Positions 1 through 64,000 of a stretch of 64,000 bases of DNA are shown one piece after another (position 1 is the stretch's first letter; each line of letters starts with the position of its first letter). The notes beneath the pieces were generated by a model, which saw only the letters and a list, made by a program, of their open reading frames with translations, did no database searches and was not told the DNA's origin. Origin of the DNA: Mesotoga sp. Brook.08.105.5.1 (GTDB lineage Bacteria > Thermotogota > Thermotogae > Petrotogales > Kosmotogaceae); the NCBI RefSeq assembly GCF_002752635.1, contig NZ_AYTW01000004.1, forward strand, positions 1 to 64,000, written 5' to 3'. Both the position numbers and the translations under genes were made by a program.

Positions 1-144
1 ACAAAATGAGGTCGTATGAAATCTCCTTTGCACAATGGACAATGGGGATAATCTATGCGGCTGGATAATGGGAGCCGGATGAATCGAGAGGTTCAAGTCC
101 GGTTCTGAGAGAGCCTGGGGGTGAAATCCCCCCGGGCTACTCAC
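1..144 (+). mobile_element. Group II intron, 3' end only (domains V and VI)
   Basis: Positions 72-105 fold into a canonical 34-nt domain V. The lower helix pairs 72-80 with 97-105 and carries the catalytic AGC triad at 73-75. A two-base AA bulge lies at 95-96, and the upper helix 81-85/90-94 closes on a GAGA tetraloop. Domain VI follows: 109-138 pairs across to 142 and leaves A139 unpaired as the branch-point adenosine. The intron should end at the AC of 143-144. The reverse transcriptase gene and domains I-IV lie upstream of the window, so the class cannot be assigned. No intact protein end is recognisable in 1-71. Confidence 0.88.
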
Positions 145-557
145 CGATTGGAAAGAGCATAGGACTGGTTGACCGTTGAGAGGTTCTCCGTTCTCCGAAT
201 AAAAAACCTGCTATTCGTTCCAGAGCGAAGATCTGTTCTTCGTTCTTGGGCAAGGTGATGATTCAAGAGCGTTTGGACTCCAACCAGTCATGAAAAAACA
301 GCACTCATCGGAAACTCTCTTCTGGTTCCTGGCTTTCATAACTGACAATTTGCAACTGATCTCCACAGCTTAAAGCGGTTTCTAGATGCGAGATCCCGAT
401 CAGTTTCATATCGGGATGACCAAAGAGGAGAATAGAGATGATGTCTCTGTTAACAGAGATCAGGGGGTCCTTGATTCTTAGCACGCAGCGGTTTTTCTTC
501 GTCAGCAGAAGAGACTGTCATCCTGTGAATGGTTCTGCACAGGACCTCGCTCTTCAA

Positions 558-620
558 AACTCGGTTCTGATGACCCGCTTCAATAACCCGCTCCTCCTAA
601 CCCGATTTACATAACCCGTT
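558..620. repeat. Degenerate ACCCG repeat with 13-14 nt period
   Basis: GACCCG or AACCCG begins at 572, 585, 599 and 613, each followed by a pyrimidine-rich tail. A related ACTCGGTTC unit starts near 559 and another ACCCGGTTC unit lies near 785. The spacing of 13, 14 and 14 is regular although the tails have diverged. Function unknown. Confidence 0.45.
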
Positions 621-638
621 CCTAAAGGTGGTTCTTTG

Positions 639-717
639 CCCGCGAAGCGGAACTGGCCACCGAAGGTGACTGGCCTCTGCCGGAGGCAGAGACTGGCCAG
701 GCGGAGCCTGACTGGCT
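639..717. repeat. Array of four GNA-triloop mini-hairpins with ACTGGCC spacers
   Basis: Four short hairpins follow one another: CCGC-GAA-GCGG (640-650), ACC-GAA-GGT, TCTGCC-GGA-GGCAGA and AGGC-GGA-GCCT. Each is followed by ACTGGC(C). The stems differ in sequence but all keep pairing and a G-A-A or G-G-A triloop, while the spacer stays constant. GCGAAGC is known as an exceptionally stable DNA mini-hairpin. Function unknown. Confidence 0.6.
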
Positions 718-1008
718 TTCTAATCGCCTCCTGCCAAATGCAGCATCACTTCTGCTCTTGCCAGACCCTAGACCCCACGACCCCAGACCCGGTTCTTCCG
801 TTTACCTGTTAATTAGACAGCCTACTTCCATTTACTGAGATGTGCTTTTTTCTTTCTAGTTGAAGCCACAAGGTTGTAGTAAAATAGTACTGTTTCGAAA
901 CATTCTTTGGAATCCTGTATTATCTTCGGTAAAGCATTCTCACGGTCAGGGGGCAATCATTCGTCCGGCAGACAACAGTGCTGGCCAACCTAATTGGAGG
1001 TGGATCTA

Positions 1009-2799
1009 TTGAACTGGAAGAGAAGAATTCCTGCAGTTGTCATCGTCCTGATTCTCGCTTTGTTACTCCCTGTAACGGTTTTCGCTAAAGTCACGGCTCA
1101 TGAGCTTGTTGTTCTCGGGACAAACGATCTTCACGGTTACGTTATGCCTTTCGACTACCTGACCGTTCAGGAAGTCGAGGATTACGGAGCAGCAAAGACT
1201 TACACTCTTATCAAATGGGCAAGAGAGATCTATAGCAACACCCTGTTGATCGACACTGGCGATACTATTCAAGGAAGCGTTCTCGCAGAACGTGAAGCGA
1301 GAGTCGAACCCCTAAGTATGGGAGAAATCCCCTCGATAATTAGAGCAATGAATATCATGGGATATGATGCAGGAGCAATAGGAAATCACGAGTTCAATTT
1401 CGGTCTTGAGTATCTCGACCTCGCGATGGCAGCCGCTGATTATCCAATGCTTTCGGCAAACCTTTATAACGCCGATACTGAAGAATTAAGATACGATCCT
1501 TACGTAGTGCTTGACAGAGAAGTCGATGGCATACCGATAAAGATTGGAGTCATCGGTTTCTTGCCGCCCGAGATAATGATGTGGGATAGGGTTCTCCTGG
1601 AAGGAAGAGTCTATGTTGAACCGATTGCAGACGCCGCCGCCAAGTATATTCCTGAGCTAAGAGAAGAAGGCGTTGATCTTGTAATCGTTGCTCTCCATCA
1701 GGGAACCTCAGACGCTGAAGCTATACTCGAAAACGTCGAAGGAATAGATGCAATTATCATGGGTCACAGTCACGGGAGAATTGCCGAAAAAATCGATGGA
1801 GTCCCCGTTACCATGGCTGGCAGCTGGGGAAACTCCCTTGGTCTAATCCATTTCCAGCTTCTCAACAGAGACGGAAAATGGGAAGTCTTCTCCTCGTTCC
1901 CGCAGCTTTGGTACGTGGATGAAACGATAGAAGCCGCTTCCGAAATAGTTGAGGCTGTGAAGGAACAGCATGAGGCAACTATTGATTATGTTATGGCTCC
2001 TGTAGGAATTACAACAGTACCGATCACGGGATACTTCAGCAGAGTAATCGATAACGAAGTAACTCAGCTTGTCAACGAAGCCCAGCTGTGGTACGCGAGA
2101 GACTACTTCAAAGGCACTGAATTTGAAGGAATGCCTTTGCTTTCGGCCGCAGCGCCCTTCAGAACGAGCACCAATGTGGAAGCTGGCGACATAAGGATAA
2201 TGAATGCGGCCGACATCTACATCTACTCGAACACTCTACACGTCGTGAGAGTGAACGGCATCGAACTCAAGGGTTGGCTGGAAAAGTGTGCCGAAAACTT
2301 CAACCAGATCGATCCAAGCAGTACTGAGGACCAGAACCTTCTGGCACGTTTCTCATCCTATAACTTCGACATTATCGAAGGAATCAATTATCAGATCGAT
2401 GTTCGAAACCCTGTCGGCCAGAGGATTGTCGAGCTTACTTATGAAGGCGAAGAAATCGAAGATGATATGGAGTTCCTCGTCGTGACCAATAACTACCGCG
2501 CAGGTGGTGGCGGCTATCATCTAGTCGATGCCGACATCGTCCTCTCTTCAACAGTCGAGAATCGAAGCGTGATAATTGACTACATAATCGAGAAGGGTAC
2601 TATTACCCCCTCACCTTCCTTCAACTGGTCTATAGTTCCATTTGAGACAGCAGGAAGAATCACATTCACATCCAGTGATGAAGCGGCCACTTTGGCGGAA
2701 GAACTTGGAATAAAGGGCATAAAGTACATCGGAGATCGACTCTTCGAAGTAGATCTCGTAGAGCTAGCAGAAAACGTTCCACAGACAGTCTCTAACTAG
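1009..2799 (+). CDS. Secreted 5'-nucleotidase / 2',3'-cyclic phosphodiesterase family protein
   Basis: Predicted to hydrolyse nucleotides or related phosphoesters outside the cytoplasm (UshA/YfkN-type family). A signal peptide spans about residues 1-26 (KRR, then a long hydrophobic core, then VFA). The calcineurin-like metal motifs follow in order: TNDLHG, DTGDTIQGS, GNHEFNFG, ALHQG and GHSHG. A C-terminal 5'-nucleotidase domain occupies about residues 330-560. I chose TTG at 1009 because a strong GGAGGTG lies at 996-1002; an upstream in-frame TTG at 994 would place the ribosome site inside the gene. The gene is monocistronic, with a strong terminator right after it. The substrate is not determined by the sequence. 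Confidence 0.88.
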   Translation: MNWKRRIPAVVIVLILALLLPVTVFAKVTAHELVVLGTNDLHGYVMPFDYLTVQEVEDYGAAKTYTLIKWAREIYSNTLLIDTGDTIQGSVLAEREARVEPLSMGEIPSIIRAMNIMGYDAGAIGNHEFNFGLEYLDLAMAAADYPMLSANLYNADTEELRYDPYVVLDREVDGIPIKIGVIGFLPPEIMMWDRVLLEGRVYVEPIADAAAKYIPELREEGVDLVIVALHQGTSDAEAILENVEGIDAIIMGHSHGRIAEKIDGVPVTMAGSWGNSLGLIHFQLLNRDGKWEVFSSFPQLWYVDETIEAASEIVEAVKEQHEATIDYVMAPVGITTVPITGYFSRVIDNEVTQLVNEAQLWYARDYFKGTEFEGMPLLSAAAPFRTSTNVEAGDIRIMNAADIYIYSNTLHVVRVNGIELKGWLEKCAENFNQIDPSSTEDQNLLARFSSYNFDIIEGINYQIDVRNPVGQRIVELTYEGEEIEDDMEFLVVTNNYRAGGGGYHLVDADIVLSSTVENRSVIIDYIIEKGTITPSPSFNWSIVPFETAGRITFTSSDEAATLAEELGIKGIKYIGDRLFEVDLVELAENVPQTVSN

Positions 2800-2818
2800 A
2801 ATCACTTGCGTGAGCAAA

Positions 2819-2847
2819 ACCGGAGGTAAATATGCCTCCGGTTTTTT
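2819..2847 (+). terminator. Rho-independent terminator of the nucleotidase gene
   Basis: ACCGGAGG at 2819-2826 pairs perfectly with CCTCCGGT at 2835-2842 and is followed by a T tract to 2847, 20 bases after the stop codon. Confidence 0.9.
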
Positions 2848-3361
2848 GTCATTCACTTACATATTCTCGAAGCTAATATTGATGAGTAGACAGAGAATCC
2901 GCGCTTTCGCGGCCAACGCATGTTGAGCAAGACAAAATACTCTGTATGGGCATCCCTTCCATCTCGCACACCCAGTCCCGAGCAGATCGGTAGTTAGTGA
3001 GATTCGACATAGCGCTTTATTCGACATATCTGCTCCGCTCAATGAGACTTAAATGATCAGTCCGAAGGATCAGATTCCGCTTCCTTTGCAAATGAACTCG
3101 GATTATTCTTCATCCTATGATCCACCTTCTTAACTCGATTGACAATCCCACTCTTTGTACAGATTCACATCGTGCCAGGGAGGCGACAGGCAAATAGATC
3201 CTTTGCAGCGTCACAACTCGTGATTTTGAGCCCTTTTTCTGAGATCTCAATCCTGAGTTCGAAGAAGATAATCAGGCTTACCACTCTAGGGATATTTGAA
3301 ATCCACGCAACGCATGAGTTCGGTAAATGGGACCATGATTCAAATCTACCCTTTTCTGTCA
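2848..3361. other. Gene-free stretch between convergent genes
   Basis: I see no supported gene. Short open frames here lack ribosome sites and recognisable sequence. A small CCGCG-CTTT-CGCGG hairpin lies at 2899-2912. No T-rich terminator for the minus-strand gene ending at 3362 is evident. Confidence 0.5.
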
Positions 3362-4447
3362 CTAGATCGAATCTTCAGCATTGGGCTTGTCGATGCTGAT
3401 GTTCGAGTTACTGGTTTTCATAGTTATGAGGAGGCCGTTGCCGCCATTGAGTGTCCCTCTCAAGCTAGTTGAACTCGAACTGATTACGCCTACGGTAAGC
3501 CCCTTCAAATTGACGGTTCCATTGGTTGTAGATGCGCTTATCTCTGCACGAATCGAGTCATCTAAAAAGATTCCTATACTTCCATTAGTTGACAGCAGTT
3601 CAAGAACACCGAGATCTGGAAGGATCGCGTCGCAGACAATCTTCGCGTTTGAGGTTTCAAAACTATTGCTATCACCGATAAGAGTGACCTCAGTGACTGT
3701 AATTGCTCCGTTCGTGGAATTCGCCGAAACACTGAGAGTTCCCCTTTCGATTGTTATCGGAGCATTACTTGTCTCAATAATGAGGGTTCCAGATATTCCC
3801 TTTCCTTCAAACGCACCGTTGGTGGATCTAAGTTCCATGACTCCGGCGCATTCCTCGACAAAAATGGGCGAAATAGAGGTTTCAAGTGTCATGCTTCCCG
3901 AGACGGAGATCAGCTCCAAACCTCCATTGCTGCTTCTGCCTCTTATTGAGGCATTAAGTGATTTGAAAACCATTGCGCCGTTGCTGGTATTCACTAAAAT
4001 ATCTTCCACCGTTTCCGACGGGATATTCATATAAATTGTTGTCGCCTGCCCCATGAATTCATTCGTTTGCGATAATCTGGGAACAATCACAGTGAGCTTA
4101 CCATCTGCTGCGTTGATGTTCGGCCTAGTCTTTTCAAGATACTCTTCTTTGAGATTCTCGTCTGCAACCCTAATTGACTGTTCGACCCTGATTTCAACAT
4201 AATCTCTATCCCAGCCCACTACTTCGACCTTTCCGTTAAGACCGTCGATTCCCAATGAGTTCGGCTTCTCGGTGATCGTCACCGAGAAGTCTTCGTTGAA
4301 CTTCATTCCTGTGAATGACCTGCCAGAACCAAAACTGAATCCCATGATTTTGGGCCGGATTATCACTGCCGCACCTATCAAAAGGAGCCCTATTCCCAGC
4401 AGAAGTCCCGCAAGGGCCAGCCCTCTCTTTCTGTTGCTTTCTCTCAT
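3362..4447 (-). CDS. DUF4097-type beta-helix repeat protein with N-terminal membrane anchor
   Basis: A 361-residue protein. After a basic start (RESNRKRG) comes one hydrophobic segment at about residues 10-30, then repeated units of the type STNGxI / TSNAxI. This is the hallmark of the DUF4097 (putative adhesin) right-handed beta-helix family. At least six units run from about residue 150 to the end. The start is ATG 4447, preceded by GGGAGTGA; an upstream in-frame start at 4519 has no ribosome site. The family is often tied to membrane-stress regulators, but none is adjacent here. It probably sits anchored in the membrane with the helix outside; the function is unknown. Confidence 0.75.
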   Translation of the reverse strand: MRESNRKRGLALAGLLLGIGLLLIGAAVIIRPKIMGFSFGSGRSFTGMKFNEDFSVTITEKPNSLGIDGLNGKVEVVGWDRDYVEIRVEQSIRVADENLKEEYLEKTRPNINAADGKLTVIVPRLSQTNEFMGQATTIYMNIPSETVEDILVNTSNGAMVFKSLNASIRGRSSNGGLELISVSGSMTLETSISPIFVEECAGVMELRSTNGAFEGKGISGTLIIETSNAPITIERGTLSVSANSTNGAITVTEVTLIGDSNSFETSNAKIVCDAILPDLGVLELLSTNGSIGIFLDDSIRAEISASTTNGTVNLKGLTVGVISSSSTSLRGTLNGGNGLLITMKTSNSNISIDKPNAEDSI

Positions 4448-5423
4448 TTCATCACTCCCATTAGTACATCGCTGCCAATCAACTCTCGACAAAATACCAC
4501 CAAACAAAAGAATTTTCAAGTCAAAAATCCTCTTTACGCACGGAATAGAATCAAAGACGTCCTCCGTCAGTCGTCCAAGAGCAAGAACCCGTTTGCTGAA
4601 AAGAGCGACCGAGAAAGTGCGTTACCGAGAGGTTCACTGCGCTCACAAGAAGGCGAGAGAAAAGCAAATCGGCGCACGCGGGGCAAGAGCCGCTTTTCGC
4701 TGATCGCTGAACGCTGGGACGAGGATAAAAGACGTCCTTGGTCCTTCCCAAGTTCATGGACCCGTCCTTCGACAGGGTCAAAGGACAGATCCCGGGAGGA
4801 CCACAGAGTAAATCGTCTCCTTTTTGCCACACTCCAAACTCCAGACACGAGACACCCTAAAAACTCCGTCATGCCGCACCTTGATGCTGCATCTTGTTTT
4901 TGGTTATCAAGAGATGTTCGCATTTGGCGCGAGTACATGATTAGATCCAGAATAAAAGATCTACAAGATGACAGTGTAAGTCGTTCCTAAAGCAGCAGGC
5001 ATTTCCTTGCCCGAAATCAGTGATTCAAGGGAACAAGAGAATTGAACGGTAATGGCACGTCTCTAAAATGGTCCGCAAAACGGTATTCGAATTTCTTGGT
5101 TCTCTACAGCCAACAATCTAATACTCAGTAAATCTAGTGGGCTCAAGAGACGGCTCGGCGTGCGTAGAGACATTGTAAGAGCATACAGTACTCAATCGTA
5201 GAAAAGAGAGTCTCAAATCCTGAGGATGACGAAATCCACTTAATGTGGCTTTGTAGCTTCTATTCACAAGAAATGTGAACTTCTTGGAAACCATCAAGCG
5301 CAATTGATGGCTGCTTATTATATGATTGCAATGAGGGAGCCCAACGAACCTTTGGATCATAAAGAACTATTCCCAATGATCATTCACTGTTCATCCGCTT
5401 TAGAACGTTAAAGGAGGAATTAA
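4448..5423. other. Long gene-free region with degenerate dispersed repeats
   Basis: About 975 bases without a supported gene. The segment 4690-4890 contains fragments of dispersed intergenic repeats: GCTGATCGCTGAACGCTG near 4700, a GACCC...GGGTC inverted repeat near 4760, and CGTCATGCCGCACC...GATGCTGCATC near 4868. Apparent minus-strand open frames of 93 and 123 codons cross these repeats in two registers and look like chance readings of repeat DNA. The peptidase promoter should lie near the right end. Confidence 0.5.
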
Positions 5424-7217
5424 ATGACTGAGAAGAAGTACTCGATTGAAGAACTTATGGAGAACGAGACCATTGCGTCATTCGCGGTATCACCCGATTC
5501 AAGAAGGATTCTTTACTCTTCTGACAAAACGGGCAACTACAACATCTTTGAACTAGATCAGGAGAAGGGAAAGCACAGACAGATAACATCACTCACCGAA
5601 AACGCATTGGTATCTCACGTCTACAAAGGTGGGAGCTTCATTTTTGCAATGGATAAGGGCGGCGATGAACTACATCATCTTTATCTAGGAACAGAAGAGA
5701 AAATCAAAGATCTGACCCCTTTCGAGAAGACCAAGTCAGGATTTCACGTCTCCGTTGGCAATAGTGTTTACTACTACTCTAACAAGATTGATAGAAGTAG
5801 ATTCGATCTATATCGGTTTGAAAAGGCTGATCTAGCAGGTGAGCTGGTCTTCGAAAACAAAGACTTGTATGAACTGGGTCCAATTTCGGATAATGAAAGG
5901 TTTCTCGCTCTTCATAAGCCCGAGACTGCAAACAACTCGAATGTATATCTCCACGACTTGCTAAGCGGAGATACAACACTTCTGTCCCCCCATGAAGGAG
6001 AAGCTAATTTCATACCTCTCTTCTTCTCAAAAGATTCGATGAAGCTTTACTGTCTATCGGACATTGAAGGGGAATTCATGACGCTTTGGATAACGGATAT
6101 TGAAAGCAAAGAGCGTGAAGAGATCCTTGCCTTTAGTTGGGACATAATCGACGGGAGAATATCGGAAGACGGGAGAAGTGCTGTGCTTATAGTTAATAGA
6201 GACGGTTTTTCCGAACTTCACATAATCGATACAAAAGACAATACCCCTAAGATGTCTCCCGTTGAGACGGGTGGTGTAGTATACGATCAATACTTCAGCA
6301 AGGATAGCCGCTTCCTGTACTATCTTTGTGACTCAGCAACCTCCTCTCCTAATATCTTCATGATAGACCTCAATACAAAGGAGACAGAGCAGCTTACTGA
6401 TTCTATGAGCGAAGAAGTGAACAGTAATGACCTCTCTGAAGCAAAGGTACTCCGCTTTATTTCATACGACGGTCTCCAAGTGCCTGGGATTTTCTATCCG
6501 CCCAGAAATGTTCTGCCGAACGAGAAAGCGCCTGCGATTGTATGGGTTCACGGAGGACCGGGAGGTCAGTCTCTGCCAAGATACAGTCCTGAGATCCAGT
6601 TCATTGCAAATCATGGATATGCTATCTATGCAGTCAATAACAGAGGGAGCTCCGGCTACGGAAAGAGCTTCTTCAAAGCCGCAGATCACAAACACGGAGA
6701 AGCGGATCTGGATGATTGCGTAGCCGCCGCCAAGTATTTGGCCACCCTTGATTTCATCGACAAAGAAAGAATAGGAATAAACGGTGGAAGTTACGGTGGA
6801 TTCATGGTTCTTGCGGCACTTGCTTTCAGGCCAAAGGAGTTCAAGGTTGGTACAGATTTTTTCGGTGTCTCGAACTGGGTGAGAACTCTCAAAGAAGTGC
6901 CAGCTTGGTGGAAGATCGCTAAAGATCTCCTTTACGGGAAAATCGGAAACCCATTCACCGAGGAAGAATACCTCAAGAGCATTTCCCCTCTCTTTCACGC
7001 CGACAAAATAGAGAGGCCTCTTCTAGTGCTTCAAGGAGTAAATGATCCAAGGGTACTTAAGATAGAATCTGATGAGATAGTTGAGCGACTAAAAGAGCAT
7101 GGGGTTCCGGTTGAGTATGTAGTGTTCGATGATGAGGGCCATGGATTTAAGAAGAAGGCAAATAGGATAAGAGGTGCAAATGCGATGCTCGCCTTTCTTG
7201 ACAAATACTTGCGCTAG
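5424..7217 (+). CDS. S9 family serine peptidase (acylaminoacyl-peptidase / prolyl oligopeptidase type)
   Basis: A 597-residue cytoplasmic peptidase with no signal peptide. Residues 1-340 form a WD40/beta-propeller-like half (repeated SPDSRRILY, SKDSMKLY, SKDSRFLYY). Residues 350-597 form the alpha/beta hydrolase half. The catalytic triad is visible as Ser456 in GGSYGG, Asp541 in GVNDPR and His573 in GHGF. The oxyanion HGGPGG motif is near residue 378. ATG 5424 follows a strong AAAGGAGG. It would cleave or deacylate short peptides, fitting an amino-acid-fermenting lifestyle. It stands alone between two gene-poor regions. Confidence 0.92.
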   Translation: MTEKKYSIEELMENETIASFAVSPDSRRILYSSDKTGNYNIFELDQEKGKHRQITSLTENALVSHVYKGGSFIFAMDKGGDELHHLYLGTEEKIKDLTPFEKTKSGFHVSVGNSVYYYSNKIDRSRFDLYRFEKADLAGELVFENKDLYELGPISDNERFLALHKPETANNSNVYLHDLLSGDTTLLSPHEGEANFIPLFFSKDSMKLYCLSDIEGEFMTLWITDIESKEREEILAFSWDIIDGRISEDGRSAVLIVNRDGFSELHIIDTKDNTPKMSPVETGGVVYDQYFSKDSRFLYYLCDSATSSPNIFMIDLNTKETEQLTDSMSEEVNSNDLSEAKVLRFISYDGLQVPGIFYPPRNVLPNEKAPAIVWVHGGPGGQSLPRYSPEIQFIANHGYAIYAVNNRGSSGYGKSFFKAADHKHGEADLDDCVAAAKYLATLDFIDKERIGINGGSYGGFMVLAALAFRPKEFKVGTDFFGVSNWVRTLKEVPAWWKIAKDLLYGKIGNPFTEEEYLKSISPLFHADKIERPLLVLQGVNDPRVLKIESDEIVERLKEHGVPVEYVVFDDEGHGFKKKANRIRGANAMLAFLDKYLR

Positions 7218-8045
7218 AGACATTCAGTTACTGGTATTGGTGAGGGAGAGGAGTGGATTCAATCTGAGAAGACGAGAACTCAGCATATCGTGACGATAAG
7301 CAGAAGCTTTGTCGAGAGTTTCATCCTTTCATACCGTTTGATAGGAAGAGACGTAACAAGAGCTGTTCGTCGCTGATCAGTCGTTCCCCAATATGGTCAA
7401 AAAAACGATAAAGGAGTCCCTAATCAACTATTGCCGAAAAGGCCGTTCTTTAGATAGCCTGGCACAGCATTGACTTGATCTACTGATGTTTTTTCGAATT
7501 GTGCAGGTTGTGCTTCAAAGAACTGCTGTTTGCTGACACTGAACTTCCGGGGACGGAGAGATCTTCGATCCTTCAGGTTATAAGTAAGACTGTCAGCGGA
7601 AAAAAACAAGGGTGCGAGAAGCATCCTCAGTTTGGCACAAGAATCTGTAAGTTGGAATCGTGAGAATAATCAATTGCTCCTTGAGTTCATTGTCCAGCTT
7701 CTTTCTTAAGAAGCTGCGGGGCAGAATTCGTAATCCTTCTATTGAATTAGTTCGTCTGAGCCCAATGGAAACAAGGCCGTTTAATGAATTAATAGAAAGC
7801 CAATTCTTCCTCTTGTTGAAATACTTGTAGAAATTCGATCTTATGTCTTTCTCGACTAAGAGTACGGCCTCTGTCGATCTACAGAAAATGCTTAACTGCG
7901 AATCGGCATTGCATCCAAGCACGGTCTTCCCCAGCTCTGAATTATTCTGTCTTCCAGCTTGATTCAAAATCTTGTTCTTATGTTCCTACATGGCAACCTG
8001 TAATCTCAAGTCTTCCGGGCCTTATTGGTACTCTAAATGGTGAGT
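7218..8045. other. Gene-poor region, possibly holding a decayed gene
   Basis: No gene can be supported. A minus-strand open frame of 124 codons (7593-7967) has protein-like K/N/F-rich composition in its middle but no ribosome site and no family I recognise. It could be a remnant or chance. GTTCGTCGCTGATCAGTCGTTC near 7367 resembles the degenerate repeats seen at 4.7 kb. Confidence 0.4.
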
Positions 8046-8870
8046 TTAGAGCGCCAATATCAGTCCGCCCTCTCCAGCATATGTGGCAATCGCAGGACCC
8101 ATCTTTCCGATTATGACTTCGGAATCTCGGACACGTTTCCTAATTTCCGAAGCGAAGAACTCAGCGTCTTTGAGATTATCCACGTGAGTTATGCCGAAAA
8201 TCTTCTTCCCGGTCTTTGAGGAAGCTTCTATTAACTCAATTATCGCTTCTCTAAATCTCCTGCTTCCTCTTACCTTCTTAAGGAGCTTAACTTCGCCATT
8301 TATACCGTGCAGGATAATCTTCATGTTCAATATGTTAACCAGGCTACCCTGGAATTTGCTAAGACGGCCGCCTTTGACAATATTCTCCACTGTCGCGAGA
8401 GGGATGATAATCTTCACGTTTTCTCGGTACTCCTCCAGCGCTTCGACTATTTCGTCCAGTTCAGCGCCCGGTTCAGCCATTCTAGCGGCTATCAGCACCT
8501 GGATGCCATGGGAGATCGAACCTGCAAGAGAATCGAATACGATCGCCTTGCCTCCGCTCATTTCGGCGCCGAGGATCGCTGATTGATAGGCACCGCTGAG
8601 TTTTGATGAAATAGTAATGCAAAGTGGAGTTTCACCCTTCTTCTGAATATCCTCAAAGATCTCAGCAAAATCGGCCGGCGAAGGCTGAGAAGTCTTTGGA
8701 AGTTCCCGGGATTTGCCCATTAATCGCCAGAATTCCTCTGGAGTGATGTCGATATCTTCCTTGAAAGTCATATCATCAACGAAAATGTTGAGAGAGGCAA
8801 AGGGAATACCATACTTCTTCAACGTTTCAACCGGCAGATCACATGAGCTGTCCGTCACTATCCTGACCAC
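8046..8870 (-). CDS. DegV family fatty-acid-binding protein
   Basis: A 274-residue protein of the DegV family, which binds a fatty acid and in Gram-positives acts as the FakB partner of fatty-acid kinase. The N-terminal signature TDSSCDLP is at residues 6-13. The conserved ITISSKLSGAYQSA and DSLAGSISHG segments follow near residues 80-120. Start GTG 8870 is set by AGGAGGGATACG just upstream. No FakA-like kinase gene is nearby, so the physiological role is open. Confidence 0.88.
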   Translation of the reverse strand: MVRIVTDSSCDLPVETLKKYGIPFASLNIFVDDMTFKEDIDITPEEFWRLMGKSRELPKTSQPSPADFAEIFEDIQKKGETPLCITISSKLSGAYQSAILGAEMSGGKAIVFDSLAGSISHGIQVLIAARMAEPGAELDEIVEALEEYRENVKIIIPLATVENIVKGGRLSKFQGSLVNILNMKIILHGINGEVKLLKKVRGSRRFREAIIELIEASSKTGKKIFGITHVDNLKDAEFFASEIRKRVRDSEVIIGKMGPAIATYAGEGGLILAL

Positions 8871-9010
8871 CGTATCCCTCCTCTGTGTTCATATAATAAG
8901 ATTATATGTCATTACGAGTCCAGAGCAATGTTTGGGCAGAAAGTCGTTTAATACTTGAAACCATTTTGGTGGAAAATTGTCTCTAAAAACTACCGAATAT
9001 CTAATTCCAA

Positions 9011-9035
9011 AAGAAAAGGGCGGATTGTCCGCCCT
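9011..9035 (-). terminator. Terminator of the DUF2202 gene
   Basis: On the minus strand AGGGCGGA (9035-9028) pairs with TCCGCCCT (9024-9017) across a 3-nt loop, followed by TTTCTT. It lies 25 bases beyond the stop of the DUF2202 gene. Confidence 0.88.
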
Positions 9036-9059
9036 ATTGAATCCCATTCGCTGGCCAGT

Positions 9060-9623
9060 CTATCTGCCAGATGCAATCTCGTTGAACCTTTCGACATCGA
9101 GTATTTCTGGAGTATAGCTACCTGCGAGTCTCTCATACTGCCTGAGGAATGCCCTGAGGTGGTTCTCAGAACCTCTAAGCAGATTCTCGTATACCGTCGC
9201 AGTCCTCGAGTCGATGTCTCCCTCAAGCAATTCTTCCAAGTCCTTAATATCTATCTCTTCTATCAGAAGACCAACTTTTACCGCATCCAGAAGAGACTTA
9301 CTTCCACTCTCGATGAGTTCATCATAAAGCTCCTGAAGCGTCGCATTGGTGAAGACTCCAACCTCATTTTCGCCCACGGGATCTACCATGCCAAAATCAC
9401 CGATCAGAGAAAGAACTGCTTCTGTATGAGTCTGTTCGCTTCTAGCTATGTTACTGAAGACATTCAATCCCCATATTTCATAGAGTACGGTATAGACGTC
9501 GTGAGCTAGTTTTTCTTCTTCTCTCATGAAAGCAATTCCATCTTCCTCAGTCATTAAGCTGCTGGCCAGTGTCATTGAACTGAAAATCAAAACTATCGCT
9601 ATTGCATATAATACTCTCTTCAT
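9060..9623 (-). CDS. Secreted DUF2202 ferritin-like protein
   Basis: A 187-residue protein with a signal peptide at about residues 1-20 (KRVLYAIAIVLIFSSMTLA). Next comes the DUF2202 signature EEDGIAFMREEEKLAHDVYTVLYEIWG, then FSNIARSEQTHTEAVLSLI and a C-terminal SENHLRAFLRQYE. The glutamates and histidines are placed as in ferritin-like four-helix bundles, so metal binding outside the cytoplasm is likely. The ATG has a strong CGGAGGTAG ribosome site. It is monocistronic with its own terminator. The family has no firm function. Confidence 0.85.
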   Translation of the reverse strand: MKRVLYAIAIVLIFSSMTLASSLMTEEDGIAFMREEEKLAHDVYTVLYEIWGLNVFSNIARSEQTHTEAVLSLIGDFGMVDPVGENEVGVFTNATLQELYDELIESGSKSLLDAVKVGLLIEEIDIKDLEELLEGDIDSRTATVYENLLRGSENHLRAFLRQYERLAGSYTPEILDVERFNEIASGR

Positions 9624-9869
9624 TATTTTCTACCTCCGTTTTTTGGATCTTGAATAGATGTTAACCTGTGTAACTTAAAATCTCCTGAGAATCTGGAGAT
9701 CGCTCGAAGGTCAATCCTCTTGGCTTTATCTTCCCTTTTCACTCACAATCGAAGAGTTTCGCCTAACTGAATGAATATTCGTTGCAGAAATTCAGTAGTG
9801 TGTTGAGACCAGAGGTCATTGGAAATTACGAAGTTGCTCAGAGTTCTATAGCAGCCTTTCAGTCCACTA

Positions 9870-10616
9870 TTATTCAAATACTCTTCTCGCGGCTTTCATT
9901 GCTATTGCTCTCGGTACTAACCTTGATCCGGAAGCGATTATTTTGTTGATCAACCCGCTTACCACGCTTCTCTTTCCTTTTTTAAATGCATCAAGTGCCT
10001 TTTTCACAACTTCTTCGGGGGACATGGACCCGGGCAGCTGCTTCCTTCCTCCCGAAGCTACATCGAAAAACTCTGTTCTAGTCGGCCCAGGAGATAGAAC
10101 CATTACTTTGAAGCCTTTGGGTTGGAGTTCTTCGCTAACGGCTTCGCTGAAGCTAAGTACAAAGGCCTTTGTTGCAGCATAGACCGCCATTCCCGGTACA
10201 GGCAAATAGGCGGCAGTAGAAGCGACGTTTATAATTCCTCCGCCAATGCTGTTGCGCATGAGCGCATATTTCTTCGTCAAGAAGTAAAGAGCTCCGATAT
10301 TCAGCTTGATCATCTGCATTTCTCTATCCGCTTCAATATCCTCAAAGGAACCAATTAGTCCGAACCCTGCGTTGTTAATAAGAAGATCTACGTCTTTCAG
10401 AAGTTTCGAAACTTCGACCAGGTCGTTCTCATCCGTCAAATCACCTTTCAGCGGAATAGATCTAGCTCCTAGATCTCCCTCAATTTGATCGGAAATCGTC
10501 TGCAATCTTTCTATTCGTCTGGCTACAAGGATCGTTTCGTACCCACGCTTTGCAAGCTCATAGGAAAACACCTCGCCTATTCCCGATGACGCTCCGGTTA
10601 TTAGTGCTCTTTTCAA
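9870..10616 (-). CDS. Short-chain dehydrogenase/reductase
   Basis: A classical SDR oxidoreductase of about 248 residues. It has the NAD(P) motif TGASSGIG at the N terminus, DLTDENDL, NNAG at about residue 85, catalytic Ser in NVASTAAYLP, and YAATK near residue 150. I prefer TTG 10616 because GAGGTGATC directly upstream makes a good ribosome site; an in-frame GTG at 10625 lies inside that site. The substrate is unknown. Arg residues after the first beta strand (VARRIER) suggest NADPH preference. Confidence 0.88.
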   Translation of the reverse strand: MKRALITGASSGIGEVFSYELAKRGYETILVARRIERLQTISDQIEGDLGARSIPLKGDLTDENDLVEVSKLLKDVDLLINNAGFGLIGSFEDIEADREMQMIKLNIGALYFLTKKYALMRNSIGGGIINVASTAAYLPVPGMAVYAATKAFVLSFSEAVSEELQPKGFKVMVLSPGPTRTEFFDVASGGRKQLPGSMSPEEVVKKALDAFKKGKRSVVSGLINKIIASGSRLVPRAIAMKAARRVFE

Positions 10617-10725
10617 AATGATCACCTCGGCTAATTATACCCAATCCAGACCACATGAGCCTCTCAATTTGAGTTTTCTCGTCACAGAAAGTTGTATGTT
10701 GGTACCAAGTTTTGAAGGTGACGAT

Positions 10726-11289
10726 GTGAAGAAAGTTGCGGTTATTTTAGTGCTGGTTCTGGCTGCGAGCGTTTTTGCATCTTGGGTGCCACTGCAGGAT
10801 TACTCTAACGTGAAGTACGTCTACAATAAGATTTCGTACTTCGAGAATGGAGAGCACAAGGAAATGATATACGGGGTGACAGTCGATCGCGATGAAAACC
10901 ACTTCATCCTGAATTACGATACTATCTACTTCTTACCCCTCGACACTGAGCCCACCTCAGACATGATGTTCGACCAGCAGTTCTCAATGATGATGTACAT
11001 CTTCCTCAATCCAATGCTATCATTCATTTATGACGCAATTGACCTGGAAAAACAGATGAATACGAAACTTTATGGTTTTGGCACTCTCAAGTCTGAGGGA
11101 ATATACTCCGTAGAAGGAAAGAATGGAACGTTTAATGGAACAAAAGTCGCTTTACACAACGAGGACGGAGAGTTGTCGAGGTACTGGATAATTGATCAAA
11201 ACATTCCTTTCGCTCTTGAAACCTTCATGGGCGACGATTACGCCGATGACTCTATTACAATCACTCTCTGGGACTACGCCCTTAATTGA
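10726..11289 (+). CDS. Secreted protein of unknown function
   Basis: A 187-residue protein with a signal peptide (KKVAVILVLVLAASVFA, residues 2-18) followed by a soluble domain rich in Tyr, Asp and Met. I recognise no family. GTG 10726 is the likely start: AGGTGACG precedes it and the signal peptide begins there. The open frame extends upstream to 10618 but that part overlaps the divergent SDR gene start. A terminator-like hairpin follows the gene. Confidence 0.7.
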   Translation: MKKVAVILVLVLAASVFASWVPLQDYSNVKYVYNKISYFENGEHKEMIYGVTVDRDENHFILNYDTIYFLPLDTEPTSDMMFDQQFSMMMYIFLNPMLSFIYDAIDLEKQMNTKLYGFGTLKSEGIYSVEGKNGTFNGTKVALHNEDGELSRYWIIDQNIPFALETFMGDDYADDSITITLWDYALN

Positions 11290-11302
11290 TTGAGGATTCG
11301 AT

Positions 11303-11333
11303 CAAAAGGCGTCTTCAGGCGCCCTTTTGTTTA
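11303..11333 (+). terminator. Probable terminator
   Basis: AAAAGGCG and GCGCCCTTTT form a short stem with a bulge around a TCTTCA loop, followed by TTTTGTTTA, 14 bases after the stop codon. Confidence 0.65.
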
Positions 11334-11698
11334 TAATAAATCAACGAGCGGGCTGTTAAATGGTGTTCAGTATAACTTAATCAGAACGCGGTCGCAGATA
11401 GAGATTGGGGTCAGGAAAGCGTTAGGAGGATGATGGAGTTCTGTCTCTCCAGGAAAGGTATTCAAAAAGTCAAAGGTGACGTATGAGAAACTCTGGTAGA
11501 ACTTGTCTTTCATACCTCTAACCTCACTCCTCTTGCTTCAGTTTACTCTCTCTCTGCGAACGAATGAACAGACCGAGGCAAATTGAAAAGTGAAAATTCT
11601 GATGCTTCGTGATAATGACGAGGTTCTAGTGAGCAAGCTTCCGATGGCAAGATCTTTTCTATCTTTACGTCAAAAGAAGCGATTTGAAGGAGGAGAGC
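11334..11698 (+). other. Intergenic region upstream of the M20 gene
   Basis: About 365 bases without a supported gene. The ribosome site GAAGGAGGAGAG at 11686-11697 belongs to the following gene. I see no clear promoter boxes or repeats. Confidence 0.4.
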
Positions 11699-12760
11699 AT
11701 GGATTTATCGAGAATTAGGCATGACTTACATGAGATTCCGGAGATTGGATTCAATGAGTTCAAGACTCAAGCGTACATTATGAGTCTCCTGGATCGATTA
11801 TCTGTTTCCTACGAAAAGGTTGCGGGCACCGGACTTCTGGCAAAATGGAAAAAGGTTGAAGGCCCTTTCGTTCTATTTCGATCCGATATGGATGCTCTTC
11901 CTGTTTTTGAAGAAACAGATGCTCCATTCAAATCTGCACATGAAGGTTTTATGCATGCATGCGGCCATGATGTTCATATGACAATTCTAATTGGACTTAT
12001 AGAGAGAATAGTAACATGCGATCTCAATAGAAATTTTCTCTTTCTTTTCCAGCCGGCTGAAGAAGGCGGGGGCGGTGCTGCGAAATGCTTATCGAAATTG
12101 GAGCAATACGAAATAACTGAAGCCTGGGCACTGCACGTAAATGATGAATTCCCTGAAGGATCTGTTTACACAAGAGCCGGTGTTCTCTTTGCCTCGGCCT
12201 TCGAAACGGACTGCACTTTCAAGGGAAGGTCGGCACATGTTGCTTTCTATAAGCAGGGAAGAGACGCTATTGAGGGAGCTATGGATTTTCTTCAAAGGGT
12301 CTATTCGGTAGATAGAGGAGATTCCGTACTCAGATTTGGACTCATACAGGGGGGCAGAGTTAGAAATGTGGTGGCAGACTCCTGCACTCTTTCGGGAACT
12401 GTAAGAACTAAAGCTTTTGAGCTTTCAGAGGAAGCAATCATGGAACTCGAAGAGCTTGGGAGAGAAGTCGCTACTGAAAGAGGTCTAAAGTTCTCTCAGG
12501 AGATCGGTTCGAAGTATCCACAGGTTCATGTAGACGGTGATCTTTACGATAAACTGTGCGCCCTGGTCGATGTAAACCCGGTCGAAATGAAATACGTGGG
12601 AGAGGATTTTGGAGTGATCGCTATGAAATACCCTTCGCTGCTTTTCTGGTTGGGTACAGGAAGAGGAGAACATCATGGACTCCATAATTCAAGGTTTTTG
12701 CCTGCTGATTCCGTTATAGAGAAGGGTGTTGAGATTTTCTGGAAGGTCGCCAAAGGCTAA
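11699..12760 (+). CDS. M20 family metallo-amidohydrolase
   Basis: A 353-residue zinc amidohydrolase of the M20D/IAA-amino-acid hydrolase group, expected to remove N-acyl groups from amino acids or related amides. Signatures: RHDLHEIPEIGF at residues 7-18, RSDMDALP near 61, HACGHD at 86-91 (metal ligands), QPAEEGGGGA near 121, and HHGLHNSRF near the C terminus. It is somewhat shorter than usual family members (about 380-400). The start is ATG 11699, just after GGAGGAGAGC; an in-frame TTG at 11684 would fall before that site. It converges on pcm with a 1-base gap. Confidence 0.88.
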   Translation: MDLSRIRHDLHEIPEIGFNEFKTQAYIMSLLDRLSVSYEKVAGTGLLAKWKKVEGPFVLFRSDMDALPVFEETDAPFKSAHEGFMHACGHDVHMTILIGLIERIVTCDLNRNFLFLFQPAEEGGGGAAKCLSKLEQYEITEAWALHVNDEFPEGSVYTRAGVLFASAFETDCTFKGRSAHVAFYKQGRDAIEGAMDFLQRVYSVDRGDSVLRFGLIQGGRVRNVVADSCTLSGTVRTKAFELSEEAIMELEELGREVATERGLKFSQEIGSKYPQVHVDGDLYDKLCALVDVNPVEMKYVGEDFGVIAMKYPSLLFWLGTGRGEHHGLHNSRFLPADSVIEKGVEIFWKVAKG

Positions 12761-12761
12761 G

Positions 12762-13466
12762 CTAGCGCTTTCGAAATCTCCCCTCTCGAAGCTCAAGTGA
12801 GAACTTGTTATCAGTGTAAAGAGGGTCCGGTCTGGAGTCTTCCACTACCATGAAGACCGCTCCTGTTTTCAAAGTAGCTCTCAAAGTTGTCCCATCTATT
12901 TTTTCGAATAAGAAGACAGGTGTGTTCATATAGCTTCTGTGTATCGGAACGATCGATCTCGCTCCGATTTTCATCTGATTGAACAGCTCCACGGTTATTC
13001 CCGGTAAGGCTACGGTGGAGATCATAGCATCGTATGGAGCTTCTTCTTTGAAGCCATATCTACCGTCACCGATCACTATCCTCACATTGCTCAGGCGGTA
13101 GCGTCGCACGTTTTCCGAGGCTATAGATGCAACCGTTCTGGCGGTCTCCACTGATACTACGCTTCCCTTAGTCAGCATTTTTCCAAGCAGACAAGCACAG
13201 AAACCGGTTCCCGTCCCAATATCCAGGACCTTGTTGTCTTCGTTCAGTTTCAATTCTTCTATCATGCTTATCAAAAGAGATGGCTGAGTAGAAGTGGAGC
13301 AAATCTTTCCTGAGCTTGCAAGACTTACTAGAGCTTTGTCTGTATAAGCCTCATCCGCTACTTCGGGTGAGACGAAATCCTTCCTGTCAAGTTCCATAAA
13401 GGCCGACTCCAGTCTAGGGTCGGTCAGATAACCTGTCCTCTTCAGAAAACTCAGAAGCTCTCTCAT
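12762..13466 (-). CDS. pcm: Protein-L-isoaspartate O-methyltransferase
   Basis: A 234-residue SAM-dependent methyltransferase that starts repair of isoaspartyl residues in aged proteins. Visible: VDRKDFV-like ELDRKDFVSPEVADEAY at about 28-43, the substrate loop ISTSTQPSL (here CSTSTQPSLLISMIEEL) and motif I VLDIGTGTGFCACLLG at about 80-95, then VVSVETARTVASIA. It is the last gene of a co-directional run after the TauE/SafE gene, with a 20-base gap. A role in damage repair fits the peroxide-response genes upstream. Confidence 0.9.
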   Translation of the reverse strand: MRELLSFLKRTGYLTDPRLESAFMELDRKDFVSPEVADEAYTDKALVSLASSGKICSTSTQPSLLISMIEELKLNEDNKVLDIGTGTGFCACLLGKMLTKGSVVSVETARTVASIASENVRRYRLSNVRIVIGDGRYGFKEEAPYDAMISTVALPGITVELFNQMKIGARSIVPIHRSYMNTPVFLFEKIDGTTLRATLKTGAVFMVVEDSRPDPLYTDNKFSLELREGRFRKR

Positions 13467-13486
13467 CGAAAATCTGTCACACTCCT

Positions 13487-14218
13487 CTAGAAGAAGAGAT
13501 ACTTAATGGCGTTTGCGACCACAATTATCAGCAAAATCCATCTCACAAAACCGCTGCCCTTTCTTATCGATAGCCTGGCAGCAAAATATGCCCCGACAAC
13601 ATTTCCTGCCGCGAGAACCAGGCCGGGAAACCAGTAAATCATCCCATTAAGGATAAAAATAACCAGAGCAAAAGCAGTGTAGATAAAGACGATAACAATC
13701 TTCGTGAAATTCGTCCTCACAAGATCAAAGCCATACGAAAAGGTAATCGCTCCAATAAGGAAGAAACCAACTCCCGCCTGTAAAAATCCCCCGTAGAAGC
13801 CCACACCGAAAAAGATTAGAGTAGAGAGGACTCCAGAGGGTCTCGAAAAAGTGAGCCGCTTCGGTTTCAGTAACATAAGCAAAACTACTGCCAGGAGAGC
13901 TACCGCGATCACTTTCTCCAGCACATCCTTCGGTATTGTCGAGACAAACATGGAACCTATGATTGAACCTATCGTTGCAGACACTATCGCCGGAAGTATG
14001 GACTTGTCAAACCTCATACCGCCGGATCGAAAGGTCTTTACTCCTATACCGCTTTCAAATATCACGCCCAGTCTGTTGGTGGCATTGGCAACGTGCGGCG
14101 GCAACCCGACCCACATAAGTACCGGGAGAGTGACCATTGAGCCCCCTCCCGCCATAACATTCATAAAACCAGCTGCGGCGCCCGCAATGTATATCGTGAC
14201 AAGCTGTAGCAGTGTCAT
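13487..14218 (-). CDS. TauE/SafE (TSUP) family membrane permease
   Basis: A 243-residue integral membrane protein with about seven or eight hydrophobic segments. The family signature GAAAGFMNVMAGGGSMVTLPVLMWVGLPPHVANATN occurs in the first 50 residues and its counterpart GVGFYGGFLQAGVGFFLIG near residue 135. TSUP proteins export or import sulfur-containing anions such as sulfite or sulfoacetate. It lies between ohrR and pcm with short gaps, which suggests a link to thiol or sulfur stress, but the substrate is not shown. Confidence 0.87.
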   Translation of the reverse strand: MTLLQLVTIYIAGAAAGFMNVMAGGGSMVTLPVLMWVGLPPHVANATNRLGVIFESGIGVKTFRSGGMRFDKSILPAIVSATIGSIIGSMFVSTIPKDVLEKVIAVALLAVVLLMLLKPKRLTFSRPSGVLSTLIFFGVGFYGGFLQAGVGFFLIGAITFSYGFDLVRTNFTKIVIVFIYTAFALVIFILNGMIYWFPGLVLAAGNVVGAYFAARLSIRKGSGFVRWILLIIVVANAIKYLFF

Positions 14219-14230
14219 TTTGTGATTCTG

Positions 14231-14716
14231 CTAACTTGAGGACCCATTTGATTCGCTCATATCGATCTTCTTCAGAAGCTTTTTGAGCGACGACATAAGA
14301 GAAATGTATTCTCTCTGAGAGATATTCACCTGTTCAGCAATCTTCATCGGAATATCAATCGCCTTATCCTTAAGCCCTTTCCCTTTCTCTGTTAGACTTA
14401 TGAGTACCTGTCTCTCATCACCCTGCGATCTTTCTCTCGTAAGAAGGCTTTGTCTTTCCATCCTCTTAAGAAGGGGAGTTAAGGTTCCCGAATCAAGAAA
14501 CAACTTCTCCCCGAGATCTTTAACTGTAAGTGGCTCTCTCTCCCACAGAACAAGCATTACAAGGTATTGAGGGTAGGTCAACCCGAACTTTGAAAGCACT
14601 GGTCTGTAGAGCCTTGTGATGCCCCTTGAACTGGAATACAATGCAAAACAAAGCTGATTGTCAAGCCTAAGTAGCTCGTCTTCTCTTGGAATCGCAACCT
14701 CTTCTTTCTTGGTCAC
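14231..14716 (-). CDS. ohrR: MarR family redox-sensing repressor, OhrR type
   Basis: A 161-residue winged-helix regulator. Its N-terminal LDNQLCFALYSSSR, with Cys23, matches the peroxidatic cysteine region of OhrR. LTYPQYLVMLVLWE, LFLDSGTLTPLLKRME and DERQVLISLTEKG follow the OhrR pattern closely. In that family, oxidation of the N-terminal cysteine by organic hydroperoxides releases DNA. GTG 14716 overlaps the TGA of the peroxidase gene by four bases (GTGA), so the two are co-translated. It probably autoregulates this operon from the site at 15215-15231. Confidence 0.88.
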   Translation of the reverse strand: MTKKEEVAIPREDELLRLDNQLCFALYSSSRGITRLYRPVLSKFGLTYPQYLVMLVLWEREPLTVKDLGEKLFLDSGTLTPLLKRMERQSLLTRERSQGDERQVLISLTEKGKGLKDKAIDIPMKIAEQVNISQREYISLMSSLKKLLKKIDMSESNGSSS

Positions 14717-15192
14717 TTAACCGCCTCCTCAATTGCAGAACGAAATGACTCGGGTTCCTCCTTCGGCTCAAATCTTCCAATTATCTCACCCTCTCTGTTA
14801 ATCAAGAACTTCGTGAAGTTCCATTTCACTTTTCCTGAAAACTCCTTCTTCCCACCGCCAGAAACAAGAAATTCATAAAGAGGGTGTATCTCTTTTCCCT
14901 TAACATGTATTTTCGAGAACATGGGAAAAGTAATACCGAAATTCGCATCACAGAACGCCTTGATTTCTTCTTCACTGCCAGGCTCTTGGCGAAGAAAGTC
15001 ATTCGATGGAAAACCAAGAACGGCAAAGTCTCTGTCTTTGAAATCATCATGAAGCTTCTGCAGACCATCGTACTGAGATGTGTATCCGCATTTGCTAGCC
15101 GTATTAACTATCAATAGCACCTTGCCTTTGAAGTCCTCCATGGTCTTGTTCCACCCGTCTATTGTAGTCAGTTCAAAATCGTAAATACTCAT
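14713..15192 (-). CDS. Glutathione peroxidase family thiol peroxidase
   Basis: A 159-residue peroxidase with cysteine, not selenocysteine, at the active site: NTASKCGYTSQY with Cys35. The conserved FPSNDFLRQEPG and KWNFTKFLINREG (Trp/Asn of the catalytic tetrad) follow. Enzymes of this type in anaerobes usually use thioredoxin rather than glutathione. Start ATG 15192 has a strong GGAGGTGA; the frame extends to 15219 without a site. First gene of the operon peroxidase-ohrR-TauE-pcm. Confidence 0.9.
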   Translation of the reverse strand: MSIYDFELTTIDGWNKTMEDFKGKVLLIVNTASKCGYTSQYDGLQKLHDDFKDRDFAVLGFPSNDFLRQEPGSEEEIKAFCDANFGITFPMFSKIHVKGKEIHPLYEFLVSGGGKKEFSGKVKWNFTKFLINREGEIIGRFEPKEEPESFRSAIEEAVK

Positions 15193-15214
15193 TCTTTCAC
15201 CTCCAATCTTATTG

Positions 15215-15231
15215 TACACTATTTAGTTGTA
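15215..15231. promoter_or_regulatory. Candidate OhrR operator upstream of the peroxidase operon
   Basis: TACACTATTTAGTTGTA is a near-palindrome: the core ACTATTTAGT is self-complementary around its centre, and the TAC/GTA ends pair once a single base is skipped. Known OhrR sites are AT-rich palindromes bounded by TACA/TGTA. It ends 23 bases before the peroxidase start and overlaps a TACAAT that could be the -10 box. Confidence 0.5.
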
Positions 15232-15558
15232 CTATGGAACCTTTCTCTATTGAGTAGATTTAATCATGATGCATTACGTCTTTCCATATATTGATTTCAT
15301 AACAGCTGGAGAATCTAGATCGTGAAAATTTAATAGCTTTGCAGTTAAGTGGAGAAGCCCAAGTTAGTATTCTATCTAAGGCTTTTCTGAAGTATTTTCT
15401 TTTGCTGTTTCTGAGCTTTCGTTACGAGCTGAGAATACTGACTTCCTTCATGCTTCCGATTTGGAGAAATGATCATTAGGGCAATCGGGTGTGCAAAGTG
15501 TTATAAATGAATATGACGTTGCTCATCATAAGCTTTTCACAGATAATGAGGTGAATTC
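15232..15558. other. Divergent intergenic region between peroxidase and fumarase operons
   Basis: About 330 bases with no supported gene. It must hold the promoter of the fumarase operon. AGGTGA at 15549-15554 is the ribosome site for the TTG start at 15559. No further structure noticed. Confidence 0.4.
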
Positions 15559-16380
15559 TTGATAAAAGCATCTTCGATAGCGGGAAAGGTCGAGACCGCA
15601 TTAGTAAAGGCAAACACAATAATGGATGATAAGATCAAATCTTATCTAAAACTCTACACCGGTCCTTTCTCATCTATTCTGAATGAGAACTCGTTACTTG
15701 CAGAAAAGCTGGAGCTTCCCCTGTGCCAGGACACAGGTTTCATTGAATTCTTTGTCTTCATCGGTCAGGAGGTATCTCTTGAGGAACCCTTATCAGACAC
15801 CCTCGATACGGCTGTCAGGAGAGCGTATTCAAAAAATCCCTATCGATACTCAATTGTGAAGGACCCCCTAATACACAGAGAAAATACCGGAGACAATACA
15901 CCTTCGGTCGTGCATACTTTCATGGTTTCCGGAAGAGAATTAGAGATACGTTTCCTCGTAAAAGGAGGAGGCAGCGAGAATCTCTCGAGACTGTTCATGC
16001 TCAACCCGACAACATCTCAAGAAGAGTTCATAGAAACAATTGCCAATTCAATTTCTGAAGGAGGAGCCAGGGGTTGTCCTCCACTCAGGGTCGGAATAGG
16101 CATCGGGGGAAGCTCAGAGAAATCAATGCTCCTTGCCAAGCTTGCTCTGACTAGAGAGTTGGATTCAAAGAATCCCGACGTTGACTACGCCTTACTTGAG
16201 AAGAAACTTCTGAATAAGATCAATTCCCTCCATATCGGTTATCAAGGACTGGGAGAGGGGATGACCGCTTACTCGGTTAGCATTGAAACTGCGCCTTGTC
16301 ACATTGCGATTCTTCCAGTTTCATTGGCTGTTGATTGTTATCTCTGTAGAAAGGGGGTAGTTACCTTTGAAGATAGATGA
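15559..16380 (+). CDS. Fumarate hydratase class I, alpha (iron-sulfur) subunit
   Basis: The 273-residue N-terminal half of oxygen-sensitive class I fumarase, which interconverts fumarate and malate. ELPLCQDTGF (Cys56), GGARGCPPLRVGIGIGGSSEK near 175-195 and CHIAILP...CYLCRKG at the end supply the expected [4Fe-4S] ligands and substrate loop. It starts at TTG 15559 after AGGTGA and overlaps the beta subunit by 14 bases. The malic enzyme gene follows, so the trio links fumarate to pyruvate. L-tartrate dehydratase is the main alternative for this pair. Confidence 0.88.
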   Translation: MIKASSIAGKVETALVKANTIMDDKIKSYLKLYTGPFSSILNENSLLAEKLELPLCQDTGFIEFFVFIGQEVSLEEPLSDTLDTAVRRAYSKNPYRYSIVKDPLIHRENTGDNTPSVVHTFMVSGRELEIRFLVKGGGSENLSRLFMLNPTTSQEEFIETIANSISEGGARGCPPLRVGIGIGGSSEKSMLLAKLALTRELDSKNPDVDYALLEKKLLNKINSLHIGYQGLGEGMTAYSVSIETAPCHIAILPVSLAVDCYLCRKGVVTFEDR

Positions 16381-16867
16381 TTTGTCCCCCGGTCAAGAAA
16401 TCAGCTTTACAGGCAAACTCATAGTAATGAGAGACGCAGCTCAGATGCGCCTCAAGAAGTTGTACGAAGAAGGCGAGCCTTTCCCTGTTGAGCTTGAAGG
16501 GGCAATTGTATTCTATGCCGGTCCGGCCAAGCTAGTTGAAGAAAGTTGCGGAGCAATCGGCCCTACTACTTCTCTCAGGATGGATGGTTTTTTGGAAATG
16601 CTTTTCGAAAAGGGCGTTCTGGCAACCATCGGGAAGGGAAAAAGATCGGATCTGGCAGCAAATCTGTGTAAGGAATTTAGAAGAGTCTATTTGATCGCTC
16701 CAAGCGGAGCGGCCGCTTCGCTTGCGCAAAGGATCGAGTCTATGAGGGTCATCGCTTACGAAGATCTAGGCACTGAAGCAATATTCGAGATTGATGTCAG
16801 AGACTTTCCGTTGATTGTAGCAACTGATGTTAACGGTTCGGATTTTTTTACTTTGAATAGAAGGTGA
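16367..16867 (+). CDS. Fumarate hydratase class I, beta subunit
   Basis: A 166-residue protein matching the C-terminal domain of class I fumarase. It has VMRDAAQMRLKKL, then FYAGPAKLVEESCGAIGPTTSLRMDGF at about 45-71, MIGKGKRS-like ATIGKGKRSD, and a C-terminal DFPLIVATDVNGSDFF. TTG 16367 lies inside the alpha gene (14-base overlap), so translation is coupled. It forms the swivelling domain over the iron-sulfur cluster of the alpha subunit. Confidence 0.88.
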   Translation: MKIDDLSPGQEISFTGKLIVMRDAAQMRLKKLYEEGEPFPVELEGAIVFYAGPAKLVEESCGAIGPTTSLRMDGFLEMLFEKGVLATIGKGKRSDLAANLCKEFRRVYLIAPSGAAASLAQRIESMRVIAYEDLGTEAIFEIDVRDFPLIVATDVNGSDFFTLNRR

Positions 16868-16871
16868 TTGT

Positions 16872-18095
16872 GTGAATGAAAAGGCATTGAAACTTCACAA
16901 GGATCTACGGGGAAAGTTGGAAGTAAGAAGCAAAGTGAGAGTGGATAGCATGGAGGCTCTTTCGCTTGCTTACACTCCTGGGGTAGCCGATGTATGCAGA
17001 GTGATTGAGAGCGATAAGGAACTTGCCTACGACTACACAAACAAATGGAATTACGTTGCAGTAGTCTCAGACGGAACGGCAGTACTTGGACTAGGGGATA
17101 TAGGCCCCGAAGCTGGACTTCCCGTTATGGAGGGGAAAGCCGTCCTGTTCAAGGAATTCGCAAATGTGGATGCCTTTCCCCTCTGTATAAATGTCCATAG
17201 TTCAGAGGAGATTATCTCGTTCGTGAAGGCAATTGCCCCAACCTTTGGAGGCATAAATCTTGAAGACATCTCCTCACCAAAATGCTTCTTCATTGAAAGC
17301 GAACTTCAGAAGATGCTTGATATTCCAGTCTTTCATGACGATCAACACGGTGCAGCGATTGTCGCCGTTGCTGCGCTGAGAAATGCGCTGAAGATCGCTG
17401 GAAAGAAGATTGAGAATCTAAAGATTGTAACGGTTGGCGTTGGTGCGGCCGGAGGCGCAACAATCAAAATGCTGCTGGCGGCAGGTGCAAGGAATATTGT
17501 TGCAGTCGATAGAAATGGAATACTAAACAGGAATCAGCCAGCTACTCTCCTAAACGAATTTCATTCAGAGATCGTAAAGGAGATTAACCCCGACAATCTC
17601 AGCGGAAATCTGGAGGACGCTGTGAAGGGAGCCGATCTCTTCATTGGCACTTCTGTTGCCGGGCTTCTTTTACCTGAAATGGTGCGCAAAATGGCTCCCG
17701 AACCGATCATCTTCGCTCTGGCCAATCCCGTACCGGAGATTATGCCGGATCTTGCCCGCAGCGCAGGTGCATCAATTGTCGCCACCGGCAGATCAGACTT
17801 CCCAAACCAGATAAACAATGTTCTAGCTTTCCCGGGCATCTTTAGAGGCGCTCTTGACACACGATCAAGAGAGATAAACGAAGCTATGAAGTTGGCAGCA
17901 ACCGACGCCCTTGCGTCGGCCGTGCCTGAAGAAAAGCTTTCCAGGGACTACATTTTGCCAAGGCCGTTTGAACCGGGAGTCGCAAGAAAGGTTGCACTTG
18001 CCGTTGCAAGAGCTTCTGTTGACTCGAGATGTTCGAGGCTCTCCGGTGAAATAAACCTTGAAGAACTGATTGAAATAGGATTCAAGAGAATCTGA
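16872..18095 (+). CDS. NAD(P)-dependent malic enzyme (malate to pyruvate + CO2)
   Basis: A 407-residue short-form bacterial malic enzyme. Signatures: [13 protein letters not shown] near residue 30, [29 protein letters not shown] near 55-85, [12 protein letters not shown] and [19 protein letters not shown] for catalysis and metal binding, and the Rossmann motif [15 protein letters not shown]. It starts at GTG 16872, four bases after the fumarase beta stop. With fumarase it would channel fumarate or malate into pyruvate with NAD(P)H formation. Confidence 0.92.
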
Positions 18096-18146
18096 AAGTC
18101 TAATTCTCGTATACATTTCTTTCAGGTGGAAATACCTCCATCGTCA

Positions 18147-18192
18147 TGCACACGACTGCACGTATGCAATATGTTGCATGCAAAAGTGTGCA
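18147..18192. promoter_or_regulatory. Nested inverted repeat upstream of the branched-chain fermentation operon
   Basis: An outer arm pair TGCACAC (18147-18153) / GTGTGCA (18186-18192) encloses an inner pair TATGCAA (18163-18169) / TTGCATG (18174-18180) with a 4-base TATG loop. It lacks a T tract, so it is not a simple terminator. It could be an operator, a leader structure or a cruciform, about 140 bases before the next gene. Confidence 0.45.
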
Positions 18193-18330
18193 CCGAACGG
18201 AAGCCAAAAGCACGGAAGCTTCTGTATTTAGCCTTCTATAAGCGATTTATACAATTGTTATCTCTTGGCATGCTATTGCTAACTGAATTACTGTGATGAT
18301 TACTACGATAACTACCAGGGGGTGTAAATC

Positions 18331-19560
18331 GTGACAGAAAAGTTTTCAAAGATCGCACTCAGAATGAAATCGAACATCATCAGGGAACTGCTTAAGGTGA
18401 CCTCGAACCCGGGTATGATTTCTTTTGGCGGAGGCGTTCCCGACCCGGACACTTTTCCACGTTCAGAGATGGCTGAAATATCAAAGGAAATACTGGAAAA
18501 GGAGTACAAGTTCACACTTCAGTACGGTCAGACTGAAGGTGATCCTATACTTAGGGAAGAGTACATCTCCCTTCTTAATAGGGAGTACGGCATTGAGGGT
18601 CTTGACATCGATAATCTTTTGGTCACAGTAGGATCCCAAAGTGCGCTAGATCTTGTCGGTAAGATCTTTTTGGATGACGACAGCATTTACTTCGTGTCGA
18701 AGCCGGTATATTTGGGAGCTGCGAGTGCCTTTTCTCTAAGGTCGAACGGGTACGAATACATGACCCTTCAAGAAGACGGTGTGGATCTTGATATAGTTGA
18801 AGACAAGCTCAAAGAAATCGAAACTCGCGGAGAACTCGACAAAGTGAAGTTCATCTACACAATCTCGAATTTCCACAATCCAGGCGGCGTAACAATGAGT
18901 TACGAAAAGAGAAAGAGACTCGTTGAGATTGCAGAAAAGTACGATGTTCTCATAGTTGAAGACGATCCTTACGGTGACCTAAGATACGAAGGAGAAGCGA
19001 TCGATCCGATCTTCAAGATTGGCGGGCAAGAAAGAGTCCTGTTGTTGAGAACATTCAGCAAAATCCTGTCGCCTGGGCTTAGGCTCGGTATAGTGATCGG
19101 CAATAAGAACATAATAAGAAAGATGGTAATGGCAAAGCAGGCTTCAGACCTCTGTACGCCAAGCCTCACACAGCGTATCGCCGCAAGATATCTTCAGAGG
19201 CATAACCTCCTTGCCCAGATAAAACCAACGATTGCGCTTTACCGAGAAAAGAAGGATCTGATGCTAACTGAACTCGACAGAAACTTTGGTGACATGAACG
19301 GCTTTTACTGGACAAAACCCGAAGGCGGCCTCTTTATATGGTTCACTCTTCCTGAAGGTTTCGATACAGGAGAAATGCTAGAGCTAGGCAAGGCCGAGAA
19401 CATACTTTTCGTTCCAGGTCAGGCCTTTTCACTCGACAACACCTGTCAGAACTCAATGAGGCTTTCATTCTGTCTGCCTCCTAAAGAGGATATCATCGAA
19501 GGAGTCAAGAGACTCAAGAAGGTAATTGTGGAGTACGGCAAAGAGAAAAAGCTACTCTGA
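18331..19560 (+). CDS. PLP-dependent aminotransferase (2-aminoadipate/branched-chain type)
   Basis: A 409-residue fold-type I aminotransferase of the LysN/KAT II-like group. Visible: SFGGGVPDPDTFP at about 31-43, YGQTEGDPILREEY, ISNFHNPGGVTMS (PLP-contacting Asn/Pro), VEDDPYGDLRYEG, and the PLP-lysine region RTFSKILSPGLRLG near 240. Start GTG 18331 follows GGGGGTG. It is the first gene of the acyl-phosphate/VOR operon, so it most likely converts branched-chain or similar amino acids to 2-oxoacids for the ferredoxin oxidoreductase encoded at the end. Confidence 0.85.
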   Translation: MTEKFSKIALRMKSNIIRELLKVTSNPGMISFGGGVPDPDTFPRSEMAEISKEILEKEYKFTLQYGQTEGDPILREEYISLLNREYGIEGLDIDNLLVTVGSQSALDLVGKIFLDDDSIYFVSKPVYLGAASAFSLRSNGYEYMTLQEDGVDLDIVEDKLKEIETRGELDKVKFIYTISNFHNPGGVTMSYEKRKRLVEIAEKYDVLIVEDDPYGDLRYEGEAIDPIFKIGGQERVLLLRTFSKILSPGLRLGIVIGNKNIIRKMVMAKQASDLCTPSLTQRIAARYLQRHNLLAQIKPTIALYREKKDLMLTELDRNFGDMNGFYWTKPEGGLFIWFTLPEGFDTGEMLELGKAENILFVPGQAFSLDNTCQNSMRLSFCLPPKEDIIEGVKRLKKVIVEYGKEKKLL

Positions 19561-19572
19561 GGGAGTGATTAA

Positions 19573-20628
19573 ATGAAGATCTTGGCCATAAATCCCGGCT
19601 CCACTTCAACTAAGATCGCTGTCTACAATGACGATACCGAGATCGCCAGGGGATCTATTCAGCATGTCCCTATGATGAAGGAAGTTGATGATGATATTCA
19701 GGAAAGGGTAGAAGAGATCAAGTCCTTCTTGCGAAACGAAGGGATCGAGCTTGATTTTGACTCAATAGCCTGTAGGGGAGGAATCTTGCCCCCGCTTGAA
19801 AGCGGAACATACAGAGTGAACGAGAGAATGGTTGACTTTCTTCTGCACCATGCTGAAGTAGAACATCCCTCTAATCTCGCTGCTCCCATAGGTTTTCGCC
19901 TCTCAGAAGGAAGAGTCCCGGTCTTTGTAACGGACCCGATCTCTGTAGACGAATTCTGTGAAGAGGCACGATTATCAGGTCTTCCTCAACTGCCGAGAAT
20001 CTCGAGACTTCACGCGCTGAACATGAAGGCCGCCGCAAGACAGGTTGCTGCAGATCTGGGTAGAGATGTCGATAACCTGAACCTGGTGATCGCTCACCTG
20101 GGAGGGGGCATTTCGGTCGGGCTACAGCTAAAGGGCAGAGTGGTCGACGTCAATAACGCTACTGACGAAGGCCCTTTCAGTCCAACTAGAACGGGAGAGC
20201 TCCCGGTCGCCGATCTAGCTGAGATGTGTTTCGCCGGGAGATACACCGAGAAGGAACTCTTAGATAGATACCTGAAATCAGGAGGGTTACGGGCATATCT
20301 AGGTACAGACGACCTTAGAAAGGCCCTGGAGATGTCAGAGAGTGATCCCGAGGCAGCTCTTGTCGTTGATGCAATGGCTTATCAAATAGGTAAGGAAATT
20401 GGCGGCATGGTCGCGCTAGCAGGCGGCTCAATAGACGCAATCGTTCTGACAGGCGGTATGGCATACAACTCCCAGTTCGTTCAGAAGATAAAGAGTTACG
20501 TTGGGAAATTCGCTCTGGTCGTCATCGAGCCTGGAGAGAACGAGCTTCTTTCTCTCGCTCTTGGCGCACAGAGAGTTCTTAGAGGAATAGAAACTGCGAA
20601 GGAGTTTGATCCGGAGGTGGCAACATGA
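19573..20628 (+). CDS. buk: Butyrate kinase (first copy)
   Basis: A 351-residue ASKHA-fold acid kinase that makes ATP from butyryl or branched-chain acyl phosphate. Motifs: ILAINPGSTSTKIAVY at the N terminus, CRGGILPPLESGTYRVN, SRLHALNMKAAAR, LVIAHLGGGISVGL, RVVDVNNATDEGPFSPTRTGELP and IVLTGGMAYN. The stop overlaps the ptb start by four bases (ATGA). It shares the operon with a second kinase of the same family at 21521; the two differ clearly in the region after the N-terminal strand. Confidence 0.92.
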   Translation: MKILAINPGSTSTKIAVYNDDTEIARGSIQHVPMMKEVDDDIQERVEEIKSFLRNEGIELDFDSIACRGGILPPLESGTYRVNERMVDFLLHHAEVEHPSNLAAPIGFRLSEGRVPVFVTDPISVDEFCEEARLSGLPQLPRISRLHALNMKAAARQVAADLGRDVDNLNLVIAHLGGGISVGLQLKGRVVDVNNATDEGPFSPTRTGELPVADLAEMCFAGRYTEKELLDRYLKSGGLRAYLGTDDLRKALEMSESDPEAALVVDAMAYQIGKEIGGMVALAGGSIDAIVLTGGMAYNSQFVQKIKSYVGKFALVVIEPGENELLSLALGAQRVLRGIETAKEFDPEVAT

Positions 20629-21524
20629 TCACAAGTCTTGCACAGCTAATCGACCGTGCAAAGATGAATCCTGGAGTAATCGCTGTTGCTGCTGCTGAAG
20701 ATCCTGTGGTACTTTCAGCAGCGAAAGAGGCCGCAGACGAGGGCATTGCATCGTTCATATTGTTCGGCGACAAGAACAAGATTGAAGCTATCAGTGAGGA
20801 GATCGGCTTTCACGAGAAGCTTTCTGTAGTTGACTGTTCTTCAAAGATAGAATCGATCGAGAAGGCCGTAAGAGCTGTTTCGTTCAAGGAAGCCGAAATC
20901 CTGATGAAAGGAAACGTAAAAACCGGCGAACTCCTTAATGTATTCTTGAAGGATGATTATGGTCTCAAGACAGGAAGAACGATGAATTTGGTCACTATAT
21001 TCGAGACAAAGAGATACCATAAACTTCTTCTCGTTACTGATGCCGGGATGGTTATTGCCCCTGATTTGGGTCAAAAGGGAGATTCGATAGTCAACTCTGC
21101 CTCAGTTGCAAAGGTTCTGGAGATCGACAAGCCAAAGGTGGCAGTTATTGCCGCTATAGAGGTCGTAAATCAGAAGATGTCCGCAACTCTCGATGCGGCG
21201 GTACTTTCACAGATGGCTAAGAGAGGTCAGTTTGGTCATGTTGAGGTAGATGGGCCCCTTGCTCTTGATAATGCAGTATCTCGTGAAGCTGCCGAGCACA
21301 AGGGTATTTCAAGTTCTGTAGCTGGAGACGCAGATATTCTAGTTATGCCTGACATTGAAGCAGGGAATATATTCTACAAGACCATGGCATTCCTCTGCGA
21401 CAGTCAGCTTGCCAGTACCATAGTTGGAGGTAAAGCACCAATAGTACTTACCTCTAGAGCCGATTCCGCCAGGACAAAACTCCAATCCATCGCTTTGAAT
21501 GTTCTTCTTGCAGGAGTGATATGA
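20625..21524 (+). CDS. ptb: Phosphate butyryltransferase
   Basis: A 299-residue phosphotransacylase that converts butyryl-CoA or branched acyl-CoA plus phosphate into the acyl phosphate used by butyrate kinase. Typical segments: VAVAAAEDPVVLSAAKEA, AEILMKGNVKTGELLN, VTDAGMVIAPDLGQK, GPLALDNAVS and ADILVMPDIEAGNIFYKTM. Overlaps both flanking kinase genes by four bases, with CGGAGGTGG as ribosome site. Its place between two kinases implies tight coupling. Confidence 0.92.
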   Translation: MITSLAQLIDRAKMNPGVIAVAAAEDPVVLSAAKEAADEGIASFILFGDKNKIEAISEEIGFHEKLSVVDCSSKIESIEKAVRAVSFKEAEILMKGNVKTGELLNVFLKDDYGLKTGRTMNLVTIFETKRYHKLLLVTDAGMVIAPDLGQKGDSIVNSASVAKVLEIDKPKVAVIAAIEVVNQKMSATLDAAVLSQMAKRGQFGHVEVDGPLALDNAVSREAAEHKGISSSVAGDADILVMPDIEAGNIFYKTMAFLCDSQLASTIVGGKAPIVLTSRADSARTKLQSIALNVLLAGVI

Positions 21525-22609
21525 TGCCTGTCATACTCGTTATAAACCCAGGATCTACTTCAACAAAACTCGCACTCTTCAGAAACCTGGAGATGATAAG
21601 TGAACATACCATAAGACACTCGTCCGACGATTTGAGCAGATTTTCTTCACTATATGAACAGCGAATGTTCCGAAAGAAATTGATAGTCGACTTTCTGGAG
21701 TCAGCAGGACACCCTCTCAGTGAAATAGACGCAATAATCGGAAGAGGCGGTATGCTCCGACCTCTCGAAGGCGGCACATACGCGGTTAGTGAAGCAATGA
21801 TAGATGATCTCAGATCTGCCAAGTATGGTGAGCACGCCTCTAATCTAGGAGCCATAATCGCTAATGAACTCTCTAGAGAAAGTGGCAGGGAAATCCCGGC
21901 ATTCATTGCAGATCCAGTAGTCGTTGATGAAATGGAACCCGTCGCCAAACTCACAGGTCATCCGGACTATTCGAGAAGGTCGATTTTCCATGCTCTTAAT
22001 CAGAAGGCAGTGGCGAGAGATGTGGCTTCGAGATATGGAAAGAAGTACGATGAAATGAACTTCGTTGTCATCCACATGGGTGGAGGGATTTCCATTGGGG
22101 CTCACAGGAGAGGAAGGGTTGTCGATGTGAACAATGCTTTGAACGGGGACGGCCCTTTCAGTCCTGAGCGAGCCGGAACACTTCCGATTACAGGTCTTAT
22201 AAAGCTATGCTATTCAGGGCGATACTCAAAAGAAGAAGTAAAAAAGCTTATCAAGGGAAAGGGCGGACTATTTGCCTACACCGGAACTAACGATTGCCAG
22301 AAGATCCAGCAGGCGATTGTTGATGGTGATAAGAAGGCAGAACTTGCATACAGAGCGATGGCCTATCAGATAGTTAAGTGGGCCGGAAGAATGGCTGCTG
22401 CCTTGAGCGGTGATATCGACTCTATCATAATTACTGGAGGAATAGCCTATGACAGAAGGTTCATGGTCCCATGGCTGACCGAGAAGCTGTCCTTTCTCGC
22501 GCCAATAGATGTTGTTCCTGGAGGAAATGAGGAGCTGTCCCTTGCCGTTGCCTGTTTGAGAGTCCTTGAAGGAAATGAAATGGCAAAAGAGTACAGGAGA
22601 GCAGAATGA
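21521..22609 (+). CDS. buk: Butyrate kinase (second copy)
   Basis: A 362-residue paralogue of the kinase at 19573. It keeps VINPGSTSTKLALF, GRGGMLRPLEGGTYAVSEAM, FHALNQKAVARDVA, VIHMGGGISIGAHRRGRVVDVNNALNGDGPFSPERAGTLP and IIITGGIAYD. It lies in the same operon, overlapping ptb and the ATPase gene by four bases each. All catalytic motifs look intact, so it is not a pseudogene. Different chain-length preference or a mixed dimer are possible reasons for keeping both. Confidence 0.9.
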   Translation: MMPVILVINPGSTSTKLALFRNLEMISEHTIRHSSDDLSRFSSLYEQRMFRKKLIVDFLESAGHPLSEIDAIIGRGGMLRPLEGGTYAVSEAMIDDLRSAKYGEHASNLGAIIANELSRESGREIPAFIADPVVVDEMEPVAKLTGHPDYSRRSIFHALNQKAVARDVASRYGKKYDEMNFVVIHMGGGISIGAHRRGRVVDVNNALNGDGPFSPERAGTLPITGLIKLCYSGRYSKEEVKKLIKGKGGLFAYTGTNDCQKIQQAIVDGDKKAELAYRAMAYQIVKWAGRMAAALSGDIDSIIITGGIAYDRRFMVPWLTEKLSFLAPIDVVPGGNEELSLAVACLRVLEGNEMAKEYRRAE

Positions 22610-23280
22610 AGTTTTCTAAGAAAGTGCTTATCTTCATGGGTATGTTTGGCAGCGGCAAGACCGAAGTATCTTTGAATGTCGCTAGACTGCTTGCCGATAG
22701 AGGAGAAAGGGTGGCCCTCGCCGACATCGATACTATAAGTCCATACTATAGATCCCGCGATATGAGAGAGAGCTTTTCTAAGTTCGGGGTTAAAATCGTA
22801 GCTCCCAAAGGCACGCTGGCCCATGCCGACTTGCCGATAATTCCGGCAGAGGTATTCGGTCACGTTGAGAATCCGGATTACAGGGTCATCCTCGACGTTG
22901 GAGGGAACGATGACGGAGCAATAGTACTCTCTTCACTGAGCACGAGACTACCGAAAGAGGACTGTGAGACTTACTATGTCATAAATCCCTTCAGGCCGTT
23001 CAACGACACAGTCGAAAACGCGGCTTCTCACTTCCTGAGACTTCAAGAGAAGTCTAGAATGAAGATCAACTATTTGGTCAACAACTCAAATATTGGATCT
23101 GAGACGACAGACGAGAATATTATCGAAGGAGAGAAGTTCGTTAAGCTATTATCCGAAAGGGTCTCAACACCTGTGGCTTTCACTGTTCTGATGAACGGAA
23201 CGAGAAATGGAAGTGGGATGTTCGATCAGTTTTGGATTGAGAAGTATATGAAGAATTCATGGGAGGTAGAAAATGAGTAA
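22606..23280 (+). CDS. P-loop ATP-binding protein of unknown function in the VOR operon
   Basis: A 224-residue protein with a Walker A GMFGSGKT at residues 12-19 and a MinD/ParA/CobQ-like layout: ALADIDTISPYYRSRDM (signature Asp), then VILDVGGNDDGAIVL as Walker B region. It has no DNA-binding or membrane segment. It is translationally coupled to the second butyrate kinase (ATGA overlap) and overlaps the ferredoxin gene by eight bases. Roles in cluster insertion, CoA-substrate handling or assembly of the oxidoreductase are guesses; only nucleotide binding is supported. Confidence 0.75.
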   Translation: MKFSKKVLIFMGMFGSGKTEVSLNVARLLADRGERVALADIDTISPYYRSRDMRESFSKFGVKIVAPKGTLAHADLPIIPAEVFGHVENPDYRVILDVGGNDDGAIVLSSLSTRLPKEDCETYYVINPFRPFNDTVENAASHFLRLQEKSRMKINYLVNNSNIGSETTDENIIEGEKFVKLLSERVSTPVAFTVLMNGTRNGSGMFDQFWIEKYMKNSWEVENE

Positions 23281-23497
23281 AGACTTCGTGAAAGTAGACG
23301 AAGAGCGATGCAAGGGCTGCGGTCTATGCATCAACTTCTGCCCTAAGAAAGTGCTGAGCTTCTCTGAGAAGTTCAACTCCAAGGGCTATCATCCGGCACA
23401 GCAGCATGATCTCGAGAATTGCATTGGCTGCGGATTCTGCTACATGATGTGTCCCGATACCGCAATAACTGTCTTCAAAGAGACAGCAGAAGTATAG
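23273..23497 (+). CDS. 2 x [4Fe-4S] ferredoxin-type delta subunit of 2-oxoacid:ferredoxin oxidoreductase
   Basis: A 74-residue dicluster protein with CKGCGLCINFCP (Cys13, 16, 19, 23) and CIGCGFCYMMCP (Cys50, 53, 56, 60). It lies directly before the alpha, beta and gamma genes, the usual place for the electron-transferring subunit. The start has GGGAGGTAG. It passes electrons from the thiamine-bound intermediate to free ferredoxin. Confidence 0.9.
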   Translation: MSKDFVKVDEERCKGCGLCINFCPKKVLSFSEKFNSKGYHPAQQHDLENCIGCGFCYMMCPDTAITVFKETAEV

Positions 23498-23510
23498 GGG
23501 GGAAAATTAG

Positions 23511-24569
23511 ATGGCCGAAAAAATGATGGTTAAAGGTAACGAAGCAATGGCTGAAGCTGCAATAAGGGCCGGCTGTAGGTTGTATTTTGGTTATCCGATT
23601 ACTCCTCAATCGGAGTTTACAGAGTATATGGCTCGGCGAATGCCTGAAGTAAGCGGCGTATTTCTTCAGTCCGAGAGCGAAGTAGCGGCGGTGAATATGG
23701 TTTACGGAGCCGCAAGCACTGGTCACAGAGTTATGACTTCAACTTCGAGTCCCGGCTACAGCCTCATGCAAGAGGGGGTATCTTATATTGCTGGAGCAAG
23801 GCTTCCTACGGTTTTTGTGAACGTTGTACGAGGGGGACCTGGACTGGGAGATATTCAGCCAGCACAGAGTGACTACTTCCAGTCAACGAAGGGCGGGGGG
23901 CATGGTGACTATCATTTGATAGTTCTAGCGCCCGGCAGCATCCAGGAAGCGGTAGATCTTATGGAGTCTGCTTTTGATTTAGCTGACAATTACAGAGTTC
24001 CGGTAATGATTCTTGCAGATGGAATGCTTGGTCAAATGATGGAGCCTGTTGTCTTCCCCGAGTTTGTCAAACTTGATGGAATCAACGACCATTCCAGTTG
24101 GGCATTGAGGGGAACAGAAGGAAGGGAACCTCATAAGGTAACTTCCTTTGATATCGATCCTGTAAGACTTGAAGAGATGAATATCGTTGTCCACAAGGGA
24201 TACGATGAGATAAAAGCAAAGGAAGTCAGATATGAGTCTCATGATCTTGATGATGCAGATTACGTTCTAGTCGGCTATGGAACGATGGGAAGAATTCTAG
24301 GCAGTGTAGTGAAAATGGCAAGGAAACAGGGAATCAAGGTTGGATTGTTCAGACCAATCTCGTTGTGGCCGTTTCCATACGCAGAGTTAAAAGAGGCGGC
24401 AAGAGGAAAGAAATTCTGTCTGGATGTGGAAATGTCTATGGGGCAGATGGTCGAGGACGTTCGCCTTGCAGTCGAAGCAACTCTTCCGGTTCATTTCTAT
24501 GGAAGAACCGGAGGAATGGTTCCAACGCCTGACGAAGTGTTAAGAGAACTCGTCAGACTTATAGGATGA
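23511..24569 (+). CDS. vorB: 2-oxoacid:ferredoxin oxidoreductase alpha subunit (VorB type)
   Basis: A 352-residue subunit close to 3-methyl-2-oxobutanoate dehydrogenase VorB/KorA. The characteristic MVKGNEAMAEAAIRAGCRLYFGYPITPQSEFTEYMA start is followed by QSESEVAAVNMVYGAASTGHRVMTSTSSPGYSLMQEG and GGPGLGDIQPAQSDYF. It binds the pyrimidine side of thiamine diphosphate and the 2-oxoacid. GGGGGGAAAA precedes ATG 23511. The neighbouring transaminase and butyrate kinases favour branched-chain 2-oxoacids over 2-oxoglutarate. Confidence 0.88.
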   Translation: MAEKMMVKGNEAMAEAAIRAGCRLYFGYPITPQSEFTEYMARRMPEVSGVFLQSESEVAAVNMVYGAASTGHRVMTSTSSPGYSLMQEGVSYIAGARLPTVFVNVVRGGPGLGDIQPAQSDYFQSTKGGGHGDYHLIVLAPGSIQEAVDLMESAFDLADNYRVPVMILADGMLGQMMEPVVFPEFVKLDGINDHSSWALRGTEGREPHKVTSFDIDPVRLEEMNIVVHKGYDEIKAKEVRYESHDLDDADYVLVGYGTMGRILGSVVKMARKQGIKVGLFRPISLWPFPYAELKEAARGKKFCLDVEMSMGQMVEDVRLAVEATLPVHFYGRTGGMVPTPDEVLRELVRLIG

Positions 24570-24578
24570 GGTGATTGT

Positions 24579-25331
24579 ATGGAACAGGCTACTTACAAGA
24601 GACCAAAGTCACTTGCTAGAAACGAATTCTCGTATTGCCCTGGTTGTCACCACGGCATTATCCATAGACTCATAGCAGAAGTAATTGATGAACTCGACAT
24701 TCAAGGAAAGACGCTAATGGTTGCTCCCGTTGGATGCTCAGTCTTCGCCTATCAGTTCTTTGATGTGGACGGTACCGTTGCCCCGCACGGAAGGGCTCCA
24801 GCAGTAGCTACGGGAATGAAGAGAGCGATGCCTGATAGAATCGTATTCACGTATCAGGGAGATGGAGACCTCGCAGCCATAGGAACCGCCGAGATAATTC
24901 ATGCCGCAAATAGAGGCGAGAAGATCACCACGATCTTCGTCAACAACGCGATCTACGGTATGACAGGCGGCCAGATGGCACCGACGACCTTGCTTGGAAT
25001 GAAAACCACTACTTCTCCGTATGGGAGAAAAGCAGAGACGGAAGGGTTTCCGATTCATGTTTCGGAATTGCTGAAAGAAACCGCCGGAATTGTCTATCTG
25101 GAAAGAGTGGCTGTGAGTTCTCCTCAGGAAGTTAGGAAGGCAAAGGCTTCAATAAAGAAGGCCTTTGTCGCACAACAAAAAGGGCTGGGCTTCTCATTGG
25201 TCGAGGTTCTTTCGACTTGCCCGACAAACTGGGGCCTCAACCCGGTGGAGTCAATCAACTGGCTAAATGAAAACATGAAGAAAGAGTATCCCGTCGGGGT
25301 ATTTGTCGACAAGGTCGGTGATTTCAAATGA
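24579..25331 (+). CDS. vorA: 2-oxoacid:ferredoxin oxidoreductase beta subunit (thiamine diphosphate binding)
   Basis: A 250-residue subunit with [15 protein letters not shown] and a second cysteine region PVGCSVF, then the thiamine-diphosphate motif [48 protein letters not shown] precedes ATG 24579. Together with the alpha subunit it forms the active site. The gamma gene overlaps its last four bases. Confidence 0.88.
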
Positions 25332-25867
25332 GTGAGCATCTCTTGGTTGCTGCGGGATTTGGGGGACAGGGAGTGATGCTGATAGGACAGATTCTTGCAA
25401 CGGCGGGAATGTTCGACAACAAGCACACTACCTGGCTACCGTCATATGGTCCTGAAATGCGAGGCGGGACTGCGAACTGCACGGTTGTCGTTAGCGATGA
25501 GCCGATTGGCTCACCTATTACGAATACTCCAAACGAGTTGATAGTAATGAACATCCCTTCTCTTCTGAAGTTCGAGAAGGAGATTCAACCTGGCGGACTC
25601 ATGGTGATAAACACATCTGTTGTTGATAGAGATACGAGTAGAAACGATATTTCTGTCGTCAAGATCGATGCAAACTCGGTCGCTGAGAAGCTCGGTAATC
25701 TCAAGGTTGCAAATATGGTAGTTCTTGGTGCATACCTTGGCAGGGCCGGAACGGTCACTCTCGATGGAGTAAGAAAGGCACTGGAGAAAAAGCTAACAGG
25801 AAGAAAAGCAGCACTCGTAGATTTGAATATCCGCGCCATAGAAGAAGGCATGAAGTCAGTTAAGTGA
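25328..25867 (+). CDS. vorC: 2-oxoacid:ferredoxin oxidoreductase gamma subunit
   Basis: A 179-residue subunit beginning [23 protein letters not shown], the GFGGQG motif that binds CoA phosphate in this family. It is followed by [28 protein letters not shown]. It overlaps the beta gene by four bases and ends the operon, 8 bases before a strong terminator. Confidence 0.9.
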
Positions 25868-25874
25868 TCTTGAA

Positions 25875-25901
25875 AAGACGCGCCCAGAGCGCGTCTTCTT
25901 T
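25875..25901 (+). terminator. Terminator of the branched-chain fermentation operon
   Basis: AAGACGCGC (25875-25883) pairs perfectly with GCGCGTCTT (25889-25897) around a 5-base loop and is followed by CTTT. It closes the nine-gene operon. Confidence 0.88.
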
Positions 25902-25994
25902 AGACCTTTACGCTAATCAAAAATCTATGCAGAATGACTGCCAAACCAATGAAGAAATGTATAATCTTTCTAGCGGACTATATGGAGGATTACG

Positions 25995-26789
25995 ATGCAA
26001 CTTGACAATTTCTGGCCAGCGTTTTTTTTGACTGTTTTTGCGGGGCTTTCCACCGGGATCGGCAGTATTCTTGCGATTTTCGCAAAAAAAACCAACACAA
26101 AGTTTCTTTCAGTTTCGCTTGGCTTCTCCGCCGGTATAATGATATACGTATCCTTCGTCGAGATCTTTGTAAAGAGCGGTGAATCTCTCCAGAAGTCTGT
26201 GGGAAGTGGCATAAGCGACTGGATTAATGTAATCGCTTTCTTCGGAGGTATAGGCATTATTGCCCTGATCGACTTCCTTGTACCTTCCGCAGAGAATCCT
26301 CACGAAATGAGAGACGTAGATGAAATGCAAGCCAAAAACAAAACTCTCTTGAGAATGGGGCTTTTCACTGCGTTTGCCATTGCTGTCCACAACTTTCCTG
26401 AAGGGCTCGCAACATTCCTTGCTGCCATGAAGGATCCGTCGCTTGGGGTACCTATTGCGGTTGCGATAGCAATCCACAATGTCCCTGAAGGGATCGCTGT
26501 GGCTGTTCCGATATATCACGCAACGGGAAGCAGGAAGAAGGCTTTCATGTATTCATTTCTTTCGGGTCTGGCAGAACCGGCTGGCGCTTTGATCGGATTT
26601 GCGCTGATAAATATCCTTTTCACCGACATTGCATTCGGGATTGTCTTTGCCGGAGTTGCAGGGATAATGGTTTACATATCTCTAGATGAACTCCTTCCTT
26701 CGGCAGAGAAGTATGGAGAACACCATCTCTCCATATCGGGATTAATAGCCGGAATGGCGGTCATGGCGGTCAGTCTGCTCATACTGTAG
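25995..26789 (+). CDS. zupT: ZIP family metal (zinc) transporter
   Basis: A 264-residue, eight-helix ZIP transporter of the ZupT group. It has the paired metal-site motifs HNFPEG and HNVPEG in helices IV and V, and a short charged cytoplasmic loop ([11 protein letters not shown]) between helices III and IV. It imports zinc or other divalent metals. ATG 25995 follows GGAGGATTACG. The gene carries two intact 8-base homopolymers (T8 at 26022-26029, A8 at 26084-26091), like those that break other genes in this window. Confidence 0.9.
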
Positions 26790-26922
26790 TTCATTCTGAT
26801 AGAATCGTGTTGCAAGTGCTTGGACAGAAAGAGACATCCATTTATCAATGAGATTCATGTTGTTCTTCGCTTTATAGTGATAGACTATTCGCGTTAATGT
26901 GAGTCTTGGGGGGTGGTAAGTT

Positions 26923-28002
26923 TTGAACTGGATTGACAACAAAGTGGAAGTTTGCTCCAGCACAGCCTGCGATCTTCTCCATGGTTTGTTCAGATTGAAT
27001 AACAACGAGAGATTTCATGAGTTGTTTGAGTCTTCACTCTATAAGGGCAAGTTTGAACCAAATAGGGATATTCAAAACTGGGTTTCCGAAACAAAGAGTA
27101 TTCTCACTCCGGACATACTTGAGTAGCTAAAGGAGTTCTTTGCTTGGGAGACTTTTTTTTGGAATGTGCTTTCTTCCGGATATTACGCACAGCAGCCTCA
27201 AAAATGCAAGACAGCTAATTGAACACTTAAGAGAAATGCCCGAAAGGGTTTTGCTCATTTCATTTATTCCGGTTACGGTCCGAGAAAAGGCGCGGTAGAT
27301 ATTAACACCTTCGAAGGAATAATTGAAAACGACAATGAAATGCTTCTCTTTGTCTCGAAAGACATGTCATTCTCTCCGGAAAGAAAAGCCGTTCTCTTCG
27401 AGATGCTTTCTGGTCCGGAGAAGGCCAAAGACGACTTCATTTACTTGTTTGAGTGGTTTTACGAAAACTCATTTTCTGTGATAGAACCAAAGCTCGAAAG
27501 GACGCTTCCAAAAGTAGCAACTGATCTGAAGAAAGAGATTGAAGCTTCCGGCATTAAGTTTCTGAAGACACTCATAAAGAACATCGACTATACGAGTTAT
27601 GAAGAACTCGAAAGAGCTGTGATTTGTCCCAGCTACTTCTCCGAATTCCTGGTCTCAAACGCAGCAATACTTTTTGTAAAGGAAGATATGTATACTGTGG
27701 GATTCCGCTTCAGAGAGGTAATGACCACTCCCAAGAATCAGCTGGAAACGTCTGCCGATACTTTTGATGCTCTTGCTCATGAGAAAAGACTCGCCATAAT
27801 TAGGCATCTATCGATGGGCCAATCTTCCGGACATGAGCTCGCAAGAGCGTTAGATCTTTCTAATTTCGAGATTGGAGAGCACATCGACATCTTACGTGAA
27901 GCAGGTATGGTCAGCGTGGAGAAGATGAATCAAATGATGTATTTCTCTCTCAACAAGGAGGCTGTCGTCTTAAGATTGGTAGAGCTATTGAAGGCTTTAT
28001 AG
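26923..28002 (+). pseudogene. Disrupted ArsR-like winged-helix regulator
   Basis: Reads as one gene of about 355 codons with several lesions. The N-terminal part (TTG 26923 to TAG 27124-27126) ends in SILTPDILE-stop. The same frame continues LKEFFAWETFF. A T8 run at 27153-27160 then throws it out of frame: with seven T the reading becomes FFGMCFLPDITHSSLKNARQLIEHLREMPE. A second shift near 27240 restores the frame into FIYSGYGPRKGAVDINTFEG and the open remainder from 27340. The C-terminal end (residues DTFDALAHEKRLAIIRHLSMGQSSGHELARALDLS) is an ArsR-type winged helix. A 220-codon fragment from ATG 27340 could still be made. Confidence 0.7.
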
Positions 28003-28015
28003 AAGTCAATAAAGG

Positions 28016-28495
28016 TTAGGTGTTCTCTTCCAGTTTTCGATGAATCACCTCTATTTCAAGCAGGCGGAGCCTATTGAAAATCCTTTCGTCCTTCTTGTTT
28101 TTTAGGAGTTGAAGAGCGACTTTTGCTCCAATCGAAGCCAGACTTCCAAGTGTCTTTCCGGTCGTGTACCATTGCTTCAGCGGAGTCTCTTTAAGAATTA
28201 TCTCAACGAGAGTCACTTCTTCCTCTTTCATAACTACACTGTGAGGCTCCAAACTTCTCTTCTGCATCTCGAGCTTCTTTTCCAGGTTTTCATATATCTT
28301 TCTTATACTTGACAGCGAGACCAAGCTCTCAACTGAATATTCGTTTGCTCTCTTAAGAGGAAGAGAGCTGTCGAAAATCTCGAGCGCGCCTTTAAGATCG
28401 TCTTTTTCGGGGATCTGACCTTTCCTTTCCATCTGGAAATCGAAGCGAGGCTGGATTCCAGTACTCTTGAGCCGAATCCTCTTCTCACCGCTCAT
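28016..28495 (-). CDS. Protein of unknown function, partner of the upstream coiled-coil membrane protein
   Basis: A 159-residue soluble protein with mixed helices. The charged coiled-coil stretch SIRKIYENLEKKLEMQKRSLEP lies in the middle, followed by VVMKEEEVTLVEIILKE and a C-terminal helix with many Leu and Lys. I recognise no family. ATG 28495 overlaps the stop of the 319-residue membrane-anchored gene by four bases, so the two are co-translated and probably act together. Confidence 0.68.
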   Translation of the reverse strand: MSGEKRIRLKSTGIQPRFDFQMERKGQIPEKDDLKGALEIFDSSLPLKRANEYSVESLVSLSSIRKIYENLEKKLEMQKRSLEPHSVVMKEEEVTLVEIILKETPLKQWYTTGKTLGSLASIGAKVALQLLKNKKDERIFNRLRLLEIEVIHRKLEENT

Positions 28496-29451
28496 ATATC
28501 AAGAGTATCCTTTTCCGTCTCGGCCATGATTCTAGTTACTTCAAACTTCAGATCTTCATCTATCAACGAGAAAATATAACCGTAGACGTAATTGAAGTAC
28601 TGCATAGTTGGACCATCGAAATAAGAGGTGTTCAGTGTTCCAATGTATTCTTTCAAGGTTACAGGGAGTGAACTCCCGCTTCTGGAAAGTTCCTTCTCAT
28701 TCTCAGTGAACTCATCAAGGAGCTTCTTCAACCTCTCTATCGCTTTTCTGTTGTATCTGGAGTACCTTGCACTTCTCAGAGACTCAACCTTTTCTTCAGC
28801 CATTTTGTAGAAGCCGTTTTTCACATCTCTGTATCTTTCATTCTGGCTTTCATCGACCAGCGAGAGGTCCATACCCGTTTCAAGTCTTGCGGCATTGTTC
28901 ATAGCATCCCTTATGGCCATCTCATCATTTGACGCTCTGATACCTTCCAGAATGTTCTCGAGCTCTTTCAAAATCGCTTCATTTCTCTCCCGCTGTCTTC
29001 TCTCGATCTCAAGATCTCTTTCCTTTCTTAAAGAGTAAAACTCTTCCTGTGCCTGTACCAGTCGCTTCGAATACTCAGTTAGAAGCGATATGGAGTCTGT
29101 GCCGGAAGCCGCTCCAAATTCCTTTATGAGGCTTTCCCCACGCGTGAATATTTCTTCTACTTCTTTCTCTGTCTGGGCCGTCTTGAGATCTGTGAAGACT
29201 TTGTCCATTGCAAGCCTGAAAAACTCAATGTTATTAGGAAACTTACTGGTGGCTGCACTCAACACCAACCTACTCTCGAAATCTTGTTTCCCCTGCTGAA
29301 GCTCTTTCAAACGTTGTAGAAACTCGTCGGGACCAGGGTCTTTCCTGAACTTAAACTCATAAGGTCCAAGGAATATACCCCCCTCTCTCAGGATAAGCCT
29401 ATAAGCAACATAGCCTAACAAAACAGCAATAATGATCAGTAACGCAGTCAT
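28492..29451 (-). CDS. Membrane-anchored coiled-coil protein of unknown function
   Basis: A 319-residue protein with an N-terminal membrane segment (TALLIIIAVLLGYVAYRLIL, residues 2-21) and then a long, highly charged helical region. The stretch LRKERDLEIERRQRERNEAILKELENILEGI near 140-170 is strongly coiled-coil. ATG 29451 has GGGAGGGATTCC. The layout, one anchor plus a cytoplasmic or periplasmic rod, suggests a scaffold. No known family seen. Confidence 0.7.
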   Translation of the reverse strand: MTALLIIIAVLLGYVAYRLILREGGIFLGPYEFKFRKDPGPDEFLQRLKELQQGKQDFESRLVLSAATSKFPNNIEFFRLAMDKVFTDLKTAQTEKEVEEIFTRGESLIKEFGAASGTDSISLLTEYSKRLVQAQEEFYSLRKERDLEIERRQRERNEAILKELENILEGIRASNDEMAIRDAMNNAARLETGMDLSLVDESQNERYRDVKNGFYKMAEEKVESLRSARYSRYNRKAIERLKKLLDEFTENEKELSRSGSSLPVTLKEYIGTLNTSYFDGPTMQYFNYVYGYIFSLIDEDLKFEVTRIMAETEKDTLDI

Positions 29452-29939
29452 AGGAATCCCTCCCGAAACACGCCTTCAAATAGGATGATACCATTTTTTG
29501 ATAGTCACCGGACAGAGGGCGATATGCAGAGTAAAGTTTTACTGTTGGATCAACAAATAGTATAAGAGCTAGAATCACCTTTTCTAAACAGGACTCTCTT
29601 TGACAGCACTCTCAGATTCTCTGAAAGCTCGACCTCCAATAGGCTAGTTATTGGCTAGGAATAACAGAACAACAGTCACCGGAATGTCATTCGCTACGAG
29701 TGGATTCCGTTTGGTGGAGAATCTCTTTAATTTATAAAGCATTCCCAGCGATCATCTGTTATCATTCAGACTGAACAAACTAAAGGAAATAGCCCTTAAA
29801 GGAACATGAACTTTCCCGTCTTCTACAACGGAATCTGATGTGCACAGCGTCCCGCTGTGTGTTATCAAATAAGTCTCGAAAATTGCAAGTCGAAACTGAC
29901 TCTTCGCATACTCTGAAGCAATTCATCTCATCATTCTCA
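29452..29939. other. Intergenic region without genes
   Basis: About 490 bases with no supported gene. A CACAGCG/CGCTGTG hairpin (29843-29859) has no T tract on either strand. Nothing else noticed. Confidence 0.4.
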
Positions 29940-30986
29940 CTAAACTAATTCTGTGGAAAGACTCCTGCGTTTCACGAGGAAGGTGCCTGACATAATCATC
30001 ATAGCCGGTTTGGGGATTAATCTGATCATCAGATAGATCAGAGCCATGTTCATAAACCAGTATATATACCAAAACCTTTGCATGATCTCAATCGGATTCC
30101 CGAACACATCGAATATGGGATAGACGAGAAAACCTGCGGCTATGTGATAACCTAGTATGAAAAGAGTATGTTTGCCAAAGAGAGAGAGGATAGACCTCGC
30201 AAGCTTGACCTTCTCAAGAATCTGAGCTAGACCGCATACAGCTATTATCCCAACCAGTGCAGCAATTACGTATAGAAGAGGTGACGAGCCGAAGTAGTCT
30301 TCCATCAGATAGACTTCGTTAGAAAAAGCAGCTGTTGAAACGAATAATGCACATGCAGTTACCGTAAGGAGAACAGGGATTCTTTTTGAAGAAAGTCCCA
30401 ATGACTTCACCACTTTACCAACGGCAAAATATGGAAGCACGGCAAGCGCAACATCAATTTTGAAGGGCAGAGCCCCGTAGAAGAAGAACATCGACACGAA
30501 ACCCAGAACAATTCCAATCGGTAGAATATTCAGCTTCTTCAGAACTGAATAGTAGATCTCCGTGACGAAAACGGCAGGAACAAACCATAATGGAATGATG
30601 TTCAGTGGAATTATCCCCACGGCAGTACGAACGGTCAGAACATTCACCAAAACTGAGCCAATGGAGAAATTTAGTTCTTCTCGCGTCACCAGCAGTTTGA
30701 CGATCAGCCAGATTAGTATGTTGAACCCGGCCATTGTGTAGTAAGGCACCATTAGCTGCTTAAGCCTCTTCTTTACGCCCTTCCTAATTGGCAGTTCCTT
30801 TGAGAAAAGACCGGAAAGAAAGAAGAAGGTGCAGGCCGCCGGGTTTATTAGATTAGCAACTAACTGAGGGGGGAGAGTGTGATACATAATCACCAGTGCC
30901 ATAAGAAAACCCCTGGCAACATCAATCCAGACGATACGTTCGCCGCTTAGTGCAAATTCTGCTGGTTGTTTATTCAAGAGCGACAC
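29940..30986 (-). CDS. Membrane acyltransferase family 3 protein
   Basis: A 348-residue multi-spanning protein of the acyltransferase-3 (OatA/NodX-type) family. The signature ERIVWIDVARGFLMALVIMYHT at about 17-38 holds the conserved Arg and His, and FFLSGLFSK follows near 60. About ten hydrophobic segments fill the rest. These enzymes O-acylate sugars, peptidoglycan or envelope glycans at the membrane. GTG 30986 is used here; TTG 30977, with CGGAGTG upstream, is an alternative. It is a single gene; the acceptor is unknown. Confidence 0.8.
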   Translation of the reverse strand: MSLLNKQPAEFALSGERIVWIDVARGFLMALVIMYHTLPPQLVANLINPAACTFFFLSGLFSKELPIRKGVKKRLKQLMVPYYTMAGFNILIWLIVKLLVTREELNFSIGSVLVNVLTVRTAVGIIPLNIIPLWFVPAVFVTEIYYSVLKKLNILPIGIVLGFVSMFFFYGALPFKIDVALAVLPYFAVGKVVKSLGLSSKRIPVLLTVTACALFVSTAAFSNEVYLMEDYFGSSPLLYVIAALVGIIAVCGLAQILEKVKLARSILSLFGKHTLFILGYHIAAGFLVYPIFDVFGNPIEIMQRFWYIYWFMNMALIYLMIRLIPKPAMMIMSGTFLVKRRSLSTELV

Positions 30987-31324
30987 ACTCCGCTGAAAAT
31001 CTCACTGACAGTATATCACAGGTGAAAGAGGCTTGGTTAATCATTTGGTGGCAATGGTAAAATGCAGACAGTGGTGACGTGTGAAAAAATATCAGTACTT
31101 CAAACCGAAATATGCTCGAAAATTAGCTGTTTCTTAGGGTGTTTGTCTCTGATAGACTGTGTGTGTTTGGAAGTTTCGATTAGTAGAGTGCTGAATTATA
31201 TGGCTCACGTTGTTATACTTAACATTATAGGGAAGTGAAACACATTGGGTCCCGAAGCAAATGGAAGTACAGTCTGTTTGAAGGAATTCGCTGGCCAAGC
31301 GGCCGTCTGGCAGGAGGTATGCTT
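30987..31324. other. Divergent intergenic region
   Basis: About 340 bases between the acyltransferase and the coiled-coil protein. TTGTTATACTTAACATTATA near 31208-31227 could contain a -10 box for the plus-strand gene. GGAGGT at 31315-31320 is its ribosome site. Nothing else noticed. Confidence 0.4.
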
Positions 31325-33439
31325 ATGAAAAAAGTTCTTATCTTTCTAATTGTCTTGATCTCGGTAGTTACCCTGGCCCAAGAATATGATGAGTTGTTCA
31401 ACAGTCTCTTGTCAAGGAGTGATGACTTCGTTTCATTCTCTGGAGCTGGCTTTGATGCGAGATTCGTTCCTGCTTATGCTGCTACCGACTCCGAATCAAA
31501 GGTTATCGCCGATCAGAATCTGCTGGGCATACTAATCATCAGATCTACGAGAGTGATGGACTTAGAAGTGAACAACGTTGCGATAATTGACAGCGAAAGC
31601 GAAGAGAGAGTCCCTTATCAAATCTACAAAGTTGAAGATCTCTCCGTGCCCTTGCAGTTACCCTTTTCCCTTCCATCTGGTGGAGTTCTGGTATTGACTT
31701 CAAAATCAGAAGTTCAGGACTACTTTATGGACATAAGAATACAACAGATTCTTCTCCCGTGGAGAGTGAAGACCACAGAACCTGGAAAGATAGTCGAGAT
31801 GGCACCCGTAACCCTTGATGAAACAACGCCGGTAGTTGACGTCCAGGAGACATATGATTACGATTCAATAGTTGAAGGCATGGCCGATCTTAACGACAGA
31901 CTCAACTTCCTTCAGGACAACGTCGAAGGACTGAACCTACAGTTCAGGAGGCTAAACACATTATTTCTGGATACTCAAGTCGCGCTGGCAGAATACAAAG
32001 CAGCGGTTGACAGGGGAGCTTTCGACATTGAAGAATTCGCAGTATCGATAGAAAACAGGCTTGTTTCTCTCGAAGATGCGGTTGTCGATAATCCTGTGCT
32101 TAGAATTGAGTTCGAAGAACTCAGTGATTCGCTCGAACGACTCTATTTATCACTTGTAGAATGGAGTGACGAGATTTCTAGAATAGAAACGCTTGCAGCA
32201 TCACAAAGCCATCTTAACGACAGAGTGAATAGCCTTCAGGACTCGATTGAGGATGTGAGAGCCTCTGCAGCAGAACAGACCGACTCTGCAGTTATTCTAT
32301 CCATAAACGAGAAAATTGATGAGATCTCCGAAGTCTTGTCAGCAATGAAATATGGATTTGAAGAGCTGGAAAACTCTGTTGAAAAACACTCGGGCGAAAT
32401 AGAATCAATCCACGAAAGACTAGTAATCGAGTTGGATATTCTGGATAATCGATTTGAGGTTGTTGAAACAATGTTTGAGTCCAACACCGAAGCCATCCTG
32501 AATAATAGTGAGCTTCTGAATGAAGTGGCTTTGGAACTCGATGGATTGTCAAAATACGTTTCAGAGATTTCTCTAGCTCAGATGGAAAGAGTTAGTTCAT
32601 TATCTGAGACTCTCTTGTATATCGAAGAGAGAGTATCGGCTACTGAACTGTCGCTAGCTGCTCTAGAAGAGATAAGAGCTAGACTAACCGCTTCAGAATC
32701 AACTGCCAAAACTCTCTCTAATAGAATTGATACTCTCGAGGAACATCGTTCTTCAATCGAAGGTACTTTGGAGGTTCTTGAGGAAAAGATTGAAGATCTC
32801 GAAATCGGTGTATTTGGAACCGGAGCAATAAACTTCGCTGAACTCGAAACCGAGATACTTGAGCTCCGCGGAATAGTCGACAGTTTGTCTAGGGGATTCG
32901 TGAGATTCAACTCAGATTTGATAAGTCTCGGAGAATCGATTCCGCCTGCAGGAGTATCTATAGAGGCTTTTGGAGAAGCATACGATGAGTTGACCGGGAG
33001 TATTGGAGAACTAAACTCTGAGCTCTCGGACGTAAGAACCCTTTTGGTTGACCTTGATCGTTCGATAGAACTTCTCGAAGAATCTCTGGGAGTTGTATCC
33101 GTAGATCTCGACAGTATGAAGGGGAATTTTGATGGCTCGGTTGCTGCAATAGATAGTAATCTGAAGGCAATTCAACGGCTCCAGAATGATCTATCCAAAA
33201 CGAAGGAAGAGCTAGCCGCAACCGCGCAGGAACTCAGGAGTCTGTCATCGGAACTGACGGCGGTAATTGTTACCAGGGATGAGATCACTGAAATAACTGA
33301 AGAGGCAGTTAAGCGAGTTGGAGAAGAAACAGCGCGCGAGATCGCATCACTGAAAAGGACGAATAATATCTGGTTGACGGTAGCTGTTATCTCGTCGCTT
33401 GCAGCGCTTGTTCTGGGAATAATAAACATACTCCCTTAA
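31325..33439 (+). CDS. Long secreted coiled-coil protein with C-terminal membrane anchor
   Basis: A 704-residue protein with a signal peptide (KKVLIFLIVLISVVTLAQ, residues 2-19). A compact beta-rich N-terminal domain runs to about residue 160. A very long run of heptad-like helices covers about 180-670 (many LxxLxxxI patterns with Glu/Ser). It ends in a membrane segment (IWLTVAVISSLAALVLGIINIL) with almost nothing after it. The order head, rod, tail anchor resembles the periplasm-spanning Omp-alpha rods of Thermotoga, but there is no SLH domain. Start ATG 31325 has GGAGGT six bases upstream. Confidence 0.78.
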   Translation: MKKVLIFLIVLISVVTLAQEYDELFNSLLSRSDDFVSFSGAGFDARFVPAYAATDSESKVIADQNLLGILIIRSTRVMDLEVNNVAIIDSESEERVPYQIYKVEDLSVPLQLPFSLPSGGVLVLTSKSEVQDYFMDIRIQQILLPWRVKTTEPGKIVEMAPVTLDETTPVVDVQETYDYDSIVEGMADLNDRLNFLQDNVEGLNLQFRRLNTLFLDTQVALAEYKAAVDRGAFDIEEFAVSIENRLVSLEDAVVDNPVLRIEFEELSDSLERLYLSLVEWSDEISRIETLAASQSHLNDRVNSLQDSIEDVRASAAEQTDSAVILSINEKIDEISEVLSAMKYGFEELENSVEKHSGEIESIHERLVIELDILDNRFEVVETMFESNTEAILNNSELLNEVALELDGLSKYVSEISLAQMERVSSLSETLLYIEERVSATELSLAALEEIRARLTASESTAKTLSNRIDTLEEHRSSIEGTLEVLEEKIEDLEIGVFGTGAINFAELETEILELRGIVDSLSRGFVRFNSDLISLGESIPPAGVSIEAFGEAYDELTGSIGELNSELSDVRTLLVDLDRSIELLEESLGVVSVDLDSMKGNFDGSVAAIDSNLKAIQRLQNDLSKTKEELAATAQELRSLSSELTAVIVTRDEITEITEEAVKRVGEETAREIASLKRTNNIWLTVAVISSLAALVLGIINILP

Positions 33440-33534
33440 TTGACATCATGTTTCCATAGGACAAGAGTGGCTCGGGGGGGAGACCCAAGTTACCAAGGTG
33501 ATCGGTTCCGTCCCACACTTCGTTGGATCCGACA

Positions 33535-33562
33535 AAGCCGGGCACTTAGCGGCGCCCGGCTT
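33535..33562 (-). terminator. Terminator between hcp and the coiled-coil gene
   Basis: AAGCCGGGC (33535-33543) pairs perfectly with GCCCGGCTT (33554-33562). On the minus strand the stem is followed by TTTGTC, so it serves hcp; it may also stop the convergent plus-strand transcript. Confidence 0.75.
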
Positions 33563-33628
33563 GGGAGATATTGAGCCTAATCTTACTCAAGACTTGTTAT
33601 GGATGGTTCTTCTTTATCTTGCCACAGA

Positions 33629-35287
33629 CTAACCAACAATAGCTTTGAGATCCTCTTCCGCCGTCGTAATTGGTTTTATATCGAAGTTATCCACAAGAAC
33701 CTTGAGAACGTTAGGTGATACGAATGCGGGAAGAATCGGTCCAAGACGTATTCCCTTCACTCCCATGTAGAGAAGTGCGAGAAGAACGGCAACCGCCTTC
33801 TGCTCATACCACGCGATATCGTACTCTATCGGCAGATCGTTTATGTCATCAAGTCCAAAGGCATCTTTGAGCTTGAGAGCCGTCACCACTAGTGAGTACG
33901 AGTCATTACACTGGCCCGCATCTACAACTCTCGGTATACCACCGATATCGCCAAGATCAAGCATATTATATCTGTACTTTGCACAACCTGCAGTCAGGAT
34001 AACCATATTGTCAGGCAGTTTCTCGGCGAGTTCAGTATAATACTCGCGTTCTTTCGAGTGACCGTCACAGCCACCCATTACCACGAATTTCTTTATCGCC
34101 CCCGACTTGACCGCGTCGATTATCTTATCCGACACTTTGGAAAGCTGATCATGAGCAAGACCCACAACAATAGTCTTACCTGGTCTGGCACCTATATCAC
34201 CGATTTTGAGAGCCTCTTCTATGATCCGCGAAAAGTCCTTCTGCTTACCATCCATCCTGTTAGGGATATGTGCAACGCCCGGCCAACCGACAAGGCCCGT
34301 TGTGAATATTCTCTCCTTGTAAGAGTCCCTCGGTTTCTGAATGCAGTTCGTGGTCATTAGAATAGGACCTCCAAACTCTTCAAATTCCTTCTGCTGATTG
34401 TACCAGGATGTACCGAAATTCCCCTTTAGGTGATTGAACTTCTTAAGGTTCGGATAGGCATTTGCAGGGAGCATTTCGCCATGAGTGTAGATGTTTATTC
34501 CCTTTCCTTCGGTCTGCTTCAGGAGCTCTTCGAGATCCAGGAGATCATGTCCGCTCACCAGAATTCCAGGTCCCTCAAGTTTTCCCGTATATACGGAAGT
34601 TATTTCGGGATTTCCGTAGCTTGTCGTATTCGCTTCATCCAGCAAGGCCATAGCCTTCACCGCATACTCTCCTGCTCTTAAAACAAGGGACACATAGTCG
34701 TCGACACTTAGCGAATCGTCGAGACAGGCCGCCATTCCTTCCTGAAGAAAATCAAGGATCGAACTTTCCGAGTGTTTCAAAATGTACGCGTGATCAGTGT
34801 AAGCGGCGATTCCCTTAAGTCCGTAAGTAAGAAGCTCCCTGAGTGAGCGGATGTCTTCATCTCTTGTATCCATAACGCCAACTTCGGCACCTTTCATTTC
34901 GTAAACATCAAGCCCACCGGAGACTCTCCAGGTGCAGGCTTCTGGAACTTCTCCGTCAAACTCCTTACCATGTACTCTCTTGAATGATTCTCTGAACATC
35001 ACTTCGATCCTGTCTCTTGCGGCCAGAGCCTTATCGATCTTCTTACCAAGGCTCACAGAATCGAAGTCGACATTTGTTATTGTTGTGAACAGTCCTTCAG
35101 CGATGTGGAGGCCTGTGTCGGAATCGTTTATCCCGACTTCTCTCGCTTTCACTCCCCAAAACGAAGTTCCTTTTAGAATCCAGATGAGAAGATCTTGAAG
35201 ATTTGCCACTTCCGGCTCTTTTCCACAAACACCTTTGACGGTGCACCCTGTTCCCTTCATCGTTTCTGAACACTGAAAACAGAACAA
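33629..35287 (-). CDS. hcp: Hybrid cluster protein (hydroxylamine reductase / NO and S-nitrosylation stress)
   Basis: A 552-residue hybrid cluster protein. The N-terminal MFCFQCSETMKGTGCTVKGVCGK supplies Cys3, 6, 15 and 21 for the cubane cluster. Hybrid-cluster ligands occur further on in GHDLLDLEE, TTNCIQKP, TAGCAKYRYN and DAGQCNDSYS. The family reduces hydroxylamine in vitro and protects against nitric oxide in vivo. Start is TTG 35287 with GGAGGG upstream. A perfect 14-bp palindrome lies 57-70 bp upstream and suggests activation by a CRP/FNR-type regulator; no hcr reductase gene is adjacent. Confidence 0.93.
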   Translation of the reverse strand: MFCFQCSETMKGTGCTVKGVCGKEPEVANLQDLLIWILKGTSFWGVKAREVGINDSDTGLHIAEGLFTTITNVDFDSVSLGKKIDKALAARDRIEVMFRESFKRVHGKEFDGEVPEACTWRVSGGLDVYEMKGAEVGVMDTRDEDIRSLRELLTYGLKGIAAYTDHAYILKHSESSILDFLQEGMAACLDDSLSVDDYVSLVLRAGEYAVKAMALLDEANTTSYGNPEITSVYTGKLEGPGILVSGHDLLDLEELLKQTEGKGINIYTHGEMLPANAYPNLKKFNHLKGNFGTSWYNQQKEFEEFGGPILMTTNCIQKPRDSYKERIFTTGLVGWPGVAHIPNRMDGKQKDFSRIIEEALKIGDIGARPGKTIVVGLAHDQLSKVSDKIIDAVKSGAIKKFVVMGGCDGHSKEREYYTELAEKLPDNMVILTAGCAKYRYNMLDLGDIGGIPRVVDAGQCNDSYSLVVTALKLKDAFGLDDINDLPIEYDIAWYEQKAVAVLLALLYMGVKGIRLGPILPAFVSPNVLKVLVDNFDIKPITTAEEDLKAIVG

Positions 35288-35343
35288 GTGAATCCCTCCT
35301 TCGCTATCATAACTATCTTACATCCGCTGTGAGGGCTGTATCG

Positions 35344-35357
35344 GTAACATATGTTAC
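35344..35357. promoter_or_regulatory. Perfect palindrome upstream of hcp, likely CRP/FNR-family operator
   Basis: GTAACATATGTTAC is self-complementary over all 14 bases. On the minus strand TAAGAT lies 30 bases downstream of its centre. Used as -10 box, it puts the palindrome centre at about -42, the usual place for class II activation by CRP/FNR proteins. HcpR, a CRP/FNR-family regulator, controls hcp in other anaerobes. Confidence 0.65.
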
Positions 35358-35369
35358 ACATCATCCGAA

Positions 35370-36149
35370 TCAATAGTATATGAACTCTCTTGAGTAAATG
35401 AACTCCTCAGGAGGATTGGAGCCATCTTGAAATTCCGTTCTTCTAAGCTCACGGGCGGGGTTGCCGTTTTCGTCTCTCAGAAGTATGTCAACCCTCGTTC
35501 GGTATTCAGTGGCGTGTTCCATGCCTTCTTTTCTGATTCTTACTATGGTAGTCTCGCTCTTGAGAAATCCGTTCAGATCATAAGTGAATCTACTCTCAAC
35601 GACTATATTCACATCCGTACCAAGGTCTTCAACGCTCTCTCTAACAATGGAATAACTCTTTGTCTTTCTTCCGCTGTCGTCGAAGTAGAGAGTGTTAGTT
35701 GAAGACCCTGTTTCCGTTGATATGGAAAAGGAAAGCGTTCTTTCGACCAAATCCAACCAGTAACGAGTTCTCTCAAGTTCATTCCCAGTGCCGTCAAAGG
35801 CAATGGCTTCATAGAATTCATCGTCATAGATGACTTCAACCGTCTGGAAGACCTCACCTTCATCGTCTATGAATTCCTTCCTGACGAGCCTGTCAAACTC
35901 GTCATAAACGTAGATGATCTTCATACTACTTCTTTCACTGGCGATCAGCAAACCCGACTCGCTAAAAGAAAGCGTCTCGGGTTCCGAAACCAGTAACTGG
36001 GCACCTAACCTGGCGATTTCGACTCTGACACTCTTCAGATCTCCAACGAAACCGAATTGTTCTGCAGTCAATTCCTCTTCCATGAAGACTGCTGATAGTG
36101 CAGTAAGTACGACAAAGGTTGAAATGAAAATCAGTAATGCTTTTTTCAT
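35370..36149 (-). CDS. Secreted repeat protein of unknown function
   Basis: A 259-residue protein with a signal peptide at about residues 1-22 (KKALLIFISTFVVLTALSAVF). It then has repeated short beta units of the type YDEFDRLVRKEFIDDEGEVFQTV and YDLNGFLKSETTIVR, resembling the RHS/YD-like or MORN-like repeats of surface proteins. ATG 36149 follows GCGAGGAGAG. No partner gene is obvious; it lies 82 bases upstream of hcp on the same strand, with the hcp promoter in between. Confidence 0.68.
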   Translation of the reverse strand: MKKALLIFISTFVVLTALSAVFMEEELTAEQFGFVGDLKSVRVEIARLGAQLLVSEPETLSFSESGLLIASERSSMKIIYVYDEFDRLVRKEFIDDEGEVFQTVEVIYDDEFYEAIAFDGTGNELERTRYWLDLVERTLSFSISTETGSSTNTLYFDDSGRKTKSYSIVRESVEDLGTDVNIVVESRFTYDLNGFLKSETTIVRIRKEGMEHATEYRTRVDILLRDENGNPARELRRTEFQDGSNPPEEFIYSREFIYY

Positions 36150-36309
36150 GCTTCTCTCCTCGCTTTGCTCTTTGACCTATGCTAATCATATCAAATTACT
36201 GGCAAAAGGATATCGTCAAACGCTCAAACTCAACAACACTCCGCTCTATCTTCCCAATTCTGATATACTGAGTATGAAAACAAAGACGCTTCTGTTGGGG
36301 GGACCTAAG

Positions 36310-36819
36310 GTGAATTTCAAAGAACTCTCTGAAGCAAGTGGAATAAAATACGAAACGGTGAGGAACTACGTTAAGGTCCTCATTGAAGAAGGACTGATTG
36401 ATGAAGTCAATGAGGAAGTGGTTGAAGTCGTCAAGAAGATGCCCGGTTTCACTTCGCAAGGTCTGACAGTTGTTGAAGCCGCGCACAGGGCTACAGGAAA
36501 AGCGGACTCCAAAAGTTCTCTCTCCGAAGAAGTATCCGAACTTCGAGAAAGAGTTCACACCCTTCAAGAGGAGAACGAACAGCTTAGGAGAGAGCTTCAG
36601 GAAGAGAGGTCTCTCACTAACTATCTGAAAGAGAACCTAGCATCCTTTGAGGATCACACTAAGAACTCTTCTGGAATTACAGTTTACGGAAAAGAAGCAA
36701 GTACAGCTGCGGATGCTCTTAAGAGCGCTATAAAGTCTGCCGGAAGCGGTTTTTTACAATTCCTACAGTGGCTTTTCGACACCGAAGAGAAAGAAACTGC
36801 CGAGAAAACTGACCAGTAA
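36310..36819 (+). CDS. Winged-helix protein with coiled-coil tail, unknown role
   Basis: About 170 residues. It has an N-terminal helix-turn-helix (NFKELSEASGIKYETVRNYVKVLIEEGLI), then a coiled coil (EVSELRERVHTLQEENEQLRRELQEERSLTNYLKENL) and a short C-terminal amphipathic part (GFLQFLQWLFDTEEKE). GTG 36310 is preceded by a GGGGGG run seven bases upstream. TATACT at 36264-36269 looks like a -10 box, which would put transcription start after the alternative ATG at 36274. It could bind DNA and oligomerise through the coil. Confidence 0.62.
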   Translation: MNFKELSEASGIKYETVRNYVKVLIEEGLIDEVNEEVVEVVKKMPGFTSQGLTVVEAAHRATGKADSKSSLSEEVSELRERVHTLQEENEQLRRELQEERSLTNYLKENLASFEDHTKNSSGITVYGKEASTAADALKSAIKSAGSGFLQFLQWLFDTEEKETAEKTDQ

Positions 36820-36846
36820 CTGACTAACTTCCCTTGAAAGTAAACC

Positions 36847-36881
36847 AAAAAGACAGGCGCCCCTTCTCAGGTGCGCCTGTC
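36847..36881 (-). terminator. Terminator of the 414-residue secreted protein gene
   Basis: GACAGGCGC (36852-36860) pairs with GCGCCTGTC (36873-36881). On the minus strand the stem is followed by TTTTTGG, just past the stop of the gene ending at 36903. Confidence 0.85.
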
Positions 36882-36902
36882 GAATCGTCATTTGCAAACG
36901 AA

Positions 36903-38147
36903 CTAGAAGTCTAGCGTTGCGAGAATTCCGGTGTACCATTTAGCCCAGTTTTCTGCATCCTGCGAATCGGCCAGTCCAACCAAAGCAAAGTACTCTCCTG
37001 GACCGAACACTTCGGCATCAACCGATTCGGAGAACAGTGCTATCCAGCAGAGTTGTCCAGAGAAGTCCAGAGCGAAAACGTTTACTGTTGACTCCCGACC
37101 GATATTTCCTGAATAGCTATCAACTACCTCGAAATTACCAAATCCACCAAGATACTCATAAACAAGCTCACTAAGTACGCCTTCAGTACTTGCAGGTTCG
37201 TCTGTCTCACCGACAAAAAGCTTGCCGACAATAGTTCCACGCAATCCTAAATCGGCCACCTCAAAATAGTCGGAAAGGTAAAACTGCACTGAGAATTCTG
37301 GCGGCATCAAGAATCCGAAATAGTCGCCTTCAACCTCTAGCCAGTCATCAATATTGATATCAATATCATCTTCTTTGAGAAGTGAGTCGATCATCTTGAC
37401 GAAAAGATCTGTATGTTCACTCTTTTCCAATTCAGGAACAACTACTTCTTCTTCCAATTCTTCTTCCACATCGATAAAGCTTCCAACGATTTTGGAAATG
37501 ATTTCCTTCGCCATTTCGAGTTCCGAACCTTGGTAATTCGCGAGCTCGAAAACGAACATCGTTACCGGTCCCGGTTCCGTCACATCCAGTTCCTCAGATG
37601 GATAGTACACGGCAATGAATGGATACTCTGCTTCCGGTCTCACCTTTAATGATGCAAGATAAGCAACGAGCCCGCTCTCAAGTTCTACTGTCTCTTCATA
37701 TGCCCTGTCAGTCGAAGCGCTCTCGCCATAAAGAGAAGCGACCACCGCCTCAACCAACTCTTCACGCTCATAAGACTCAAGCTGATAGAAGAAGAGCCTA
37801 CCGAACAAAGCGTTGTCTTCATCGAAGATTTGAGCGTCGTAGTTCAAACCCATCTTCTCCTGGAAGATCGAGTAACTATCGGGTATCATTATTTTCGAAG
37901 TGCCAATTGTCTCGGTCTTCCACGCAGGATCATCCGGGCCTTTCCACCCTTCTCTGAAGGTTACCAGTAGTGAATCTACAGTTCTTAGAGTAAGAGCAGG
38001 CAACCCTTCCGGAGCGGGAGGAACCGCCTCCAAATCAGTAGCTTCGATGGTTTCTGTAGGCTCGGGAGTAAGGGTCCTCAATCCGAGCTGAGCAGAAAGG
38101 GTAGCAGCAACAAGAATCATCACAAACATAATGAACAGTCTTTTCAT
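36903..38147 (-). CDS. Secreted protein of unknown function
   Basis: A 414-residue protein with a signal peptide (KRLFIMFVMILVAATLSA). A Pro/Glu/Thr linker follows, then two related domains separated by an acidic stretch EELEEEVVVPELEK near residue 255. Each domain has a DSLL segment, a MP(D/E)xxS motif (MIPDSYSIFQEKM and MPPEFSVQFYLS) and a late alpha-beta region, which points to internal duplication. ATG 38147 has GGAGGCGC upstream. No known family recognised. Confidence 0.7.
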   Translation of the reverse strand: MKRLFIMFVMILVAATLSAQLGLRTLTPEPTETIEATDLEAVPPAPEGLPALTLRTVDSLLVTFREGWKGPDDPAWKTETIGTSKIMIPDSYSIFQEKMGLNYDAQIFDEDNALFGRLFFYQLESYEREELVEAVVASLYGESASTDRAYEETVELESGLVAYLASLKVRPEAEYPFIAVYYPSEELDVTEPGPVTMFVFELANYQGSELEMAKEIISKIVGSFIDVEEELEEEVVVPELEKSEHTDLFVKMIDSLLKEDDIDINIDDWLEVEGDYFGFLMPPEFSVQFYLSDYFEVADLGLRGTIVGKLFVGETDEPASTEGVLSELVYEYLGGFGNFEVVDSYSGNIGRESTVNVFALDFSGQLCWIALFSESVDAEVFGPGEYFALVGLADSQDAENWAKWYTGILATLDF

Positions 38148-38252
38148 ACGTGCGCCTCCTCTTTCTTTGAGTCTCAAACGCAAAGACTTCTTAGAAGAAT
38201 TCTACTACCAGAGCTTAGTTTATGATACTCAAATCGGGACCCTAATACGAAC

Positions 38253-38882
38253 TTACGCCGTTCTGTCGAAACCTTTTGTCGTGTAGTCAACTCTCATGCC
38301 CACATACTCAAGCGCTCTTCTCAGAGCCACGTTAATTGAATAAGTCCTTGTTCCCATATACGGATCAACTCCCTGAATACGACTGGAGAACTCGGAAAAT
38401 ACTGGAATTCGCGACCCTTCAGAAATCCTTTCAAGTAGCTTGCTGACACATTCTGGACAGTTTGTCTTCAAAAGCCTGCATATCGCCGGAACTACCTTAC
38501 CGAACTTGTCCATTACACCTGAAAAACCAAACATCCTGCATAGCAGTGGCCTGTATCTGTATTCTGTGCATCCGCCTTCCTTGCTCAATTCTGGTGAGCT
38601 CTCAAAAAGAATACAACTATCGTCGTCCAAAACGGTCTCCAATGTCGAAAGAAACAGCTCGGCTCTACCCTCATTCCAGAGTTTCAAAGAAAGCGGAAGA
38701 AATTCGGTGATTGTTACCTGAATAGCATCGCCGCGAGTTCTACAGCATTCTCTGCAGGAAGGGGGGCATCTTAAACCGGTTTCGATCCGGATTTGATTTG
38801 TTAGCTCTTCAACTGAATCAAATAGCTCCTGTACTTCGAGTGCCTTTCCATATAAGTCTTTGAACGACAGATCGATTATCAA
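38253..38882 (-). CDS. YkgJ family cysteine cluster protein
   Basis: About 209 residues. The cysteine pattern CPPSCRECCR near residue 40 and the later CRMFGFSGV, CRLLKTNCPEC segments match the YkgJ-type zinc or iron-sulfur binding family of unknown function. I place the start at TTG 38882, seven bases after GGAGGAGG; an in-frame GTG at 38903 precedes that site. It is monocistronic. Confidence 0.75.
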   Translation of the reverse strand: MIIDLSFKDLYGKALEVQELFDSVEELTNQIRIETGLRCPPSCRECCRTRGDAIQVTITEFLPLSLKLWNEGRAELFLSTLETVLDDDSCILFESSPELSKEGGCTEYRYRPLLCRMFGFSGVMDKFGKVVPAICRLLKTNCPECVSKLLERISEGSRIPVFSEFSSRIQGVDPYMGTRTYSINVALRRALEYVGMRVDYTTKGFDRTA

Positions 38883-39395
38883 TGACGTTCCTCCTCCAGA
38901 CACGCTGGAGAAATCTTCTCACCTCTAGCAGCGCAAATCAATCCTTCACAAGTAAATTCTGCATGGAGTTATCGCGAGTGTGTGATGACAAAACTATCAC
39001 AAAGAGGCAGTTATACTTCCTAAGCAAGGCGCTTGTTCTGTACTTTCTCGTGAGAGCTTTGTTGGCATTTCGCTTGCTAAACTGCCTGTATCAACGTCGA
39101 TCTGGAATGGTTGGAAGATCCGCATCTGCCGAGATTACGGAAAGACGAAGATATGAGTTTCAACCTAAGAAGAGCTGAACTAATCGAAACACAAAAGATG
39201 TGGCTGTTGCGGTTTTCCTCTTTGACAGAATCTGTGGGCATTTAAAAGTACTTTGTGTATGCTTGCTTGCGCCGGCTGATTCACGTCAACGCCCGCGAAT
39301 CATTCTCACGCGTGAACCTTTTATAGAACTGAAATTCGGATCTAGAGCAACGCGCACTGACATCTCTAGAAACTCAGCGGGTTCCTCTACATTCC
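38883..39395. other. Gene-free region
   Basis: About 510 bases with no supported gene; open frames here lack ribosome sites. Nothing of note apart from a 10-bp palindrome TCACGCGTGA near 39306. Confidence 0.4.
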
Positions 39396-39427
39396 GAAAG
39401 GAGAGCAGCCTCAAGCAGCTGCTCTCC
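39396..39427 (-). terminator. Terminator of the xylose operon
   Basis: GGAGAGCAGC (39400-39409) pairs perfectly with GCTGCTCTCC (39418-39427). On the minus strand it is followed by TTTCGG, 24 bases after the xylA stop. Confidence 0.8.
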
Positions 39428-39450
39428 AAGATTGCTAAGGAGTTCTCCAA

Positions 39451-40773
39451 TTATCTACCTGCAGAAACGATCGACCAGTTGACTAATCTTTCGAGATACT
39501 CCTGTCTAGAAGGCTCCGGAAGGGGACTCTCTTTATCTATGATGTATTCTTCAAGCGACTTGAAGCTGGCTCTACCTTCTTCAATCTCCTTTCCTATTCC
39601 TGAATCGAAGCTTCTGTATCTTTCTTTCAAGAGGTCTTCCAGCGTGCCCTCCTGCAAGAGTTTGGCGGCGGCCTTCAGTCCCAGAGCGAATGTATCCATA
39701 CCAGCTATATGGCTTGAAAAGAGATCTTTCTCTTCATAAGAACCCCTTCTCACTTTAGCATCGAAGTTCAAACCACCGGGATTGAGACCCCCGTTCTTGA
39801 TTATCTCGTACATTCCTAGTGTTGTGGAGTAGACATCTGTCGGAAACTGGTCCGTATCCCATCCTAGAAGCAAGTCTCCCTGGTTTGCATCAACACTTCC
39901 AAGAAGACCATTGATCCTGGCAAATCTCAGTTCATGCTGAAAGTCATGTCCGGCAAGGGTTGCGTGATTGGCCTCAACATTGAACTTGAAGTGCTCTTCA
40001 AGACCGTACTTTCTCAGGAAAGACAATGCATTTGCCACGTCGAAATCGTACTGGTGCTTCGTAGGTTCCATGGGTTTCGGTTCTATCAGGAATTGGCCTT
40101 CGAACCCGATTTCCTTCGCATAATCTACAGCCATGTGAAAGAATCTGGCAAGATTTTCTATCTCTAGACTCATATTGGTGTTAAGAAGAGTCTCATACCC
40201 TTCTCTTCCTCCCCAGAATACGTAGTTTTTACCGCCCAGCTCTTTTGTAACTTCAATCGCTTTCTTCACCTGAGCAGCAGCATAGGCATAGACATCCGCA
40301 TCGCAAGATGTGGCAGCCCCATGCATGAATCTCGGGTGCGCAAACAAGTTTGCCGTTCCCCAAAGTATTCCGACGTTGCTTGTTTTTAGATGATCGGAAA
40401 TATGTCTCACTATCTCATCGAGATTGTTGTTTGTCTGCCGCAGAGTATTTCCCTCAGGGGCAATATCTCGATCATGAAAACAGAAGTAGTCAATGCTTAG
40501 CTTTTCGCAGAACTCAAACGCTGCATCGACCTTAAGCTTTGCCAGAGTCATAGGATCCTTAACGCTGTCCCAGCTTCTTCTCGCTGTCGGCTGACCGAAC
40601 ATGTCTAGTCCATCACCCTTGAAGGTATGCCAGAAAGCCACAGCAAATCTCAGATACTCTCTCATAGTGGTCCCCATGATTGTCTCTTCAGGGTTGTAGA
40701 AACTGAACGCAAGCGGGTCGCGATTATCCGGCCCTTTGTACTGAATTCTCTCTATCTTGTCGAAAATGCTCAT
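39451..40773 (-). CDS. xylA: Xylose isomerase
   Basis: A 440-residue class II xylose isomerase converting xylose to xylulose. Recognisable: [12 protein letters not shown] (catalytic His), [52 protein letters not shown] and [21 protein letters not shown] with metal-binding Glu/Asp/His. AAAGGAGGG precedes ATG 40773. Third gene of the operon ROK-xylB-xylA, 14 bases after xylB. Confidence 0.96.
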
Positions 40774-40787
40774 TGCAGTCCCTCCTT

Positions 40788-42263
40788 TCAGTTGACAATT
40801 TCCTGCTGCAAGCGGCTAATCTCTCCGAAACGTTCTTTCATGCTAATATATAGATCCTTGTATATCCTGAATACCCTGTCGTATACACTCTTCGCGTTTT
40901 CGTTTGGTCTGTATTCTCTCTTCATCTTTATCCACGATGAAGAATCCAGACCCAATGCCTTAGAAGCAAGGCGAGCAGAACCGTACGCGGGACCTTCATC
41001 GACTTCGGGAAGCCAAATCGTCTTCCCAAGGTTATCTGCCACTATCTGGCACCAAGTATCGCTTCTCGAACCTCCCCCGACGATTCTCACATCATTCATG
41101 TCTGACCCTAGGCCCTCAATCAGCTCAGCCCCTTCTCTCAAGGCATAAACCACACCCTCGTAGATGCTTCTGAAAATATCCCCCTTGCTGTGGAAGGATG
41201 ACAAGCCGAATATGGTACCTCTTGCATTCGGATCACGATGAGGAGTCCGATCGCCGTTCAGGTATGGAAGAAACACAACTCCGTTCGAACCCGCTGGCGC
41301 ATTTTTTACTAGATTCTCCAAAGCATCGAAAGAGAGGCCCGCACCAAACCTCTCTTTGAACCAGTTTAAGGAGTTTGTCGCGGACAAGATCACGGCCATA
41401 TGATAGAAGTCATTGCCGGTAACATGCCGGAAGAGATGAACCGCACCTTTGGGGTCGGGTCTTCCCTTCCTAGTCAGTGCAACAACAGTTCCAGAGGTAC
41501 CGATACTGACCATTGCGTCACCCGGATTCTCGACACCGCATCCGTAAGCCGATGCCGCGTTGTCGGCACCACCTACTACAACGGGAACGTTTCTCAGCTC
41601 AGGAAGCGAAGCGCTTGTTACCGTTCCCGCTATCTTGGCCGATTCGATCAACTCCGGACTTGCTGACTCCTCAATACCTACGATCTTCATAATACTTCTG
41701 TCGAAGCCGCCTTCAAGATCGAGCATAGAAGTACCGGAAGCATCTGAGAAATCAGTCACAGATCTTTCCGTGAGTTTGAAGACTATGTAGTCCTTTGGCA
41801 ACATCCACTTACGTATCTTCCTGAACTTATCGGGCTCGTTTTCTGCAAGCCAGAGGATCTTGGGAAGCGTGAACCCTGTCAACACAGGATTTCCAAATCT
41901 CTCAACGATCTTTTTCTCCCCGCCATACAACTCGGTAATTGTTTCACACTGTCTTTCAGTTCTCTGATCACACCAGAGAATCGCCGGATACACAACGTCT
42001 CCATCTTCATCTAATGCGACAAATGAATGCATCTGTCCGCTGATTGATATCGCATCGGGAATAACTCTGTTGCTTTGAACTAGATCCTTTAAGACGACTT
42101 CGGCTGCATTCCACCAGATCTCGGGGTTCTGTTGAGCCCAGCCCGGCCTCGGCGTCTCCATTGAGATCTCCTCCGTGGAAGAAGCGATAATCCTCCCGTT
42201 TTCGTCGACCGCTATTCCCTTCACAGAGTTTGTTCCTATGTCTATTCCTAAGAAAATGCTCAT
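40788..42263 (-). CDS. xylB: Xylulokinase
   Basis: A 491-residue FGGY kinase that phosphorylates xylulose. It has the N-terminal [32 protein letters not shown] and [22 protein letters not shown], the FGGY motif region [22 protein letters not shown], and the C-terminal [23 protein letters not shown] 42263 follows GGAGTACG. It sits 12 bases after the ROK regulator gene. Confidence 0.95.
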
Positions 42264-42275
42264 AGTCGTACTCCT

Positions 42276-43451
42276 TTAAACAAAATCGATGGTCTTCTTA
42301 TCAATTATGTGAAGAGCCGCCCCAATCATCTTAGAACTTGCTCTACCCTTTTCGTGAAGTACGCTTCTTATGACTCTTATGTTCTGTCCGGTGGCGTATA
42401 GAACCCTTGAATTGACCAGATCAACAAGGTTGCGCAAAGATCTTTCGGGAAGCATTGACGCGACGCCGCCCAAAACGACAACTTCGGGATCAAGTGAATT
42501 AACTATGTTGATTATCCCTACACCCAGGCTTCTTTCAACCTCCTCAAGAAGGTACTTATATTCTGGATCTGACGAACTCAACACACCTAGATACTTCTCG
42601 TTGTTACTACTTCCTCTCAGAGCAAATCCCATCTCTTCTGCCCGACCAACTATTGCTTCGGTAGAAGCTATAGTCTCCCAGCAACCAAAGTTTCCACAAT
42701 AACATTGCTTCCCATCTGTCTGAACCGTCATGTGCCCCAATTCGCCCGCAGAGTAGTCCCGGCCTCTATAAATCTGCCCGTCGAACATTATCCCGCAACC
42801 GATTCCCTCTGACACATATACAAAAACGATATCTCCTGCATTTGCAAGAGCGGGGTTATTCCACTTCTCTGCAATCAAAGAGAGATTTGCTTCATTGTCA
42901 AGAAATACAGGGTAGCGTCTGGATAGCCTTTCTTTGAGCACAAGATCCTTCCAGTTCAGATGAGGAACGTATACTATTCTTGAGTTCTCAACATCGACAA
43001 TTCCAGGGACTGATACGGAGTAACCGAGAAATCTATACTTAGGGATATTTTTGGAAATTACCGAAGCCTTCTCGGCAAGGATTTTCATGAACTCATAGAA
43101 ATCGGGAGGTGTTCTGAATTTGCTCATGACCGAAACAGACCCATCGAAGAATCCTTTACCTACTGTAGTCTCTTCGACGCCAATATCTATTACAATAGAC
43201 ATGAAGGCCTTTCTGTTGAGGCGAAGAACGATGGCCTTTCTTCCAATACGACCGGTCTCTTCCGCACTTACTTCTTCACAGAGCCCAACAGACAAAAAGT
43301 CCTTTATTATTTTTGTTATGGTACTGGGGTTCAGACCCGATGCAGTTGCAAGGTCTCGTCTAGTTGTGACAGGACTCTTCCTCAACAAATGAAGAATCAG
43401 CTTTCTATTAGATCTTCCAATGTTTTCTGAATCCAGCTTCTTTCCCACCAA
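42276..43451 (-). CDS. ROK family transcriptional regulator (XylR-like)
   Basis: A 391-residue repressor. The N-terminal winged helix is SNRKLILHLLRKSPVTTRRDLATASGLNPSTITKIIKDFL. The ROK sugar-kinase-like domain carries VYVSEGIGCGIMFDGQIYRGRDYSAGELGHMTV and the zinc motif CYCGNFGCWE. First gene of the xylose operon, so most likely its repressor with xylose or a related sugar as inducer. Start taken at TTG 43451 with a GGGGG site; the following GTG is equally possible. Confidence 0.9.
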   Translation of the reverse strand: MVGKKLDSENIGRSNRKLILHLLRKSPVTTRRDLATASGLNPSTITKIIKDFLSVGLCEEVSAEETGRIGRKAIVLRLNRKAFMSIVIDIGVEETTVGKGFFDGSVSVMSKFRTPPDFYEFMKILAEKASVISKNIPKYRFLGYSVSVPGIVDVENSRIVYVPHLNWKDLVLKERLSRRYPVFLDNEANLSLIAEKWNNPALANAGDIVFVYVSEGIGCGIMFDGQIYRGRDYSAGELGHMTVQTDGKQCYCGNFGCWETIASTEAIVGRAEEMGFALRGSSNNEKYLGVLSSSDPEYKYLLEEVERSLGVGIINIVNSLDPEVVVLGGVASMLPERSLRNLVDLVNSRVLYATGQNIRVIRSVLHEKGRASSKMIGAALHIIDKKTIDFV

Positions 43452-43531
43452 GGCGAAATCCCCCTTTCTACTCTAGCTTACTACCTAATACAGATTAGAA
43501 TAAATCTCAACAGGAGCATTTACAGGCGGTT

Positions 43532-43553
43532 GTTAAGGAATATCACTCTTAAC
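43532..43553. promoter_or_regulatory. Inverted repeat upstream of the xylose operon
   Basis: GTTAAG (43532-43537) and CTTAAC (43548-43553) form an inverted repeat around 10 bases, about 80 bases upstream of the ROK gene. It is a plausible operator for that regulator, but short enough to be chance. Confidence 0.3.
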
Positions 43554-43639
43554 TTGTCTTTTCCTAATTTATTTATTGCCGCAAAAAAAAGAAAGAGTTT
43601 CACTGTTGGTATCCTCTGATAGTTCTTATTTCACTGTTT

Positions 43640-44375
43640 GAGAACAATTCAACCTTATTGCATGACAATTCTAACAGAGGGAAAGAATGAAGACACAGAA
43701 AAAAACCATCTGTTCAGAAAGCAAATCTCTTTGAACTGCTTGAAAACCCGTCTCAGACAAAAGAGGATCTCTTATTTGTTTGCTGCAGAATATAACATCT
43801 TATATCTATTTGAATGGTTCCTGAAAATGTTTTCATTAAGATCAGGGATGATGTAAGGAAATCTAACCGTAAATATCTGAGATTGCTCGAAAGACATGTT
43901 GAAGAGGATGGGACATCATACCTTGAGAGTCAAAATGTTGTCAGTCTTTTGATGTTCTTGAAACAGTCACTACTCTAGAACTAAGTGTCTCTCCTTTTCT
44001 TGGTCTCGACCAGGCAAGTTTGATGATCAATAAAGACAGGTATCTTTTCATTCTTGGCTATGACAGAATAGAAGTACCATTCAGAGAAAAAGACGAGCGT
44101 TGGAGTGTATAGATTTTTCTGACGCACTTGCCAGCAAGGAGAGACTTGCTATTTTGAGAGAACTGAGCAGAGAGCCACATCGTCCAGTTAGGCTTGCAAA
44201 GAAACTGAAGATCTCCGCCGGAGATCTAAGCAACCACCTCGAAAAACTGAAGAAGTGAAGGCTTTTGGAGAGTGTCTATGATGGTGAACATGTGAAATAC
44301 ACCGTTAGGGCCGACGAAATTAAGAGATTGGCCAGCGATAGACTAGACAGACTACTCAAGGAAAAGACCGAATGA
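43640..44375 (+). pseudogene. Decayed ArsR-like winged-helix regulator, relative of the one at 26.9 kb
   Basis: Fragments in different frames line up with the disrupted gene at 26923. FELLENPSQTKEDL (from 43731) matches its FEMLSGPEKAKDDF, YLFEWF (near 43806) matches YLFEWF, and SDALASKERLAILRELSREPHRPVRLAKKLKISAGDLSNHLEKLKK (from about 44118) matches its C-terminal winged helix. At least three frameshifts and stops (for example TGA near 44257 inside the winged helix) make it non-functional. The left boundary is uncertain. Confidence 0.65.
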
Positions 44376-44398
44376 ATATCGATTATGAACTTTCACTC

Positions 44399-44424
44399 CA
44401 AACAAACGGGGCCAGAGGCCCCGT
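44399..44424 (-). terminator. Terminator after the alpha/beta hydrolase of the Liv block
   Basis: ACGGGGCC (44406-44413) pairs perfectly with GGCCCCGT (44417-44424) around AGA. On the minus strand the stem is followed by TTGTTTGG, 18 bases after the gene stop. It ends the long minus-strand block. Confidence 0.85.
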
Positions 44425-44441
44425 AATCATTTGAAAGAGAA

Positions 44442-45407
44442 TCATTTACCAACGAAATCAATGAACAAGTCCATGAACAGCTCCGTGTTCTCAACGATAA
44501 TACTGTGTCCATACTCTTCAAGGACCTTTACTTGCACATTCTTAATGACTCTTTCAAATCTCCTCGCCATCTCTTCTGAGATTATCTGATCTAGCTTTCC
44601 CACGATGATCAGAAAGGGAACTTCGGTCCCTTTTAGCTCTTGAGTAAAATCGTATCTGTCAAGAGCCCTGGCATTTTCGACAAAACACCTTCCGTCCATC
44701 AGGAGCGCCTCTTCAACCAGAGCCTCTAGAAACTCGTCCTCCGCTCTTGTCGGCATAACCCCAACAAGAGCCTTCTTCAGGAGGTCTCTGTTGCCCTTAT
44801 ACATCTCAAGATATGGATAGGCCTCTTCAGGTGTAGTAAGTCCGTCAGGCGGAGCCGGATCGACAAGAACAACCCGGTCGATCAGATCGGGTCTCTTCAC
44901 AACCACGCTCTGAGCAACCGCTCCACCTAAAGAGTGACCGACTAATACTACTCGGTCAACTTTCATCTCAAGTATGAAATCAATAACATAGTTCGCGTAA
45001 TCTTCAATACTTACTTCTTCAAGCCTATCCGACCTTCCGAAATTCGGCAAGTCAATTGCATAACCTTTGAATCTCCGCGGAAGAATCTCTAGAGAAGGCT
45101 CGAACCATTTGCTCGAGGCGAAGTTTCCATGGACAAAGACCACTGGAATTCCTTCAGAATCCACGGTTTCAAGATAGAAGATCTTCTTGTCGACAACTTT
45201 AACGTACTTCTTAGCAATCTGCCTCTTCATGAATAACTCCCTCCCGTCTAGCAAGTTGGTTTCTCGATCATTATCTTTCGTATTAACATCTTTGAACACA
45301 ATCGAAGCACTTTCACCAACTTCCAGCGCAAAAGCATTTCTCTCAAAACCGATTGTCATGAAGACCAGGTAGGTCATCAGAACCACTGCCAACTGCTTCT
45401 CTCGCAT
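44442..45407 (-). CDS. Alpha/beta hydrolase with N-terminal hydrophobic segment
   Basis: A 321-residue hydrolase. A hydrophobic stretch at residues 7-28 (AVVLMTYLVFMTIGFERNAFA) may be a signal peptide or anchor. The hydrolase fold starts at VVFVHGNFASSKWF. The nucleophile is in GHSLGG, the acid in GKLDQI and the histidine in EYGHSI. It lies 34 bases after livF and ends the transporter run, so it may act on the transported compound. Ester or C-C bond hydrolysis cannot be told apart from sequence. Confidence 0.78.
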   Translation of the reverse strand: MREKQLAVVLMTYLVFMTIGFERNAFALEVGESASIVFKDVNTKDNDRETNLLDGRELFMKRQIAKKYVKVVDKKIFYLETVDSEGIPVVFVHGNFASSKWFEPSLEILPRRFKGYAIDLPNFGRSDRLEEVSIEDYANYVIDFILEMKVDRVVLVGHSLGGAVAQSVVVKRPDLIDRVVLVDPAPPDGLTTPEEAYPYLEMYKGNRDLLKKALVGVMPTRAEDEFLEALVEEALLMDGRCFVENARALDRYDFTQELKGTEVPFLIIVGKLDQIISEEMARRFERVIKNVQVKVLEEYGHSIIVENTELFMDLFIDFVGK

Positions 45408-45441
45408 TTCAAATCACTTCTAAGAAGCCTCTTAGTCTACC

Positions 45442-46146
45442 CTACAAACCAAGATAAGAGCGCTTGACATATTCATTATGCATAAGGTCTTCCGCAGTAC
45501 TCTCGATTGCAAGAGTTCCGTTCTCTATGACGTAACCCCGGTCGATTACTTTCAGACCCTGCCTAACGTTTTGCTCAGAGAGAATCATAGAGACTCCTTC
45601 AGATTTTATGGCTAAGAGTTTCTCAAAGAGCTCTGAAACCAGAGAAGGTTGGAGTCCCACTGAAGGCTCATCTAGAATCAGAAGTCTAGGAACCGCCATC
45701 AGAGCACGGCCCACTGCAAGCATTCTCTGCTGACCTCCGCTCATAGTTCCCGCCAGCTGATAAGCGCGTTCCTTAAGAATCGGAAAGATCTTGAATACAA
45801 AATCAAGCCTCTCTTCAATTCTATCTCTCGCCTCCTTGATGTAGGCAGCTCCAATCTTCAGGTTCTCGAGAACGTTCATAATAGGAAAGAGCTCACCGTC
45901 CTGAGGCACTACAGATATACCTTTTCTTATTATCGTATGGGTTTCGTACGGGATGAGAGATTCCCCTTCAAACAGTATTTCTCCGCTCGTAGGTTTAACC
46001 AAACCAATGATTGAGTTTATCAGGGTGGTCTTTCCCGCTCCATTGGGGCCGAAAAGTCCAACGGCTTCTTCTCCAACGGAAAAAGAGAAGTCCGTTACAA
46101 CCTGAATTCTCCCGTATGAGACGTTTACGTTCTTGACTTCAAGCAT
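45442..46146 (-). CDS. livF: Branched-chain amino acid-type ABC transporter ATP-binding protein LivF
   Basis: A 234-residue ATPase with Walker A GPNGAGKT near 34-41, the LivF-typical GMSGGQQ signature (TMSGGQQRMLAVGRALM) and Walker B LLILDEPS. ATG 46146 overlaps the livG stop by one base. Last ATPase of the LivKHMGF set. Confidence 0.92.
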   Translation of the reverse strand: MLEVKNVNVSYGRIQVVTDFSFSVGEEAVGLFGPNGAGKTTLINSIIGLVKPTSGEILFEGESLIPYETHTIIRKGISVVPQDGELFPIMNVLENLKIGAAYIKEARDRIEERLDFVFKIFPILKERAYQLAGTMSGGQQRMLAVGRALMAVPRLLILDEPSVGLQPSLVSELFEKLLAIKSEGVSMILSEQNVRQGLKVIDRGYVIENGTLAIESTAEDLMHNEYVKRSYLGL

Positions 46147-46862
46147 CAGGCATCCTCCCCCAAATAAGCGGTGATCACGTTGTGTTGCTGTGAAACCTCA
46201 CTATATGGACCTTCAGCGATAATTGCTCCTCTGTCTAGCACAATAACTCTCTCAGTAATCTCTCTAATTACACTCATGACGTGCTCTATTATGCAGATTG
46301 TCACACCTGTATCTCTAATCTTTCTTACAGTGTCTATCATCTCTCTGGTTTCATCCATATTCAAACCCGACATAACCTCGTCTAGAAAAAGAAGCTTTGG
46401 CTTTGTTGCCATAGCTCTGGCGATTTCGATCTTCTTGATATCCAAGACAGTTATCTTATCAAGGACTTCGTTAGGTTTAGCAAGACCGATCGTTTCGCAA
46501 AGCTTAATTGCGCTCTTTCGACTATCCTTTAGCTTTTCTCCGTTTCCGAACAGCCCACCAACCATAACATTTTCAGCTACGGTGAGATTCTTAAGGGGGC
46601 GCGCAATCTGGAAAGTTCTGGCTATACCCAAATGGCATCTCTTGTGAGTAGGCAGAAAAGTAATATCCGTACCATCAAAGAATATTCTGCCTTCACTCAC
46701 AGTATGTAGTCCCGATATCACATTTGTAAGCGTTGTCTTTCCTGCGCCATTGGGACCTATTAGCCCTAGAATCTCGCCCTGCCGAATCTCCATTGTGACA
46801 TCATCTACAGCTACAAGCCCGCCAAAGCGCTTAGTTACTTTTTCAACTTTGAGTATACTCAT
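46146..46862 (-). CDS. livG: Branched-chain amino acid-type ABC transporter ATP-binding protein LivG
   Basis: A 238-residue ATPase with Walker A GPNGAGKT, Walker B KLLFLDEVMSGL and the LivG C-terminal extension. The signature region reads VLDIKKIEIARAMATKPK, where the usual LSYGxQR is replaced by VLDIKK, an odd feature. ATG 46862 follows GGAGGAA; the frame extends to 46925 without a site and would overlap livM. Confidence 0.88.
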   Translation of the reverse strand: MSILKVEKVTKRFGGLVAVDDVTMEIRQGEILGLIGPNGAGKTTLTNVISGLHTVSEGRIFFDGTDITFLPTHKRCHLGIARTFQIARPLKNLTVAENVMVGGLFGNGEKLKDSRKSAIKLCETIGLAKPNEVLDKITVLDIKKIEIARAMATKPKLLFLDEVMSGLNMDETREMIDTVRKIRDTGVTICIIEHVMSVIREITERVIVLDRGAIIAEGPYSEVSQQHNVITAYLGEDA

Positions 46863-46863
46863 G

Positions 46864-47802
46864 TTATCGTTCCTCCAGACGGCGTTTTCTGAAACCAAGA
46901 ACATCTTTGATTGCGCCATATACACCGTTGGGTAAGAAGAGGACTACCACAACAATAATCACACCGTAGATTATCAGGTGGCCGTACGGCATGATCAGTT
47001 TAAGATACTCAGAGGATAGCCCAAGAATTATCGCTCCAATTACTGAACCTATTGTTGAGTAGATTCCCCCAACCAGGGCCATCGCTATCGGCAAGAGAAG
47101 ATAATGAGCCGAAAAGCTGCTCTCGGGGAAAACGAAGCCATACTGCAGAGCGTATGTCGCGCCGACCACACCCTGAATCATCGAAGTTACAACAAAGACG
47201 AATATCAAATACTTGTATATGTTCACTCCGTGAGATTTAGCAACGGTCTCATCCGCCCTGATAGAGTCAATGGCGAAGTGTATTCTGGTTCTTTGGAATA
47301 CTTCTGAAATTACTATTGTAATCAAGGCAACACCCAGCATAAACCAGTAGACCTTGTTCGAATCGTAGTTGAAGAGGGTGCTCAAAACGACTTTACCGCT
47401 CGGACCACCCGAGATCTTGTGAAGGTTCCTGATGATGACCATAAAAACGCTCGCTAGAGCCATTGTAGTAATAGCGAAGTAAAGACCTCTAAGTCTGAGG
47501 ATTGCCATACCCAGAACCAGCGATACAACTCCGGCGACAAGTCCACCGATTATGATTCCTGTGATAGGATCTACTCCAAGATCAGCTGCAGCGATGATTC
47601 CTGCGTATCCTCCCAGACCAAAGAAGCCTGCTGTGCCAAATGACAATTGACCCGTTCGTAACATCATGTCCCAGCTTAATGCAAGAGTCATGAACGTAAG
47701 TATCGTTATGGCAACACTTATGAAGTATGCTTCCGTGAGCAGTGGCAGCATCACAGCCGCTGCGAGAACAATCAGAAGGAGAATCGGTTTAATAATCTTC
47801 AT
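46864..47802 (-). CDS. livM: Branched-chain amino acid-type ABC transporter permease LivM
   Basis: A 312-residue permease with about nine membrane segments and the family motif AGFFGLGGYAGIIAAADLGVDP and GPSGKVVLSTLF. The EAA-like loop SIRADETVAKSHGVNIYKYLIFVFVVTSMIQGVVGATYALQYGFVFP is typical. AGGAGGCAATC precedes ATG 47802, which overlaps the livH stop by four bases. Confidence 0.92.
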   Translation of the reverse strand: MKIIKPILLLIVLAAAVMLPLLTEAYFISVAITILTFMTLALSWDMMLRTGQLSFGTAGFFGLGGYAGIIAAADLGVDPITGIIIGGLVAGVVSLVLGMAILRLRGLYFAITTMALASVFMVIIRNLHKISGGPSGKVVLSTLFNYDSNKVYWFMLGVALITIVISEVFQRTRIHFAIDSIRADETVAKSHGVNIYKYLIFVFVVTSMIQGVVGATYALQYGFVFPESSFSAHYLLLPIAMALVGGIYSTIGSVIGAIILGLSSEYLKLIMPYGHLIIYGVIIVVVVLFLPNGVYGAIKDVLGFRKRRLEER

Positions 47803-48740
47803 AGTGATTGCCTCCTTAAGGATCTAATCATGATAACTGCTATCAGTACTCCAAAGAACACGATGTCAGACCAACCGGCATATCCGGGAATCGATTGAAC
47901 GATTGCCTCTCCCACTCCTAGAACAATACCACTTATCAGAATCCCGGTTAGGTTACCGAGACCTGCCATTGCAACTAGACTGAATGATTTCATAGTGAAT
48001 GCCGCGCCCACAGAGGGAAAGATTGCAAATCTCGGCACCATTACCCCTGCTGCAATACCAAGTATGGCGACCGATAAACCAAAAACAAAGAGATAGACGA
48101 AATCGGTGTTTATCCCTACAATCTTTGCTCCGCGAGGATTCTGACCGACTGCAAAGGTAGCCTGCCCTAATCTTGTCTTTTTTAGAAAGAGTTGAAGAGC
48201 GATTAGCACTGCAAACGCTAACACAACGTAAAGCAACTCGTAAGTACCGAATCTAACGCCGGCAATCGTCGTTGAGGACGAAGAATAGTCAACATAGACG
48301 CTTCTTGGCCGGGTAGTCCAGATAACCTTCATGAGTTCCAGAACTATCATCGATATCCCGAAAGTGAGAAGCAGCTGGTTAAGGTGTCCTGCTTTAAGAA
48401 CCCTGGTTACCGTAAGCTTATAGATAACAACTCCTAGAATGAATAGCAGGAAAAACACGGGGATTATCGAAACAAGAGGATCCATACCGGTATTGACTGC
48501 AAATAGATAAACAATATAAGTTCCCAGCGATAGCAAATCGCCGTGGGCAAGGTTCATTATTCCGACTACTCCGAGAGTTAGAGCCAGAGGAAGCCCTATC
48601 AGTGCATAAAGACTACCTCTCTGAACGCCATAAATCGCGGCTAGCGGCCTCCAGATCGCGACAACCACAAGTATCGCGACAAGTATCAAAATGCCTCTAT
48701 GCTTTCTCAAGAAAGAGATCTTTTCCAAGTCTTTCACCAC
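47799..48740 (-). CDS. livH: Branched-chain amino acid-type ABC transporter permease LivH
   Basis: A 313-residue permease with the LivH signature GVVGIMNLAHGDLLSLGTYIVYL near 57-80 and AVGQNPRGAKIVGINTDFVYLFVFGLSVAILGIAAGV. GTG 48740 is the outermost start; TTG 48728 with GGTGGTGA upstream may be the real one. It follows livK across a hairpin at 48767-48790. Confidence 0.9.
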   Translation of the reverse strand: MVKDLEKISFLRKHRGILILVAILVVVAIWRPLAAIYGVQRGSLYALIGLPLALTLGVVGIMNLAHGDLLSLGTYIVYLFAVNTGMDPLVSIIPVFFLLFILGVVIYKLTVTRVLKAGHLNQLLLTFGISMIVLELMKVIWTTRPRSVYVDYSSSSTTIAGVRFGTYELLYVVLAFAVLIALQLFLKKTRLGQATFAVGQNPRGAKIVGINTDFVYLFVFGLSVAILGIAAGVMVPRFAIFPSVGAAFTMKSFSLVAMAGLGNLTGILISGIVLGVGEAIVQSIPGYAGWSDIVFFGVLIAVIMIRSLRRQSL

Positions 48741-48766
48741 CCTGGTAGCAACTTTTTCAGATAATA

Positions 48767-48790
48767 AGGTCGGGCATTGCTGCCCGACCT
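48767..48790 (-). terminator. Intercistronic hairpin between livK and livH (attenuator or 3'-end stabiliser)
   Basis: AGGTCGGGC (48767-48775) pairs perfectly with GCCCGACCT (48782-48790). On the minus strand it is followed by TTATTATC rather than a clean T run. Placed right after the binding-protein gene, it probably lets more livK mRNA accumulate than permease mRNA. Confidence 0.7.
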
Positions 48791-48798
48791 AAATCAGA

Positions 48799-50034
48799 CT
48801 ATCTCCCATCCCAGGAAGGGAATGGATATTCAGGTTCAGCTGTCTTTAACTCTAGAGGCCATATTACGTGCTGTTCGCCACCCTGCCACTGAAGTATCTT
48901 CTGAGCAGTGAAGCCCTGGTGCTTTATGACGTTACTTGGCGCAATCTTCAAGACATCACCGATTGGAGACGCATATTCCACCTGCTCTAGGGCCTTGATA
49001 AGTGCAGACTTCTCAATAGTACCAGCAGCCTTGATTCCTTCTGCAAGGAAGTAAATGTTCGTGTAACCGAGAGGAGCAAAGTAAGTTGCCGGCTCTTCCT
49101 TGAACATCTCAATGTAGGCATTCCAGAAGTGCTCGGCTACGGGGCTGATTCTGTTGATCGTTGGAGCCCACATTCCGTATAGGGTAACTCCTTCTGCCAG
49201 GGGAGAGTCGCCGAAATGTGCCGGCCATCCTGGAGGTGCTCCAACAAAGAACTTTGGTGAGAACCCGACTTCCTTTGCCTGCTGGAGCATTGGAAGAGCA
49301 TCCGCGTCATAACCCGCCCAAACGAAAAGATCCGGGTCATATTTCTTCGCCTGCTGAAGCATCGCTCGGTAATCTCCTCCGCCAAGTGCAGCACTCTTGA
49401 ACGAAACTCCCATGTAGTCGCTCATGACTTCTGCCCAAGCTCCCTGGCCTTCTGCAGCCAGTGCCTGAAGGACCAAATATGCTTCATGAGAACCGGTGCC
49501 GAAAGCTCCTTCTTCATACGCCAGGAAGACTTTGTTGATCTCAATATCAGGATAGGCTTCGGCTAGATCCGTCCAACCCTGGCCGTAGCTGGCTCCCTGC
49601 TGATAATCCCATGGATGCAGATGGAAATACCAGTCTGCGTCCGGACCGACTGCAACCTCACATTGTGAACCGGCAGCACCTATCCAGATTGTGACCTTCT
49701 GAAAGCTCTTCATAACAGGAATCTGCGCGAAGTGAACTCCAGTGCTCATACCACCGACAAAAAAGTCCACTCTATCAACGGTAGCAAGCCTGGAGATCGC
49801 TGCCGCACCCTTCTCCGGTGTCATTTCGTCATCAATTACTATCAACTCCAGAGGTCGTCCTAGTAAACCGCCTTCTGCGTTGATTTCACTTACTGCAAGT
49901 CTCATTGCCTTTGCAGCCTGATCTCCGGTGATGTCACCCAAGGGAAGAACAGCACCGATCTTGATCGGAGTAGCTGCAAAAACGATTAGTGAAGTTACAG
50001 CAGCCATAAGTAGAACCAAAAATACCTTTTTCAC
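48799..50034 (-). CDS. livK: ABC transporter substrate-binding protein, LivK type
   Basis: A 411-residue exported binding protein of the type I periplasmic fold (LivK/AmiC-like). The signal peptide is KKVFLVLLMAAVTSLIVFAA. The mature start PIKIGAVLPLGDITGDQAAKAMRLAVSEINAEGGLLGRPLELIVIDDEMTPEKGAAAISRL is classical. No lipobox cysteine. GTG 50034 has GGAGGTGGG; the frame extends to 50091 without a site. Because it sits among CoA-ester genes, its ligand may be an organic or amino acid other than leucine. Confidence 0.9.
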   Translation of the reverse strand: MKKVFLVLLMAAVTSLIVFAATPIKIGAVLPLGDITGDQAAKAMRLAVSEINAEGGLLGRPLELIVIDDEMTPEKGAAAISRLATVDRVDFFVGGMSTGVHFAQIPVMKSFQKVTIWIGAAGSQCEVAVGPDADWYFHLHPWDYQQGASYGQGWTDLAEAYPDIEINKVFLAYEEGAFGTGSHEAYLVLQALAAEGQGAWAEVMSDYMGVSFKSAALGGGDYRAMLQQAKKYDPDLFVWAGYDADALPMLQQAKEVGFSPKFFVGAPPGWPAHFGDSPLAEGVTLYGMWAPTINRISPVAEHFWNAYIEMFKEEPATYFAPLGYTNIYFLAEGIKAAGTIEKSALIKALEQVEYASPIGDVLKIAPSNVIKHQGFTAQKILQWQGGEQHVIWPLELKTAEPEYPFPSWDGR

Positions 50035-50134
50035 TTTCCCACCTCCTACGTAGGTTGTACTCCAGATGATTTCAAAAGAACGTTGGAACAAGAAAACTCT
50101 TTCCCAAAAAGCGGCATTACCTGTGATTCAGAAA

Positions 50135-51334
50135 TTAGACTCTCCTGACAACTACTGCGGTTCCCATTCCTCCGCCGATGCAAAGGGAAGCAAGCCCGAA
50201 TTCGAGATCTCTCTTCTCCATTTCGTGGACGAGCGTAACGATGATTCTGTTCCCTGAGGCTCCAATGGGATGACCAAGAGCAATTGCACCTCCATTAACA
50301 TTGGTTCTTTCAATCAGCCATTCCTTTGTGACTCCGTAGATCTCCATAAGTCCTCTAATCACGGAAAGCGCCTGAGAAGCGAAAGCCTCATTGAGCTCGA
50401 TAAGCCCTACATCCTTGATGGTCATCGCAGCTTTATTGAGAGCCTTTTCAACGGCTGGAACAGGACCGTATCCCATATATGCTGGATCGACTCCCGCCTG
50501 AGCAAATGAGACTATCTCTGCAATCGGTTTAAGCCCGTACTTCGTTACTGCTTCTTCACTTGCCAGGACGGTTGCACTTGCACCGTCATTGATTCCCGAT
50601 GAATTCCCTGCCGTTACTGAACCATCCTTCTTGAATGCAGGTCTCAGCTTCGCCAAAATCTCCATGCTTGTATCTCTAGGATGCTCATCGGTATCAAATA
50701 CAATGTCTCCCTTTCTATGCTTTATGACAACGGGAATGATTTCATCCTTGAACTTTCCTGCGGAGATTGCTTCTTTTGCCCTCTTCTGGCTTTCAAGTGC
50801 AAATTCGTCTTGCTCCTGTCTGCTTATGCTGTATTTTGCTGCGAGATTTTCCGCAGTAACGCCCATGTGATAATCGTTAAAAACATCCGTTAGCCCATCT
50901 CTTATCATGTGATCCGTTATGGAGCCGCTGCCCATCCTGTAACCAAACCTTGCCTTGTCCAGCATGTAAGGGGCTATAGACATATTCTCCATACCACCTG
51001 TCAAGACCAGATCGGCTTCGCCCGTAAGGATATCCTGGGCCCCGATCATCGTCGATTTCATTCCGGATCCGCATAGCATGTTCACTAGATATCCGGGACT
51101 CTCGATAGGTACGCCTGCTCCGATTGAGACCTGCCTTCCCGGTCCCATACCTTGATTGGCAGTCAATATGCAACCCATTATGGTTTCTTCGATGTTCTTG
51201 GGGTCTACCTCTGATTGTTCTATCGCAGCCTTTGATGCAGTAACACCAAGCTCGACCGCCGGAACATCTTTCAAAGCCCCTCCGAAAGTACCTATTGCTG
51301 TTCTCTTTGCACCAACTATGAAGACCTTCTTCAT
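50135..51334 (-). CDS. Acetyl-CoA acetyltransferase (thiolase)
   Basis: About 399 residues, a biosynthetic/degradative thiolase that interconverts acetoacetyl-CoA and two acetyl-CoA, or cleaves longer 3-oxoacyl-CoA. Active sites: Cys in NMLCGSGMKST, His in GGAIALGHPIGASG, and the final Cys in ASLCIGGGMGTA. ATG 51334 follows AGGAGGTTTTTG. It is 11 bases after the CoA-transferase gene and about 100 bases before livK. Confidence 0.93.
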   Translation of the reverse strand: MKKVFIVGAKRTAIGTFGGALKDVPAVELGVTASKAAIEQSEVDPKNIEETIMGCILTANQGMGPGRQVSIGAGVPIESPGYLVNMLCGSGMKSTMIGAQDILTGEADLVLTGGMENMSIAPYMLDKARFGYRMGSGSITDHMIRDGLTDVFNDYHMGVTAENLAAKYSISRQEQDEFALESQKRAKEAISAGKFKDEIIPVVIKHRKGDIVFDTDEHPRDTSMEILAKLRPAFKKDGSVTAGNSSGINDGASATVLASEEAVTKYGLKPIAEIVSFAQAGVDPAYMGYGPVPAVEKALNKAAMTIKDVGLIELNEAFASQALSVIRGLMEIYGVTKEWLIERTNVNGGAIALGHPIGASGNRIIVTLVHEMEKRDLEFGLASLCIGGGMGTAVVVRRV

Positions 51335-51344
51335 CAAAAACCTC

Positions 51345-52643
51345 CTAAATCAATCCAACCTCGCTGGCCTGTTTTCTTAACTCAGATCTAAAATCGGGAT
51401 GAGAGATGTTAAGCAAAGACTCTACTCTCTGGAAGACATTTAGACCCTTCAACCTCGCGATTCCAAACTCAGTGACAACATAATCAGTATCCTGCCTAGG
51501 CACAGTTACCGGAGAACCCAGAGGGAGAAGAGGAACGATTGTGGAAACGGTTCCCTTCTTGGCGGTGGACCTCAGAGCAATTATCCCCTTTCCGTTCTTC
51601 GCCATAGAGGCCCCTCTGTGAGTATCAAGCTGTCCTCCTGTGCCACTATAGTGCCTTGTTCCGATTGCTTCCGAACACACCTGTCCTGTTAGATCAACGG
51701 ATATGGCAGTATTTATGGATACCATGTTATCGTTTTGCGCAACGACGTATGGATCGTTCACATAGCTCCCTCTAAGCAAAAGAACCCCAGGATTGTCTTC
51801 CACAAAGGAGTACATTCTCTTCGTTCCAAGGGCGAAAGTAGCAATGAACTTTCCTTTCCAGAGACTCTTTCTCGAATTCGTTATCGCTCCCTTTTCGAAG
51901 AGATGAATCATGGACTCCGTGAACATTTCGGTATGTATTCCAAGTTCATGCTTGTCTTCCATCAACTTGGCAACGGCATTTGGAATACCGCCGATTCCGA
52001 TCTGCAGAGTGGCGCCATCTACAACTAATGACGATATATGCTCGCCAATTCGCATCTCCGTCTCCGAGGGTTCGGTATCGGGAAGCTCAGGAATATCAAA
52101 ACTGTTCTCTATCACATAGTCAACTTCACTTATGTGAACATGTGTGTCCCCATGGGTTCTTGGAGCCCTGTCGTTTACTTCCAGGATCACCATTTTCGCG
52201 TTCTCAACCATGTCCCTCTCGTAAACGGTAGAAAGGGAAACTGTCATGTAACCATTCTTGTCCATGGGAGATGCGACTCCCCAGAATATGTCGGGTTTGT
52301 TGGCCATAATACGTTCCACGCCAGCAGTATGTAGATTATTCGGAATGTAGGTTACAGTCCTCAGTCCGTTGCTAACTGCCTTCCTAGCACCCGTCGAGTG
52401 GAACCATGATTCATTAAGGAATCTTCCTTCGTACTCTCTGTTAACAAAGAAGGGGTACTCGCCAATGTTCAAACAAGTTGCTACGGCTACGTTTTCGACA
52501 CCATCAACCCTGTGGAGATTTTCAAGAAGACCCCGAGCTTCCATAGCGGCCATGCTGGTCACGATTTTTGTACCAGATCTTACGTTCCTGAGGCCTTCTT
52601 CTATGCTAATTCTCTTCTTCTTATATTCATCCTTCCAATTCAA
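51345..52643 (-). CDS. Acetyl-CoA hydrolase/transferase family CoA-transferase
   Basis: A 432-residue CoA-transferase of the acetate / 4-hydroxybutyrate / butyrate group. The catalytic glutamate is in QVCSEAIGTRHYSGTGGQLD. The oxyanion loop is GIGGIPNAVAK near 225. Expected to move CoA between acetyl-CoA and another carboxylic acid, activating a substrate for thiolysis. ATG 52643 overlaps the stop of the TetR gene by four bases. Confidence 0.88.
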   Translation of the reverse strand: MNWKDEYKKKRISIEEGLRNVRSGTKIVTSMAAMEARGLLENLHRVDGVENVAVATCLNIGEYPFFVNREYEGRFLNESWFHSTGARKAVSNGLRTVTYIPNNLHTAGVERIMANKPDIFWGVASPMDKNGYMTVSLSTVYERDMVENAKMVILEVNDRAPRTHGDTHVHISEVDYVIENSFDIPELPDTEPSETEMRIGEHISSLVVDGATLQIGIGGIPNAVAKLMEDKHELGIHTEMFTESMIHLFEKGAITNSRKSLWKGKFIATFALGTKRMYSFVEDNPGVLLLRGSYVNDPYVVAQNDNMVSINTAISVDLTGQVCSEAIGTRHYSGTGGQLDTHRGASMAKNGKGIIALRSTAKKGTVSTIVPLLPLGSPVTVPRQDTDYVVTEFGIARLKGLNVFQRVESLLNISHPDFRSELRKQASEVGLI

Positions 52644-53818
52644 CTAAAAGCACCTCCGTACCCTTTTGCCATTAGCGAAGCAAGTTCTATCAGATGCTCG
52701 TCCCATTTCTCGTATTCCTTTTCATTCCTAAAGAGAAGATCCAGACCCATGAAATGTCCGATCCCCATCAAGAAGACTCCAAGATCTCGCGAGTCAATCT
52801 GTCTAATCTCATTCTTGAACCTGGCCTCTTCAAGCGAACTTATGTATGATGTGAGGAGTCTTTCATAGTAGAAGCGGCCTGTCTCCGGCTGCACAAATTC
52901 CGACTCTCTCACGATGTTGTAGAGCTCCTTGTGAACATCCATGAACAGAAGAAACGCCTTGTAAGACCTGATCTCTCTGTTTAGTCTTCCTTCAACGCCG
53001 GAAACGGCGTCTCTCATTGTTCTCCTGAGATTCCTGTTTGCCTGATAAACAAGCTCCTGAAGGAGTTTCTCTTTGCTTTCGAAATGCAAGTAGAATGTAC
53101 CTTGACCGTAACCTGCCCTACTCGTGATATCGTAAATCGAAGTCTCGAAATACCCTTTCTCGCCCATAAGCCTTTCCGCAGCAAGAAGAATGACTTCTTT
53201 CGCCTTGGTACCTCCGCTTGCCTTTGTTCTGTCAAAAGTGAAATCAAGTGCTTCTCTGTCAAATTGCTCAGATTTAACAAATCCACCCAGAGTAAAATCA
53301 ACCAACGACTCTACAGTGGAATCAGGAACCCTTGTTCCGTTGTAGATAATCCAGTAGATAGCAGTAAATCTCGAACTACCAACAAGAAACCACAACTCGG
53401 GCATTGAAAGTGTGGACTTGCCTATAGAGACAGTTGAAAGAAGAGAATCCTTATAGATCTTGTCGACCGAACTCTCAACATCGGGAAATCTATACTCGGC
53501 TTCGTGGAATGCGATAAATTTCTTCCTCGATCCCCAAAGAATATTGAAGACAGTTCTATACAGATTGAAGAGTCTTTCTCTGGAATCACGACCGGTTATC
53601 GAGGTTGTTGCGGCCTCGAATTCAGCCTTAATGTCCTGCACAATTTCCTTAAACACCTGTTCTTTTCCTGCGTAATGTCTGTAAAAGGCTCCATTAGACA
53701 ATCCGCAGGTCCTACATATATTGGCAACAGACGTCATCTCAAAACCAAGACGACTGAACAGCTCTTCAGCCGCCTGCTTTATCTGTAATCTTGTTCTCTC
53801 ACTTCGAGAGATCTTCAA
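52640..53818 (-). CDS. Tandem-fused TetR family regulator (two TetR units in one chain)
   Basis: A 392-residue protein, twice the normal TetR length. The first DNA-binding domain spans residues 8-55 (RTRLQIKQAAEELFSRLGFEMTSVANICRTCGLSNGAFYRHYAGKE). The second spans 205-252 (KAKEVILLAAERLMGEKGYFETSIYDITSRAGYGQGTFYLHFESKE). Each is followed by a ligand-type helical domain. The frame is open throughout, so it is a true fusion. It overlaps the CoA-transferase by four bases and the FabG-like gene by four bases. Likely controls this block through the palindromes at 55626-55659. Confidence 0.88.
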   Translation of the reverse strand: MKISRSERTRLQIKQAAEELFSRLGFEMTSVANICRTCGLSNGAFYRHYAGKEQVFKEIVQDIKAEFEAATTSITGRDSRERLFNLYRTVFNILWGSRKKFIAFHEAEYRFPDVESSVDKIYKDSLLSTVSIGKSTLSMPELWFLVGSSRFTAIYWIIYNGTRVPDSTVESLVDFTLGGFVKSEQFDREALDFTFDRTKASGGTKAKEVILLAAERLMGEKGYFETSIYDITSRAGYGQGTFYLHFESKEKLLQELVYQANRNLRRTMRDAVSGVEGRLNREIRSYKAFLLFMDVHKELYNIVRESEFVQPETGRFYYERLLTSYISSLEEARFKNEIRQIDSRDLGVFLMGIGHFMGLDLLFRNEKEYEKWDEHLIELASLMAKGYGGAFS

Positions 53819-54561
53819 ATCACGAGTCCCCCGTCGACACCGATAACCTGACCGGTTAAGTAACTTGCTTCGTCAGAAATCAGGAAGAAGTACACATTTG
53901 CAATCTCCTCGGGAAGACCCATTCTCTTCAACGGTATCCTCTCTTCGAGCGCTGTCATTATCTTCTCGGGCATTTTCTCAGTCATTGGAGTCTTAATGAA
54001 ACCTGGAGCGACAGCATTAACTCTGATCTTGGCTCCTTTTCGAGAAAGCTCTTTTGCCCATGTCTTTGTCATGGCTATTACTCCTCCTTTGGAGGCGGAG
54101 TAGTTTGACTGACCGATATTTCCAAACACTCCGACAACTGAAGAGGTGTTGACAATTGCACCATAACCTTGATCAAGCATCACAGGCGCAATGGCCTGTG
54201 TCATGTTAAATACACCCTTCAGATTCACGTCGATAACTAGATCCCAATCTTCTTCCGTCATTCTCTGGATCAGTGCATCCCTAGTGATTCCGGCGTTGTT
54301 AACAAGCCCATCAATGTGACCATACTCACTCTTGATTTCGTTGACCAAATCAGCTATTGCCTTTCTATCCGTCACATTCAGCTTCTTTGGTATTACCTTT
54401 CCCGGGAGCTCAGCGAATTCATTCTTCAAGCCTTCAAGACCTTCAATATCCATATCGCAGGCATAGACTATCGCCCCTTCTCTCGTGAATCTCTCAACTG
54501 CTGCTTTACCAATACCTCTTGCGCCACCAGTAATGATGACAACCTTACCTTCCATTCTCAC
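53815..54561 (-). CDS. FabG-like 3-oxoacyl-ACP/acetoacetyl-CoA reductase (SDR)
   Basis: About 248 residues, a classical SDR: VVIITGGARGIGKAAVERF, NNAGITRDALIQRMTEEDWDLVIDVNLKGVFN, SSVVGVFGNIGQSNYSASKGG and the C-terminal YLTGQVIGVDGG. This pattern is shared by FabG and acetoacetyl-CoA reductase PhaB. I take GTG 54561 (GGAGG seven bases upstream); an in-frame ATG at 54555 is an alternative. Context with thiolase and CoA-transferase favours a CoA-linked 3-oxo/3-hydroxyacyl reaction. Confidence 0.88.
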   Translation of the reverse strand: MRMEGKVVIITGGARGIGKAAVERFTREGAIVYACDMDIEGLEGLKNEFAELPGKVIPKKLNVTDRKAIADLVNEIKSEYGHIDGLVNNAGITRDALIQRMTEEDWDLVIDVNLKGVFNMTQAIAPVMLDQGYGAIVNTSSVVGVFGNIGQSNYSASKGGVIAMTKTWAKELSRKGAKIRVNAVAPGFIKTPMTEKMPEKIMTALEERIPLKRMGLPEEIANVYFFLISDEASYLTGQVIGVDGGLVI

Positions 54562-54572
54562 CTTTGCGCCTC

Positions 54573-55595
54573 CTAAACTTTGCCCCATTTTACGGTTGTT
54601 GCGGCCCAGACGAAGCCTAATCCGGCGCCGACCATAACGATCACATCACCGTCTTTGATCTTTCCTTCTCTCAAACCCAATTCAATTGAGAGAATTTGAT
54701 CATTTTGTCCAAGATGGCCATAGTCATCGAGGTATGTGCTCTGTTCTTCTTTGAGTCCGAGTTCCTCAAGAACAGCAAAATGGGCTGATCTCTTGAAATG
54801 CAATATCGCCAGATAGTCAATGTCTCTTTCTGAATAACCGCTCTTTCTTAGAGACTCTCTGATAACCCAATAGAAGTTGGGCATTGTCGTCTCTCCAAGG
54901 CGCTTCTTGAATTCTGCCGTGTCTCCCTGGACACGAAAATGGTATTCCGACACATCTTCTCTGCTCATCGGCCATTTTTTTGTTCCGCCTACCGGGACGA
55001 CACAAAGTTCGGAAAAGGAGCCGTCACCTTTGAATGCGGAAGAGAGAACGACATTTTCGTTATACCCTTTCTTCATGACTACTGCCGCTCCGCTTGCTCC
55101 AACATCCAGCATAAAAGAAGTAGAGGGCTCGGAGAGATTCATCAGATCAACATTCCTATAGCCGCTTACAAGGAGCACTGTTTCCACGTCGTCTCGCGCT
55201 ATCATCATACTCTTTGCGATATCCATGCCAGCCATCATCGAGCCGCACATGGCTTCCATATCGAACGACCAGGCATTTGTTGCCCCAATCTCGTCGGCCA
55301 CCTTTAATCCGGCCAACCAGCAAGGATAATCCTTGTGTTGAGCTCCATTCCAGATTATCAAATCGACATCTTTGGGATGAGTACCGGAGTTTTCGAGAGC
55401 TTTCTTTGCGGCTCTTATTCCCATGCTGCTCGTTGTGTCTTCTGGTCCTGGAAGCAATCTCCTCTTCACCCCGAACTTCAGTTCTATCACGTCTCGAGGA
55501 ATTCCAGTCGCCTCAGCTATCTGGTCGGGCGTCATGTAACTGTCGGGTATGTATGTCCCGATTCCCGCTATGCCAATTACCGGAACTGAACTCAC
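54573..55595 (-). CDS. Ketoacyl-ACP synthase III-like enzyme
   Basis: About 340 residues with the FabH fold. It carries the catalytic Cys (about 117) in DMEAMCGSMMAG, His in ILHFKRSAH and Asn in YGHLGQNDQ, so the Cys-His-Asn triad is complete. LKFGVKRRLLPGPEDTTSSMGIRAAKKAL is typical of the N-terminal half. It lacks a fatty-acid operon context and leads a CoA-ester catabolic block, so a condensing or cleaving role on a special acyl-CoA is more likely than fatty acid initiation. GTG 55595 is chosen after AGGGGTGATC; frame opens at 55604. Confidence 0.85.
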   Translation of the reverse strand: MSSVPVIGIAGIGTYIPDSYMTPDQIAEATGIPRDVIELKFGVKRRLLPGPEDTTSSMGIRAAKKALENSGTHPKDVDLIIWNGAQHKDYPCWLAGLKVADEIGATNAWSFDMEAMCGSMMAGMDIAKSMMIARDDVETVLLVSGYRNVDLMNLSEPSTSFMLDVGASGAAVVMKKGYNENVVLSSAFKGDGSFSELCVVPVGGTKKWPMSREDVSEYHFRVQGDTAEFKKRLGETTMPNFYWVIRESLRKSGYSERDIDYLAILHFKRSAHFAVLEELGLKEEQSTYLDDYGHLGQNDQILSIELGLREGKIKDGDVIVMVGAGLGFVWAATTVKWGKV

Positions 55596-55625
55596 CAAGA
55601 TCACCCCTCACACTTTGCGTGGCGT

Positions 55626-55659
55626 GATTCATCTCTCATAAATGAAAGATGAATCATCT
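55626..55659. promoter_or_regulatory. Overlapping palindromic operators upstream of the KASIII/TetR operon
   Basis: GATTCATCT (55626-55634) and AGATGAATC (55647-55655) form perfect 9-base arms. Between them TCAT-AA-ATGA continues the symmetry, giving a 30-bp palindrome with one mismatched pair. The right arm is shared with a second palindrome AGATGA-A-TCATCT (55647-55659). A fourth AGATGA lies at 55738-55743. The site is about 30-70 bases upstream of the KASIII-like start, downstream of a TATTCT box on the minus strand, as expected for repression. Confidence 0.72.
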
Positions 55660-55767
55660 CTCACTTTTAGAATACACTAAACCCTTTGAGATTCTAAGTT
55701 CGATTTGAGCCGTTTAACGAGGATTATTGTCGAAGTAAGATGAATAACTTCTACATTGTCTTGTTTA

Positions 55768-56577
55768 CTAACAATTCTTTAGAACAAAGCCTATTACAGC
55801 CGTAATGAATTCTCCTGACTTTTCGAGGAAAGCTCCGTGACCCGCATCTTTAATAACCAAAAACTCGGAGCCTTTTACGTTTTCGTGAATCATCTCTATC
55901 TCTTCAATTGGAGTAATAATGTCTTTATCAGCACCAAGAAGTAACGTTGGACACTCAATCTTGTGAAGCTCATCCAGCACGTTGAAATCAGGATTTGAAG
56001 AGACAAGCCTAATGAAACCTTCAAACCATTCCCGATTGAGAGTTGACTTAAAGGTCTTCTGCCTTTCTTTCAGCCAGTTCAGGTTTCTGTTATAGAACAA
56101 GTCGGAGTATATAAACGGAATTGCAAGTTTGAAGAACCTCTCCCCATCGTATAGCATTGCGGCTTCCTTCCACGCTTCGCCCAACTCAGCAAGGTAAGGT
56201 GTGATTCTTGCAGGGGTGTTCGCGAGGACCAATGATTTGACCCTTTCTGGATACTTTATTGCAAACATCTCCGCCACCTGTCCACCATAAGAGAGACCTA
56301 CTATATTTCCTTTAGAGATATTCAGAAAGTCAAGTAGATCGACAAGATCATTCACGTGAACAGAGATATGGTATTGTGACTGCTTCCTTTCGGATCGTCC
56401 CTGATCCCTGAAATCCATGAGTATCAGTCTGAAATGCTTGGAGAAATCTGTCAGAAAAGTTGCCCATGAATGCGTGGACATCATTATCCCGTTAAGAATG
56501 ACAAGCGATGGTCTGTTCTCATCTCCATGTTCTTCGTAATATATCCGGGTACCATCTTTTGTTGTGAGTAACGACAT
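55768..56577 (-). CDS. Alpha/beta hydrolase
   Basis: A 269-residue hydrolase of the family of 3-oxoadipate enol-lactonases, C-C bond hydrolases and esterases. It has ILNGIMMSTHSWATF near the oxyanion site, DFRDQGRSER, the nucleophile in GLSYGGQ, acid in GADKDII and histidine in AGHGAFLE. ATG 56577 follows GGAGGTGAAG. It lies upstream of, and codirectional with, the KASIII operon but 170 bases away behind its own operator, so it may belong to the same pathway. Confidence 0.82.
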   Translation of the reverse strand: MSLLTTKDGTRIYYEEHGDENRPSLVILNGIMMSTHSWATFLTDFSKHFRLILMDFRDQGRSERKQSQYHISVHVNDLVDLLDFLNISKGNIVGLSYGGQVAEMFAIKYPERVKSLVLANTPARITPYLAELGEAWKEAAMLYDGERFFKLAIPFIYSDLFYNRNLNWLKERQKTFKSTLNREWFEGFIRLVSSNPDFNVLDELHKIECPTLLLGADKDIITPIEEIEMIHENVKGSEFLVIKDAGHGAFLEKSGEFITAVIGFVLKNC

Positions 56578-56714
56578 AGCTTCACCTCCGCACTAATTAT
56601 GGCACCAATACCACCGATTAGTCAAAACACTCTTCCGTGATGATAAACTCTTAATGGTGAGCTATTATCAAGTCCTTTAGGATCGAGAATTCCCACAATG
56701 AAAGGATGATAAAC

Positions 56715-57719
56715 ATGTCGAAATTCATGCAGGATATGCTAGAGCAACCAGATGCCGTTAGAAGACTCCTTTCCTCTTCTGACATTATCTCGAAGAAGGC
56801 GAAGAGTCTTAATTTCGAGAGGGTACTTTTTACAGGGATGGGAGCTTCACTCCATGCGGCGGAGACGGCAGCTTCCTTTCTAAAATCATCAGGGGTAGAC
56901 GCCGCAAGTCTTGAAATGTCCGAACTTATATCTTACTCATCCAGGGAGCTCCTCAAACTGTATTCCACCATCTTCCTGATCAGTCAGTCTGGTGAAAGCG
57001 CTGAGCTGCTGAGGTTCATTGAAGATAACACGGAACTACTTCCAGTGATGGTATTGATCACGAACAATGAACAGAGCAGTGCCGCTAATTTTTTTCCAGG
57101 TGAAAGGGTTTTCCTCCTCGAGGCCGGAAATGAAAGATCTATGGGTGCTACCAAGACTTTCGTAAACAGCGTAGTCTTAATGTTGTTGATTGCTGCTTCA
57201 AAGACGGGAAGATCGTTGAATTTCTCTGAACTGCCTTCAAGAATAGAAGAGGCGATTTCTCTTGATTTGTCTTGGCTCGCCACTCTTCTTTCTGAGAAGA
57301 GGGAGAAGATTCTTGTCGCAAGAGGATACGGCATCGGAGTTGGCAGCATGGCAAGACTTATGTTTGCCGAAGTCGCTAAGATTAGCTTGATTTTCTACGC
57401 AGGAGCAGCCTTCAGGCATGGCCCTGTTGATCTGTTGATTGACAGACCGGTTGTACTCACTATGAATCCGGAAGGTGTAACCCAAAACCTGATGCAGGAG
57501 CTACACAGAGATATTTCAGACAAGTGTGACCTAATAACGCTAACGAATTTAAAGAAAGAGAGTGTAGAGTCCATATATGTTTCCGAAGGTCTAGACGAAG
57601 TGCTTGCCCCAATTCCGATGATGAATGTTCTTCAGAAGTCCGTTGAAGAGATAGCGAGAAACCGGGGTTTCGATCCTGGGGCAGGAGTCTACGGAACGAA
57701 AGTAACGACGAAGGAATAG
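56715..57719 (+). CDS. SIS-domain sugar-phosphate isomerase-type protein
   Basis: A 334-residue protein with two SIS domains, like the isomerase half of glucosamine-6-phosphate synthase and AgaS/FrlB deglycases. Visible: VLFTGMGASLHAAETAASFL, FLISQSGESAELLRF, ITNNEQSSAANF, ARGYGIGVGSMARLMFAEVAKI and FRHGPVDLLIDRP. No glutaminase domain, so it is not GlmS itself. Start ATG 56715, with AAAGGATGAT upstream; an ATG at 56706 lacks a site. Substrate unknown. Divergent from the hydrolase. Confidence 0.85.
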   Translation: MSKFMQDMLEQPDAVRRLLSSSDIISKKAKSLNFERVLFTGMGASLHAAETAASFLKSSGVDAASLEMSELISYSSRELLKLYSTIFLISQSGESAELLRFIEDNTELLPVMVLITNNEQSSAANFFPGERVFLLEAGNERSMGATKTFVNSVVLMLLIAASKTGRSLNFSELPSRIEEAISLDLSWLATLLSEKREKILVARGYGIGVGSMARLMFAEVAKISLIFYAGAAFRHGPVDLLIDRPVVLTMNPEGVTQNLMQELHRDISDKCDLITLTNLKKESVESIYVSEGLDEVLAPIPMMNVLQKSVEEIARNRGFDPGAGVYGTKVTTKE

Positions 57720-58378
57720 AAATATAGAGTACTTGTTGCAGAAGTTTCCACCCGTACGATGTCCTCATCACTACCCATAGGTTAGGGAGTAAGTGAGAAA
57801 TCATATCATGCTCCTTCGCCCTCGACAATACATGCTGTATTTGGCTCTTGATGATCCTGAGATCCTAAGTCCTCCCTTGAGGGAGGACTACGCATTGGCG
57901 GAGGGTGTCTCTGAAGGAACGAGTGCAAGACTAAGAGGGACCAACACCGAGAGCTCGTTTCGAGAAAAACCATATTCGAGATGCCATAAGCAAGGAGAGA
58001 AAGCAGATCCTGTATAGTATCACTGCAGAATGACAGAACAAAAGAGGCGAAGAATGGTATAGACCACAGAAACCGGTCAGTCTCTATTTTTGCTTCTTGG
58101 CTTTTCGCAGCGCTCAGCGTGCAGCGTTTATTGACAAGCGGGTCTTTGAGCCGCAAGCGGTCTCTCAAGCTCTGCGGGGACTTATAATCAATAGCGCAGA
58201 AATGCGACATCAGGTCTATTGATAACGATTACTAGTTCAGGAACTCAGGAATAAGGTGACTGAACTCCAAAGATGATGATGTGGGCAGCGATGAGGTAAG
58301 AATCCGGGTATAAGATACCACCTAAATCGGATTCATTGATCAAGACTTCTCTTATGCATGAATTCTTCGACTTGGCAC
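57720..58378. other. Gene-free region with inverted repeats
   Basis: About 660 bases with no supported gene. AGTCCTCCC-TTGA-GGGAGGACT forms a strong hairpin (57868-57889) without a T tract. CCGCAAGCGG lies near 58151. GATCCTG...CAGAATGAC near 58006 and GCGCTCAGCGTGCAGCG near 58111 look like members of the dispersed degenerate repeats seen at 0.4 and 4.7 kb. Confidence 0.5.
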
Positions 58379-58414
58379 AAAAAAGCGAAGCTCCAGTTTT
58401 CATAAAAGCTTCGC
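58379..58414 (-). terminator. Terminator of the methyltransferase gene
   Basis: GCGAAGCT (58385-58392) pairs with AGCTTCGC (58407-58414). On the minus strand the stem is followed by six T, about 50 bases after the gene stop. Confidence 0.82.
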
Positions 58415-58464
58415 GGTTCAAGGCTTTTTAAGACTTTCAGAATATACTTATCTTGAAGATACCG

Positions 58465-59127
58465 CTAGGAAAAGGAGGCGCATATCAACCCCACCAACGG
58501 ATGAATTTGAAGAATCTCGATTTCTTCTGCACCAGATTTTTCAAAGATCTCTCGCATGAACGAGATGCTCGCCGGATGATCTGTCTCGCTGTCATCAAAA
58601 TAGACTTCATCCCAATCGTCCCTGTACTTGCCAGGATCATCGAACCACATGATGTCGCCGACAACAATCCGCCCAGGACGTTTAAGCATCGCTGAAAGCT
58701 TTGAGATTGCCTCGGCCTTCATAGAATCAGTAAGATGGTGAAGAGAGTATATAGCGACTATCTTGTTCACATTCTTTTGCGAAATATCAGTCTCTTCACA
58801 CGGGTCCTCAAAAGATCCTCTAAAGAACTCTACGTTCTCTGCTCCCGCGCTTGCAACGTTCATTCTTGCGTCTTCGAGCATCCTTTTACTTATGTCTATA
58901 CCTATTACTTTTTTGCAGTACGGACTGGCTGCCACGGCCCACCTCCCTCGCCCGGTTCCAATATCTAGCAGAACGTCATCCGCTCCAAGCTCAAGAAAAT
59001 CAAGAGCAAGAGCTCCCACCATTGCGATTATGTCTCCCTTGAATGGGTCGATATCTGCTATAGGCGAAGCTTCGGGAAGGCTGTCAAACTCCTGTTCAAG
59101 TTTTCTACGGTCATACTGCTGCTCCAA
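58465..59127 (-). CDS. Class I SAM-dependent methyltransferase
   Basis: About 220 residues with motif I VLLDIGTGRGRWAVAASPY, acidic residue in VIGIDISKRMLEDAR, and VNKIVAIYSLHHLTDSMKAEAI as motif II/post region. The N-terminal YDRRKLEQEFDSLPEASPIADIDPFKGDI resembles UbiE/YcgJ-type enzymes. I favour TTG 59127, a few bases after GAGGTGAG; an in-frame GTG at 59136 lies within that site. The substrate is unknown. Monocistronic. Confidence 0.82.
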   Translation of the reverse strand: MEQQYDRRKLEQEFDSLPEASPIADIDPFKGDIIAMVGALALDFLELGADDVLLDIGTGRGRWAVAASPYCKKVIGIDISKRMLEDARMNVASAGAENVEFFRGSFEDPCEETDISQKNVNKIVAIYSLHHLTDSMKAEAISKLSAMLKRPGRIVVGDIMWFDDPGKYRDDWDEVYFDDSETDHPASISFMREIFEKSGAEEIEILQIHPLVGLICASFS

Positions 59128-59206
59128 ACAACTCACCTCATGACTGTTATCATATCACCTAGATTATACGCCTTATGAATAAGCAAGGCGAAAAAAGAAG
59201 ATCGAA

Positions 59207-60148
59207 TCAAACAATCTCGATCTCCCTTCCTTCCCGAAAGCTCCTGTAGGCAGCAGAGACCACTTCAAGAGCTCTCAACCCGTCTTCTCCATTAGTAAAA
59301 GGTTCCTTCCCAGAATGAATCACTTCAAGAAACTCTCTCGTCAAAAGCAGATCGAGATCATCTCCGTAGTTTTCCCAGCGATTTCCTTTCTCGCTGGAAC
59401 TTACTTCAATCTTAGAGTTGAAGATATCCAGAAAGAGAGTACCTCTGGTTCCCACAATGTGTATAGTCACATCACCCCAGTAAGGATGGATTCTCGGTCT
59501 CGACCAGCTGCAGTCAAGCGTCATGTACTGGCCCGTTGAAAGTCTGAACATCTCCAGTCCGCAGTCTTCGACACGTGTATCGTGAATCAGGGTGTCATAT
59601 ACGGCGTAAACCTGTTTGAACTCGCAGTCGAGGAGCCATCTTACGGTGTCAACAACGTGAACGGTGTGGTCCATGACAGCGCCGCCACCGCTAAGTTCGG
59701 GATCTACGAACCAGCCTCCAGGCATTCTCCCGTGGTTAGTTCCAACAAGGCTGACGATTTCACCCAAAAGACCATTCTTGATCAACTCTTTGGCCTTTCT
59801 TACGGAGGCACTATATCTCACCGGAAAAGCCATCTGAAGCCTAACGTTATTTATATGACAAATGTCTATCATAGCCTCGGCATCTTCAACAGATGTGGCA
59901 ATCGGCTTTTCGCACAATACATGTTTTCCACATCGTGCAGCGATTTCCACGAACTCTCTGTGAGTTGAGTTCTCGCTTGCAACTATTACTCCGTCACTTG
60001 CAGCTACAAGCTCTTCGGGGTGGTCGTACGATTTAACCTCAAGAGTAGTGCTCGCTCTTGCCATCCTTGACCTGTCGTGGTCATATATCCCAACAATCTC
60101 AACATCTCTTTTCCCCTTTAACGCTTTTACGTAGCTGTAGCCATGCAT
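59207..60148 (-). CDS. Gfo/Idh/MocA family oxidoreductase, start not clear
   Basis: An NAD(P)-dependent sugar-type dehydrogenase: EKPIATSVEDAEAMIDICHINNVRLQMAFPVRYS and GGAVMDHTVHVVDTVRWLL. The first usable start is ATG 60148, but the same frame upstream reads RISILGIAHMHGYS, the expected first Rossmann strand. There is no ATG, GTG or TTG there. A GTG at 60186 overlaps the previous stop (GTGA) but is one base out of frame. So either an ATT/ACG start near 60172-60181 is used or a one-base deletion has inactivated the normal start. Paralogue of the gene before it. Confidence 0.8.
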   Translation of the reverse strand: MHGYSYVKALKGKRDVEIVGIYDHDRSRMARASTTLEVKSYDHPEELVAASDGVIVASENSTHREFVEIAARCGKHVLCEKPIATSVEDAEAMIDICHINNVRLQMAFPVRYSASVRKAKELIKNGLLGEIVSLVGTNHGRMPGGWFVDPELSGGGAVMDHTVHVVDTVRWLLDCEFKQVYAVYDTLIHDTRVEDCGLEMFRLSTGQYMTLDCSWSRPRIHPYWGDVTIHIVGTRGTLFLDIFNSKIEVSSSEKGNRWENYGDDLDLLLTREFLEVIHSGKEPFTNGEDGLRALEVVSAAYRSFREGREIEIV

Positions 60149-60182
60149 GTGAGCTATTCCAAGAATCGAAATTCTCGTCGTC

Positions 60183-61194
60183 TCACGACACCTCCGAGAG
60201 TTCTACCGGTCTCAACAGTCTCGCCGACAGGTTGGCTGCCAGTGCAACTCTCAACGATTCTGTAGCCTCTTCACAGCTCACCGGGACTTCTTTGCCTTCC
60301 TCTATCGATAGTATGAACGATTTCAGCTCCTCGGTATATGGATCATTCAAGATCGGATTCTCTTGAGAGTATAGGGGCTTGCCGTCGATTGAGGTTTGAA
60401 GGCGAAGCGTAGTTTCTCTCTCGTAGCTGTTCGTGATCATTCCCTTAGTGCCGATGAATTCGTAAGATGTTCCAAATCCAACCGGCATGTCGGCCGGTTC
60501 GGCCCAGCTGCCTTCGATGTGGGCCAGTGCGCCGGACTCGAACCTCAGAATCGCCATGCCGTGATCGAAAGAAGGCTTTTTCACTGTCGAGCTCAGTTCT
60601 ACGGACCTCGCTTCGACGGTTCTCACCGGGCCAAGCAGTTTTCTAAGAAAATCAAAATCGTGTATGGAGAGATCGATGAAGACCCCGCCGCTTTTGGTGA
60701 TATCTGCAAACCAGTTATCTATACCGTGCGAGGGAAAGGATCCTCCTCTGTAAAGTCTAGCCATTACGATTTCGCCAACGTCACCTGAGGAAGCGAGTTC
60801 TCTAACCTTAACATACTGCGGAAAGAAGCGTACGACGTGGCCCACCATAAATACTCTGCCGCTTTTTTTTGGCCGCCTTGTCCATTGCCACGGCGTCTTC
60901 AATCTTCAGTGCTACCGGCTTTTCACAGAAGACATGCTTGCCCGCCTCGAGAGCTCTGACTACAAGATCTCTGTGGGTGAAAGTCGGCGTGCAGATATCA
61001 ACTATTTCTATTTCGTCATCTGCAAGGGTTTCATCAAAACTTGCAGCGATTGCTCGATATTTGTCGGAGATAACCTTCGCTCTGCTTCCAACTGGATCGA
61101 CTATCGATAAGGGACTCGTTTCATCTATCGTTCTATATGACCGAGCATGAACGTTTCCCATCATTCCGGCTCCAACTATTGCTGTCGGGCGCAC
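60183..61194 (-). pseudogene. Gfo/Idh/MocA oxidoreductase frameshifted in an 8-base homopolymer
   Basis: One 336-residue dehydrogenase split in two frames. The N-terminal half (GTG 61194, with GGAGGTGT upstream) has AIVGAGMMGNVHARSY and CEKPVALKIEDAVAMDKAAKK. It then enters an A8 run (T8 at 60863-60870 on the plus strand) and goes out of frame. With seven A it reads AKKSGRVFMVGHVVRFFPQY and continues as SGGVFIDLSIHDFDFLRKLLG to the end at 60183. The rest is undamaged, so this is a recent mutation, a slippage-prone switch or a sequencing error. It lies 33 bases after tldE. Confidence 0.82.
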
Positions 61195-61227
61195 ATCACA
61201 CCTCCAGTACTATTGGGAAGAAAAACG

Positions 61228-62463
61228 CTACAGTTTGCTCACCTTCATATCTATTATCGTCATCTTCGAATTCTCCGCTCCCAGAAAATCGTCGTTTGAG
61301 ACCCCGCGAAAGTCCTTGCCAAACATATCATACATATGAGAACTCAAACTCAGCTCGGGGAGCCTTCCGACAAACCTCTCTCCATCAAACAGGAAGGCAA
61401 GTTGAACCGGGGTTGCAAAGCGCCCGTCCTGTGTGAAGTCTCCTCCACTGGCAATAAGAATGAAGATAGCCTTCTCACCTTTGAGAAGCTGTTTTGCAGT
61501 TTCCTGTGATTCAGCGAATTTAAGCTTCGGTATCCCCAGCTCCGGCAAACCATCGTACTCTCCACCTGCAGAACCAGTATGAGGTAGATTAAAAGTTGTA
61601 GCCGTTTTCTTATCCGTATATGGCGACTTTAGCACTCCGCTCTCAATAAGAGCAAATCTATCCAACTGATTTACAGTCCCTTCTAGATCAAAAAACGGTT
61701 CGAAGAAACCATCATCGACGTTACGCGTCTGCAAGAGAGTGACTCTATCGGAAAAGATCTTCTCACCGACTTTCCCTGACAAAAGGGATCCGCCAGAACC
61801 AAACAGCATCCCATTCAAAGACTCATAGAGTTTCTTGTAATACGTCATGTCGCCCGACATGAAAGCTACCGGATATACTCCTTCTTCTATGTCGTGGAGC
61901 TGGTTCTTGTATGCATCACAAATCATATTAGTCAGTCCTACAAACGAATCCTTTCGGAACTCTCTTCCTTCGTATCCTGTCATTGCATCGATAATGTTAG
62001 ATGACTGTTTGTCCTTTATGACTAGTTCCATGCTGAGAGATTCTCGAGACGATCTCAGATCAAGACCGAGATCATTCTCCAGAAAAGACTCTACCTTAGC
62101 CGACTTGAATAAATGACTGAAACTGAATTGTGGCTGATCTCTTCTCAGTCTCTCAAGGATATCTTCTGCAGCTTCCAGAAGCTCCGCCTCGTTCTGAAGA
62201 TCTGATTCGTGCTGTTCTTCTCTCTTTAGTTCTTTGCAAGGTTCGCAAGCATAAGGAATTCCAAGCTCGAGAGATTCTCTTGCTTTTTTTATGAGCTCTC
62301 GCTCATCGCAATTTCCAAAAGCACCGGCAACACCCATTGACTTACCATCGTAAAGACGAATTGAAGTTCGAAGAATGTCTTTCTTTCTTACTGAAGTAAC
62401 CCGAGTTTGAACTATCTTCACAGCACTCTCTGTATAATGAACGACAAGTCTCTCTTTAGTCAT
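61228..62463 (-). CDS. tldE: TldE/PmbA-type metalloprotease partner
   Basis: About 411 residues, TldD/PmbA family without the HExxxH motif, as in TldE, the non-catalytic partner that shapes the TldD/TldE proteolytic chamber. Typical: YPVAFMSGDMTYYK-like middle, GVLKSPYTDKKTATTFNLPHTGSAGG and ILIASGGDFTQDGRFATPVQLAFLFDGERFVGRLPELSLS. ATG 62463 is chosen after GGAGGTGCTGACT. It follows tldD with a 12-base gap. Confidence 0.9.
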   Translation of the reverse strand: MTKERLVVHYTESAVKIVQTRVTSVRKKDILRTSIRLYDGKSMGVAGAFGNCDERELIKKARESLELGIPYACEPCKELKREEQHESDLQNEAELLEAAEDILERLRRDQPQFSFSHLFKSAKVESFLENDLGLDLRSSRESLSMELVIKDKQSSNIIDAMTGYEGREFRKDSFVGLTNMICDAYKNQLHDIEEGVYPVAFMSGDMTYYKKLYESLNGMLFGSGGSLLSGKVGEKIFSDRVTLLQTRNVDDGFFEPFFDLEGTVNQLDRFALIESGVLKSPYTDKKTATTFNLPHTGSAGGEYDGLPELGIPKLKFAESQETAKQLLKGEKAIFILIASGGDFTQDGRFATPVQLAFLFDGERFVGRLPELSLSSHMYDMFGKDFRGVSNDDFLGAENSKMTIIDMKVSKL

Positions 62464-62475
62464 AGTCAGCACCTC

Positions 62476-63816
62476 CTAGTGAGCATTCAACGAACGTACA
62501 CGCACGTACGGTCCGCCGAATCCAACGGGAAGAGGGTACTGTTCCATCTTTCCACATCCTCCAAGCGCAAATGACAGAAGCTTGAATTCCTCGGTTAGTC
62601 CCTCTATTTCGTTAAGAGTCTGGAAAACACTTCCCGTCACAACAGAAATCTTCACAGGCTCAGCGATCTTTCCATCTCTGATCATATAAGCTCTGCAGGG
62701 AGCGAGAGTGAATGTAGACATTCCTGAACCATGGTTTAGTGAATCGACATAGAGTCCTTCTTTGATACCTGAAAGTAATTCATCAAAGGAGAGCCTTCCC
62801 GGCAGGATGTAGGTAGTCGTCATTCTAACCACAGGTTCGAACTCAAAGCTCACGGCCCTGGCGTTTCCCGTCAACTCCTCGTCTAGAGCGGCAGCAGTCT
62901 CGGCACTATGAAGCCTCCCTGAAAGACAACCGTTTTTTATCAAGTAAGTTTCTTCAGCTTTTGTTCCCTCGTCATCGAAAACAACGTTACCTACTCCAGG
63001 TTTATTTCCATCATCTACTATTGAAAGGATTTCGCTGCCAACCTTTCTGCCTATTTTCCACTCTTTCATCATCGTCTCGTCTCCGAGCATGAAGTCTGAT
63101 TCACTCTTATGACCAAAACTCTCATGCGCAAACACACCTGCCGCCTCTGGAGAAAGAACCACCGGATATCTTCCAGGGATCACAGACTTTGCGTTTCTTA
63201 TGAAGTATTCAGAAGCTTCAACTGACTTCCTGACGTCCTCGGCAAGTTCTTTGATCGATTCTAACTCGTTACCGGCAAGGTCGAATCTGTCCATAAGCTG
63301 CTCTTCTCCATCGGCCATTTGATAGAGCATTCTGAAGCCCACCCTTTGATAATCGAATTTCAAATCTGCTCCCTTGCTTGAGAAGAAGCTCTTGACAACT
63401 CTCTGGTCTATGTATTGGCCCCTCCAAAATCTCACGAGACCACTTTCTTCGACTATGGGAAAATAGGTAGAAAGAATATCGTGCTTCTCCTTAAGAGGTA
63501 TAGTTGAGATATCCGATGATTTCTCGAATCTCAAAAACGAACCCTTGTTTACCTGAAACTTCTGAACTATCTGGTTCGCTTCGATAGAGGGATTCTTTTT
63601 AGCAAGATCTGCTAGCCTGTAGATCTCACCTTGAACAGAGTTCAGGTCCGTAGTAGAACTGAAATACCACCTCTCTCCATCGAAAATCCTGATGAAAGCC
63701 GCAACGTATTTCTGTTCCTTCATGTTATCCGTTCTTCCTAGAGTAACAACTATATTGCTATTCGAGACTTCCTCTACCCTAACATCAGAGTAAACATATT
63801 CGGGAAAATCAAACAT
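62476..63816 (-). CDS. tldD: TldD metalloprotease
   Basis: A 446-residue TldD/PmbA family protease. The zinc motif HESFGH is at residues 231-236, in VLSPEAAGVFAHESFGHKSESDFM. Downstream VVFDDEGTKAEETYLIKNGCLSGRLHSAETAAALDEELTGNARAV is typical. TldD/TldE pairs degrade unfolded peptides and mature some peptide antibiotics. GGAGGTGAG precedes ATG 63816. First gene of the run tldD-tldE-two dehydrogenases. Confidence 0.93.
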   Translation of the reverse strand: MFDFPEYVYSDVRVEEVSNSNIVVTLGRTDNMKEQKYVAAFIRIFDGERWYFSSTTDLNSVQGEIYRLADLAKKNPSIEANQIVQKFQVNKGSFLRFEKSSDISTIPLKEKHDILSTYFPIVEESGLVRFWRGQYIDQRVVKSFFSSKGADLKFDYQRVGFRMLYQMADGEEQLMDRFDLAGNELESIKELAEDVRKSVEASEYFIRNAKSVIPGRYPVVLSPEAAGVFAHESFGHKSESDFMLGDETMMKEWKIGRKVGSEILSIVDDGNKPGVGNVVFDDEGTKAEETYLIKNGCLSGRLHSAETAAALDEELTGNARAVSFEFEPVVRMTTTYILPGRLSFDELLSGIKEGLYVDSLNHGSGMSTFTLAPCRAYMIRDGKIAEPVKISVVTGSVFQTLNEIEGLTEEFKLLSFALGGCGKMEQYPLPVGFGGPYVRVRSLNAH

Positions 63817-64000
63817 ATCTCACCTCCAGCGACTATTTCAGTAAGAGTATATAACGATGTCAATAGAAACAAGTCAATTGCTCTCGGCTTAGCGCCAAAT
63901 AAGCGTCTCTCACAGATTCTCACCGGCTTGACCGGAAAACAAAGCTAGAAAGCTGTCGTCAAGCATTTCATGAGGCGGTTTACTATTACAGTGATAGTTC

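Follow-up and report, generated by a model that had tools for sequence, protein, structure and literature searches.

The window analysed here, a 64,000-nucleotide stretch of Mesotoga sp. Brook.08.105.5.1 DNA, encodes a 392-aa TetR regulator (52640..53818, minus strand) with two TetR halves in a single ORF. The protein is a double TFR and belongs to a known kind of regulator, the Mce3R type. It probably acts like Mce3R, as a repressor in which a single chain does the work of a TetR dimer; as a pseudo-heterodimer it would occupy 14-bp operator units and keep its own fatty-acyl/keto-acid operon off until acyl-CoA binds.

Two TetR halves in one reading frame

The ORF begins with a TTG codon, overlaps the stop of the upstream SDR gene by 4 nt and has a GGGGGA stretch 8 nt ahead of its start. 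Two matches to the Pfam family TetR_N (PF00440) were found in the 392-aa protein (whole-protein E 1.6e-28). Scored alone, each copy exceeded the Pfam curated cut-off of 24 bits: 48.5 bits for the first helix-turn-helix domain (53642..53776, minus strand; ~aa 15-59), with the recognition stretch GLSNGAFYRHY, and 58.5 bits for the second (53051..53191, minus strand; ~aa 210-256), with the recognition stretch GYGQGTFYLHF. As both copies lie above the cut-off and are stop-free, the original prediction of two complete TetR regulators in one frame was borne out. A full-length double TetR in one frame was present in 68 of the 103 sampled Thermotogota genomes, counted as search-table rows that run from the first head far into the second half; in three more genomes it was split over contig ends. 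The named organisms nearest to the genome of the window are Mesotoga and Kosmotogaceae MAGs. A chance ORF or a frameshift was ruled out, since the relatives in these 68 genomes (28-87% identity) keep both halves in frame. The two halves are 20% identical in a profile alignment, i.e., related only at the general TetR level. Behind each head lies an all-helical TetR ligand/dimerisation domain, either half of the structure models matching single TetR structures, and the linker between the halves (53207..53281, minus strand; aa 180-204) was of low confidence in both models.

The recognition helices of both heads were found to be conserved among 45 aligned double TetRs. In the first head S30, I34, Y46, and K52 are invariant and F45 near-invariant, and in the second head G240, Y243, and K249 are invariant, which supports the earlier claim of two different DNA-reading heads per chain. 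It is quite improbable that DNA is read by a single head and that the remaining TetR half serves as an internal dimer partner or as a ligand domain. Such an arrangement would agree with the higher conservation in the phylum of the second recognition helix, and likewise of the right-hand side of the operator unit described below, as well as with the mean pairwise identity of 42% for second halves compared with 31% for first halves. However, the residues of the first head listed above are retained, the left half-site TGARA of the operator unit is conserved alongside that head, and Mce3R no longer binds once Arg53 of its first head is changed (PMC11667970).

Structure prediction of the monomer, one of the checks proposed with the original prediction, gave two models for which Mce3R of M. 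tuberculosis (PDB 9b7y) was the top whole-chain PDB match, covering both halves. For the window protein, aligned with five relatives in a shallow alignment of 6 sequences, AlphaFold2 yielded a pLDDT of 64 and a pTM of 0.57, the second half being of low confidence; the relative L040 (52% identity) was modelled with a pLDDT of 72.7 and a pTM of 0.72. VIA-align against 9b7y gave Z 19.2 over 340 residues (rmsd 5.9) for the window protein and Z 23.8 over 358 residues (rmsd 5.6) for L040, for which the next-ranked entries were single TetRs with Z ≤14, about 10 below Mce3R. The whole chain is thus predicted to fold as one TetR-dimer-like omega, a single-chain pseudo-dimer. Mce3R (Rv1963c) forms an asymmetric omega per polypeptide, with a single ligand domain and a pair of heads ~32 Å apart on one non-palindromic site, and homodimerises via helix 15, carrying two DNA duplexes (PMC11667970). 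Like Mce3R, the Thermotogota protein has two different TetR halves in a chain of ~400 aa, intact heads and the same predicted fold; it differs in belonging to another phylum and in its second half, which resembles FadRSa. At the sequence level the resemblance to Mce3R is slight (12-15% identity, E 8.7e-5, with the best stretch confined to 9-75), and many single TetRs match as well. The original prediction drew the right contrast with ordinary TetR proteins, but a fused TetR was already known in Mce3R (PMC11667970).

Directional operator units ahead of the operon

The double TetR gene lies within an operon on the minus strand. Its first gene encodes a KAS-III-like 3-oxoacyl synthase (54573..55604; NF005308/PRK06840, 459.7 bits, cut-off 315), followed by an SDR of the 3-oxoacyl-ACP/acetoacetyl-CoA reductase type (53815..54588). 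Downstream of the regulator are a CoA-transferase of the butyryl-CoA:acetate type (51345..52643; below the equivalog cut-off), an acetyl-CoA C-acyltransferase (thiolase; 50135..51337) and a LIV-type ABC transporter (46864..50091) with a binding protein (48799-50091) and a permease (47799-48740). A second LIV permease (46864-47802) and the probable LIV ATPases (46146-46925 and 45442-46146) were assigned from their position and from relatives. Of 38 loci inspected together with their neighbouring genes, most had this company of KAS-III-like synthase, SDR, CoA-transferase, thiolase and LIV-type ABC transporter, with a varying gene order. Identity to the window genes is only 23-39% for the LIV transporter in many relatives (L077-L081 and others), compared with 57-76% for the CoA-transferase and thiolase. 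The LIV transporter therefore seems to have been exchanged beneath the same regulator.

When the region ahead of the KAS-III gene was aligned across 14 Kosmotogaceae, a single block of 39 bp stood out, 90% conserved against 58% in the 5′ flank; in the direction of the operon this block consists of TGAGAnnTGATTCA, 11 bp and TGAGAnnTGAATCA. The operator unit is a directional 14-mer, TGARAnnTGAWTCA, a pseudo-palindrome in which TGA and TCA stand 8 bp apart and the inner bases are unlike. Three putative units are present in the window: unit A, TGAGAGATGATTCA (55650..55663, minus strand); unit C, TGAGAGATGAATCA (55625..55638, minus strand), which has the direction of A at a period of 25 bp; and unit B, TGAAAGATGAATCA (55643..55656, plus strand), which is inverted, overlaps A and is found at this place in Kosmotogaceae only. 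The three-half-site operator originally proposed at 55626-55659 is hence real conserved DNA, but it comprises three 14-bp units instead of half-sites, the three copies of GATTCATCT being the right-hand parts of units A, B, and C. In the window the 9-mer GATTCATCT showed no enrichment, with 22 copies against an expected 32. A 13-bp palindrome, AGATGAATCATCT, was rejected as the conserved element on the upstream alignment. The units sit just downstream of a −10-like sequence. In the window a probable −10 box, TATTCT (4/6; 55669..55674, minus strand), was read by eye 5 nt upstream of unit A with a weak −35, and the proposed −10/−35 was not listed by a promoter scan; in family f9, TATAAT occupies the same place.

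A pattern spanning the entire block and tolerating up to 3 mismatches was present as a single copy in all 15 family genomes that carry the double TetR and absent from both that lack it, and the reversed-pattern control gave 0. A stricter direct-repeat pattern was found in 22 of 71 genomes with a double TetR and in 0 of 32 without (Fisher p 8e-5), and in at least 17 of these 22 the site lay within ~10 kb of the double-TetR gene. Operator-like 14-mers of ≥10 bits at 38 non-Kosmotogaceae loci numbered 116 against 26-159 in column-shuffled matrices. Owing to this lack of excess, weak single matches were discarded and only paired, upstream or near-exact units were counted. Among unit pairs, 39 were direct, all with a period of 19-25 bp although up to 45 was allowed, and 21 were inverted, 14 of the latter being the Kosmotogaceae units B and C. 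Two same-direction units 19-25 bp apart were present in five families. Three further exact units occur in the Mesotoga genome itself, two inside reading frames and one at a gene junction within a gene run. In family f8 (L082-L086), where the double TetR gene comes first in the cluster, operator-like units that are inverted or degenerate lie between the double TetR and the KAS-III gene, in contrast to the direct repeats of other families. From the conservation of the motif, we infer that the asymmetric, non-palindromic site is the operator of the double TetR.

It is very unlikely that the site is the operator of another regulator and that the double TetR acts elsewhere. Binding by the double TetR is deduced from co-occurrence only, and several other TetRs are present per genome; but the presence of the site tracks the double TetR, the site stays at the operon despite altered gene order, it recurs with the double TetR in Fusobacteriota, and stand-alone relatives of the second half adjoin TGAAAcaTGAATCATTATTCATGTTTC-like sites in Alphaproteobacteria.

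Pairing of two double chains into a homodimer, with like halves contacting each other across chains so that two separate heads bind two palindromes or bridge distant half-sites, is likewise rather unlikely. Mce3R itself homodimerises and holds two DNA duplexes (PMC11667970), and in Kosmotogaceae units B and C together also form a true palindrome (11/13 pairs in the window), a potential site for a homodimer of chains. However, the universal operator element has a direction, direct repeats, some of them dyad-free (L151, L164, and L176), occur in families f2, f6, f7, and f9, and in G084/G085 lone units stand upstream of two genes. Both models, moreover, resemble the Mce3R monomer and not an open two-headed chain. 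Hence, the internal heterodimer of the original prediction is retained as a pseudo-heterodimer, in agreement with the Mce3R-like models and the asymmetric unit, and its alternative, the bridging of several half-sites, is not needed. One chain per unit would suffice, because other families have one unit or two direct units. The arrangement is comparable to that of Mce3R, with two-copy non-palindromic sites ahead of a lipid-related operon and the regulator gene inside its own regulon. The Mce3R sites, however, are two of 25 bp that are 53 bp apart, compared with the 14-bp directional units 19-25 bp apart in Thermotogota, and the target is mce3 instead of a KAS-III/CoA-transferase/LIV operon.

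Origin of the fusion and its stand-alone relatives

The separate phylogeny of each half, another check proposed with the original prediction, placed the first halves in one clade (SH-aLRT 92) and the second halves in another (97), the latter adjoining stand-alone alphaproteobacterial TetRs. This split, with free single TetRs on the side of the second halves, speaks for a fusion of two unlike TetRs and against internal duplication of one TetR, a preference that is not firm on a midpoint-rooted tree. Both halves of a Cetobacterium protein grouped with the same Thermotogota family, each in its own half-clade, and first-half and second-half identities between proteins showed a correlation of 0.91. 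Together with the separate half-clades, these observations indicate a single ancient fusion that would then have been inherited as one unit.

The Cetobacterium somerae double TetR (L187, 9995-11116) is encoded on a plasmid of this member of the Fusobacteriota, flanked by CoA-transferase and thiolase genes in a CoA-transferase/thiolase/acyl-CoA dehydrogenase cluster, and both halves are nested in the Thermotogota family. It looks like an acquisition via horizontal transfer. The operator unit is also present ahead of the CoA-transferase and thiolase genes around it, and three TGAGAAnnnRTTC-type sites were seen upstream of the cluster genes. The operon, which comprises a CoA-transferase, thiolase, reductase, MaoC, acyl-CoA dehydrogenase, and ETF, suggests a pathway for short-chain hydroxy- or keto-acids. 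In the plasmid collection, one other two-domain TetR was found besides that of Cetobacterium, a 456-aa regulator among acyl-CoA genes of Sagittula sp. (L188, 4923-6293). It matches the query at both heads over 67% of the query length and is possibly another, independent double TetR. A paralogous second double TetR (L089, 6167-7330; 28% identical) lies directly 3′ of two ABC-exporter-like genes, so the double TetR has spread to other targets as well.

The alphaproteobacterial stand-alone TetRs, from plasmid records of Roseinatronobacter, Nitratireductor, Hoeflea, and Mameliella, are sister to the second half. They share 36-39% identity with it, have similar gene company in operons with LIV-ABC, alpha/beta-hydrolase, acyl-CoA ligase, and enoyl-CoA hydratase genes, and carry a similar TGAAAnnTGAWTCA core upstream. 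In contrast to the double TetR, they are ~196 aa long with one TetR, and their sites are mostly near-palindromic. Sites such as TGAAACATGATTCAGTATTCATGTTTC lie just upstream of the operon genes, and most of them exceed the symmetry expected by chance (shuffle p 0.004-0.08). Near-palindromic TGAAACATGAATCATTATTCATGTTTC-like sites adjoin the stand-alone TetRs at L189 216-240, L221 ~7968-7994, and L224 ~9730-9760, and with these TetRs they apparently constitute an unnamed regulon. Owing to these similar but more symmetric sites, the TGAAAnnTGAWTCA core appears to be older than the fusion, the fused lineage having apparently retained mostly the directional part; the symmetric B/C pair of Kosmotogaceae is an exception.

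The FadRSa-like half and the proposed mechanism

The second half (52643..53188, minus strand; aa 211-392) resembles FadRSa of Sulfolobus acidocaldarius (PDB 6el2, 6en8), an acyl-CoA-sensing repressor of beta-oxidation genes (PMC6449355). The alignment is gapless over 162 residues (aa 199-360, E 4e-26). The FadRSa numbering of PMC6449355 agrees with it residue by residue, and the residues tested in FadRSa can therefore be transferred to the double TetR. Gly48, without which FadRSa does not bind DNA (PMC6449355), corresponds to G240 and Tyr51 to Y243, both kept in 45 of 45 double TetRs. Several acyl-CoA contacts are shared as well. The CoA contacts Arg73 and Arg86 (PMC6449355) correspond to R265 and R278 and are retained in 44 and 43 of the 45 proteins, respectively; Phe97 corresponds to F289 (44 of 45), and Phe126 is replaced by Tyr (Y318) in all. 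Among the other contact positions, K77 is partly kept, and Arg132, likewise a CoA contact (PMC6449355), F68, and F111 are not kept. Unlike the double TetR, FadRSa is a single TetR that binds a 16-bp semi-palindrome as a homodimer (PMC6449355).

In the proposed single-chain mechanism, the two unequal TetR halves are predicted to pack together like a normal TetR dimer, giving one polypeptide with two different recognition helices. The pseudo-heterodimer would cover one asymmetric TGARAnn/TGAWTCA unit with its two unlike heads, as a pseudo-palindrome with unlike inner bases would suit two unlike heads of a TetR-like pair. Given the geometry seen downstream of the −10 box, two or more chains on same-direction units would block the start of transcription. 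The KAS-III/SDR/double-TetR/CoA-transferase/thiolase/LIV-ABC operon, with the repressor's own gene, would thereby be repressed. Acyl-CoA or beta-ketoacyl-CoA may bind mainly to the FadRSa-like half, alter the spacing of the heads and free the DNA, and the inducer probably arises as an intermediate in the pathway that the operon encodes. Against this mechanism stand the loss of the R132 contact of FadRSa, the units of family f8, which are degenerate and not direct, the weak similarity to Mce3R, the low confidence of the window model in the second half with its shallow alignment, and the B/C palindrome of Kosmotogaceae.

A literature search on double or tandem TetRs, with subscription journals mostly outside its coverage, returned work on Mce3R only. 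Double TetRs have so far come mainly from actinomycetes and have been described as rare, with one solved structure. The double-TetR kind itself is known from Mce3R; what is new here is the phylum-wide group, the FadR-like half, and the directional unit code. A second, phylum-wide group of double TetRs is thus at hand with a predicted operator, a clear target operon, and stand-alone second-half relatives at near-palindromic versions of the site. It opens to test a general question, what a dimeric regulator gains once its halves are fused and free to diverge, and the short directional site may be of interest for orthogonal repressor design. With the case for and against evenly balanced in our judgment, the fusion may have released the lineage from two-fold symmetric operators, so that promoters throughout the phylum could be built from one, two, or three directional 14-bp words, placed singly, repeated in one direction some two helical turns apart, or inverted; Mce3R would then be a parallel case of independent origin. 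If true, such a modular arrangement of words would be one that has not been described for TetR regulators.
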